Shown here one piece after another: positions 1-39,355 of a DNA stretch of 39,355 bases. Source of the DNA: Reinekea blandensis MED297 (lineage in GTDB: Bacteria; Pseudomonadota; Gammaproteobacteria; Pseudomonadales; Natronospirillaceae). A model generated the notes under the pieces. That model was not told the origin of the DNA, did no database searches, and was given only the letters and a program-made list of their open reading frames with translations. Position 1 is the first letter of the stretch, and the number at the start of each line of letters is the position of its first letter. The stretch is taken from assembly GCF_000153185.1 (NCBI RefSeq), contig NZ_CH724153.1, positions 344,628 through 383,982 of the forward strand, written 5' to 3'. A program made the position numbers and the translations under genes.

Positions 1-1147
1 GCGCTGCTGTACTTCCATGAAGCGATCGTAGCGTTCCTGTTTCACCGCTTCGTCGACATGTGTCCGGCAGGGCAGCTGAACGGGCACCGTCAACATTCGA
101 GTACTTGAATGCGCCGACACGGTCCAGTTGTGCTTCTTCCAGGAAGTCGAGCAGCATCTGAAAGTCGTCTTCAGTCTCGCCAGGGAAGCCGACAATAAAG
201 GTTGATCGCAGCGTAATGTCCGGGCAGATGTCACGCCATTGGTGAATCCGGTTGAGGACTTTCTCTGCGTGCGCCGGACGCTTCATGTTCTTTAAGACGG
301 AAGGACTGGCGTGCTGAAACGGTATATCGAGATACGGCAGAATCCGGTTTTCGGCCATCAATGGGATGATGTCGTCAACATGAGGGTAAGGATACACGTA
401 GTGCATGCGAACCCAGGCATCTAATTGGCCCAGCTCTTCACACAGTTCTTTCATGCGGGTTTTAACCGCACGGCCTTTCCAGAAGTCTTCCCGGTATTTG
501 GTATCGACGCCATAGGCGCTGGTGTCCTGTGAGATTACCAACAGTTCTTTGGTGCCATGGTTAACCAGGCTTTCCGCTTCACTGAGTACCTGGCTGATCG
601 GCCGACTGACCAGATCGCCGCGAAACGACGGAATAATGCAGAAGGTGCAGCGATGATTACAGCCTTCCGATATTTTCAGGTAGGCGTAATGCTTCGGTGT
701 GAGTTTCACACCTGCCTTGGGCACCAGTGAAGTGAAGGGGTCGTGTTTTGGTGGGACCACCTCATGCACCTGCTTGACCACATGATCGTAGGCGTGGGGT
801 CCGGTCACCGCGAGAACATTAGGGTGTACTTCCCGGATGTCATCTTCTTTGGCGCCGAGGCATCCGGTCACCAGTACCTTACCGTTTTTGTTCAGCGCCT
901 CACCGATGGTATCGAGCGATTCCTGCACTGCCGAGTCGATGAAACCACAGGTGTTAACGATGACGACATCGGCATTGTTGTAGCTGGGCACGATGTTGTA
1001 ACCCTCGGCACGCAACTGAGTAATGATGCGTTCTGAATCGACGGTATTTTTGGGACAACCGAGGCTGATAAAGCCGACATTGCCGGGCGCATCGACGGCG
1101 TGACCTTCAGAAACATTAAAGGTTTGGATGATGTTGTCCTGGCTCAT
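1..1147 (-). CDS. rimO: ribosomal protein S12 methylthiotransferase RimO (partial, apparent frameshift)
   Basis: Radical-SAM enzyme that methylthiolates an aspartate of ribosomal protein S12. The N-terminal UPF0004 domain has SLGCPKN with Cys31, then Cys67 and Cys96, which would bind the first [4Fe-4S] cluster. The radical-SAM motif CNHRCTFC supplies Cys163, Cys167 and Cys170. The gene runs off the left edge, so the C-terminal TRAM domain is missing. The start at 1147 is ATG, preceded by GAGG. After Asp362 (codon at 62-64) the frame breaks: reading on in frame gives TCRRSGETG, whereas skipping the base at 61 restores the family-like [19 protein letters not shown]. This is a one-base insertion or a sequencing error. 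The identification is very secure. The gene lies 53 bp downstream of the AraC-type gene on the same strand. Confidence 0.95.
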
Positions 1148-1200
1148 GGAGACCTCGGTGTTGGGCAGGGGGCGCTATTGTATCGATTCGCGGGTTAACC

Positions 1201-2244
1201 TCAATAAGCTTCGGAGGAATCGTTTCGAGCCTTACGACGTCGATAGTCACCGGGGGCCTCGCCTGTCCAGCGTTTGAATGCCCGTTGAAACGCATTGGGG
1301 TAGGTAAAGCCCAGCAGGTAAGCAATTTCGCCAATGGTGTAACCTTCATCACGAAGGTAAATCAAGGCCAGTTCTCGACGGGTATTATCGAGTAGCTGGG
1401 TGAAGGTGGTTCCCTGTTGTTTCAGTTTCCGTTGCAGCGTCCAAACCGGCAAGTCCAGCCGTACCGCGACCGCCTGAATGGTCAGGTCCGGCGTGTGTAA
1501 CAAGGGGCTGATGGCATCGGCGACCTGATCCAGAAAGCTGAGGGAGCGGCTGATACGGGCCAGTTGCTGGTCGCACAGCTGCCGGCATTCTGCATAGGCA
1601 ACGCGATTGGACTGTCGCAAAGGCCGTGACAGATCTTCAGCGCGCAGTGTGAGCGCGTTGCGGGGCTGTTCAAACCGAACCGGGCACTCAAAGACTTCAG
1701 CATAAAGATTTGCATACGATGGGGCCGGGAACTCGATATCGACGGCAACCGGTGTCAGCCGCTGACCCGTCAGTCGGCGAGCCAATATGAGTTGCACTGC
1801 CAGCGCCATGTCGACAATAAAGCTGTTGTACTGATTGTAAGGGCTGAGCGAGTAAAACTCCGCAACGCCCCGACTCTGCTCCCGGTAAAACCGGGAATGG
1901 CCGCGAACGTTTTTACTGCTTAAGGGTTCGTCGTGCGCGATGTCGGCCAGGGCCTGACCAAGACTTGGCGCACAGGCCGCACTTAACCCGGCTAAACCGA
2001 GCAGTGACGGTTGCGCCAGACCGGCAACCTGCAAACCCATGTGCGGCGACCGGCTGAGCTGAATGCAGTCGTGGCCGAAACGCATGAATCGGGGAATACT
2101 GATGCGGCCTTCTGGCTGAGACAACAGCGTGTCGGACAACTGATACTGGGTTTTCAGCTCGGTGGTCGACAGCCCCTGTTGCGTCAGGAACTCCAGCAAT
2201 AGATTGACGTAGCGGACTGAAATATCCCCGAGCGTCATAGTCAT
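1201..2244 (-). CDS. AraC-family transcriptional regulator (arabinose-binding-like N-domain)
   Basis: DNA-binding regulator of the OruR/ArgR-like AraC subgroup. The N-terminal ~200 residues fit the Arabinose_bd type (motif HMGLQVAGLAQPS). The C-terminus carries two helix-turn-helix units: one around LTIQAVAVRLDLPVWTLQRK and one containing IGEIAYLLGFTYPNAFQRAF, with the canonical ending FKRWTGEAPGDYRR. The frame extends upstream to a TTG at 2283, but the first ATG is at 2244, with a second ATG two codons later; neither has a clear Shine-Dalgarno, so the start is uncertain. It is divergent from the FadH-like gene, with about 96 bp between starts, so that reductase is its most likely target (inference from position). 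In this family the ligand is often a small metabolite; none can be read from the sequence. Confidence 0.88.
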   Translation of the reverse strand: MTMTLGDISVRYVNLLLEFLTQQGLSTTELKTQYQLSDTLLSQPEGRISIPRFMRFGHDCIQLSRSPHMGLQVAGLAQPSLLGLAGLSAACAPSLGQALADIAHDEPLSSKNVRGHSRFYREQSRGVAEFYSLSPYNQYNSFIVDMALAVQLILARRLTGQRLTPVAVDIEFPAPSYANLYAEVFECPVRFEQPRNALTLRAEDLSRPLRQSNRVAYAECRQLCDQQLARISRSLSFLDQVADAISPLLHTPDLTIQAVAVRLDLPVWTLQRKLKQQGTTFTQLLDNTRRELALIYLRDEGYTIGEIAYLLGFTYPNAFQRAFKRWTGEAPGDYRRRKARNDSSEAY

Positions 2245-2297
2245 ATAAAGGTACTCTATTGTTGTTAAGGGATATTGTCGCAATGTAGCGCACGGAC

Positions 2298-2323
2298 TAT
2301 GGTTAGCGCCATAACAATATAAT
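2298..2323 (+). promoter_or_regulatory. candidate promoter/operator of the fadH-like gene
   Basis: A perfect -10 hexamer TATAAT (2318-2323) lies 17 bp upstream of the fadH-like ATG. There is no recognisable -35 at 16-18 bp. Instead the inverted repeat TATGG-N6-CCATA (2298-2313) sits about where a -35 should be. A promoter with a strong -10, no -35 and an adjacent palindrome fits activator-dependent control, plausibly by the divergent AraC-type protein. This is a motif reading only. Confidence 0.4.
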
Positions 2324-2328
2324 CATGA

Positions 2329-4371
<2,043 letters not shown>

Positions 4372-4451
4372 CTTTCGCTGAACACAGACCACTGGCCGAC
4401 CCCCGGTCGGTGGCCTAAGCTGTTGTTGACCGTTGTCGGGAGAGAGTAACC

Positions 4452-4754
4452 ATGGTCAGACCTAACACCCCGATGGAAGACATTGTGCAGCTGGTCCTGT
4501 CATTGGATCCTCAGATTTCGCTGGAGCCTCAGATGACGGACGACATTCTCCGCTTCAGTCTCTGGGTTGGGCACTTCACCGTTGAAATTTATGGCGATCA
4601 GATACGCTATGCCTTTACAACCGGTGAGCGCAGTGTCGAAGGCTTGTGTGACAGCTTGGAGGCATTGCATCAGGTTTTGTTCACTGAAGTGGAACAACTG
4701 CAGCAGCGTTTTGCTCAGGAGCAATCGGAGTTGCCAGGCTCCGCAATGCACTGA
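4452..4754 (+). CDS. hypothetical protein, 100 aa
   Basis: Not recognised. It is a soluble, acidic protein with no signal peptide or membrane segment. The middle (FSLWVGHFTVEIYGDQIRYA) looks like beta strands, followed by a predicted helix rich in Leu, Glu and Gln (residues about 62-92) that could form a coiled coil. The start is well supported by GGGAGAGAG just upstream of the ATG. It follows the fadH-like stop by 80 bp and could be co-transcribed, although a short GC hairpin (4396-4410) lies between. The reverse-strand frame over the same bases lacks a ribosome-binding site. No function is proposed. Confidence 0.6.
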   Translation: MVRPNTPMEDIVQLVLSLDPQISLEPQMTDDILRFSLWVGHFTVEIYGDQIRYAFTTGERSVEGLCDSLEALHQVLFTEVEQLQQRFAQEQSELPGSAMH

Positions 4755-4856
4755 TCCGGATGACTGCGTAGCCTGATTGACTGCGTTCCTGCGGCAGATC
4801 ATTTTTTGATCGCCTGAAAGTTTTTAAAATGCGGCTTTTTCGAATGAGCCGAAAGC

Positions 4857-5099
4857 ATGCCTAAAGACACCCACGAGTTGATGTTTCAACTGCTGCGTAT
4901 GAATGTCAGCCCAATGACGTTTGTCTCCTGTAAACAGGTGAATTCTCGCCATGACGTAACTGCTTTCATCAATGGCTGGCGACCAATGCCTGAGAGCGTT
5001 AAAGCCTTCTGTCGGGATTGGATTGCGCAGGGAAAACCTGATTACCGTAAGTACGTGTTAACGCTCGACAGTCAATCCGAATCTTCCTCTTCAGATTAA
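4857..5099 (+). CDS. hypothetical protein, 80 aa
   Basis: Not recognised. It is a small soluble protein with two cysteines (SCKQVNS, AFCRDW) and a basic, Trp-containing middle (FINGWRPMPESVKAFCRDW), ending in a serine/acidic tail. No membrane segment or signal peptide is present. The Shine-Dalgarno is weak (GAAAG close to the ATG). The codon use resembles that of its neighbours, and no competing frame is better. It could be a free-standing gene: 102 bp separate it from the preceding one and a promoter-like stretch follows it. Confidence 0.5.
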   Translation: MPKDTHELMFQLLRMNVSPMTFVSCKQVNSRHDVTAFINGWRPMPESVKAFCRDWIAQGKPDYRKYVLTLDSQSESSSSD

Positions 5100-5142
5100 C
5101 GATAAACACAGTCGCGTCCGGCGCAGGGTCAATGTAAAGACA

Positions 5143-5171
5143 TTGGCGTCAAAGAGGGACTCTGTTAAAAT
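5143..5171 (+). promoter_or_regulatory. candidate sigma-70 promoter for the small membrane ORF
   Basis: A -35 TTGGCG (5143-5148), exactly 17 bp of spacer, and a -10 TAAAAT (5166-5171) would start transcription near 5178, about 30 nt upstream of the candidate small gene. A 6-bp hairpin, CAATGT/ACATTG (5130-5145), overlaps the -35. Confidence 0.4.
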
Positions 5172-5208
5172 TCTTATATTGTCAAAATGACTATTATGAG
5201 ACTGGCGC

Positions 5209-5307
5209 TTGATTCCCATTTTCTCCGAACATTTCTTTGTTTTTCTTTTATTTCTGGGTGTCGTCAGTTTTCTCGGATTTGCGGTCGCCATCTGGCGCGA
5301 TAAGTAA
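5209..5307 (+). CDS. candidate single-pass membrane microprotein, 32 aa
   Basis: A TTG-initiated reading frame of 32 codons ends in TAA. The product is a short N-terminus (MIPIFSEH), about 20 continuous hydrophobic residues (FFVFLLFLGVVSFLGFAVAI) and the charged end WRDK. That is the layout of small respiratory-complex or transporter accessory peptides, but no family is recognised. It sits downstream of a good promoter-like element with 17-bp spacing. Against it: no obvious Shine-Dalgarno, a TTG start, and a competing ATG-started frame (5188 onward) that gives a non-hydrophobic product. It is a candidate only. Confidence 0.35.
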   Translation: MIPIFSEHFFVFLLFLGVVSFLGFAVAIWRDK

Positions 5308-5534
5308 CGACATGACAACATGTCTTAGTTTGTTGATAAACGCCGCCGACAAAAAGGTAGCTTTAAAATGGACCGCTGCAAGTATCGCCGGAATGCCGGA
5401 CCACCTGATACGCTCGACGAAAACACCGGAACGCCGGACCGCCATGTTTTCGACGTCCATTTGAAAGCTACCTTTTCATCGTCTCGATACCGGTGATGAC
5501 TTTGTCATCAGTCTGCGACACGACAACATATCTT
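5308..5534 (+). repeat. imperfect 19-bp direct repeats flanking the inverted-repeat element
   Basis: The sequences at 5308-5326 and 5516-5534 match at 17 of 19 positions (CGACATGACAACATGTCTT versus CGACACGACAACATATCTT). They bracket the 126-bp inverted-repeat element. They could be remnants of a duplication at insertion, a repeated protein-binding site, or chance. They are too long and too far from the inverted-repeat ends for an ordinary target-site duplication. Confidence 0.45.
5351..5476 (+). repeat. 126-bp element with 22-bp terminal inverted repeats (MITE-like or large stem-loop)
   Basis: The left arm (5352-5373) and the right arm (5455-5476) are reverse complements at 21 of 22 positions; the left arm begins AAAAGGTAGCTTT. 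Inside, CGAAAACA and TGTTTTCG form a second inverted pair, and a GC-rich motif CCGGAAYGCCGGACC occurs twice in direct orientation. No protein is encoded inside. The arm length, near identity and non-coding interior fit a miniature inverted-repeat element, or a structured RNA or attachment site. No clean target duplication was found. Confidence 0.55.
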
Positions 5535-5609
5535 TTTTCTCATTTATTTTTGGCTTAATGCTCCGTACCTTAGCGGGTTAAACACTGAGTGATTAACAGA
5601 GGTATTGGT

Positions 5610-6032
5610 ATGTCATGGAAAAAACCGACCGATCCGGACAGTCTGAACGAGCAATCGGCCGGATGCGCCGTAGAACATCTGGGCATTCTCTTTGTACCCT
5701 CCGATTCGCCGGACACGATCAAAGCCACGATGCCTGTGGATCATCGAACTCGTCAGCCGTTTGGCTTGTTGCATGGTGGCGCTTCGGTTTTGTTGGCAGA
5801 AACTGTCGGCAGTATGGCTGCAAACCTATGTGTGAGCGATGATCAATACTGTGTGGGCCAGTCCATTCAAGCCAACCATATCCGGGGCGTTACCGAAGGA
5901 ACGGTTATCGCCAGTGCCAGAGCACGTCATCTTGGGCGAACCACGCAGGTCTGGCAGATTGACATAGAAGACACCGAGCAACGACTGATCTGCTCCGTAT
6001 CTTTGACAATGGCGGTACTGACACGTCGCTGA
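5610..6032 (+). CDS. hotdog-fold acyl-CoA thioesterase, YdiI/MenI-like
   Basis: PaaI/YdiI-type thioesterase, 140 aa. The E. coli homologue YdiI/MenI (136 aa) hydrolyses 1,4-dihydroxy-2-naphthoyl-CoA and other acyl-CoAs. The motif PFGLLHGGASVLLAETVGS contains His55 and the expected catalytic Glu64; TMPVDHRTRQPFG and QANHIR are also family-typical. The ATG at 5610 is preceded by AGAGG at 7-nt spacing; the in-frame GTG at 5589 is less likely. No menaquinone genes are visible nearby, so the physiological acyl-CoA cannot be named. It is monocistronic, followed at once by two hairpins that look like a terminator. Confidence 0.88.
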   Translation: MSWKKPTDPDSLNEQSAGCAVEHLGILFVPSDSPDTIKATMPVDHRTRQPFGLLHGGASVLLAETVGSMAANLCVSDDQYCVGQSIQANHIRGVTEGTVIASARARHLGRTTQVWQIDIEDTEQRLICSVSLTMAVLTRR

Positions 6033-6092
6033 GCTGAGGTTTGTTGCTCAGCTCTCTCAATGGCCTGTAAAACAGGCCATCCAATCGTTTTT
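6031..6092 (+). terminator. tandem hairpins / terminator after the thioesterase gene
   Basis: GAGCTGAG/CTCAGCTC (6031-6054, 8-bp stem) begins in the stop codon. It is followed by the perfect 9-bp stem ATGGCCTGT/ACAGGCCAT (6060-6080) and, 7 nt later, TTTTT (6088-6092). Confidence 0.6.
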
Positions 6093-6122
6093 CCTGATCG
6101 CTTAATACCCGTTTTCCGTAGC

Positions 6123-6147
6123 GGCAGGTTGTGTTTTGCAACCTGCC
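6123..6147. other. perfect 9-bp stem-loop upstream of the arabinofuranosidase
   Basis: GGCAGGTTG (6123-6131) pairs with CAACCTGCC (6139-6147) around a 7-nt loop. There is no T-run on either side, so it is probably not a terminator. A TATAAT (6199-6204) without a good -35 lies downstream, before the GH51 gene. The hairpin may belong to the preceding transcript's end or be an operator. Confidence 0.35.
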
Positions 6148-6297
6148 ATCACCGGTTTCCAGCAGGTTTCTGCATAGGCTGCGACCGTACGCCGTTTTTA
6201 TAATGGGTCTCGTTACCATCAGTTTTTAATCATCCGAAAACCCTGATTATCGGTGAGTTACTTCATCCCGGGGTAAGCAATATTGGGAAACGCATTT

Positions 6298-7794
6298 ATG
6301 AAAACCGCAAGCTGTAGAGTACATCGTCAACAAGCCATTTCTGAGATCGATCCTCGAATTTATGGCTCCTTTATTGAGCACATGGGCCGTGCGGTTTACA
6401 CCGGTATCTATGAACCTGAGCATGGCACTGCCGATGATCAGGGGTTTCGGGAAGACGTCCTGCAAGCTATTTCAGACTTAAATGTGCCGATCGTTCGATA
6501 CCCCGGTGGTAACTTTGTATCGGGTTATGATTGGAAAGATGGCATTGGTCCGAAAGAGCAGCGCCCGACTCGATTGGATTACGCCTGGTTTTCAATTGAA
6601 ACAAACCAGTTTGGCATTAATGAGTTTGCCGATTGGGCAAAGAAAGCCGGAACTTCTGGCATGATCGCTGTGAACCTGGGCACCGGTACACCACAGGAAG
6701 CGGGTTACCTGCTGGAGTATTGCAACATAGCGCAGGGGACGACCTGGAGTGATCTGCGCCGAGAACACGGTTATGAGCAACCGCATAACTTTAAAACCTG
6801 GTGTCTCGGCAATGAGATGGATGGTCCCTGGCAAACCTGTGCCATGTCGGCGGAAGACTATGGGAAAAAAGCCCGGGAAACGGCGAAAATATTGAAGTGG
6901 GTTGATCCTTCGATTGAGTTGGTTGCCTGTGGCAGTTCTTCCCGGGACATGCCGACGTTCCCGGAATGGGATCGTATTGTGTTGGAAGCCTGTTATGACG
7001 AAGTCGACTATATTTCATTGCATCGTTATTACGAGTACGAGGGAAGTCAGACCGACTTCTTGGCATCGTTTTATGATTTGAATGAGTTTATCACGACCGT
7101 TAAAGCCACGGCCGATTACGTTCGGGCGGTTAAGCGCAGCGACAAAGTCATGATGTTGAGTCTGGATGAGTGGAACGTCTGGTATCGACAGAACATGGAT
7201 TGTAAACGCTGGGAATGGGCACCGAGTATTGCCGAAGATGAGTACACCCTGCTTGACGCGCTGGTCGTTGGTGGGTTGTTGACGACCATCGTGAACAATG
7301 CGGATCGGGTGAAAATGGCCTGTTTAGCTCAGCTGGTGAATGCATTGGCGCCCATCCATACTGCGCCGAATGGCGCGGTACTCAAGCACACCACTTATTA
7401 CCCATTTCAACAGGTGAGCAATTTTGCCAGAGGTGTGGCGTACCGAAGTCAACTCACCTGCGAACAAGTTACCACGAAGAATCTGGGCAGTGTGCCGGCA
7501 CTGACAGCGCTGACGACCTTTGATGACAGTACCGGTGAGTTGGCGCATTTTGTTTTGAATACCCACCAAGACGACTCGGTTGATTATCAGCTCAACCTGG
7601 AAAGCTTCGGTCGCTTGCAGCTGATAGACCATCAGGTGCTGGCGGGCGATGATCCGTTTGCCGGCAATACGTTTGAACATCCGGATAATATCTGCCCGAC
7701 GCAGAAACCGATTGATGTTCAGCCAGGTGAACAGTTCGCATTTGAACTGCCTGCAGCGTCATGGACCCTGTTGCGGTTTAAGTCTGAGGCCTGA
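6298..7794 (+). CDS. abfA: alpha-N-arabinofuranosidase, GH51, intracellular
   Basis: Retaining glycoside hydrolase that removes terminal arabinofuranosyl residues from arabinan or arabinoxylan oligosaccharides. With the ATG at 6298 it has 498 aa, the usual GH51 length. The opening GSFIEHMGRAVYTGIYEP and IVRYPGGNF are GH51 signatures. The acid/base is Glu173 (CLGNEMDGPW) and the nucleophile is Glu291 (SLDEWNVWY). A C-terminal beta-domain follows. There is no signal peptide, so it acts on imported oligosaccharides in the cytoplasm. The in-frame TTG at 6283 adds five residues and is less likely. No arabinose transporter or araBAD-like genes are nearby, so the gene is isolated, possibly acquired singly. 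Substrate range is inferred from the family. Confidence 0.93.
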   Translation: MKTASCRVHRQQAISEIDPRIYGSFIEHMGRAVYTGIYEPEHGTADDQGFREDVLQAISDLNVPIVRYPGGNFVSGYDWKDGIGPKEQRPTRLDYAWFSIETNQFGINEFADWAKKAGTSGMIAVNLGTGTPQEAGYLLEYCNIAQGTTWSDLRREHGYEQPHNFKTWCLGNEMDGPWQTCAMSAEDYGKKARETAKILKWVDPSIELVACGSSSRDMPTFPEWDRIVLEACYDEVDYISLHRYYEYEGSQTDFLASFYDLNEFITTVKATADYVRAVKRSDKVMMLSLDEWNVWYRQNMDCKRWEWAPSIAEDEYTLLDALVVGGLLTTIVNNADRVKMACLAQLVNALAPIHTAPNGAVLKHTTYYPFQQVSNFARGVAYRSQLTCEQVTTKNLGSVPALTALTTFDDSTGELAHFVLNTHQDDSVDYQLNLESFGRLQLIDHQVLAGDDPFAGNTFEHPDNICPTQKPIDVQPGEQFAFELPAASWTLLRFKSEA

Positions 7795-7969
7795 TCAGCC
7801 CAGCGCTTTGCTAAAGTAAACAAAGGCTTGTGGCGACATTCGGCTATCGTCGCAGGCCTTGCACCTCGTTACCAAACCCTTCTCCTTTCGCAAGCCCTCC
7901 TCAAACGGATAACCGTTCGGCGCTTTTCTGTGTGCCAGATTAATGCCTTGTGCGCGATAAATGGTTTGT
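7795..7969. other. non-coding interval after abfA
   Basis: There is no convincing gene here. The interval contains an imperfect GC-rich dyad (about 7824-7860) that could end abfA transcription. A reverse-strand frame (7795-7977) exists but lacks a ribosome-binding site and is not called. Confidence 0.4.
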
Positions 7970-7993
7970 ATATGATTCATATATAAATCATAT
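7970..7993. promoter_or_regulatory. palindromic operator upstream of the ParD-like gene
   Basis: ATATGATT (7970-7977) and AATCATAT (7986-7993) form a perfect 8-bp inverted repeat around 8 bp, 12 bp before the start codon. AT-rich palindromes in this position are typical of antitoxin autoregulation. The assignment is by position and symmetry only. Confidence 0.5.
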
Positions 7994-8005
7994 GGGTGCC
8001 AATGT

Positions 8006-8218
8006 ATGGGTATTGTTAAAATAAATGATGAGCTGCATGAAGAAGTTCGCAAAGCCAGTGCGGTCATGGTTCGCTCAATTAATGCACAGGCGGAGTTCTG
8101 GATGAAGATCGGGATGCTGGCCGAAGCGAACCCGACCTTGTCGTTTACTGACATTGTTCGCGAGCAGCTAAAGCAAGCGGACGTCGATGTTGAAGGGCAG
8201 ACTCGTGCCACAGGTTAA
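8006..8218 (+). CDS. ParD-like antitoxin family protein
   Basis: 70 aa, matching the ParD_like family: the opening MGIVKINDELHEEVRKAS and the core SINAQAEFWMKIGMLAE. The N-terminal segment fits a ribbon-helix-helix fold expected to bind DNA, and the perfect palindrome just upstream is a plausible operator. No ParE or other recognisable toxin follows. Instead the gene overlaps a type I methionine aminopeptidase, so it is either an orphan antitoxin-like repressor of that gene or part of an unusual pair. The start is ATG; the Shine-Dalgarno is poor. Confidence 0.82.
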   Translation: MGIVKINDELHEEVRKASAVMVRSINAQAEFWMKIGMLAEANPTLSFTDIVREQLKQADVDVEGQTRATG

Positions 8219-8981
8219 GCTGAAAAGTGAGGCGGAACTGGCCATCATGCGTCAGTCGGGAAAGCTGCTGGCTTCTGTCTTCGATTACCTGGATTCGGTC
8301 GTCAAAGCTGGCATGTCGACTATGGCGATTAACGATCTGGTTGAGCGTTACATCATCGATGAACTGGATGCTCGCCCGGCCAGCAAAGGGCAGTATGGTT
8401 ATGCTTATGTGCTCAACAGTTCACTGAACCATGTGGTATGCCACGGCGTCCCGTCTGATACCCAGATTTTAAAATCAGGTGACATTGTTAATCTGGATAT
8501 TACGTTGGAGAAGGGCGGCTACATTGCCGACTCCAGTAAAATGTACTTAATCGGCGATGTTATGCCCAATGCCCGGCGACTGGTCGATATTACCTATGAA
8601 GCCATGTGGGCAGGCATTAAAACCGTTAAGCCCGGCGCAACGCTGGGCGATGTTGGTTATGCCATTCAGACACACGCACAAAAACATGGATTCAGCATTG
8701 TTCGTGAATATTGCGGGCACGGCATTGGCCGTGAGATGCACGAAGAGCCTTCTGTGGTGCATTATGGCCGACGAGGGCAAGGTCTGGTGCTTAAAGAAGG
8801 CATGACATTCACGATTGAACCCATGGTGAATCAGGGTAAAGCTAAAATAAAAACTAAAAAAGACGGATGGACGGTCGTGACCAGCGATAAAAAGCTCTCA
8901 GCTCAATGGGAACACACCATTGCCGTAACGGCCCGGGGTTTTGAGGTATTAACACTGCGCAATGAAGAGTCTGTACCCTGA
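8205..8981 (+). CDS. map: type I methionine aminopeptidase (second-type, ParD-linked)
   Basis: Metalloprotease that removes the initiator methionine from nascent proteins. With the GTG start at 8205 (AAGGG 8 nt upstream) it has 258 aa, and the five metal ligands are Asp98, Asp109, His172, Glu205 and Glu236, each one away from E. coli Map numbering, which supports this start. The ATG at 8187 would add six residues. The motifs are LDITLEKGGYIADSSKMY, YCGHGIG, TIEPM and QWEHT. It overlaps the ParD-like gene, implying translational coupling. The usual housekeeping map lies beside rpsB; whether this genome has that copy cannot be seen here, but the company of a DNA-binding ParD-like protein suggests a regulated paralogue. 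Confidence 0.93.
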   Translation: MPQVKLKSEAELAIMRQSGKLLASVFDYLDSVVKAGMSTMAINDLVERYIIDELDARPASKGQYGYAYVLNSSLNHVVCHGVPSDTQILKSGDIVNLDITLEKGGYIADSSKMYLIGDVMPNARRLVDITYEAMWAGIKTVKPGATLGDVGYAIQTHAQKHGFSIVREYCGHGIGREMHEEPSVVHYGRRGQGLVLKEGMTFTIEPMVNQGKAKIKTKKDGWTVVTSDKKLSAQWEHTIAVTARGFEVLTLRNEESVP

Positions 8982-8988
8982 CCCCGAA

Positions 8989-9258
8989 TTATGATCTACG
9001 ATCTGAGTTGAAAATCTCAAGATGACGTCGTGCTTCCGTGAGCAGCCGCTGCTTAAGACGGCCGTGTGGGACAGCGTTGGCCAGAGACAGCATGGTCCAT
9101 AGTGCCAGTGCTCGCTCCGATTGGTTCTTTGGTGTTATGAAGCAGGGTGTCATGGCCTGATGCGCAGGCACGGCCGCCGATTTGAGCGGCTCGAGTAAAG
9201 GCTCTGGTTGCCCACTGAACATGGCATTGACGTAATCTGTTAAGACGGTGTGGTCCAT
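8989..9258 (-). CDS. hypothetical protein, 89 aa, last gene of the ODP-like operon
   Basis: Not recognised. It is a small, probably helical, soluble protein (LALWTMLSLANAVPHGRLKQRLLTEARR written in parts: ALWTMLSLANAV, LKQRLLTEAR). The start has AAGGA 10 nt upstream. It lies 18 bp after the di-iron protein gene on the same strand, so it is probably the third gene of that operon, and it is convergent with map (7 bp between stops). Its co-occurrence with the sensor pair is the only clue to a role. Confidence 0.55.
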   Translation of the reverse strand: MDHTVLTDYVNAMFSGQPEPLLEPLKSAAVPAHQAMTPCFITPKNQSERALALWTMLSLANAVPHGRLKQRLLTEARRHLEIFNSDRRS

Positions 9259-9276
9259 AGATTCGATATCCTTATA

Positions 9277-10011
9277 TCAGGGCACGGCGATACCAATTTT
9301 TAAGTCACTGAACCAATCCAGAAACTGGTGAAATGCTTCGCGTGTGAACAACCGGCCGTGTTGAGGGGCCATGTAGTCAACATCCAGATCTCGTACCCGG
9401 GCGATCCAGTTTTGTTTCGCCCGTTCAGATGGCATCCAGCGCTGATGAAAGTATTTCATTTTGTCGATATGGGCGTCGAAATCCTCGACAAAGAGCGGAG
9501 CATCAACGGATTCAAGTGCCGCTCCCAGATCGCCGGAAAACAGAATTTTGGCCTTCGGATCATAAACATTGAAGTTCCCGGAGGAGTGCAGGTAGTGCGC
9601 CGGGATAAAATGCAGTTCGATGCCACCCAGCGATAAGGTATCCCCATCATCCGGTAGCGCTCGATAAGTTGTGTTTTGCATACCAAAGTGCCGGATAAAG
9701 CCTTCCCAGATCCATGGGCTGTGCAATGTCACATTGTCCAGTAGCTGATCCCACAGGCCCAGTGACGAAATGATGTCCGGGTCCTGGTGAGAGGCAAACA
9801 GATGTTCGATCTGATCCAGCGAAAAGTGCTTTACGATGCCAGCCAGCATGGGCGCAAACAGTTCTATGCCACCAGGATCGAGAAGGATCGCTTTCCCCTG
9901 ACTGATGATCGCGTACTGATTTGTATCGATAATGCGATCTTGTTTGGACGCGTCCCGACCGAACATGATCCATTGGTGGTCACCTTCACTGTAAAGCGTG
10001 TGGGATTTCAT
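9277..10011 (-). CDS. MBL-fold di-iron protein, ODP/flavodiiron-like oxygen sensor
   Basis: A 244-aa metallo-beta-lactamase-fold protein of the flavodiiron type but without a flavodoxin domain. The metal-ligand set is visible: His75-x-Asp77-x-Asp79 (SHQDPDI), His139 (PAHYLHSSGNF), Asp161 (FSGDLG) and His218 (APQHGR). HSSGNF is typical of the flavodiiron/ODP subgroup rather than of glyoxalase II or lactamases. In Treponema denticola the stand-alone relative ODP is a di-iron oxygen sensor for chemotaxis (established for that protein). Here the gene overlaps, by 4 bp, a chemoreceptor-like gene and is divergent from a che operon, so an oxygen-sensing role is inferred. A simple O2 or NO reductase role is the alternative, but no partner flavodoxin or rubredoxin gene is nearby. 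Confidence 0.85.
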   Translation of the reverse strand: MKSHTLYSEGDHQWIMFGRDASKQDRIIDTNQYAIISQGKAILLDPGGIELFAPMLAGIVKHFSLDQIEHLFASHQDPDIISSLGLWDQLLDNVTLHSPWIWEGFIRHFGMQNTTYRALPDDGDTLSLGGIELHFIPAHYLHSSGNFNVYDPKAKILFSGDLGAALESVDAPLFVEDFDAHIDKMKYFHQRWMPSERAKQNWIARVRDLDVDYMAPQHGRLFTREAFHQFLDWFSDLKIGIAVP

Positions 10012-10652
10012 AGCATTCTCCCGGACTGAAATGAGTACAGGCTGTGTTGCGCGGCCTCGATGAGTTCAATGACCACTTGCGTTGTTGACTCGATGTCTTT
10101 CGCCATGCTGTTTAACGTGCCTCGACTGGTGGTGACCCGGGTTGCTTCCAGTTTCGAGTTAACCGCGATGACGTTAATGACCTGGGTCTGTTGTTTCATC
10201 TCGTCCAGCATACTCTCCAACTTCTTCATCAAAGCATTGAACTCAACCTGCATGCTTTTTTCATCCTGTACAAAGGTCGAGCGCTTTTCGTCAATCAGCT
10301 GAGTGCGATCCCGCTGCATCGATTCCATGGCTTTTTTCAGATGTTGATCGACCAAGGCCAGTTGCCACTGGCGCACCGCCAGTCGGGCAATGTCTGCAGT
10401 CAGCTCTCCGATACGGTTGGCCAATCGTATTGTGCCCTTAGCAAGCTCATCGTAAAAAGAGGCCAGGACCGCTAATCCCGCAGCATCCTCACCGATTCGT
10501 ACAGCGACCACTGACAGGTTCTTTGACGACACCGACAGAGAACGGGCTTTAATCTGTGCCTGAAACAATGACCTTGCGATGGTCGTCGCTGCTAAGGTTT
10601 GGCGAGCCTGGTCAGACCGCAAGGGAGCATTCACATCCACATTTTGACTCAT
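10008..10652 (-). CDS. degenerate chemoreceptor-like protein (short MCP-type coiled coil)
   Basis: A 214-aa, almost wholly helical soluble protein. Residues of the C-terminal third (NVIAVNSKLEATRV, then SMAKDIESTTQ) align with the MCP signalling tip ([16 protein letters not shown], then [11 protein letters not shown]), but key tip positions differ: the usual [10 protein letters not shown] reads SKLEATRVTT. There is no membrane segment, HAMP or sensor domain. The stop overlaps the start of the ODP-like gene (ATGA, 10008-10011), so the two products are probably made in equal amounts and may bind each other, the di-iron protein serving as the sensor module. A candidate sigma-28 promoter precedes it. 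The start ATG lacks a strong Shine-Dalgarno. The alternative is a non-signalling decoy or scaffold in the array. Confidence 0.75.
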   Translation of the reverse strand: MSQNVDVNAPLRSDQARQTLAATTIARSLFQAQIKARSLSVSSKNLSVVAVRIGEDAAGLAVLASFYDELAKGTIRLANRIGELTADIARLAVRQWQLALVDQHLKKAMESMQRDRTQLIDEKRSTFVQDEKSMQVEFNALMKKLESMLDEMKQQTQVINVIAVNSKLEATRVTTSRGTLNSMAKDIESTTQVVIELIEAAQHSLYSFQSGRML

Positions 10653-10672
10653 ACTTTTGTATATACCGGTTT

Positions 10673-10699
10673 GTGTCGGCCGAACAACGATTAACTATA
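10673..10699 (-). promoter_or_regulatory. candidate sigma-28 (FliA) promoter of the degenerate-MCP/ODP operon
   Basis: Read on the minus strand: TATAGTTA (10692-10699), exactly 11 bp, then GCCGACAC (10673-10680). It matches the enterobacterial sigma-28 consensus TAAAGTTT-N11-GCCGATAA at 12 of 16 positions. The start codon is about 20 bp downstream. Confidence 0.35.
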
Positions 10700-10872
10700 G
10701 TGCAGTCGAAAGGCTTTGCTACTGCCGTGGGTTATGAAGTGGGAAGGCTGACTCGACAACCTGAACCTACCCGAAGTAAACAAAGTGGTCAGTGAAGTTT
10801 TCGAACTCTGTTCCTTATTGTCTGTGCGTTTTTATTACACTGGTCGAACATCACCGCTGGCGATCAACCCGA

Positions 10873-10899
10873 TTAAGTTCGCATGGCGATGGCCGATGA
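10873..10899 (+). promoter_or_regulatory. candidate sigma-28 (FliA) promoter of the che operon
   Basis: TTAAGTTC (10873-10880), exactly 11 bp, then GCCGATGA (10892-10899) matches TAAAGTTT-N11-GCCGATAA at 13 of 16 positions, including GCCGAT intact. Transcription would begin near 10907. An imperfect inverted repeat (arms 10874-10894 and 10911-10931, core GCGATGGCC/GGCCATCGC) overlaps it and could be an operator or a leader hairpin. Confidence 0.5.
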
Positions 10900-10981
10900 T
10901 ATTGGTGTAAGGCCATCGCTGGCGAAACTTAAGACTGCCGTCTAGCCTTTGCCATATTGAGGTGTTAAAGGTCCAGCAGAC

Positions 10982-12178
10982 GTGGCCATTGAGTTAAAAG
11001 AGGATTTAAATTTGGCTATAGGAATAGGGCAAAAACTACAATCTTGGGCGACGAGTCTTAGGACGTATTGGCCTACTGTATTCGTCGTACTATTGCTAAC
11101 TGTGCTGAGTCCCTGGCTGCCTGTTGTCATCTTACCTTTGTTAACCGGCTTGGGTGTCGGCACCTCTCTGTATTATCTAAAAGCAAAAAGTTCTCAGAGT
11201 TCTGAACTGATCATTGATAGTGAGGGCATAAACTCACTTGACTCACTCGAGCCTGCGCTCGAGAGGATGAATGAAGAGTTGATGGAACACCAATCCGTTC
11301 TTAACGAGCTCAATCAATCTCAGGAGTTGGAGATCGACCGTCTTGTCTCGTCATTCCAAACCATTCACCGTTTGTTAGATGAACAAAAGGGGCTGATCTA
11401 TCGAATACTGGAGTTTCAAGTCGATATTGGTGAAGGTCGAACGGATTCATTGCATACAAGCATGCAGACATTTGCCTTCCGTACATCCCAAACGATGGAT
11501 AAGTTTGTGACCGCAACCATAAAAAACAGTACAGAGATGATGGAATTGGTTGAAGTCGTTTCATCAATGGAAAGCAAAATGCCCACCATTGAGAAAGCGC
11601 TGGAAGACATTGACCAGATATCAGATCAAACTAATCTGTTGGCGTTAAACGCAGCCATTGAAGCCGCCCGTGCAGGGGAACATGGGCGTGGGTTCTCGGT
11701 TGTGGCTGATGAAGTGCGTGCGTTATCAAAACGCGCAGCTGAGTTTAGCGGCCTGATTCACAAAGAAATAAATTCGATCCGTTCCGATGTTTCCCAATTG
11801 CGTTCGCGCATCGGCAATGCCGCCTCAAGTGATATGAACTTTATTCTGAATGCCAAAGCCGATGTCGAAAAGGCCATCAATGCCTTGATGGAAAAAGCGA
11901 ACAACGATGAAAAGGCGACCGAAGATATTCAGCGCGTCGCAGAAGGTTTGACAGATGCCTCAAATGAAGCCGTTCAGGGATTGCAGTTTGGTGACATCAG
12001 TCGACAGACGCTGGAATACCAAAGCGAACGTCTAACATTGTTAATGAATGTACTTCCTGAACTAAAACCGGGTTTGGATGAACAAACCCTTAGTGAATGG
12101 ATACAGGAACTGGATGACTATCGGCACTCACCAGTGAAAGGGCAAAGCGATTCCGGTGGGGATGTGGATCTTTTTTAA
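10982..12178 (+). CDS. small membrane-anchored methyl-accepting chemotaxis-type protein
   Basis: 398 aa with two adjacent membrane segments (about residues 29-46 and 48-66), no periplasmic domain and no HAMP, then a coiled coil and an MCP signalling tip ([17 protein letters not shown], about residues 211-258). The C-terminal part has LQFGDISRQ, a motif common in MCP-like proteins that lack a normal sensor. By position it corresponds to the receptor-like gene that opens the P. aeruginosa che2 cluster (cttP), but the architecture differs. The start is ambiguous: GTG at 10982, or TTG at 11012, which has the much better Shine-Dalgarno AGAGGA 7 nt upstream. It is the first gene of the che operon, 13 bp before the STAS gene. 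The input may be cytoplasmic or via a partner. Confidence 0.88.
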
Positions 12179-12191
12179 AAGAGGATAAGGC

Positions 12192-12479
12192 ATGGCCAAA
12201 GGCGACATAGCTCTCAAGCTGCCAGAGCGGTTTGATTTTAATCATTATCAAACGTTCACGGATGACTATCAAAAAGCGTTAGGGAACGGCTCGGTAACCC
12301 GCTTGGTTCTCGACTTTTCGACGGTGGTTTATCTGGACAGCTCAGCGATTGGCATGATCAACATGATGTACAAAAAAGCAAAAGATGCAAACAAGACCGT
12401 CTGTATTCGGGGAGCTAAAGGCGTCGCGTACGATTTGTTAAAGCTCGCTAATATCCAGAAGCTGATTCCAATGGAGTAA
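12192..12479 (+). CDS. STAS-domain anti-sigma-factor antagonist (HsbA/SpoIIAA-like)
   Basis: 95 aa, a single STAS domain. The loop VVYLDSSAIGM carries the phosphorylatable serine (Ser50 of DSS by analogy with SpoIIAA/RsbV). In partner switching the unphosphorylated STAS protein binds and neutralises an anti-sigma factor or other target; a kinase turns it off and a PP2C phosphatase turns it on. Both activities are plausibly carried by the next gene, 4 bp away. In P. aeruginosa the comparable HsbA-HsbR pair controls FlgM and a diguanylate cyclase; here the downstream target is not visible. The Shine-Dalgarno is strong (GAGGATAAGG). Confidence 0.9.
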   Translation: MAKGDIALKLPERFDFNHYQTFTDDYQKALGNGSVTRLVLDFSTVVYLDSSAIGMINMMYKKAKDANKTVCIRGAKGVAYDLLKLANIQKLIPME

Positions 12480-12483
12480 GTTC

Positions 12484-14172
12484 ATGCTGAATCAGCAAAG
12501 TGTCGAGCACATGTTGATCATTGAGGATGATCCTTCGCTAAGCACGTCTATGTCAGAAGTGTTAGCAGAGATCGGTATAGTGATCGATCAGGCTCATAGT
12601 TGTCAGGACGCCTACCAGTTTCTGACAGACCGTCAATACGATCTGATTTTGCTTGATAATCAACTTGGCGATGGGGAAGGCATTGATGTCTTACGATGGT
12701 TTCATGATCAGCCTCATGAAACCGACCCCGCGATAATTATGATCAGCGAAAGTGACGAGCAACACTACGTAGAGGAATGCTACTCCTTAGGTATTGTGGA
12801 TTTTTTACGAAAACCCAAACCATTGCCATTGCTTTTGATCAAAGTACGGAAAATTCTGGAGAGTCATCGGCTCAAGCAAAAAGCAGTCGCCAACCAGATC
12901 TCCATGAACTTGATGTTGAGTCAGATGGACAATGAACAGCAAATGGCTCGTTTTATCTATCAACACCTTCATCAAAGCTTTCACGACGATATCGAAGGGC
13001 TGGAATCCTACATTCAGCCACACTCGTTGTTTTCGGGTGATATGGTGATGACCTGCATCGGTCCAAATGGTCATTGTTTTGGACTAATGGCGGATGCTAC
13101 CGGGCATGGTTTGGCCGCTGCTCTGACCATGATGCCGGTTTTGACCGTGATGCATACCATGGTGGTAAAAGGTTTTTCGTTAGGACTCATCGCTCGGGAA
13201 ATCAATCGAAAAGTGAACGAAGAATCCCCGGATGATCGATTTGTCGCCGCAATTTTGTTCGAAATGGACCCCCATCGGCGGACATTAGATGTTTGGAATG
13301 GCGGTATGCCGCCTGCTCTATGGGTTGATCCAGACAAGGGAATTGTGCAACGTTTTGCTTCTCGTCATCTGCCATTGGGCATTCTGGATAAGGATGCATT
13401 TGATGGCATGGTAGAAACCTTTTCCATTCCCAATACCGGGCACTTAGTTGCCTACAGTGATGGATTGGTTGAACAGAGAAACAGTATTGGCGAACCTCTG
13501 AGTCAACAAGAGCTTGAGCGGGTCGTTGAGCTGTCAACACCCGGTCAGCTTATTTATCACTGTCTTGAGCTTTTAACTCATCACACCGACGATGAAAATC
13601 TTGATGATGATGTCAGCTTGATGAGCTGGGTCCCAGAGGAGGCTATCGCAAGATTAGTCCGTGTACCCAACCAGACACAATACACTCCTGGGCATTCAAA
13701 ATGGCAATACTGCCTTAAAGGAAAAGCGTTGTCGGCCGATTCAATCATGGAGATGGCGAACAAGGTACTGCGCCGCTGGTTGGTGTCATTAGAAACTCAA
13801 CAGCGCGCCTACACTGTAATAGCGGAGCTTGTTAATAATGCATTTGATCATGGTTGTCTTGGTGTGTCCTCAAATTTGAAAATTGAGGACTTTGAGCTTT
13901 ATTTGAATGCTCGGCAGACTGCGATTGAAAACTTGTCTGATGATGATTGGATTCAAGTCTGTCTGTCGATGGTTGATAACCAGCTGAACATTGAAGTTAA
14001 AGACAGTGGCGATGGTTATTTTGGTAAAGAGTCAGCCATAAGCAAACTTAACGGTTTGTCTGGCCGTGGTATTGGGTTAATTCGGGCGTTGTCTTCTGAC
14101 TTCGTCGTAGATCCGCCGGGTAATGTCGCCCGGTCAACACTATCCTTAATAGGGCAGGATTCTAATGAGTAA
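12484..14172 (+). CDS. receiver-PP2C phosphatase-HATPase protein (HsbR/RsbU-RsbW-like)
   Basis: 562 aa in three modules. The receiver (about 9-120) has Asp15/Asp16, the phospho-acceptor Asp58 (LLDNQ) and Lys110 (RKPKP). The SpoIIE/PP2C phosphatase (about 185-390) has SGDMVM, LMADATGHGLAAAL, AYSDGLVEQ and DDDVSLMSW. A C-terminal RsbW-like HATPase (about 430-560) has ELVNNAFDHG, VKDSGDGYFG and SGRGIGLIRAL. The product can therefore in principle dephosphorylate and phosphorylate the adjacent STAS protein, with CheA-driven phosphorylation of Asp58 deciding which. That is the logic shown for P. aeruginosa HsbR. Its 3' end overlaps cheY by 8 bp, placing it firmly in the che operon. Confidence 0.93.
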   Translation: MLNQQSVEHMLIIEDDPSLSTSMSEVLAEIGIVIDQAHSCQDAYQFLTDRQYDLILLDNQLGDGEGIDVLRWFHDQPHETDPAIIMISESDEQHYVEECYSLGIVDFLRKPKPLPLLLIKVRKILESHRLKQKAVANQISMNLMLSQMDNEQQMARFIYQHLHQSFHDDIEGLESYIQPHSLFSGDMVMTCIGPNGHCFGLMADATGHGLAAALTMMPVLTVMHTMVVKGFSLGLIAREINRKVNEESPDDRFVAAILFEMDPHRRTLDVWNGGMPPALWVDPDKGIVQRFASRHLPLGILDKDAFDGMVETFSIPNTGHLVAYSDGLVEQRNSIGEPLSQQELERVVELSTPGQLIYHCLELLTHHTDDENLDDDVSLMSWVPEEAIARLVRVPNQTQYTPGHSKWQYCLKGKALSADSIMEMANKVLRRWLVSLETQQRAYTVIAELVNNAFDHGCLGVSSNLKIEDFELYLNARQTAIENLSDDDWIQVCLSMVDNQLNIEVKDSGDGYFGKESAISKLNGLSGRGIGLIRALSSDFVVDPPGNVARSTLSLIGQDSNE

Positions 14173-14530
14173 ACACTTTTTAATAGTCGATGATTCCGCT
14201 TCTATCCGGCAGATGGTCGAACACACTTTGAAAACGGCGGGCTATCAAGTTACCGCAGCAAAAGATGGCCAGGAGGCTTTGGATTTAAGTCAGCGTCAGT
14301 CATTTGATTGTGTGTTGACCGATCAGAACATGCCGCGCATGGATGGTCTGACGTTGATCAAATCATTACGCCAGTCTGCTAACTACAAGCGTACGCCTAT
14401 CTTGGTACTCACTACCGAGGCCAGTGATGACATGAAGTCCAAAGGTCGAGCTGCCGGCGCCACCGGTTGGATGGTGAAGCCCTTTGACCCACAAAAGTTA
14501 TTGGCTGTAGCGGCCAAAGTTGTGAAGTAG
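14165..14530 (+). CDS. cheY: chemotaxis response regulator CheY
   Basis: 121 aa stand-alone receiver. The acidic pocket is Asp9/Asp10, the phospho-acceptor Asp53 (VLTDQNMPRMDG), the switch residues Thr83/Thr84 and Lys105 (MVKPFD). It overlaps the preceding gene by 8 bp and lies 13 bp before cheA. In F7-type systems this CheY is usually a phosphate sink or a non-motor output rather than the main flagellar CheY; which applies here cannot be read from the sequence. Confidence 0.95.
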   Translation: MSKHFLIVDDSASIRQMVEHTLKTAGYQVTAAKDGQEALDLSQRQSFDCVLTDQNMPRMDGLTLIKSLRQSANYKRTPILVLTTEASDDMKSKGRAAGATGWMVKPFDPQKLLAVAAKVVK

Positions 14531-14543
14531 CGGAGCGCGAACC

Positions 14544-16499
14544 ATGAGTATGGATCTGGGGCAGTTTCATGAAGTCTTTTTTGAGGAAAGCCAGGAGCAT
14601 CTGGATGCACTCGAACAAGGACTGATGGCGCTCGATCCGAGTCAACCCGACGCAGAATTACTGAACACCATTTTTCGCGCGGCGCATTCGATTAAAGGCA
14701 GTAGTGGCGTCTTTGGATTTACTGCACTAGGTGATATCACGCATGTGATGGAAAACCGTCTGGATGAATGGCGTAAAGAAATCAGCCAACCCCAGGCGTC
14801 GCAAGTGGATCACCTGCTCACGGTGGTGGATGCGTTGCGTCATTTGGTCAGTGTTTACCAAAACGGAGAGCCGGTAGACGAGCAATGGGTACAAGATACC
14901 ATTGATGGCCTGAATGCGAAGTTTGATGCCTACGAAATAAAGAACAGTGAGCAAAGCCAATCGTCGGAACCGGTAGTAGACGAGGATGATGACGAAGGTT
15001 TTGGCTTTTTCGAACCCTTGGAAGCTGAAGCTGAAGCGGATGACGATGTAGGTTACGGCTTTTTTGAAGAGGAGCCAGCGCCCGACGAGGATGAAGGGTT
15101 CGGTTTCTTCGAGGAGCCGGAACCTGAAGCAGAGTTTGCTGCAGCGAATACCGAAGCTGAAGACGAAGGCTGGGGGTTATTTGAGGAACCCGGTTCTTCT
15201 GACACGTCGCCGCCCCAAGTCGATGCTGTAGAATCGAAACCGACTGAAACGAAGGCGCCTGCGAAATCAGCCGTATCAAATCCAACAACGGAGTCGGCAC
15301 AAGCCGCACAAAAATCCGGCGGTACCATCCGGGTGAATGTCGAAAAGGTCGACAGTTTGATTAATCTGGTGGGCGAGTTGGTCATCACACAATCGATGTT
15401 GGCGATGGTTGGGCAGAACCTGGATGATGCCAATCAGGAAAAGATGAACGGAGTCATTGAAACCCTGCATCGTAATACCCGGGAGATTCAGGAATCGGTC
15501 ATGTCGATCCGTATGCTGCCAATCTCTTTTGTGTTTAATCGCTTTCCAAGAGTCGCGCGCGATACGGCAGGAAAACTTGGTAAAAAGGTTAATCTGGTGA
15601 TTGAAGGCGGCGATACAGAGATTGATAAGGGCTTGGTTGAGCAGTTAGCCGATCCTCTGACTCACCTCATGCGCAACAGTATCGATCACGGGATTGAATC
15701 TCCGTCCGATCGGTTACAGGCAGGAAAACCAGAAACCGGAACCGTTCGTCTTTCGGCGCGTCAACAAGGTGGCAACATCATCATCAGTGTTATTGACGAT
15801 GGGGCCGGCCTGAACCGGGACAAAATTCTGAACAAAGCCCGCGAACGCGGTATGACCGTGAACGCTGATTCACCCGATGAAGCGATTTGGCCGTTAATTT
15901 TTGAACCTGGATTTTCCACCGCGGATGCCGTCACCGATGTTTCAGGTCGGGGCGTGGGCATGGATGTGGTGAAAAAGAACCTGAGTAATCTGGGCGGTCG
16001 CATCGATATTGATTCCGTCCCTGGTTACGGCACCACATTGTCGCTGATTTTGCCACTGACTCTGGCCATTCTTGATGGAATGGCGGTGTCGCTTGGATCT
16101 GAAACCTACATTATACCGCTCGGTAATATTGTCGAGTCCATTCAGCCAAATGCTGAGCAGGTAAAGACCCTCAATGGCGATGAACTGTTGAATGTGCGCG
16201 GCCATTATTGGCCGGTGGTTCGATTGCATCGCGTCATGTCGGTGCGGCCGCGTTTCGAACGCATCACAGACGGAATAGTGATATTGACTGAATCCGGTAA
16301 ACGTCGTTTCGGCATTCTCGTCGATGAACTGCTCGGACAGCAGCAGGTTGTCATTAAGAGCCTCGAACAACATTACAAGCGCATTCCCGGTGTTGGGGGC
16401 GCGACCGTTATGGGTGATGGACAAGTGGCCTTCATCCTTGATTTAGAATCCCTGGGCGCGGACGTCGCGGCCACGGCGACCCTGGAGGACGCTTCATGA
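14544..16499 (+). CDS. cheA: chemotaxis histidine kinase CheA (no P2 domain; acidic aromatic repeat linker)
   Basis: 651 aa. P1/HPt contains the phospho-acceptor His48 ([13 protein letters not shown]). P3 starts near residue 260 ([16 protein letters not shown]). The P4 ATPase shows [19 protein letters not shown] and [14 protein letters not shown]5, the CheW-like domain, runs from about 512 to the end. The expected P2 (CheY-binding) domain is absent. In its place, residues 145-220 are very acidic and hold four repeats of G-aromatic-G-(F/L)-F-E at 152-157, 170-175, 185-190 and 209-214, which could act as short CheY-docking motifs (inference). It overlaps cheW by 4 bp (ATGA), so the two are translationally coupled. 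Confidence 0.96.
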
Positions 16500-16981
16500 C
16501 CGATGAACATGACGTGGACAGTCAGCAGGAGTTTCTGACTTTCCTGTTGGGCGATGAACAATACGGTATTGACATCATGAGCGTGAAGGAAATTCGCGGT
16601 TACGACAACGTTACCCGCATTGCCAACGCGCCGGCCTTTATCAAAGGCGTTATTAACATGCGTGGTGAAATTGTCCCCATCGTCGATTTGCGAATCAAGT
16701 TTCAGCAGAAACAACCGACCTACGACGAGTTTACGATCGTGATCGTCGTTCAGGTACACGATCGCCTGGTCGGCATGGTTGTCGATGGCGTGTCCGATGT
16801 AGTGGGCTTTACGCCGGAAGAGATACGTCCGTCCCCCGATTTCGGGACAGCCTTTGACAGCCGGTATCTGTCGGGCCTTGGCTCCAAAGATAAAGATATG
16901 GTGATTCTGGTTAACATTGAAGCGTTGGTGACCAGTCAGGAACTCGGATTGATCGATCAAAACCGATCAACGTATTCATAA
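16496..16981 (+). CDS. cheW: chemotaxis coupling protein CheW
   Basis: 161 aa SH3-like adaptor linking receptors to CheA. The family features [38 protein letters not shown] and [10 protein letters not shown] are present. The start overlaps the cheA stop. There is a single CheW in this cluster, with 64 bp to the next gene, the PAS receptor. Confidence 0.95.
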
Positions 16982-17045
16982 ACGGTTTTATACAAGTCCC
17001 GGCCAGATCGGTTGGCAGAGACGGTGGTGTAATGATGGAGGGATC

Positions 17046-19697
17046 ATGAACCAACTTAATAATGCACTCAGTGCGCGCATCTTGATAGTCGGCACCGGGC
17101 CTGCCCTGTTGCTGGTGATTCTAAATCTGGCTCTTGCTGGCTCCGGGTCGGCAACGGTTCTGAACCTAATTGTACTGGCGGTTGCCGCAGGAGCATCATT
17201 GTGGCTAGCAAAAACTACCGTTAATGCCTTAGGTGAAAGCCCTGGGCAGTTGCGATCGTGGCTTCACCAACTCGTGAAGGGTGACACTGAGTTTGAACTA
17301 AGCCATATCCCTGTGTCCGGAAGTCTGGCCGAAGCGTTGTGTCAGGTTCGCGATCAGATGCGTGAGTCGGAAGAAAAGGCAAGGTTTAACTTCCGGATTC
17401 GTAAAGCAGTGGATACCACCTCTACGAACATCATGATTGCCGACGATGCCCGCAACATCGTTTATATGAATCAGTCGGTCACTGAAATGATGCAAAAATC
17501 CGAGAGCGATATTCGCCAGGATCTGCCGAACTTTTCAGCCCGGGAAATCCTCGGTGGCAGTATGGATCGCTTCCATAAAAACCCCGGTCATCAAATGGGC
17601 ATGCTTGATCGGTTGACCGACCTTTATGAAACCGAGATCGAAGTTGGCGGTTTGACCTTTCGGTTGCGCGCTACTCCGATCTTCGATGAAACCAACAATG
17701 AACGCCTGGGAACGGTAGTGGAATGGTATGACCGTTCTGAGGAAATCAAAGCGGAACAGCTCGCCCGCGAGAATGTTCGCATCCGGAAAGCGGTCGATAC
17801 AACGTCAACCAACATCATGATCGCGGATGATAAACGTAACATCGTCTATATGAATGAATCGGTCACCGAGATGATGCTGAAATCCGAAAATGACATTCGC
17901 CGTGATCTGCCCAACTTTTCGGCCAATGATATTCTTGGTGGTAGTATGGATCGGTTCCATAAAAATCCGAGCCATCAAATGGGCATGCTTGATCGGTTAA
18001 CCGATCTTTACGAAACCGAGATTGAAGTGGGCGGGTTAACCTTCCGCTTACGGGCAACACCGATTGTCGATGAAACCAATAATGAACGTTTGGGTACTGT
18101 CGTTGAATGGTATGACCGCTCTGAGGAGATTAAGGCTGAGCAACTGGCGCGTGAAAACGTTCGTATTCGTAAAGCGGTGGACACCACGTCGACGAATATC
18201 ATGATTGCGGATGCCGAACGTAATATCGTTTACATGAATCAATCCGTCACCGACATGATGCAAAATTCGGAGACGGATATTCGTCGGGATTTGCCGAACT
18301 TTTCGGCCAATAATATCCTCGGTGGCAGCATGGACCGGTTCCATAAAAACCCGAGCCATCAGATGTCGATGCTGGATCGGCTGACCAACATTCATGAGAC
18401 TGAAATTACCGTGGGTGGTCGTACCTTCAGTCTTCGAGCCACACCTATTTTCCTGGAAGAAGGCAGTCGGGAACGTCTTGGTACTGTGGTTGAATGGAAA
18501 GACCGTACCGATGAAGTGGCGACCGAACGCGAAGTCACCCAGTTGGTTGAAGGCGCTGTTAATGGCGACTTTAAACAGTCGATTGCTACGGAAGGTAAGC
18601 AGGGCTTTTTACTGACTCTGGCTGAAAACCTGAACACTTTGGTGTCGACAGCGGATCAATCCCTGAGCCGGGTGAGCGAAGCGCTGGAGCGGTTGTCCAA
18701 AGGCGACTTAACGGTACGGATCACTGAAGACTATGAGGGCGCCTTTGGTGATTTGCGCGATTACTGTAACCAGACGGCACAGAGCTTAGACAGTATGGTG
18801 ACGCAAGTCAGTGAGGCCGTTGTTGCTATTCGTACCGCGTCTGGGGAGATTGCACAGGGCAACTCAGATCTCAGTTCACGGACAGAACAGCAGGCGGCCA
18901 ATCTGGAAGAAACCGCGTCCAGTATGGAAGAATTATCCTCCACCGTGAAATCTAATTCCGATAACGCTCAGCAGGCTAACAGTTTGGCCGAGCGGGCCAC
19001 GGATGTTGCCGTGCGCGGAGGTGATTTGATCCGGGAAGTCGTGCAAACGATGGAAGCCATCAATGACTCGTCGCGGAAGATATCGGACATTATCGGCGTG
19101 ATAGACGGTATTGCCTTCCAGACGAATATTCTGGCGCTGAATGCTGCCGTCGAAGCGGCTAGGGCCGGTGAGCAGGGCCGAGGTTTTGCGGTGGTTGCGT
19201 CAGAAGTTCGCAGCTTAGCGCAGCGCTCTGCTAATGCGGCGAAGGACATCAAAGGGTTGATTTCCGATTCGGTCGATAAAATCGAAAGCGGTAATCAGTT
19301 GGTGAATCAGTCCGGGGAGACCATGGACGAAATCGTCGGTGCGATTAAACGCGTCAATGACATCATGGGTGAAATTGCAGCAGCATCAACGGAACAAACC
19401 AGTGGCATTCAGGAAGTCACGACTGCTGTCAATCAGATGGACGAAATGACTCAGCAAAATGCGGCCCTGGTTGAGGAAACCGCTGCGGCATCAGAAAACC
19501 TGCAATCTCAGGCTGAAACACTGGGACAAAACATCGATGTTTTCAAGTTGAGCGATACGTCTACCATCCATGCTGCGCAGGTAGGGGCCAAACCTCCAGT
19601 GAAGAGCGAAAGTGTGCCTCAACCAACCAAAAGCCGGGTGCCGCTGCCTCAGGCCGAAGCTGATGCCGATGATGACGATGAATGGGAATCCTTTTAA
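17046..19697 (+). CDS. Aer2-like chemoreceptor with three PAS domains, HAMP units and a CheR-binding tail
   Basis: 883 aa. Two membrane segments (about 11-31 and 37-56) are separated by a very short loop, so there is no periplasmic sensor. Three PAS repeats begin at residues 117, 245 and 373. Each has FHKNPxHQ and VVEW: His177/His305/His433 lie 50, 50 and 51 residues before Trp227/Trp355/Trp484. In P. aeruginosa Aer2 the heme ligand His234 and oxygen-stabilising Trp283 are 49 apart, so heme-based O2 sensing is a strong inference. HAMP-like segments (about 500-620) follow, then an MCP signalling domain with a canonical tip ([19 protein letters not shown]). The extreme C-terminus EWESF is a CheR-tethering pentapeptide, as in Aer2. 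The last ~30 residues form an acidic flexible linker. Confidence 0.95.
17394..18548 (+). repeat. three tandem 384-bp PAS-encoding repeats
   Basis: The repeat starts are 17394, 17778 and 18162, exactly 384 bp (128 codons) apart. Repeats 1 and 2 differ at about 9 of 128 amino acids, yet many third codon positions differ. Repeat 3 is more divergent in its last third and has one extra codon. Confidence 0.95.
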
Positions 19698-19742
19698 CGT
19701 TGACACCTTCGCAATAGAAAAGTCGAACGACAGAGGCGGTAA

Positions 19743-20579
19743 ATGAGCAAGCAGCCGACGCGAGATTTTCGTTACCAACAAGAGGATTTCGATGCCATTC
19801 GTACCCGTATTCATGAAGCGGCAGGTATCTGGTTGGCGGACAGTAAACAGCAAATGGTTTACAGCCGCATCGTTCGACGCCTGAGAGCCTTGGGACTGAC
19901 CCAGTTCAGTGATTATTTGAAGGTACTCGATAAGGAGCATGATGAACTCGAGTTGTTCATTAATGCGTTGACAACGAACCTGACGTCGTTCTTTCGCGAG
20001 AGTCATCATTTCGAGGCCTTGAAGACGTACATTCAACAGCACCACAGTACTAAAGCGCCGATACGGATTTGGTGTGCAGCTGCCAGTACTGGTGAGGAGC
20101 CTTATTCGATTGCTATTACGGCGATGTCGGCGACAGGCTCGTTGGTGCCGAATGTGTCGATCTTTGCCAGTGACATTAACAGTCAGGTTTTAGCGACAGC
20201 GCAACGTGGTGTGTATGCCGAAAGCCGTATAGAAGATCTGGACCTTGATATGAAACGGCGGTTTTTCTTGCGTGGCAAGGGTGATAAGGAAGGATTGGTG
20301 CGGGTGCGCCCTGAGTTGAAGCGGTTGATTGAGTTTCATCGGCTGAACCTCCTCGATCAACGTTGGCCGATCAAAGACGGGTTGGATGTGATCTTTTGTC
20401 GTAATGTCATGATCTACTTCAATAAGGAGACTCAGTCGACCGTGCTTAAACGCATGGTACCCATGCTAAAGCTCGGTGGATTGTATATCGCAGGTCATTC
20501 CGAATCGTTGGGGCGGGACATCCGAGGGTTGGAAAGCGCGGGTAAAACTGTTTACCGACGCATTGGAGGCGGAATATGA
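19743..20579 (+). CDS. cheR: chemoreceptor methyltransferase CheR
   Basis: 278 aa. It methylates glutamates on chemoreceptors using S-adenosylmethionine. The N-terminal helical domain carries TNLTSFFRE, and the SAM site has WCAAASTGEEPYS and FASDIN, followed by FCRNVMIYF. The upstream receptor ends in EWESF, so this CheR is expected to be a pentapeptide-tethered type, as CheR2 of P. aeruginosa is. It overlaps cheD by 4 bp (ATGA, 20576-20579). The start is ATG, with GAGGCGG just upstream. Confidence 0.96.
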   Translation: MSKQPTRDFRYQQEDFDAIRTRIHEAAGIWLADSKQQMVYSRIVRRLRALGLTQFSDYLKVLDKEHDELELFINALTTNLTSFFRESHHFEALKTYIQQHHSTKAPIRIWCAAASTGEEPYSIAITAMSATGSLVPNVSIFASDINSQVLATAQRGVYAESRIEDLDLDMKRRFFLRGKGDKEGLVRVRPELKRLIEFHRLNLLDQRWPIKDGLDVIFCRNVMIYFNKETQSTVLKRMVPMLKLGGLYIAGHSESLGRDIRGLESAGKTVYRRIGGGI

Positions 20580-21190
20580 GCAGTGAACACACCGCCGAAG
20601 TCGAACTGGCCCCGAACCGCTATTACGATCGGCATTTCAAACGTGAAGCCATCAAATTATTACCGGGAGAGTACTATATTGCCCGGCCCGGAAAACTGAT
20701 TGTGACCGTCTTAGGATCCTGTGTGGCCGCCTGTATCCGGGACCGGAACTTAGGTCTGGGAGGGATGAATCACTTTTTGTTACCGGCGGGTGACTCTTCG
20801 GGCGTGCAATGGACAGAGTCAGGGCGTTACGGTGCCTATGCCATGGAGTTGGTGATCAATCAGCTCATTAAAATGGGAGCGAACCGCGCGCACCTTGAAG
20901 CGAAGGTCTTTGGTGGTGCCAATGTGTTGTCCAGCATTACCCAACAAAGTGTGGGCCACAAAAACGCCGAGTTTGTGCTCAATTATCTTGAAGCAGAAAA
21001 CATTCCGGTCATTGCCAGCGATTTACTAACGCCTTATCCGCGCAAAGTTTATTTTTTTACGGAGAATGGTCAGGTGTTGGTTAAAAAACTGAAGAAACAA
21101 CACAACGATACTATTCGGGATCGGGAGGAACGTTATCTGCGACGTCTGGACACGGAACTTCCGCACGGGGATGTGGAGTTGTTCGAATGA
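20576..21190 (+). CDS. cheD: chemoreceptor glutamine deamidase CheD
   Basis: 204 aa. It deamidates receptor glutamines. The catalytic Cys49 is in TVLGSCVAAC and the His66 in GGMNHFLLP; VFGGANVL is also typical. It is coupled to cheR by overlap and precedes cheB by 61 bp. The C-terminal ~40 residues are highly charged (KKLKKQHNDTIRDREERYL), a basic extension common in proteobacterial CheD. Confidence 0.95.
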   Translation: MSSEHTAEVELAPNRYYDRHFKREAIKLLPGEYYIARPGKLIVTVLGSCVAACIRDRNLGLGGMNHFLLPAGDSSGVQWTESGRYGAYAMELVINQLIKMGANRAHLEAKVFGGANVLSSITQQSVGHKNAEFVLNYLEAENIPVIASDLLTPYPRKVYFFTENGQVLVKKLKKQHNDTIRDREERYLRRLDTELPHGDVELFE

Positions 21191-21251
21191 TCTTCGATCT
21201 TTTAAATAATCGACGGGTCTTAAAACCAAATTCACCTAGGGCTAGGCCGCT

Positions 21252-22301
21252 ATGATACGCGTGCTTATCGTCGACGACTCCGCCCTCATTCGTCAGGTGC
21301 TGACACAGGTAATTGATGCAGCCCCTGATATCCGTGTTATCGGAGCGGTGGGGGATGCCTACGCAGCTCGGGATTTTATTCGTAAACAACCTCCGGATGT
21401 GATTACCCTCGATATTGAAATGCCGAGGATGGATGGTTTGAGTTTTCTGCAGAAACTGATGAAAGCCCGACCCACGCCGGTCGTTATGGTCTCAACATTA
21501 ACCGAAGAAGGCGCCGATGCCACGATGCGCGCGTTAAGTCTCGGTGCGGTGGATTTTGTTGCTAAACCCAAGATCGACATCAAAGCCGGGCTCTCAGAAT
21601 ATCAGGCTATCATTCAAGACAAGATTCGTGCAGCGGCGATAAGTCGGCCTAAAGCTGCACTTCCTGATGCGACGGTGCCTCTTAAGTCGAACGCAAACAT
21701 TTTTGTGGGTACCGAACAGATTACTGCCATCGGCGCCTCCACCGGTGGGACAGAAGCCATTAAGGCACTTCTGCAACGACTTCCACCGAATGGCCCCGGC
21801 ACCGTAATCGCTCAGCATATGCCGGCGGGCTTTACGCAATCTTATGCGGCAAGGCTGAACCGGGAGTGCGCTATGACGGTTAAAGAAGCCGAGCATGATG
21901 AACGTATTCTGCCGGGTCACGCTTACCTGGCGCCGGGCAACTATCACTTGCGTGTCGTGCGCTACGGTGCCGATTACCGGGCAAGGCTGGATCAATCCCC
22001 GCCAGTAAGCCAACATCGGCCATCGGTGGATGTTCTGTTCGAGTCGGTCGCCGAAGCCTGTGGGGTGAATGCTGTCGGGGTGATTCTGACCGGTATGGGA
22101 AAAGACGGTGCCACAGGCTTGCTGAGTATGCGTCGGGCTGGTGCTTTGACGCTGGGGCAGGATGAAGCAAGTTGCGTGGTCTATGGCATGCCGGGCGCTG
22201 CTTGTGCTTTAGGCGCCGTATCAAGCACGCAAACCTTGCCGGAAATGGCTGAAACACTGCTCACGCACTGGGCAAAGCGTGGTGCTGGTAATCGCGTTTA
22301 G
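21252..22301 (+). CDS. cheB: chemotaxis response regulator / methylesterase CheB
   Basis: 349 aa, receiver plus methylesterase. The phospho-acceptor is Asp54 (TLDIEMPRMDG). The esterase triad is Ser163 (AIGASTGGTE), His189 (IAQHMPAGFT) and Asp285 (ILTGMGKDGATG). It removes receptor methyl groups and completes the adaptation set CheR-CheD-CheB. It is the last gene of the operon. About 200 bp follow before the first hairpin, with no close terminator. Confidence 0.96.
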   Translation: MIRVLIVDDSALIRQVLTQVIDAAPDIRVIGAVGDAYAARDFIRKQPPDVITLDIEMPRMDGLSFLQKLMKARPTPVVMVSTLTEEGADATMRALSLGAVDFVAKPKIDIKAGLSEYQAIIQDKIRAAAISRPKAALPDATVPLKSNANIFVGTEQITAIGASTGGTEAIKALLQRLPPNGPGTVIAQHMPAGFTQSYAARLNRECAMTVKEAEHDERILPGHAYLAPGNYHLRVVRYGADYRARLDQSPPVSQHRPSVDVLFESVAEACGVNAVGVILTGMGKDGATGLLSMRRAGALTLGQDEASCVVYGMPGAACALGAVSSTQTLPEMAETLLTHWAKRGAGNRV

Positions 22302-22503
22302 CCAATAGCGAAATGGTCGAATCATTAGGGCGACGAAACACACGCTTTTGGCCAGGACGCAGGGGCGGGTAGACATTAAAGTGCTAGTGAAAAGTCTCGC
22401 GAACGATGCAAGTATATAAACCATCGACATCAGGGCGATAAAGAAAGTAAACCAGAGCACGATGTAAACCTGTTGCCAGCTTTTTCATCGTCCCGAAACG
22501 ACA
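22302..22503. other. 202-bp interval after cheB, no confident gene
   Basis: Two overlapping reverse-strand frames exist here: one of 34 codons starting MKKLATGLHRAL, and one hydrophobic frame running into cheB. Neither has a Shine-Dalgarno or a recognisable family, and their frames conflict. No terminator for cheB is visible until 22504. Confidence 0.4.
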
Positions 22504-22525
22504 AAACCCGCCAAAAAGCGGGTTT
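22504..22525 (-). terminator. hairpin downstream of the tRNA-Val remnant
   Basis: AAACCCGC (22504-22511) and GCGGGTTT (22518-22525) form an 8-bp stem with a 6-nt loop. Read on the minus strand it directly follows the duplicated tRNA 3' end, as the functional terminator follows the intact tRNA. It could also catch plus-strand transcription from cheB. Confidence 0.5.
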
Positions 22526-22528
22526 CGA

Positions 22529-22551
22529 AAATCTGGTAGGACTAAGCAGAT
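22529..22551 (-). repeat. duplicate of the tRNA-Val 3' end (tRNA remnant)
   Basis: These 23 bp are identical to 22665-22687, covering the acceptor stem 3' strand, CCA and part of the T-arm of tRNA-Val(GAC). The rest of the tRNA is missing: the bases beyond it (22552 on) do not match. The remnant suggests a former tandem tRNA copy, or an attachment-site duplication. Confidence 0.8.
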
Positions 22552-22622
22552 GCACTGCGCCCTGCGGGCTCGTGGCCTTCGGCGTGAACTGAGCAGTTCC
22601 AAACCGGATACTCATCCGGCTG

Positions 22623-22664
22623 AAAACAAAAACGGCCACCCCAAGGAGCAGCCGTTTTTGTTTT
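22623..22664 (-). terminator. strong terminator of tRNA-Val
   Basis: A perfect 14-bp stem, AAAACAAAAACGGC (22623-22636) with GCCGTTTTTGTTTT (22651-22664), around a 14-nt loop. On the minus strand the 3' arm ends in TTTTTGTTTT, a good U-tract, six bases after the tRNA CCA. It is symmetrical enough to work in both directions. Confidence 0.85.
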
Positions 22665-22669
22665 AAATC

Positions 22670-22746
<77 letters not shown>

Positions 22747-22761
22747 GAAGAACGGGTGTGT

Positions 22762-22789
22762 ATATTACCCATGATTTTCCCCAATGCAA
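22762..22789 (-). promoter_or_regulatory. tRNA-Val promoter
   Basis: On the minus strand: -35 TTGCAT (22784-22789), a 16-bp spacer, and -10 TAATAT (22762-22767). The -10 ends about 15 bp before the mature tRNA 5' end. Confidence 0.6.
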
Positions 22790-23017
22790 GCATTTGAATA
22801 AAAAATCTTTTAATTCAGTAGCTTAGCTATAGTTCACTGGCCTTTGGATAAGATGATGTTTGGTTGGAAACTGATCAGTAATCGTAGGTTGAGAGGTCGT
22901 GTGAACGACGTTTGAATCGGCAGGCCACAGCGGAACTATTCGTTGACAGGTTTTTGGCACAACCTTACAGTGCAGGAACCTACTATAATTCTATAAACAT
23001 AATCTGAGATAGACAGG

Positions 23018-23851
23018 ATGAATGAGTCAACCAAACCGAAACTCGAAGATCAGTCTCAACCGCAGCAGGAGCGCCTTTTTTACTTAGAGTTTCGATTGTA
23101 TTTTCTAGGTCACGCCAATCGCAGTGACCTGCAGCGCCGATTTGGTCTGAAAGAATCGTCGGCCTCTCGGGACATCGCGTTGTATAAGAAGCTGGCCCCG
23201 GACAACGTGGTGTACGATTACGGCATTAAGTCTTATATCCCTCAGGAAAGCTTTGTACCTCTGTATTCTTACACGGCCACTCAGGTGCTCACCGCGCTGA
23301 CTTATGGATTCGGTGACGATTACGCTGGCCCGAAGTTTCCGGAAATCGCGACCGAATCGCCTGCCCAGTCACCTCTGCCTTTTATTTCAACGCTGGCCGC
23401 TGTAACCCGGGCTATTCATAAGCAGCAGGCCTTGTCAGTCAGTTACATCTCGTCAGATCATGGTGAGCGCGTCCAGGCCATGGTACCGCATGCCCTGATA
23501 AACTCCGGAACCCGTTGGCTGGTGCGTGGTTACGATCGGTCGACAGATCGCTTTGATGACTTTGTAATCAATCGTATTGTTAAGGTCCTCGGTTCCAGTG
23601 ATGCTCCACAGGCACATGAGTTGAAAGAAAGCGATAACGACTGGAATCAGATTTCCAGTCTGACGTTGGTACCGCATCCGGCGCTGAGCCATCCGGAAGC
23701 CGTTGCTCAAGAATACGGTATGCACGATGGGGTATTAAAGATGACCTGCCGATCTGCGTTACGAGACTACATGCTGTCCCAATGGAATGTCGATTTGTCG
23801 CCAACGCCTTCGGCGAAAGCGGGTGACTTCCAGCTGTGGTTGAAGCCCTGA
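23018..23851 (+). CDS. WYL-domain transcriptional regulator (BrxR/CapW-like), orphan
   Basis: 277 aa. The N-terminal winged helix-turn-helix (about 18-80) contains FLGHANRSDLQRRFGLKESS. The WYL domain (about 130-200) includes QALSVSYISSDHGERVQAM, PHALINSGTRWLVRGYD and FDDFVINRI. The C-terminal part ends ALRDYMLSQWNVD. This layout is that of BrxR/CapW repressors, which control BREX, CBASS and other anti-phage systems and are thought to sense a nucleotide-type ligand through WYL. No defence gene is next to it: tRNA-Val is upstream, a terminator and a 62-aa gene follow. A TATAAT (22983-22988) precedes it without a good -35. Its target is unknown, possibly at another locus or lost. Confidence 0.88.
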   Translation: MNESTKPKLEDQSQPQQERLFYLEFRLYFLGHANRSDLQRRFGLKESSASRDIALYKKLAPDNVVYDYGIKSYIPQESFVPLYSYTATQVLTALTYGFGDDYAGPKFPEIATESPAQSPLPFISTLAAVTRAIHKQQALSVSYISSDHGERVQAMVPHALINSGTRWLVRGYDRSTDRFDDFVINRIVKVLGSSDAPQAHELKESDNDWNQISSLTLVPHPALSHPEAVAQEYGMHDGVLKMTCRSALRDYMLSQWNVDLSPTPSAKAGDFQLWLKP

Positions 23852-23889
23852 GCTGATTCATCGTCCCTACCAAAGTCAAAGACAAAAAG

Positions 23890-23911
23890 CAGAGCCTGGC
23901 TCTGTTTTTTT
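23890..23911 (+). terminator. rho-independent terminator of the WYL regulator
   Basis: CAGAG (23890-23894), loop CCTGG, CTCTG (23900-23904), followed by seven T from 23905. A second hairpin, AGTGACC/GGTCACT (23960-23978), lies further on without a T-run. Confidence 0.85.
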
Positions 23912-24116
23912 GTTTTTGTCAAAAAACTGCCTTTACCGTTAGGCTTTTTCGTCAAAGTAAGTGACCGACAGGGTCACTTTGAGACCTTTCTGTATCAGTT
24001 CTCACCTGTTCAATATGACCTAATCCAGCTGAAAAGCCTTGATATGGCGGGGTTTGAAACTGGTATGGAATTCGCTCCTCTCTTACACACAATAATAACG
24101 CCCGACAGGTCGAGAA

Positions 24117-24305
24117 ATGAGCACCTCCTTTGTTGAAAAACTAAGCCATGCGGAACCTCAGTCACGAAATGAAACTTGCAGTGAATGGCTTGGTTCGGAT
24201 CCCGACAATAATGCTACCCCCTTATCCGGAACTCGAAAGCTACTACCGTTCCCTGAGCAGGAAATGGATTTTGCCGAGTTGGAAGCCATCTTGGATGAAT
24301 CTTGA
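24117..24305 (+). CDS. hypothetical protein, 62 aa
   Basis: Not recognised. It is a small acidic protein with an acidic C-terminus (MDFAELEAILDES). The ATG is preceded by AGG at about 9 nt. It stands alone between the WYL regulator's terminator and the glucosylglycerate operon, about 200 bp from each. A competing frame (24148-24414) has no ribosome-binding site. Coding status is uncertain. Confidence 0.4.
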   Translation: MSTSFVEKLSHAEPQSRNETCSEWLGSDPDNNATPLSGTRKLLPFPEQEMDFAELEAILDES

Positions 24306-24446
24306 GTCTCCGAAGTGGTGCGTCGAAAAGGGTCATTTCAAGGCGAATAAAAGCGGATGTTTGCACCAAAAGTGTGCGCTAGAGCACCTGGGCCTTTTGG
24401 TGGTGCGTAGTTAGGAGGGCTTTTGCCCCAAAACAGTGGGCTGCAT

Positions 24447-24472
24447 CGCCGATTCGGCGGCTGGTATATAAT
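24447..24472 (+). promoter_or_regulatory. candidate promoter and palindrome of the glucosylglycerate operon
   Basis: A -10 TATAAT (24467-24472) lies 41 bp upstream of the first start codon. The palindrome CGCCGA-T-TCGGCG (24447-24459) occupies the -35 to spacer region and no -35 hexamer is visible, so regulation by a factor binding there (or an alternative sigma factor) is plausible. Osmotic control would be expected from the operon's function (inference). The rest of 24306-24513 shows no gene. Confidence 0.4.
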
Positions 24473-24513
24473 GTGCAATCATTCAGGGAAACTGCTCAAA
24501 CAGAGAGCTGAAT

Positions 24514-25410
24514 GTGACCATTGATAGTGTGATCGAAGCGTTTACTACCGAACACGATTTGCCACCGTCGTTTGGCCTCACCGCGAGGACTGTATACTGG
24601 CCCTTATTGTCAAGACTGATTGCCTCTGCCAGTTCAATGTCTGGCCCCTTGTTTGTCGGCATTCATGGCTGCCAGGGTTCGGGTAAGTCCACGCTCACTG
24701 ACTTTCTACTCTATGCCTGCCAGCGCGAACACCAGGTCAACGCGATTGGTTTTTCACTGGATGATTTCTATCTCACCCGGAGAGAACGGCAGTATTTGTC
24801 CGAGACAGTACACCCGTTGTTGATTACCCGTGGTGTGCCAGGTACACACGATATTTCGCTGCTGAATCAAACCCTGGATCAGATTGTGTCAGCACACTGG
24901 CCGGTCTCCATTCCCGTTTTCAATAAAGCTCAGGATGATCGCGCTCCGAAAGCACAGTGGCAGCAGATTACTCAGAAACCGCAGATAATTTTCTTTGAAG
25001 GCTGGTGTGTTGGAACACCTTCTGAATCTCAGGAAGCCCTGCAACAGCCCGTGAACGCCTTAGAACGGAATGAAGATCCGGATGGCTCTTGGCGGCAATT
25101 CGTCAATCGCCAGTTAGAAGAGCAGTACCAGCCTCTTTTTCAAAGGCTGGACCAGCTTATTATGCTTCGGGCACCGTCATTTTCGGCGGTTCAGCAATGG
25201 CGCGAAGAGCAGGAAAAGCGCCTCGTGGCAAAACTGACTCGGGAAGGCCGTTCGGTGGACGCTGCAATGTCTCCTGAGCAAATCGCCCGTTTTATTCAAC
25301 ACTACCAGCGTCTGACGGAACAGTCGTTATCTGAGTTGCCCAGTCGGGCAGATGTGGTGATACAACTGGATAATGATCGCGCCGTTCGATCTACCACAGG
25401 ATTGGACTAA
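24514..25410 (+). CDS. glycerate kinase (GLYK-like P-loop kinase)
   Basis: 298 aa P-loop kinase of the D-glycerate 3-kinase type: glycerate + ATP to 3-phosphoglycerate. Walker A is GCQGSGKS (52-59). The family motifs FSLDDFYLT, RGVPGTHD, VFNKAQDDR and FFEGWCVG are all present. The start is GTG at 24514 with AGAGAG upstream; no nearby ATG is in frame. It is the first gene of a four-gene operon with the glucosylglycerate enzymes, so it probably re-phosphorylates glycerate released by the phosphorylase. The position of phosphorylation (3- versus 2-) is inferred from the family. Confidence 0.88.
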   Translation: MTIDSVIEAFTTEHDLPPSFGLTARTVYWPLLSRLIASASSMSGPLFVGIHGCQGSGKSTLTDFLLYACQREHQVNAIGFSLDDFYLTRRERQYLSETVHPLLITRGVPGTHDISLLNQTLDQIVSAHWPVSIPVFNKAQDDRAPKAQWQQITQKPQIIFFEGWCVGTPSESQEALQQPVNALERNEDPDGSWRQFVNRQLEEQYQPLFQRLDQLIMLRAPSFSAVQQWREEQEKRLVAKLTREGRSVDAAMSPEQIARFIQHYQRLTEQSLSELPSRADVVIQLDNDRAVRSTTGLD

Positions 25411-26227
25411 ACCATTGACTATACTCATTTACACCGATCTGGATGGAACACTGCTGGATCACGAAACGTACAGTGCCTCGGGTGCATCAATGGGTATTCA
25501 GTCTGCACTGGATGCCGGGGCTGTCATCATACCGGTGACGTCTAAAACGCGCGCTGAAGTTGAGCCGCTTATGGGCGAACTGAACTGGGGTTTTCCGTTC
25601 ATTGTAGAAAATGGATCGGCGGTTTTTTTACCAGAATGGTTATGTACAAAGGTGGATTGTCATTTGCCCAGTCAGGCGGAATATCGTGTAAAGGCGTTTT
25701 CTCCGACGCTGGCTGAATGGCAACCGCTCATTGATGATTTGGCTCAGGCACTGCCGGGCGCATTTCAACCCTTTAGCCAGTTAGATGTGGCTCGGGTCAT
25801 AGCGCTAACAGGGCTTTCCGAAGAACATGCTGCGCGAGCATTGCAACGCGAGTTTTCCGATCCACTCTATTGGCTCGGGACTGATCAGCAGTTCCAACAG
25901 TTACATCAGTTTTGTGTGCAAAAGGGCGTTGACGTCGTTCGTGGCGGTCGGTTTGTGCATCTGCTGCAGGGATCGGACAAAGGCCGGGCCGTTCGCTGGT
26001 TAACGGATTGGTATGATCAGCGTGAGTCAAACAAGCCGCAAACGATTGCACTGGGCGATGGTGAAAATGACCTGTCCATGTTGGCTGCTGTTGATCATCC
26101 GGTTCAGGTTCGATCGCCATCTCATGCGTTTCCGGATTTTGAACATCCGAACCGCTTTCGTACACAACACACCGGACCTGAAGGCTGGTCCGAAGCTATC
26201 GCGTCGTTACTGGCGCGCATTGACTAA
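25373..26227 (+). CDS. glucosyl/mannosyl-3-phosphoglycerate phosphatase (HAD-IIB)
   Basis: HAD-IIB phosphatase of the MpgP family, 284 aa from ATG 25373. Motif I is TDLDGTLLD (nucleophile Asp22, then Asp24), motif II PVTSKTRAEVE, and motif IV LGDGENDLSM. It removes phosphate from glucosyl- or mannosyl-3-phosphoglycerate to give the free osmolyte. Next to a GpgS-like synthase, glucosyl is the likely sugar. The ATG start overlaps the kinase gene by 38 bp; the alternative TTG at 25415, 4 bp after the kinase stop, gives 270 aa and may be the true start because family N-termini are short. Confidence 0.88.
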   Translation: MIAPFDLPQDWTKPLTILIYTDLDGTLLDHETYSASGASMGIQSALDAGAVIIPVTSKTRAEVEPLMGELNWGFPFIVENGSAVFLPEWLCTKVDCHLPSQAEYRVKAFSPTLAEWQPLIDDLAQALPGAFQPFSQLDVARVIALTGLSEEHAARALQREFSDPLYWLGTDQQFQQLHQFCVQKGVDVVRGGRFVHLLQGSDKGRAVRWLTDWYDQRESNKPQTIALGDGENDLSMLAAVDHPVQVRSPSHAFPDFEHPNRFRTQHTGPEGWSEAIASLLARID

Positions 26228-26244
26228 ACCTGTGAGGACTTTCC

Positions 26245-27471
26245 ATGGCTGATTTTCATCAGAACGGTATTATTACCACCTTGCACAACCTCTCTGATCG
26301 ATCTTTAGAAGATATGGAGTACGATCTTCTGCACTTTTCTCGTTTTCGTCCGATGGGACTGATCCTCCCTAGTTTGTTTTCTGAGCTGGAAGGCGATGCG
26401 TTACCGAACATTGTTGAACACCTTAAGGGTGCCAACTATCTTTCCGAAATTGTGATTGGACTGGATCGGGCAGATAAAGATCAGTTCCGCCATGCGGTTG
26501 GTTTTTTTGATGAATTGCCGCAGCATCATCGTATTCTCTGGAATGATGGTCCGCGCCTGAAGGCGTTGGATGATGAACTGCAACGCCTTGAAGTCGCACC
26601 TCGTGAAATGGGTAAAGGGCGTAACGTTTGGTACTGCATGGGTTATATGCTGGCGACCGGGCGTGCGGAATCGATTGCACTGCACGATTGTGACATTGTG
26701 ACTTACGATCGATCGCTGTTGGCTCGACTGTTGTATCCGGTGGCGCACCCACAGTTTAATTATGAGTTCTGTAAAGGATTTTACGCCCGGGTGGCGGATG
26801 GCAAAATCAATGGTCGCGTGTCCCGTTTGTTGGTCACGCCCCTATTGCGGGCGATGAAACGCGTTGTCGGCCCCAATGAGTATCTCGAGTTTATGGACAG
26901 CTTTCGCTACCCCTTAGCCGGTGAGTTTTCCTTCCGCCGAGATGTGCTGAATGATATCCGGATTCCATCGGATTGGGGATTGGAAGTCGGTGTCCTCTCT
27001 GAAATGTATCGCAACTACGCGAACAATCGCTTGTGTCAGGCGGACATTGCTGATGTGTATGATCACAAACATCAGGACTTAAGTCTGGAAAGCACCGAGG
27101 GCGGCTTGTCGAAGATGTCAGTCGATATTACCAAGGCATTGTTCCGGAAGCTGGCAACTCAAGGTGAGACTTTTACCAGCGAGACGTTCCGATCATTGAA
27201 AGCCACCTATTATCGTATTGCGTTGGACTTCGTCGAGACGTATCACAACGACGCCATGATGAATGGGTTAAAGCTTGATATTCACCAAGAAGAAAAAGCC
27301 GTCGAGATGTTTGCCCAGAACATCATGACGGCAGGGCAACGGTTCTTGGAAGCTCCTATGGAGCGCCCGTTCATACCGAGCTGGAATCGCGTGGTGAGTG
27401 CCATGCCCGATGTTTTTGATCGCATCGTAGAGGCGGTTGAAGAAGACCGAAAAGAGATCCTGTCGGAGTAA
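26245..27471 (+). CDS. gpgS: glucosyl-3-phosphoglycerate synthase (GpgS-like, GT-A)
   Basis: 408 aa inverting-looking GT-A glycosyltransferase related to GpgS: NDP-glucose + 3-phosphoglycerate to glucosyl-3-phosphoglycerate. The metal-binding DxD is Asp148-Cys-Asp150 (LHDCDIV). SEIVIGLDRAD and GKGRNVWYCMGYML are family-like. Later features include YPLAGEFSFRRDVL and WGLEVGVLSEMYRNY, matching the acceptor-site half. It starts 17 bp after the phosphatase gene, with GAGGA upstream, and 6 bp before the phosphorylase gene. Mannosyl-3-phosphoglycerate synthases are a different family, so glucosylglycerate is preferred. Confidence 0.9.
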   Translation: MADFHQNGIITTLHNLSDRSLEDMEYDLLHFSRFRPMGLILPSLFSELEGDALPNIVEHLKGANYLSEIVIGLDRADKDQFRHAVGFFDELPQHHRILWNDGPRLKALDDELQRLEVAPREMGKGRNVWYCMGYMLATGRAESIALHDCDIVTYDRSLLARLLYPVAHPQFNYEFCKGFYARVADGKINGRVSRLLVTPLLRAMKRVVGPNEYLEFMDSFRYPLAGEFSFRRDVLNDIRIPSDWGLEVGVLSEMYRNYANNRLCQADIADVYDHKHQDLSLESTEGGLSKMSVDITKALFRKLATQGETFTSETFRSLKATYYRIALDFVETYHNDAMMNGLKLDIHQEEKAVEMFAQNIMTAGQRFLEAPMERPFIPSWNRVVSAMPDVFDRIVEAVEEDRKEILSE

Positions 27472-27477
27472 TGCTTC

Positions 27478-29244
27478 ATGAGTGATGACGTTCATGCGCA
27501 GTTACAGAAAACACTCGAACACCAACTTGATGTGATTTATCAGGGCGTGGAGCCCTATGTGGATCGTTCTGAGTTGGCCACGAAACTGGTTAACGCAATG
27601 GGTCTGGAGTCAATAGATCAGGCTCCGGTACCCTTTACTAACCATTGGAGCGAGCAGGACACGATCCTGATCACCTATGGTGACAGCATCGAACGCAAGC
27701 AGGATCATGGTGTGACCGAAGCTCCGCTGAAAACGCTATACGACTTTTTACAGGGGCCGATCCGGCAGGCGTTTAACTCAGTGCATATTTTGCCATTTTA
27801 TCCGTACAGTTCAGATGATGGATTTGCGGTCATAAATTATACGGCGGTCAATGAAGCATTGGGCGATTGGCAGGATATCAATGCGATTGCTCAGGATTTC
27901 CGGTTGATGGCGGACCTGGTCATCAATCACAGCTCAAGTCGCAGTGTTTGGTTCGATCAGTTCATCCGCGGAGAAGAGCCCGGATGCCGATTCTTTAAAA
28001 CCGGTGCGCCGGATAAAGATTATCATCAGGTGGTACGTCCGCGAACCAGTCCGCTGTTCCGGGAAACTGAAACGGCCACCGGAACTAAGTTGGTCTGGTG
28101 TACGTTCAGTCATGATCAGGTCGATTTTGACTTTGCTAACCCCGATGTGCTCTTGGAATTCGTCCGGATTATTCGTCGTTATCTGGATGAGGGTGTCAAA
28201 ATCTTTCGTCTGGATGCAGTCGCGTTTTTGTGGAAGCAAGACGGAACCAGTTGTATTAACCTGCCGCAAACGCATGAAGCGGTTCGGTTGTTCCGGACGT
28301 TAATTGAACACGCCAGTCCCGATGCGGTGATCATCACCGAAACCAATATTCCCAATCAGGAAAACTTAGCGTACTTCGGTAATGCCAACGAAGCCCACTG
28401 TATTTATAATTTTTCCTTACCTCCGCTGTTAATCCATACGTTGATTGGCGGTGATTGCACGACCTTACGAAATTGGCTGATGCGTATGCCGCCGTGCCAG
28501 GATGGTACGACATACTTTAATTTTATTGCCTCTCATGACGGTATCGGCCTTCGACCAGCCGAGGGATTGTTGTCCGAGCTTGAGCTGAACACCATGATCG
28601 GCACGATGCAAAGTTTTGGCGCGCGTGTGTCGATGAGAACGTTAGACGATGGTTCGTCCAAGCCTTATGAGATTAATATTGCCTTGTACGATGCGCTACA
28701 GGGAACCCACGACGGACCGGATCGGTTTGGGCTGGCAAGGTTCATCTGCGCCCACGCCATCATGTTGTCTCTCGAAGGTATTCCGGGAATCTACATTCAC
28801 AGCATGCTCGGGACACGAAACGATTTGGATCGTCTGGAACACACCAAACACAATCGCCACATCAATCGACACCGCTGGGATTTTGATGCGCTGGACGAGG
28901 CACTGAATGATGCCGATTCGCACCATGCTCAGGTGTTTACCCGCTTGATCGATCTGATTCGCTGTCGTAAGCAACAGCCGGCGTTTCATCCCAATGCCAC
29001 TCAGTTTACCTTGCAGTTAGGGCCGGGGCTGTTTGGTATCTGGCGTCAATCCATCTCCCGAAAACAGAGTATTTTCTGTATTTCCAATGTGACCCGGGAG
29101 ACGGTGACGGTTCCGTTAAAAGAAGTGAATTTGATTACAACCTACGACTGGGTTGATTTGCTGACTGGGGATGCGGTGGATGACCTGAATGGTGAGCTGA
29201 CTTTGCAACCCTATCAAACGGTCTGGTTATCGAATCGCCAGTAG
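27478..29244 (+). CDS. GH13_18 phosphorylase, probably glucosylglycerate phosphorylase
   Basis: 588 aa, sucrose-phosphorylase-like GH13 subfamily 18. The nucleophile is Asp246 ([11 protein letters not shown]), the acid/base Glu288 ([12 protein letters not shown]) and the transition-state Asp354 ([10 protein letters not shown]). The stretch [12 protein letters not shown] after the nucleophile is typical of the glucosylglycerate phosphorylase branch (as for E. coli YcjM) rather than of true sucrose phosphorylases. The reaction would be glucosylglycerate + phosphate to glucose 1-phosphate + glycerate. Being 6 bp behind gpgS, in an operon with a glycerate kinase, makes this substrate much more likely than sucrose. 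Assignment by context and motif; not proven. Confidence 0.9.
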
Positions 29245-29247
29245 GGG

Positions 29248-30201
29248 TTAAAGACTCAGGGCATCCTGTTCGGTGACCAACGATGTGACCACGCAGTTTC
29301 GCCCCTGGTCCTTGGCGCTAAACAGCGCCTGATCGGCCCGGTTCACCAGTGCCGGCCAGTCGGCTTCACCTTCGTAATGTGCAACGCCAAAACTGGCGGT
29401 AACCGGCCGCTCGCGATCCGCCAGCTTAACCTGATCGGGAATAGCGAGGCGGACTCGTTCAGCAACTGAGCGTGCCAGTTCCAACGTTGAGTTGGTCAGA
29501 CAAATTAAAAACTCTTCACCGCCATAGCGAAAGCAGACATCACAGCGACGGACTGAGGTATGAATGACTCGGGCAACCTGACGCAAAATATCATCGCCAG
29601 CCAGATGCCCATAGCGGTCATTAATCGATTTGAAGTGGTCTACGTCAATCAAGATGATACTCAGGTCCTGATCTTCATTGCGGCGCGCACGTTCCATTTC
29701 GCGCTCAAGCGTGATGGCCATGGCGCCGCGATTGTTCAAACCGGTCAGTGGATCAATCATTGCGGTTGCCATCGCTTCGCGGTATTTCAACGCATTTCGA
29801 AGTGGGAAGATCACCAGGTCCATGATGGACTCGATGAAGGCCATTTCCTGTTCGCTGAAGCGCTTACTGCGTACAAAACTGATGTCGCCAAAAGCTTGCT
29901 TCTGCATGTTCAGCTGGTACTGGCAGCGGTGTTTTGCAGACCGACCGATATAGGTGTCGATCATGGCATCGCCATTAACATAATGTATGCCTGAAATGGG
30001 CAGGTAGGCTTTCAAGTGTCGATGCAATAAAGTCAGAATCTGATCAATGTCCAGCGACGTTTGCAAAGCGGTGGCCAACTGTAAGCGCAGAGCCTGTATG
30101 CGATCGGCACTGGGTGCTTCAAACGCAAAGGAAGAAACACTGCTGAAAACGCTGTTTTCCGAGGATCGTCCGATGGAGGACTGTGTAAAGCTGCTGGGCA
30201 T
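29248..30201 (-). CDS. diguanylate cyclase (GGDEF) with GAF-like N-domain
   Basis: 317 aa. The active-site motif is GGEEF (227-231), with the inhibitory I-site RRCD (218-221) five residues before it, so an active, product-inhibited cyclase making cyclic di-GMP is expected. IDPLTGLNNRGAM and LIDVDHFKSINDRYGHLAGD are canonical. Residues about 35-140 look like a GAF-type sensor with no membrane segment, so it is cytoplasmic; the ligand is unknown. It is convergent with the phosphorylase gene (3 bp between stops). The first ~30 residues are Ser-rich and probably disordered. Confidence 0.93.
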   Translation of the reverse strand: MPSSFTQSSIGRSSENSVFSSVSSFAFEAPSADRIQALRLQLATALQTSLDIDQILTLLHRHLKAYLPISGIHYVNGDAMIDTYIGRSAKHRCQYQLNMQKQAFGDISFVRSKRFSEQEMAFIESIMDLVIFPLRNALKYREAMATAMIDPLTGLNNRGAMAITLEREMERARRNEDQDLSIILIDVDHFKSINDRYGHLAGDDILRQVARVIHTSVRRCDVCFRYGGEEFLICLTNSTLELARSVAERVRLAIPDQVKLADRERPVTASFGVAHYEGEADWPALVNRADQALFSAKDQGRNCVVTSLVTEQDALSL

Positions 30202-30348
30202 GATCCGTTACCGCATCTGGTTCATTTGAGAATCATATAGCGATAACTATGCCATTCAGATAAAAGCCTTTAAAATCAATAGCATAGGTTATTTTTAAGC
30301 GGGAGAGTGGCAAAAAACCGGCGATTATCTTCCTGTTAGAGAGTGGTC

Positions 30349-30368
30349 GGTGCCGGAAACCCGGCACC
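30349..30368 (-). terminator. hairpin downstream of yciK
   Basis: GGTGCCGG (30349-30356) and CCGGCACC (30361-30368) form a perfect 8-bp stem with a 4-nt loop, 7 bp after the yciK stop. A T-run appears only about 30 nt further on, so termination efficiency is uncertain. Confidence 0.5.
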
Positions 30369-30375
30369 AAATCGT

Positions 30376-31146
30376 TCAGCTCAGATAGTCATAGGCGTCG
30401 ATGGATTGGCCATTGAAGGGTTCTGCTGCCTCGGACATCAGGAAACGGTAGAGCGGCATATGGTCTTCGGGTGGTGGAACATCGCCCGGGTCTTCACCGG
30501 GATAGGCGCTGGCGCGCATCGCCGTTCGGGTTCCTCCGGGATTGACGGCAAAGGTGCGTACTTGGCTGATGGCGCCGAGTTCGTCTGCCAGCGTTTGCAT
30601 CAGGCCTTCTGTCGCAAACTTCGACACCGCATAGGCCCCCCAATAAGCACGGCCTTTACGACCGACGCTAGAGGTTGTAAACAGGATGCGACCCGCGTCG
30701 GCTGCTTTCAGCAGTGGTAACAATGCCTTAGTCAGGTAAAACGCGCTGTTGACGTTAGTGTTCATCACGTCCAGCCATTCCTGTTCGGGGTATTGTTCGA
30801 TGGCCATCTTGCTGCCTAGGGCCGAAGCGTTAAACAGAACGCCATCCAGTCGACCATATTCCTGCTCAATGGCGTAAGCCATTTCCCGGGCGATATCGGG
30901 ATTAAGCGTGTTCAGATCGTACGGGAAGATGATGGGGCGGGTCTTTGTGTTCTGTTCAATCAGGTCATAAACCTGCTCGAGCTTGCCTTGCGTGCGACCG
31001 AGCAGGATGACATGGGCGCCAGCATTTGCATAGCTCAGTGCTGCTGCCTTGCCAATGCCATCGCCGGCTCCGGTCACCAGAATGACTTTATCAAGCAAAG
31101 CATCCTCGGGCAGTTGCTGAAGCTGTTCTTTGGAAATGGATTGCAT
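30376..31146 (-). CDS. yciK: short-chain dehydrogenase, YciK family
   Basis: 256 aa SDR. The NAD(P)-binding motif is VTGAGDGIGKAAA, the family NNAG equivalent reads FNASALG, and the catalytic Tyr-x3-Lys is in WGAYAVSKFA with the Ser in FTTSSVGRKG. The YciK-type start (EQLQQLPEDALLDKVILVTG) makes the family assignment secure. The substrate is not known. Its start is 2 bp after the ubiG stop, so the two are coupled. In Pseudomonas the phosphatase gene mupP lies between ubiG and yciK; it is absent here. Confidence 0.92.
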   Translation of the reverse strand: MQSISKEQLQQLPEDALLDKVILVTGAGDGIGKAAALSYANAGAHVILLGRTQGKLEQVYDLIEQNTKTRPIIFPYDLNTLNPDIAREMAYAIEQEYGRLDGVLFNASALGSKMAIEQYPEQEWLDVMNTNVNSAFYLTKALLPLLKAADAGRILFTTSSVGRKGRAYWGAYAVSKFATEGLMQTLADELGAISQVRTFAVNPGGTRTAMRASAYPGEDPGDVPPPEDHMPLYRFLMSEAAEPFNGQSIDAYDYLS

Positions 31147-31148
31147 AA

Positions 31149-31856
31149 TCAGTCTGCCTTTTCAGTCGCCATCAGATAGTTCACGGACACGTCGCTGGAT
31201 AACCGAAACGCTTTGGTCAGCGGGTTGTAAGTCATGCCCTTGAACTCTCGAACCGTCAGACCGGCTTCCCGGGCCGCGCTGGACAGTTCCGAAGGACGAA
31301 TGAACTTCTGGTACTCGTGCGTTCCTTTCGGCAGCAGGTTCATGACGTATTCGGCACCGACGATGGCGAACAGAAAGGCTTTGGGGTTGCGGTTGATCGT
31401 TGAAAAGAAGGCTTTACCGCCGGGTTTCAGCAGGGTTCGGATGGCCGACATCACTGATGAAGGATCAGGAACATGTTCCAGCATTTCCATGCAGGTGATG
31501 ACATCAAACTGTCCGGGTGCCTCCTCCGCGAGCTGCTCGGCCGTCATCTGGCGGTATTCAATACCTTCAAGGCCCTGTTCCAGTGCGTGCAGTTGGGCTA
31601 CCTTCAGAGGGGCGTCGGTCATATCGATTCCGGTGACCTGTCCACCACGTTTCGCCAGCGTTTCAGTCAGAATGCCGCCACCGCAGCCAATGTCTGCCAC
31701 TTTTAAACCGGCGACGTTGATATGGCTATCAATAAAACGCATACGGACAGGGTTTAAATCGTGCAGGGGTTTGAACTCAGAATCGGGATCCCACCACCGA
31801 CTGGCTAATGCTTCGAATTTAGCCAGTTCAGCAGGGTCAACATTGGTGGTTGCCAC
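31149..31856 (-). CDS. ubiG: ubiquinone biosynthesis O-methyltransferase UbiG
   Basis: 235 aa SAM-dependent methyltransferase performing both O-methylations in ubiquinone synthesis. The start is a GTG at 31856 (AGAGGAA four bases upstream), giving MATTNVDPAELAKFEAL; a longer upstream frame to 31997 runs through a terminator hairpin and is rejected. Motif I is VADIGCGGGILTE; also present are ASRWWDP, MEMLEHVPDP and HEYQKFI, all UbiG-typical. It follows the deaminase gene on the same strand, about 97 bp away, with a hairpin between. Confidence 0.95.
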   Translation of the reverse strand: MATTNVDPAELAKFEALASRWWDPDSEFKPLHDLNPVRMRFIDSHINVAGLKVADIGCGGGILTETLAKRGGQVTGIDMTDAPLKVAQLHALEQGLEGIEYRQMTAEQLAEEAPGQFDVITCMEMLEHVPDPSSVMSAIRTLLKPGGKAFFSTINRNPKAFLFAIVGAEYVMNLLPKGTHEYQKFIRPSELSSAAREAGLTVREFKGMTYNPLTKAFRLSSDVSVNYLMATEKAD

Positions 31857-31922
31857 GGTATTTCCTCTAACAAAAGATGTTGGGGCTATTATGACGGGAA
31901 AAGGAACGGCATGACAGGGGGT

Positions 31923-31947
31923 GACCCCGTCCGGATTGGACGGGGTC
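31923..31947 (-). terminator. hairpin between the deaminase gene and ubiG
   Basis: GACCCCGTCC (31923-31932) and GGACGGGGTC (31938-31947) form a perfect 10-bp stem with a 5-nt loop, 6 bp after the deaminase stop. There is no clean U-tract, so it may attenuate rather than fully end transcription into ubiG. Confidence 0.55.
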
Positions 31948-31953
31948 GGTGGA

Positions 31954-33270
31954 TCAGCCAGCGGTAATGCGATCTCGCCAGGCTTTGGCATTTTCAATGA
32001 TGTCGGCTTTGTTCAGCGTGGTCAGCTCGCGGTTGGCGAGCAGTTGCTGACCTTCAACCCAGACGTGACGGATCTGATCCCGGGTGGACGCATAAACGAT
32101 GTGAGAAACCGGATCGTAAATTGGCTGAGATTCCAGGTCGTCTAAGGCAATGGCGGTGATATCTGCGCGCTTGCCGACTTCCAGGCTGCCGATTTCGGTG
32201 TCCCAACCCAGTGTACGGGCGCCATTCAGAGTTGCCATGCGAAGTGCCTGATAGGCCGACAGTGCGGTGGCTTTACCGCTGACCGCCTTGGCCAGCATAG
32301 CGGCGGTACGCATTTCACCCAGCATGTCGAGATCGTTATTGCTGGCCGCGCCGTCAGTACCCAGCGAAACGTTAACGCCGCGTTCCATCAGGGTATCGAC
32401 CGGGCAAAAACCGCTGGCCAGTTTCAGGTTGGATTCCGGACAGTGAATGACGTGTGCACCGGTTTCGACGATATCATCAATGTCTTCCTCAGACAGCGCC
32501 GTCATGTGGACTGCCTGGAAGCGCGGGCTGAGCATGCCCAGATCTTTCAATCGGCGGATAGGGCGTTGACCACGACGTTCCTGCTCACCATCGACTTCAA
32601 CTTGTGTTTCATGGACATGCATCTGGATACCAACCTGCAGGTCGGCTTCCAGCTCAATGATTTTTTTCAGGGGCTCATCGGAACAGGTATAGGGCGCATG
32701 TGGACCGAAATTGACTTTGATGTGGCTGTGTCCTTTGTACTTCTCTAGAACGGCCAGGCCTTTTTCAATGTGGACATCCGGGCCTTCGCCCCAGGCGGTC
32801 GGGAAATCGATCGTAGGGAAGCACAGCTGCGCCCGCAGTCCGGATTTCAGTACGGACTCAGCCGAGGCATCCGGGAAAAAATAGTTGTCGGAAAAGGTCG
32901 TGGTTCCGGAGCGGATCATTTCCGCAGCGGCCAGAGCGGTGCCATCACGAACCATGTCGTAAGTGACCCATTGGTTCTCGGCAGGGAAAACATGGTCATT
33001 CAGCCAGGTCATCAGCTCGAGATCGTCCGCCATGCCGCGGAACATGGTCATGGCAGCATGGCCATGGGTGTTGACGAAGCCCGGTATCAACGCCTGGTCG
33101 CCGAGTTCCAGTGTTTTTTCTGCTTGATAGCGGATTGCCGCTTCGCTTGTTGGTAGAATGTCTTTAATCCGGCCGGCCTCAATGACGATGCTGTGATGTT
33201 CTAAAACATCCTGGTTGTCGTTGACCGGAATGATCCATCGGGCGCTGATCAGGGTGTCAATCTTTTCCAT
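31954..33270 (-). CDS. mtaD: 5'-methylthioadenosine/S-adenosylhomocysteine deaminase (TRZ/ATZ family)
   Basis: 438 aa amidohydrolase. Metal-site motifs: VNTHGHAAMTMFRG (HxH), GPHAPYTCSD, MHVHETQVEV, HCPESNLKLAS and GTDGAASNNDLDM. The homologue beside ubiG in Pseudomonas (PA3170) deaminates methylthioadenosine; MTA/SAH deamination is therefore the likely reaction, linking methionine and SAM salvage to the neighbouring SAM-dependent UbiG. Other members of the family act on guanine-like or triazine substrates, so the substrate is by analogy. It is divergent from gyrA. Confidence 0.88.
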   Translation of the reverse strand: MEKIDTLISARWIIPVNDNQDVLEHHSIVIEAGRIKDILPTSEAAIRYQAEKTLELGDQALIPGFVNTHGHAAMTMFRGMADDLELMTWLNDHVFPAENQWVTYDMVRDGTALAAAEMIRSGTTTFSDNYFFPDASAESVLKSGLRAQLCFPTIDFPTAWGEGPDVHIEKGLAVLEKYKGHSHIKVNFGPHAPYTCSDEPLKKIIELEADLQVGIQMHVHETQVEVDGEQERRGQRPIRRLKDLGMLSPRFQAVHMTALSEEDIDDIVETGAHVIHCPESNLKLASGFCPVDTLMERGVNVSLGTDGAASNNDLDMLGEMRTAAMLAKAVSGKATALSAYQALRMATLNGARTLGWDTEIGSLEVGKRADITAIALDDLESQPIYDPVSHIVYASTRDQIRHVWVEGQQLLANRELTTLNKADIIENAKAWRDRITAG

Positions 33271-33440
33271 GCTGAGTCTCTTAAGTTGTCTGTGTGGTCA
33301 GGAGGTGGCGTATGCTACCAGTCTGGTGCTGAAAAACCCAAGTCTAGATTGTGCATTGGGTTTCTGCCGCCTATGTTCTTCGACAGATCGCACAGTCCCG
33401 CGCATAGACCGCCATTAAACCTGTCTATCTTATTGATTTG

Positions 33441-33449
33441 TGGTATTAT
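33441..33449 (+). promoter_or_regulatory. candidate extended -10 promoter of gyrA
   Basis: TGG-TATTAT (33441-33449) is an extended -10 element without a clear -35. It would give a leader of about 220 nt. The preceding interval 33271-33440 holds a hairpin AAACCCAA/TTGGGTTT (33334-33363) and no gene. Confidence 0.4.
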
Positions 33450-33476
33450 TTCGCACTTTCGTTAAATGCGAATCGG

Positions 33477-33590
33477 GGTCTGCCAATCGGGTTCTGAGAG
33501 TGGCTTTCAGCCTGCAAGCCTGGCCCGATGCTTTAGGGTTCTATCCCCGTCAATTGCTGGTCGGGCGTCCCTTCGGGTGTTTGGCAGATC
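33477..33590 (+). ncRNA. candidate structured gyrA leader RNA
   Basis: The outer helix GGTCTGCCAA (33477-33486) with TTGGCAGATC (33581-33590) is 10 bp with one G-U. Inside it are a TCGGG/CCCGA helix (33487-33491 and 33524-33528) capped by GGCTT/AAGCC (33502-33520), and short GGG/CCC hairpins (33536-33548 and near 33562-33578). A further hairpin, CAGTCG/CGACTG (about 33627-33648), lies just before the ribosome-binding region. A conserved gyrA-leader RNA motif is known from Pseudomonas; whether this is the same class is not established here. Confidence 0.4.
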
Positions 33591-33674
33591 AGAGAACGGA
33601 GCGACCGTCGTTCCGGCCCCAGATAACAGTCGATTATAAAACCGACTGAACGATAAGAAGGACAATGGAACCTC

Positions 33675-36320
33675 ATGGGTGAAATAGCCAAAGAAATTCT
33701 TCACGTCAATATTGAAGAAGAGTTAAAACAGTCGTATCTCGATTACGCGATGAGCGTCATTGTTGGTCGGGCATTACCGGATGTACGTGACGGCCTTAAG
33801 CCTGTTCACCGACGGGTGCTCTTTGCCATGAATGTTCTTGGTAATGACTGGAACAAGGCCTACAAAAAATCGGCCCGTGTTGTCGGTGATGTGATTGGTA
33901 AGTACCACCCCCATGGTGATTCCGCTGTTTACGATACCATTGTGCGAATGGCGCAGGATTTCTCCATGCGTTACACGCTGGTCGACGGTCAGGGGAACTT
34001 CGGTTCCATCGATGGCGACGCGGCGGCGGCCATGCGATACACCGAGATTCGTATGGAGAAGCTGGCGCATTCTCTGCTGGCCGATCTGGAAAAAGAAACC
34101 GTCGATTATGTCGACAACTACGACGGTACTGAGCGCATTCCGGATGTTCTGCCCACCCGGGTTCCGAACCTGCTGGTCAATGGATCCTCCGGTATTGCGG
34201 TTGGTATGGCGACCAATATTCCGCCTCATAATCTGGGCGAAGTGATCGACGGCACGCTGGCGCTGATCGAAAACCCGGATCTGGACGTTGATGGCCTGAT
34301 GGAATATATCCCAGGACCTGACTTCCCGACCGGGGCTTATATCAATGGTCGTAAGGGCATTGTTGAGGCCTATCGCACCGGGCGCGGTCGAATTTACATG
34401 CGTGCCAAAGCGGATGTCGTTGTAGACGAGAAGACCGGTCGCGAAAGCATCATCGTTCATGAGATTCCATACCAGGTGAACAAAGCTCGCCTGATTGAAA
34501 AAATTGCCGAGCTGGTCAAAGAGAAAAAAATCGAAGGCATTTCGGAGCTGCGTGATGAGTCAGACAAAGAAGGCCTGCGTATCGCCATCGATCTTAAGCG
34601 TGGCGAATCCGGCGACGTACTGCTGAACAATCTGTACGCACAGACGCAGCTGGAGACGGTCTTTGGTATTAACGCTGTCGCGCTGGTTGACGGTCAGCCG
34701 AAGGTACTGAATCTGAAAGAAATGCTGGAAGCCTTTATCCGGCATCGCCGTGAAGTGGTGACTCGCCGTACCGTTTTCGATTTACGCAAAGCCCGTCAAC
34801 GTGGCCATATTCTGGAAGGTCTGGCTGTCGCACTAGCCAACATTGACGAAATGATCGAACTGATTCGGTCATCCGCGACCGGCGCAGAAGCAAAAGAACG
34901 CATGCTGGCGCGCAGTTGGGCCTTAGGTGATGTCTCCGCCATGTTGGAGCGCGCGGGTGCCGACGTTTGCCGTCCGGAAGATCTGGAAGAGCAGTTTGGT
35001 GTCCGGGATGAGCGTTATTATCTTTCTCCTGAGCAGGCGCAGCAGATTCTGGACATGCGTCTGCAGAAGCTTACCGGCCTTGAGCACGACAAGCTCATTG
35101 GCGAGTACAAGCAGATTATCGACGATATTGGTGAGTTCCTGCGCATTCTCAACAGCTATGAGCGGTTGATGGAAGTGATCCGCGAAGAGCTGATGGAAGT
35201 GAAAGACGAGTTTGGTGATGCCCGTAAGACAGAAATCATGACCTCGCGTCTGGATCTGTCTATGGAAGATTTGATTACCGAAGAAGATATGGTGGTGACC
35301 ATTTCACATTCCGGTTATGCCAAAACGCAACCGCTTACCGACTATGAGGCGCAGAAACGCGGTGGTAAAGGGCGGTCGGCTTCGGCTCTGAAAGATGATG
35401 ACTTTATTGAGCATCTGTTGGTAGCCAGCTCGCATGATACCATTCTTTGTTTCTCTACTTTCGGCAAAGTCTATTGGCTGCGCGTGTTTGAAATCCCGCA
35501 GGCTTCACGCGCCGCGCGAGGACGTCCGATGGTGAATCTGTTGCCACTGGAAGCGGAAGAGCGCGTGACCGCGATTCTGCCGATCCGGAATTTCGATCCG
35601 GATTATTTTATTTTCATGGCCACCGCCAGCGGAACGGTTAAGAAAACATCGTTGGATGCGTTCTCCCGGCCGCGCAGCAGCGGCTTGATTGCCTTATCGC
35701 TTGACGAAGGCGACCACCTGGTGGGTGTGGCCTGCACTGATGGCGAGCGTGAAGTAATGCTGTTGTCGGACGCCGGTAAAGTGGTGCGTTTCAAAGAAGA
35801 ACACGTGCGACCCATGGGTCGCACGGCTCGGGGTGTTCGGGGTATTTCCCTTGAAGACGGGCAGTCGGTGATCTCCTTGATCGTACCGCAGGAAGAGGGC
35901 TTCGTTCTCACGGCTTCCGAGCGCGGCTATGGCAAACGGACGGTGATGACCGAGTTCCCGACCAAAGGCCGCGGCACTAAAGGTGTGATTGCCATGGTCA
36001 GTAATGACCGTAACGGCAAACTGGTTGGTGCAAAACAGGTCTTCAACGGTGATGAAGTCATGTTGATTTCCGATCAGGGAACGCTCGTCCGAACCCGAGT
36101 GGATGAGATTTCATCGCTGGGTCGAAATACTCAGGGTGTGAAACTGATTCGTGTGGCGGATGATGAGAAACTGGTCAGCATCGAGCGCATTGAAGAGCCG
36201 GAAGACGTGGTTGAACCGCTTGAAGGTGAGGCCAGCGAATCTGACGGTGACGCTCCACAGGACGATGTCATCGATACCAGTGCCGATACGAGCGACACTC
36301 AATCCGACGCGGATGACTGA
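33675..36320 (+). CDS. gyrA: DNA gyrase subunit A
   Basis: 881 aa, near the 875 of E. coli. The catalytic Tyr122 (AMRYTEIRM) and the quinolone-region residues Ser83 and Asp87 ([10 protein letters not shown]) have E. coli numbering and wild-type identity, predicting a quinolone-sensitive form. The GyrA box [10 protein letters not shown] is in the C-terminal wrapping domain, which ends in a long acidic tail (about 40 residues of Asp, Glu, Ser). The ATG at 33675 has AAGGA about 13 nt upstream; a five-codon frame (33665-33682) starts closer to that site and overlaps the gyrA start. It is 14 bp upstream of serC. Confidence 0.98.
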
Positions 36321-36334
36321 TTAAGGATCTGATC

Positions 36335-37435
36335 ATGGCAAAACCCGGTGCAGAAGCGGTTTATAATTTTTGCTCCGGGCCAGCCATGTTGCCTGCGCCG
36401 GTTCTGGCGCAGGCTCAGCGAGAACTGACCGATTATCAAGGGCATGGGGTCTCGGTCATGGAGCTGTCCCATCGCTCTGAAGAGTTCCTCGCCATTCTCC
36501 ATTCCGCCGAGCATGGTTTGCGCTCGCTCATGCACATCCCGGATCATTACCACGTCTTGTTTACGTCTGGGGGCGCAAGTCCTCAGTTCAGCGCCGTTCC
36601 ACTGAATCTCTTGAGTTCTGGAGGAGCTGCCGGTTTTATTAACACCGGTTATTGGTCACAAAAAGCCATGGCCGAGGCGGCGCGCTTCGGGCGGGTCGTC
36701 GAAGTGGCTTCATCCGCTGATTCCGCGTTCAAAAGTCTTCCGGTTTGGTTATCTGGCTTTCAGACTAATGAGCTTGATTATCTGCATTACACTCCAAATG
36801 AAACCATTGGTGGCGTTGAACTTTTCGAAGTGCCGGAACTGCCGACAGACACGCCATTGGTGGCTGACATGTCCTCCTGTATTTTGTCGCGGCCGTTCGA
36901 TGTCGAGCAGTTTGGTCTGATCTACGCGGGCGCGCAAAAGAACATCGGGCCGGCCGGGCTAGGTGTGGTCATCGTTCGGGAGGACCTGCTTGGTAGCGCG
37001 CAAGCGCAGTGTCCGAGACTGTTGAACTACCAGACATTGGTTGAGGCCCGGTCTATGGCTAATACCCCGCCAACCTTTGCTATTTATCTCGCTGATCTGG
37101 TTTTTCAATGGTGCTCAGCGCAAGGCGGTGTGCCGACATTAGCAAAGCACAATCTGGCTAAGTCGGATATGCTGTACGATGTGATTGATCGGTCCTCAAT
37201 TCTGTTTAACGATATCGAACCCAAAGCCCGATCAAGAATGAATGTGCCGTTTTTCTTTCACGATAAAAACCTCGAATCGAGCTTTCTAGCGGGCGCCCAA
37301 CGTCGCGGACTGCTGAATCTTGCCGGCCATCGCAGTGCCGGCGGTTGTCGTGCAAGTATCTACAACGCCATGCCGCTGGCCGGTGTGCAGGCATTAACCG
37401 ACTACATGATTGAATTTGAGAATACCCATGTCTGA
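36335..37435 (+). CDS. serC: phosphoserine aminotransferase SerC
   Basis: 366 aa PLP enzyme of serine and pyridoxal-phosphate synthesis (3-phosphohydroxypyruvate to phosphoserine). The opening YNFCSGPAMLP and the PLP lysine Lys202 (YAGAQKNIGPAG) are diagnostic; HRSAGGCRASIYNAMP is near the end. The start has AAGGA 8 nt upstream. It overlaps pheA by 8 bp. The gyrA-serC-pheA-hisC order is the same as in Pseudomonas. Confidence 0.97.
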   Translation: MAKPGAEAVYNFCSGPAMLPAPVLAQAQRELTDYQGHGVSVMELSHRSEEFLAILHSAEHGLRSLMHIPDHYHVLFTSGGASPQFSAVPLNLLSSGGAAGFINTGYWSQKAMAEAARFGRVVEVASSADSAFKSLPVWLSGFQTNELDYLHYTPNETIGGVELFEVPELPTDTPLVADMSSCILSRPFDVEQFGLIYAGAQKNIGPAGLGVVIVREDLLGSAQAQCPRLLNYQTLVEARSMANTPPTFAIYLADLVFQWCSAQGGVPTLAKHNLAKSDMLYDVIDRSSILFNDIEPKARSRMNVPFFFHDKNLESSFLAGAQRRGLLNLAGHRSAGGCRASIYNAMPLAGVQALTDYMIEFENTHV

Positions 37436-38546
37436 ATCGAACCAAACCCCATCCAAGGCTGACGAAACTGAACTGCTGCAATTACGCCAGGAAATTGATC
37501 AATTGGATCAGGAAATTCTGAACTTGATTTCCCGTCGTGCGCAATGCGCCCTGCGGGTTGCTGAAGTTAAGATGAAGGCCGATCCCGGGCAGGCTGTTTT
37601 TTATCGACCTGAGCGGGAAGCGCAGGTGTTGAGCCGGGTAATGGAACGCAATCCGGGACCGCTCGGGAATGAAGACATGGCCCGTTTGTTCCGCGAAATC
37701 ATGTCGGCCTGCCTGGCCTTGGAGCGCCCCTTGGAAGTCGCTTATCTGGGGCCTGAAGGGACCTTTACGCAGCAGGCGGCTAAGAAGCATTTCGGCCAAT
37801 GGGTCAAAACCAAGCCGATGCCGGCCATTGATGAAGTGTTTCGGGAAGTCGATGCCGGTGCCGTGCAGTATGGCGTGGTGCCGATTGAGAACTCGACCGA
37901 AGGGGTGGTCAATCACACTCTGGATACCTTTATTACCTCGAATATCAAAATCGTCGGTGAAGTCGAGCTGCGCATTCATCACCATCTGATGGCCGGCCCG
38001 AACACGAATCGCGATAAGATTACCCGTGTCTACAGTCATCAGCAGTCTCTGGCGCAGTGTCGTAAATGGCTGGATGCACACATGCCTCAGGCCGAACGCA
38101 TCGCCGTCAACAGTAACGCTGAAGCCGCGCGCCGTGTGCAGGGTGAATGGAACTCAGCTGCGATTGCCGGGGAAATGGCGTCTGAACTCTATGATCTTGA
38201 GATTATTGAAACGAAGATCGAAGACTCACCTGATAACTCGACCCGGTTCCTGATTATCGGGGCGCAGGAAGTCGATACCTCGGGAGCAGATAAAACCTCT
38301 TTGGTGGTGTCGATGCGCAATGAGCCTGGTGCGCTTTATCATTTGCTGAAACCTTTTAACGATTTTGGTGTCGATATGACCCGATTGGAGTCGCGACCCT
38401 CGCCATCGGGCAACTGGACTTATGTGTTCTTCATCGATTTTGTGGGTCATACCCGGGATGCCAATGTGCAGGAAGCGTTGTCGGCTATCCGCAAAACCGC
38501 GGTTGAAGTAAAGGTTCTGGGTTCCTACCCGAAAGGGGTGCTCTGA
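37428..38546 (+). CDS. pheA: chorismate mutase / prephenate dehydratase (P-protein)
   Basis: 372 aa from the ATG at 37428 (an in-frame TTG at 37410 inside serC is not used). The domains are: AroQ chorismate mutase (about 10-95: LRQEIDQLDQEILNLISRRA), prephenate dehydratase (about 105-280: YLGPEGTFTQQAA, ENSTEGVVNHTLDTF, DNSTRFLII) and an ACT regulatory domain (SLVVSMRNEPGALYHLL and ESRPSPSGNW), which binds phenylalanine for feedback inhibition. It catalyses chorismate to phenylpyruvate. Overlaps serC upstream and hisC downstream. Confidence 0.97.
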   Translation: MSESNQTPSKADETELLQLRQEIDQLDQEILNLISRRAQCALRVAEVKMKADPGQAVFYRPEREAQVLSRVMERNPGPLGNEDMARLFREIMSACLALERPLEVAYLGPEGTFTQQAAKKHFGQWVKTKPMPAIDEVFREVDAGAVQYGVVPIENSTEGVVNHTLDTFITSNIKIVGEVELRIHHHLMAGPNTNRDKITRVYSHQQSLAQCRKWLDAHMPQAERIAVNSNAEAARRVQGEWNSAAIAGEMASELYDLEIIETKIEDSPDNSTRFLIIGAQEVDTSGADKTSLVVSMRNEPGALYHLLKPFNDFGVDMTRLESRPSPSGNWTYVFFIDFVGHTRDANVQEALSAIRKTAVEVKVLGSYPKGVL

Positions 38547-39355
38547 TGGCAGACACTTCTCTGCCTAACAATAAACGACCCGAGCCTAAAGCTTTTTTAC
38601 GAGATCTGCCGAGTTACGCCGTCAGTGAGACTGTCGCGGACATCAAAACGCGATTCGGTCTGAGTGATGTCGTTTACCTGGCCAGTAATGAAAACCCGTT
38701 TGGCTGTTCTTCAACGGTAAAGTCGACCCTGAATCAGGCGCTAGAAAACAGCCATCGCTACCCGGACGGTGCTGGTCGGGAGCTGAAAACAGCACTTGCA
38801 TCAGGACTGGGTTTGCACATGGATCAAGTGCTGCTCGGGAATGGTTCGAATGAAATTCTCGACAGTGTAATCAAAGGTTTTTTGGGAGAGGGCGATGAAA
38901 TGCTGGTCAGCGCCCACTCCTTTGCAATGTATCCGATTATGGCGCAATGGGTCGGTGCGAATGTTCGGCAGATCCCTATGCGTGACTGGTTGATTGATCT
39001 CGACGGCATCTCTGCCGCCGTGAGTGACAATACCCGGGTGATTCTGCTCGCCAATGCCAACAATCCAACGGGTACCATGGTACCGGCTGAACAGCTGGAG
39101 CGATTTCTCTGTGAGGTACCGACAGATGTCCTTGTGCTCATTGACGAAGCCTATATTGAGTTTGCAGAGCCGGCGATGGGCAGTGCGGTGAGTCTTTTGA
39201 GCAAGTACCCCAATCTCGTGGTGTGTCGTACCTTTTCAAAAGCCTATGGACTGGCCGGTTTCAGGATCGGATACGGTCTGGGACACAGCGATGTGATTGA
39301 GGTGCTGGAAAAAATTCAGCAACCTTTTAACGTCAATCTGCTGGCCATGAGAGCG
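38546..39355 (+). CDS. hisC: histidinol-phosphate aminotransferase (partial, 5' part)
   Basis: The first 270 codons of a class II-type PLP aminotransferase, cut by the window end. The start ATG overlaps the pheA stop (TGATG). The features are YLASNENPFGCS, RYPDGAG, GNGSNEILD, NANNPTGT, DEAYIEF and the PLP lysine Lys232 (TFSKAYGLAGFRIGY). HisC-type enzymes at this locus (hisC2 in Pseudomonas) often also act on phenylpyruvate or prephenate-derived aromatic amino acids, which would complete phenylalanine synthesis after PheA (inference from context). Confidence 0.94.
   Translation, partial: MADTSLPNNKRPEPKAFLRDLPSYAVSETVADIKTRFGLSDVVYLASNENPFGCSSTVKSTLNQALENSHRYPDGAGRELKTALASGLGLHMDQVLLGNGSNEILDSVIKGFLGEGDEMLVSAHSFAMYPIMAQWVGANVRQIPMRDWLIDLDGISAAVSDNTRVILLANANNPTGTMVPAEQLERFLCEVPTDVLVLIDEAYIEFAEPAMGSAVSLLSKYPNLVVCRTFSKAYGLAGFRIGYGLGHSDVIEVLEKIQQPFNVNLLAMRA

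Follow-up and report, generated by a model that had tools for sequence, protein, structure and literature searches.

A predicted oxygen-binding di-iron protein genetically coupled to a two-tip degenerate chemoreceptor beside a stage 2 F7 operon in Reinekea blandensis

Ortega et al. 2020 (PMC7184735) call F7 chemosensory systems widespread in Gammaproteobacteria, present evidence that their ancestral form served in stress responses, and describe stage 1 and stage 2 systems in which F7 che genes are combined with Aer2, STAS, and PP2C proteins. In S. oneidensis, mcpA, aer2, six che genes, an anti-sigma antagonist gene, and crsR are reported to share one transcription unit, and this Che1 system, together with the CrsA/CrsR partner switch, controls RpoS (Fortier et al. 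2022, PMC9855816). Conserved histidine and tryptophan residues of the PAS domains are described as serving heme and O2 (PMC9855816, PMC13401364). In Treponema denticola, ODP (TDE2498) and the soluble receptor TDE2496 are reported to act with a single CheA (PMC7666581), and ODP–MCP operons were surveyed by Muok et al. 2019, as described in PMC7319448.

We analyzed a 39,355-nucleotide stretch of the R. blandensis MED297 genome (contig NZ_CH724153.1; the window). Its + strand carries an operon at 10982-22301 with the gene order mcpA, STAS, REC-PP2C-HATPase, cheY, cheA, cheW, aer2, cheR, cheD, cheB, and the opposite strand carries a gene pair encoding an ODP and a degenerate receptor, dMCP (Table 1). 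The genes named in a first-pass annotation of this DNA (ODP, dMCP, STAS, REC-SpoIIE/PP2C-HATPase, and cheY to cheB) are all found where it placed them; the McpA-like gene that opens the + operon and the hydrophobic segments at the Aer2 N-terminus were absent from it.

Table 1 Features of the ODP–dMCP pair and the F7 operon in the window
Feature	Position	Strand	Length and supporting evidence
ODP, metallo-beta-lactamase-fold oxygen-binding di-iron protein (predicted)	9277..10011	-	244 aa; PF19583, 6qrq/6qnm, invariant residues
dMCP, degenerate receptor without hydrophobic segment	10008..10652	-	214 aa; tip-like segments ~37-70 and ~160-187
McpA-like membrane receptor, first F7-operon gene	10982..12178	+	PF00015 97 bits; one predicted membrane segment
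STAS anti-sigma-factor antagonist, CrsA-like	12192..12479	+	PF01740 46.8 bits; DSS at residues 49-51
CrsR-like REC-PP2C-HATPase partner-switch protein	12484..14172	+	PF00072, PF07228 (SpoIIE/PP2C), PF13581 above cut-off
CheY	14165..14530	+	PF00072 104.6 bits
CheA	14544..16499	+	Hpt, H-kinase_dim, HATPase_c, CheW domains; four GFGFF-type motifs in acidic linker
CheW	16496..16981	+	PF01584 130.8 bits (contig positions 361156-361566)
Aer2	17046..19697	+	N-terminal hydrophobic segments, three heme-type PAS repeats, HAMP, MCP signalling domain, C-terminal EWESF
CheR	19743..20579	+	PF01739 192.4 bits
CheD	20576..21190	+	PF03975 104.3 bits
CheB	21252..22301	+	PRK00742 439 bits, cut-off 293

The annotation had described an F7-type che set preceded by genes for a STAS and a receiver-PP2C-HATPase protein, which matches the published stage 2 F7 layout. 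Agreement with the order derived from the text of PMC7184735 extends over the whole + operon and includes the McpA-like receptor and an Aer2-like receptor with a CheR-tether-type C-terminus, the window sequence fitting x-[HFYW]-x2-[HFYW]. In gene content the + operon equals S. oneidensis che1, and it is not a new system. Its McpA-like receptor shares 52-53% identity with the gene at the equivalent place in loci L209/L210. Since F7 with Aer2, STAS, and PP2C is already described in PMC7184735 and as Che1–CrsA/CrsR–RpoS, CrsA/CrsR are by gene context the closer comparison for the partner-switch proteins than HsbA/HsbR, to which they had been likened. The annotation knew of no described system with all these parts; F7, Aer2, STAS, and PP2C are described together (PMC7184735, PMC9855816). 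For ODP, a literature search for its combination with F7 or Aer2, with the 2019 ODP paper outside its scope, yielded no description among the matches listed. As far as searched, the main text of PMC7184735 names no ODP, “metallo” and “lactamase” occurring 0 times. Compared with Che1 as described, the window differs by the ODP–dMCP pair beside its operon and by three PAS domains in Aer2 instead of two. The noteworthy part of the locus is the divergent ODP–dMCP pair.

The CrsR-like protein has D58, K110, DATGHG, ELVNNAFDH, and DSGDG, and the STAS protein encoded next to it contains a predicted phosphorylatable serine; the functional roles of these motifs are presumed. The genome also encodes RpoS (469 bits, cut-off 378.7). 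A weak sigma-28-like sequence is found at 10873-10899 (3 mismatches, 0.29 expected); scans for sigma-70 promoters and terminators gave nothing better than shuffles. GC content falls to 0.45 around 11-14 kb. We base no conclusion on these features.

The three PAS domains of Aer2, for which heme-pocket residues had been claimed, are repeats of 300 nt each at 384-nt spacing with 75-81% identity to the first. The FHKNPxHQ histidine recurs in every repeat (H177, H305, H433), as does a tryptophan (W227, W355, W484); we take these to be the residues serving heme and O2. The third repeat aligns with the solved P. aeruginosa Aer2 PAS structures 3vol/4hi4. With the HAMP and MCP domains that follow, these motifs predict a heme-PAS receptor of the Aer2 type. 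The NCBIfam match stayed below cut-off (659 of 1200 bits). Hydrophobic segments at residues ~7-52 are indicated by hydropathy only.

On the opposite strand, the proposed degenerate chemoreceptor overlapping an ODP-like protein was recovered, the two genes sharing 4 bases. The window ODP matches PF19583, the Pfam ODP family, with 245.7 bits (cut-off 27.2), and the solved ODP structures 6qrq (E 4e-60) and 6qnm (E 1.7e-56). Residues H75, D77, D79, H139, D161, and H218 are invariant across 12 aligned ODPs; these His/Asp residues, common to the solved ODPs, are presumably the metal ligands. As far as its sequence allows a judgment, the protein is a probable iron-based oxygen sensor. ODP and dMCP form a near-constant couple. 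The two genes adjoin in 9/9 genomes of the window's order with an ODP of the class sharing at least 59% identity (window counted), in 20/20 class genomes with the top ODPs, and in all 30 returned loci of another order, that of genome G303. Of the 80 named ODP loci, 78 have a dMCP ORF upstream and two are cut by contig ends; these ORFs were chosen by position and length, with homology judged from sequences and alignment, and the window dMCP as query at 1e-5 recovered only 38 of the 80. The arrangement resembles the ODP–MCP operons of Muok et al. 2019, which occur in two orders according to PMC7319448, and T. denticola, where ODP is likewise genetically coupled to a receptor without membrane and sensing parts; the latter differs in being an F2 system with one CheA, as PMC7666581 describes it.

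The Pfam scan of the window dMCP gave no match above any cut-off. The MCPsignal gathering score was not reached by the window protein or its L140 counterpart, neither giving a hit, nor by the L206 homologue (20.8 bits, gathering score 34.6). At profile level, receptor-tip homology is established: a 59-homologue dMCP profile matches solved chemoreceptors, with the 213-residue soluble receptor of Thermotoga maritima (3g67/3g6b, E 4e-10) as top PDB match and 1qu7 at E 2.9e-5. The dMCP set A3 consists of the window protein and 58 of 78 named dMCP ORFs. The tip region of the T. maritima receptor matches dMCP tip 1; a second match is weak (4.6 bits, chain residues 25-59) and lies outside the tip region. 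Tip-to-tip alignments of both dMCP halves with the Aer2 and McpA of the window score 30.6-37.2, values attained by 0/100 column shuffles. As column shuffles also remove helical periodicity, reversed and non-tip helices were added as controls and score 7.4-15.8. We conclude from these alignments that dMCP carries two receptor-tip sequences within one chain. Among dMCPs, tip 1 retains N in 78/79 and R in 72/79, and tip 2 retains E in 74/79; the conserved residues of the two tips are complementary.

In the top ranks of a first Foldseek run with dMCP, a designed six-helix barrel was followed by seven designed maquette-type chains and by chemoreceptors at ranks 9 and 10; a second run placed eight maquette-type chains at the top, and neither run gave a match with E <= 0.001. 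Maquettes are four-helix bundles; the Foldseek results are no more than compatible with such a fold for dMCP. DSSP showed no break at tip 1, so that no hairpin is demonstrated there.

Canonical contact residues are partly lost from the dMCP tips, as might be expected if the pair worked off the array, dMCP binding ODP and regulating either the CrsR-like protein or the methylation enzymes, with its receptor-like helices serving only as a protein-protein interface. CrsR-like PP2C genes immediately 5' of dMCP in L163, L221, and L222 fit such a role. We nevertheless consider it very unlikely, as the residues that were kept occupy receptor tip positions and the 5' neighbor in L249, L252, L256, L257, and L258 is cheB, not CrsR.

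An association of the ODP pair with F7/Aer2 beyond chance, as the first-pass annotation implied, is borne out by genome co-occurrence and by embedding of the pair in F7 operons of another order. An Aer2 PAS-HAMP match, which by itself does not prove a whole F7 set, was obtained in 19/20 strict pair-bearing genomes (dMCP threshold E < 1e-20, our own choice) vs 72/349 others (Fisher 9.6e-12). In genomes G130, G257, and G411 the dMCP-like match directly beside ODP is weaker (45 to 34 bits), and these three enter only the second figures; with them counted in, 19/23 pair genomes have the match (Fisher 2.2e-9). Restricted to genomes with any MCP-like hit, Fisher values are 8.3e-7 (strict) and 9.2e-5 (weaker pairs included). 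Counted by family, the match occurs in 13/14 vs 40/168, or 14/16 with the weaker pairs, the total of 182 families being taken from the family numbers in the search results rather than a full list. Not every ODP accompanies Aer2 equally: in the presence of ODP without dMCP only 18/50 genomes have the match, still more than the 54/296 in the absence of ODP. No Aer2 match was found in G176 or the three weaker-pair genomes; nor in G538, although F7 genes adjoin its pair; nor in G030. The search that covered G030 used a whole-protein Aer2 threshold of E <= 1e-100, and a few of the matches it gave in other genomes cover mainly the signalling domain.

These exceptions bear on the possibility that ODP–dMCP is a general aerotaxis module for the flagellar chemotaxis array, as in T. 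denticola with its single CheA (PMC7666581), and that its proximity to F7 in the window is accidental. Four of 23 pair-bearing class genomes lack an Aer2 match and many pairs are unlinked to F7; the three weaker pairs among them lower our confidence in an F7 role and raise that in a flagellar one. We still regard the flagellar reading as rather unlikely, since Aer2 co-occurrence exceeds that of MCP-bearing genomes generally and the pair is embedded in F7 operons in eight genera of one order.

In the window's own order, the adjacency of pair and F7 operon is not conserved: it recurs in 0/8 other pair-bearing genomes. A cheA-to-cheB F7 set lies within the fetched flanks of only 2/80 named ODP loci. 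The expectation that the two operons co-occur in relatives thus failed for neighborhood and held for genome co-occurrence with Aer2 and, elsewhere, for a single gene run. In the other order, F7 operons of eight genera contain the pair or have it immediately 3'; in one of these genera, Cycloclasticus, it is within the F7 cluster (L140). The pair is collinear behind cheB or mcpA–STAS–CrsR in L206, L249, L250, L252-L254, and L256-L258. The ten regions analyzed for gene neighborhood were chosen, seven being coordinate-linked already and three having a che gene or receiver 5' of dMCP, so that 10/10 is no rate. By coordinates, 14/35 genomes of this order (5 genera) have the pair no more than 10 kb from an Aer2 match, random placement expecting 0.47, and 18/35 are without an observed F7 link, their surroundings being partly inspected; the count used 35 of 36 dMCP genomes, leaving out G485 with its half-length match. 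This operon-level linkage, together with the Aer2 co-occurrence, disfavors the view that an ordinary stage 2 F7 operon merely stands beside an unrelated ODP operon with functional coupling nowhere, which the differing strands and the non-conserved adjacency in the window's order would suit; we give that view hardly any credence.

The presence of the same pair inside F7-type operons of some other bacteria makes an additional oxygen input to the F7 system its probable role. Our favored interpretation, held with moderate confidence, is that the block consists of a stage 2 F7 operon and an ODP–dMCP module, the latter feeding oxygen and iron signals, as an accessory input, into F7 arrays that have the RpoS partner switch among their outputs. 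Counting against it are the opposite strands of pair and F7 operon in the window, the lack of conserved adjacency in the window's order, the weak Foldseek matches of dMCP, and the unbroken helix at tip 1. The 13 CheW-domain places in the R. blandensis genome imply that several arrays could be the target. The di-iron site of ODP would take O2, sensing iron too, and alter its grip on dMCP; dMCP would join CheA and CheW in their layer, one chain taking the place of a receptor dimer tip, and alter CheA activity, with heme-PAS Aer2 supplying a second O2 signal. CheA may then phosphorylate both CheY and the CrsR-like protein, the latter at its receiver; the phosphatase of the CrsR-like protein would act on the STAS protein and free RpoS, by analogy with CrsR/CrsA of S. 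oneidensis. More tentatively, and with somewhat less than even confidence, we propose that dMCP, with two diverged tips in ~200 residues, one with N/R contacts and the other with an E contact, mimics the receptor dimer tip in a single chain. A detached di-iron ODP would thereby deliver an O2/iron signal to F7 arrays in which heme also reports O2, one CheA weighing two oxygen chemistries and setting the RpoS partner switch.

Linkage of the pair to F7 operons occurs in a methanotroph-type order and is therefore testable in harmless bacteria. A second, genetically coupled oxygen sensor would reveal which signals F7 arrays integrate; a single-chain receptor fragment with two tips, if true, would be a new route from a detached sensor into the chemoreceptor array.

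The window (C3:344628-383982 of a 4.53-Mb genome) carries two divergent gene sets. Gene calls and family matches bore out the genes and layout of the first-pass annotation, a degenerate chemoreceptor gene (dMCP) overlapping that of a di-iron ODP-like protein and, opposite, an F7-type che set with STAS and receiver-PP2C-HATPase proteins, apart from an mcpA-like gene that had been missed.

Features of the window and of fetched loci elsewhere (L, locus; G, genome)
Locus	Feature	Coordinates	Strand	Remark
Window	ODP gene	9277-10011	-	overlaps dMCP 3' end by 4 bases
Window	dMCP, receptor-like gene	10008-10652	-	214 residues
Window	sigma-28-like sequence 5' of mcpA	10873-10899	+	3 mismatches, chance expectation 0.29
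Window	mcpA-like, STAS, REC-PP2C-HATPase, cheY, cheA, cheW, aer2, cheR, cheD, cheB	10982-22301	+	ten consecutive genes
Window	McpA C-terminal peptide GGDVDLF	12145-12178		
Window	CheA acidic linker, residues 152-213	about 14990-15185		GFGFF/GYGFF/GFGLF/GWGLF copies
Window	three PAS repeats	17394-18461		
Window	CheD C-terminal peptide HGDVELFE	21160-21190		
L140, Cycloclasticus	CrsR-like, STAS; opposite strand dMCP, ODP, STAS-like, cheY, cheA, cheW, parA-like (by eye), aer2, cheR, cheD, cheB			
L140	aer2	15231-18188		globin domain
L126, Bathymodiolus symbiont Cycloclasticus record	gene frame as in L140			
L126	cheA frame	11640-12818		stop after residue 392
L206 of G303	cheY, cheA, cheW, aer2, cheW, STAS-like, cheR, cheD, cheB, mcpA, STAS, HATPase-like protein, dMCP, ODP			single strand
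L206	GGDEF-type gene (by eye)	920-1936		just 5' of F7 cluster
L250	stage 1 genes cheY through phosphatase, then dMCP, ODP			compared from cheY on
L163, Methylococcales MAG	PP2C (CrsR-like) gene directly 5' of dMCP-ODP			
G394, probably Sulfuriflexus	F7 set and dMCP-ODP pair			same strand, ~12 kb apart

The + strand operon is an already-known system, its order matching stage 2 F7. According to the available text of Ortega et al. (PMC7184735), stage 1 runs antagonist, cheY, cheA, two cheW, aer2, cheR, cheD, cheB, mcpA, antagonist, serine phosphatase. In stage 2 the first antagonist and one cheW have been lost and the last three genes shifted to the front, an order identical to that in the window. 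S. oneidensis che1, as far as described in the accessible part of Fortier et al. (PMC9855816), has the same content, and CrsR/CrsA is there a partner switch controlling RpoS, with its mechanism and relation to HsbR/HsbA given in PMC6482189 (also an excerpt). rpoS is present in the window genome. The window's CrsR-like protein retains receiver D58 and K110, PP2C DATGHG, and HATPase ELVNNAFDH and DSGDG, and its STAS protein retains DSS. Three F7 layouts were seen in one genus (L214 of G003, L211 of G005 and the window): a stage 2 order that includes CrsR, an mcpA-STAS-cheY arrangement whose cluster gave no CrsR match, and an order resembling stage 1. This variety hints that clusters were replaced through horizontal transfer.

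Coupling of ODP and dMCP extends well beyond the window. An ODP family match (E <= 0.001) was found in 24 of the 57 genomes of the window's order and exceeds 200 bits in 16; nine of these, window included, carry a closer ODP class (at least 59% identity), with dMCP directly upstream in 9/9, and no dMCP was found in the fetched stretches of the other seven, whose ODPs share 34-42% identity. Across the class (369 genomes), the 20 top-scoring ODPs (at least 361 bits) and the 20 strong dMCPs (E < 1e-20) fall in one identical set of 20 genomes, where their coordinates place them next to each other, and three more genomes (G130, G257 and G411) hold a weaker dMCP-like match adjoining an ODP. The scan confirmed 567 ODP loci; of the best 80, which are the named ones, 78 have a dMCP reading frame upstream and the remaining two are at a contig end. 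Of the two proteins ODP is the conserved one, sharing 59-75% identity with the window's copy in the class-pair and named-locus sets, and dMCP the fast-evolving one (16-51%).

A profile built from 59 dMCPs hits chemoreceptors of known structure (3g6b, E 4e-10; 2ch7, 1.6e-8; 1qu7, 2.9e-5), the receptor tip being covered by dMCP tip 1. Each dMCP half alone aligns by profile with the tips of Aer2 and McpA from the window, and one half also aligns with the other, tip to tip. The five tip scores (30.6-37.2) were attained by 0/100 column shuffles, and other controls (reversed tips, tip-flanking helices, CheA dimer helix) gave 7.4-15.8. In Tsr numbering, tip 1 among 79 dMCPs keeps equivalents of N381 in 78, R388 in 72 and G390 in 79; E385 is absent from the residues listed at that place in tip 1, all 78 of which are hydrophobic. 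Tip 2 keeps the E385 equivalent in 74 of the 79, N381 in only 8 and R388 in only 19. AF2 models of two dMCPs are helical and confident (pLDDT 89.5 and 89.8, pTM 0.81 and 0.79), the window's dMCP having helices at 10-111, 118-170 and 177-213; Foldseek ranks mostly designed maquette-type chains first, at weak E-values. By DSSP, the model helix is unbroken at tip 1; if tip 1 turns, segments of 44, 54, 53 and 37 residues result, compatible with a four-helix bundle. dMCP may form such a bundle, its two tips lying together at the same end, and would then imitate a receptor dimer within one chain.

Adjacency of pair and F7 in the window is local to it within its order, since the pair lies beside F7 in 0/8 other pair-bearing genomes (seven 20-kb stretches and one 7.6-kb contig). 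At the level of genomes pair and F7 nevertheless co-occur. An Aer2 PAS-HAMP match, which does not by itself prove a complete F7 set, occurs in 19/20 class genomes with a strict pair (dMCP E < 1e-20) against 72/349 others (Fisher 9.6e-12), or 19/23 against 72/346 (2.2e-9) with the three weaker pairs. Restriction to class genomes with MCP-like matches gives 8.3e-7 (strict) and 9.2e-5 (with weaker pairs). Per family, the match accompanies presence and absence of the pair in 13/14 and 40/168 (strict) or 14/16 and 39/166 (with weaker pairs), and in the window's order in 8/9 and 11/48 genomes (Fisher 3.3e-4).

Operon-level linkage was found in another order, that of G303, which we take to be Methylococcales from GTDB taxonomy and the Aer2 layout. 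dMCP occurs there in 36/121 genomes and adjoins ODP in 30/30 returned loci. An Aer2 match is present in 34 of 35 dMCP genomes examined and lies within 10 kb of dMCP in 14/35, from five genera, 0.47 being expected under random placement with kinship ignored. In ten fetched stretches, chosen rather than random, F7 genes run into or around dMCP-ODP in all ten, three of them outside those 14. The F7-linked pair extends to 8 of the 12 dMCP-bearing genera (g302, which is Cycloclasticus, g253, g321, g319, g331, g339, g323 and g346). The HATPase-like protein 5' of dMCP in L206 has a HATPase match below cut-off and lacks PP2C. The interrupted cheA frame of L126 is either a disrupted gene or an artefact of assembly. 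Our literature search found reports of F7 with CrsR/CrsA and of ODP with MCPs, and none of ODP with F7, the 2019 ODP survey being covered through PMC7319448. As excerpted there, that survey found, for two orders, operons holding both ODP and MCP genes, and ODPs together with other signalling genes; it may have noticed the ODP-F7 link earlier.

McpA and CheD of F7 clusters share a C-terminal peptide, roughly [GS][DESH][IV][DE]LF, present in 19/19 CheD and 10/10 McpA ends read (window, L206, L140, L126, L209-L215, L249-L254 and L256-L258). The McpA C-terminus is conserved and its role unclear in the available text of Ortega et al. (PMC7184735); because CheD bears a like peptide, the sequences suggest a docking partner common to both. 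The GGDEF-type gene of L206 ends in DDIELF, like that cluster's CheD and McpA. GFGFF-type motifs of the CheA linker, which could be a repeated docking motif, number 2-4 copies in the window and three like-ordered clusters (L209, L210, L214); in nine other CheAs, one read in part, none was found, and a domain-like stretch (by eye) stands there instead.

Going by its family and conserved residues, ODP would sense O2 or iron. It may act on dMCP, as gene coupling and the analogous pair of T. denticola (PMC7666581, PMC6978683, in part) suggest. dMCP would act on the F7 CheA, given homology and operon linkage, and CheA could, by analogy with S. oneidensis, act on CrsR and hence on RpoS; the role of Che1 in that species is itself worded 'could be' in the accessible part of PMC9855816.

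The PAS domains of the window's Aer2 are 300-nt direct repeats spaced 384 nt apart, with 75-81% nucleotide identity to the first, and their triplication is, on this sequence evidence, probably a rather recent tandem expansion. Triple PAS is already known, V. vulnificus Aer2 having three reported heme-binding PAS domains in the available text of PMC13401364, which also cites work on a membrane-bound Leptospira Aer2. In Cycloclasticus, a globin domain (46 bits, cut-off 22) precedes three PAS domains at the N-terminal side of Aer2, which would add a third oxygen chemistry.
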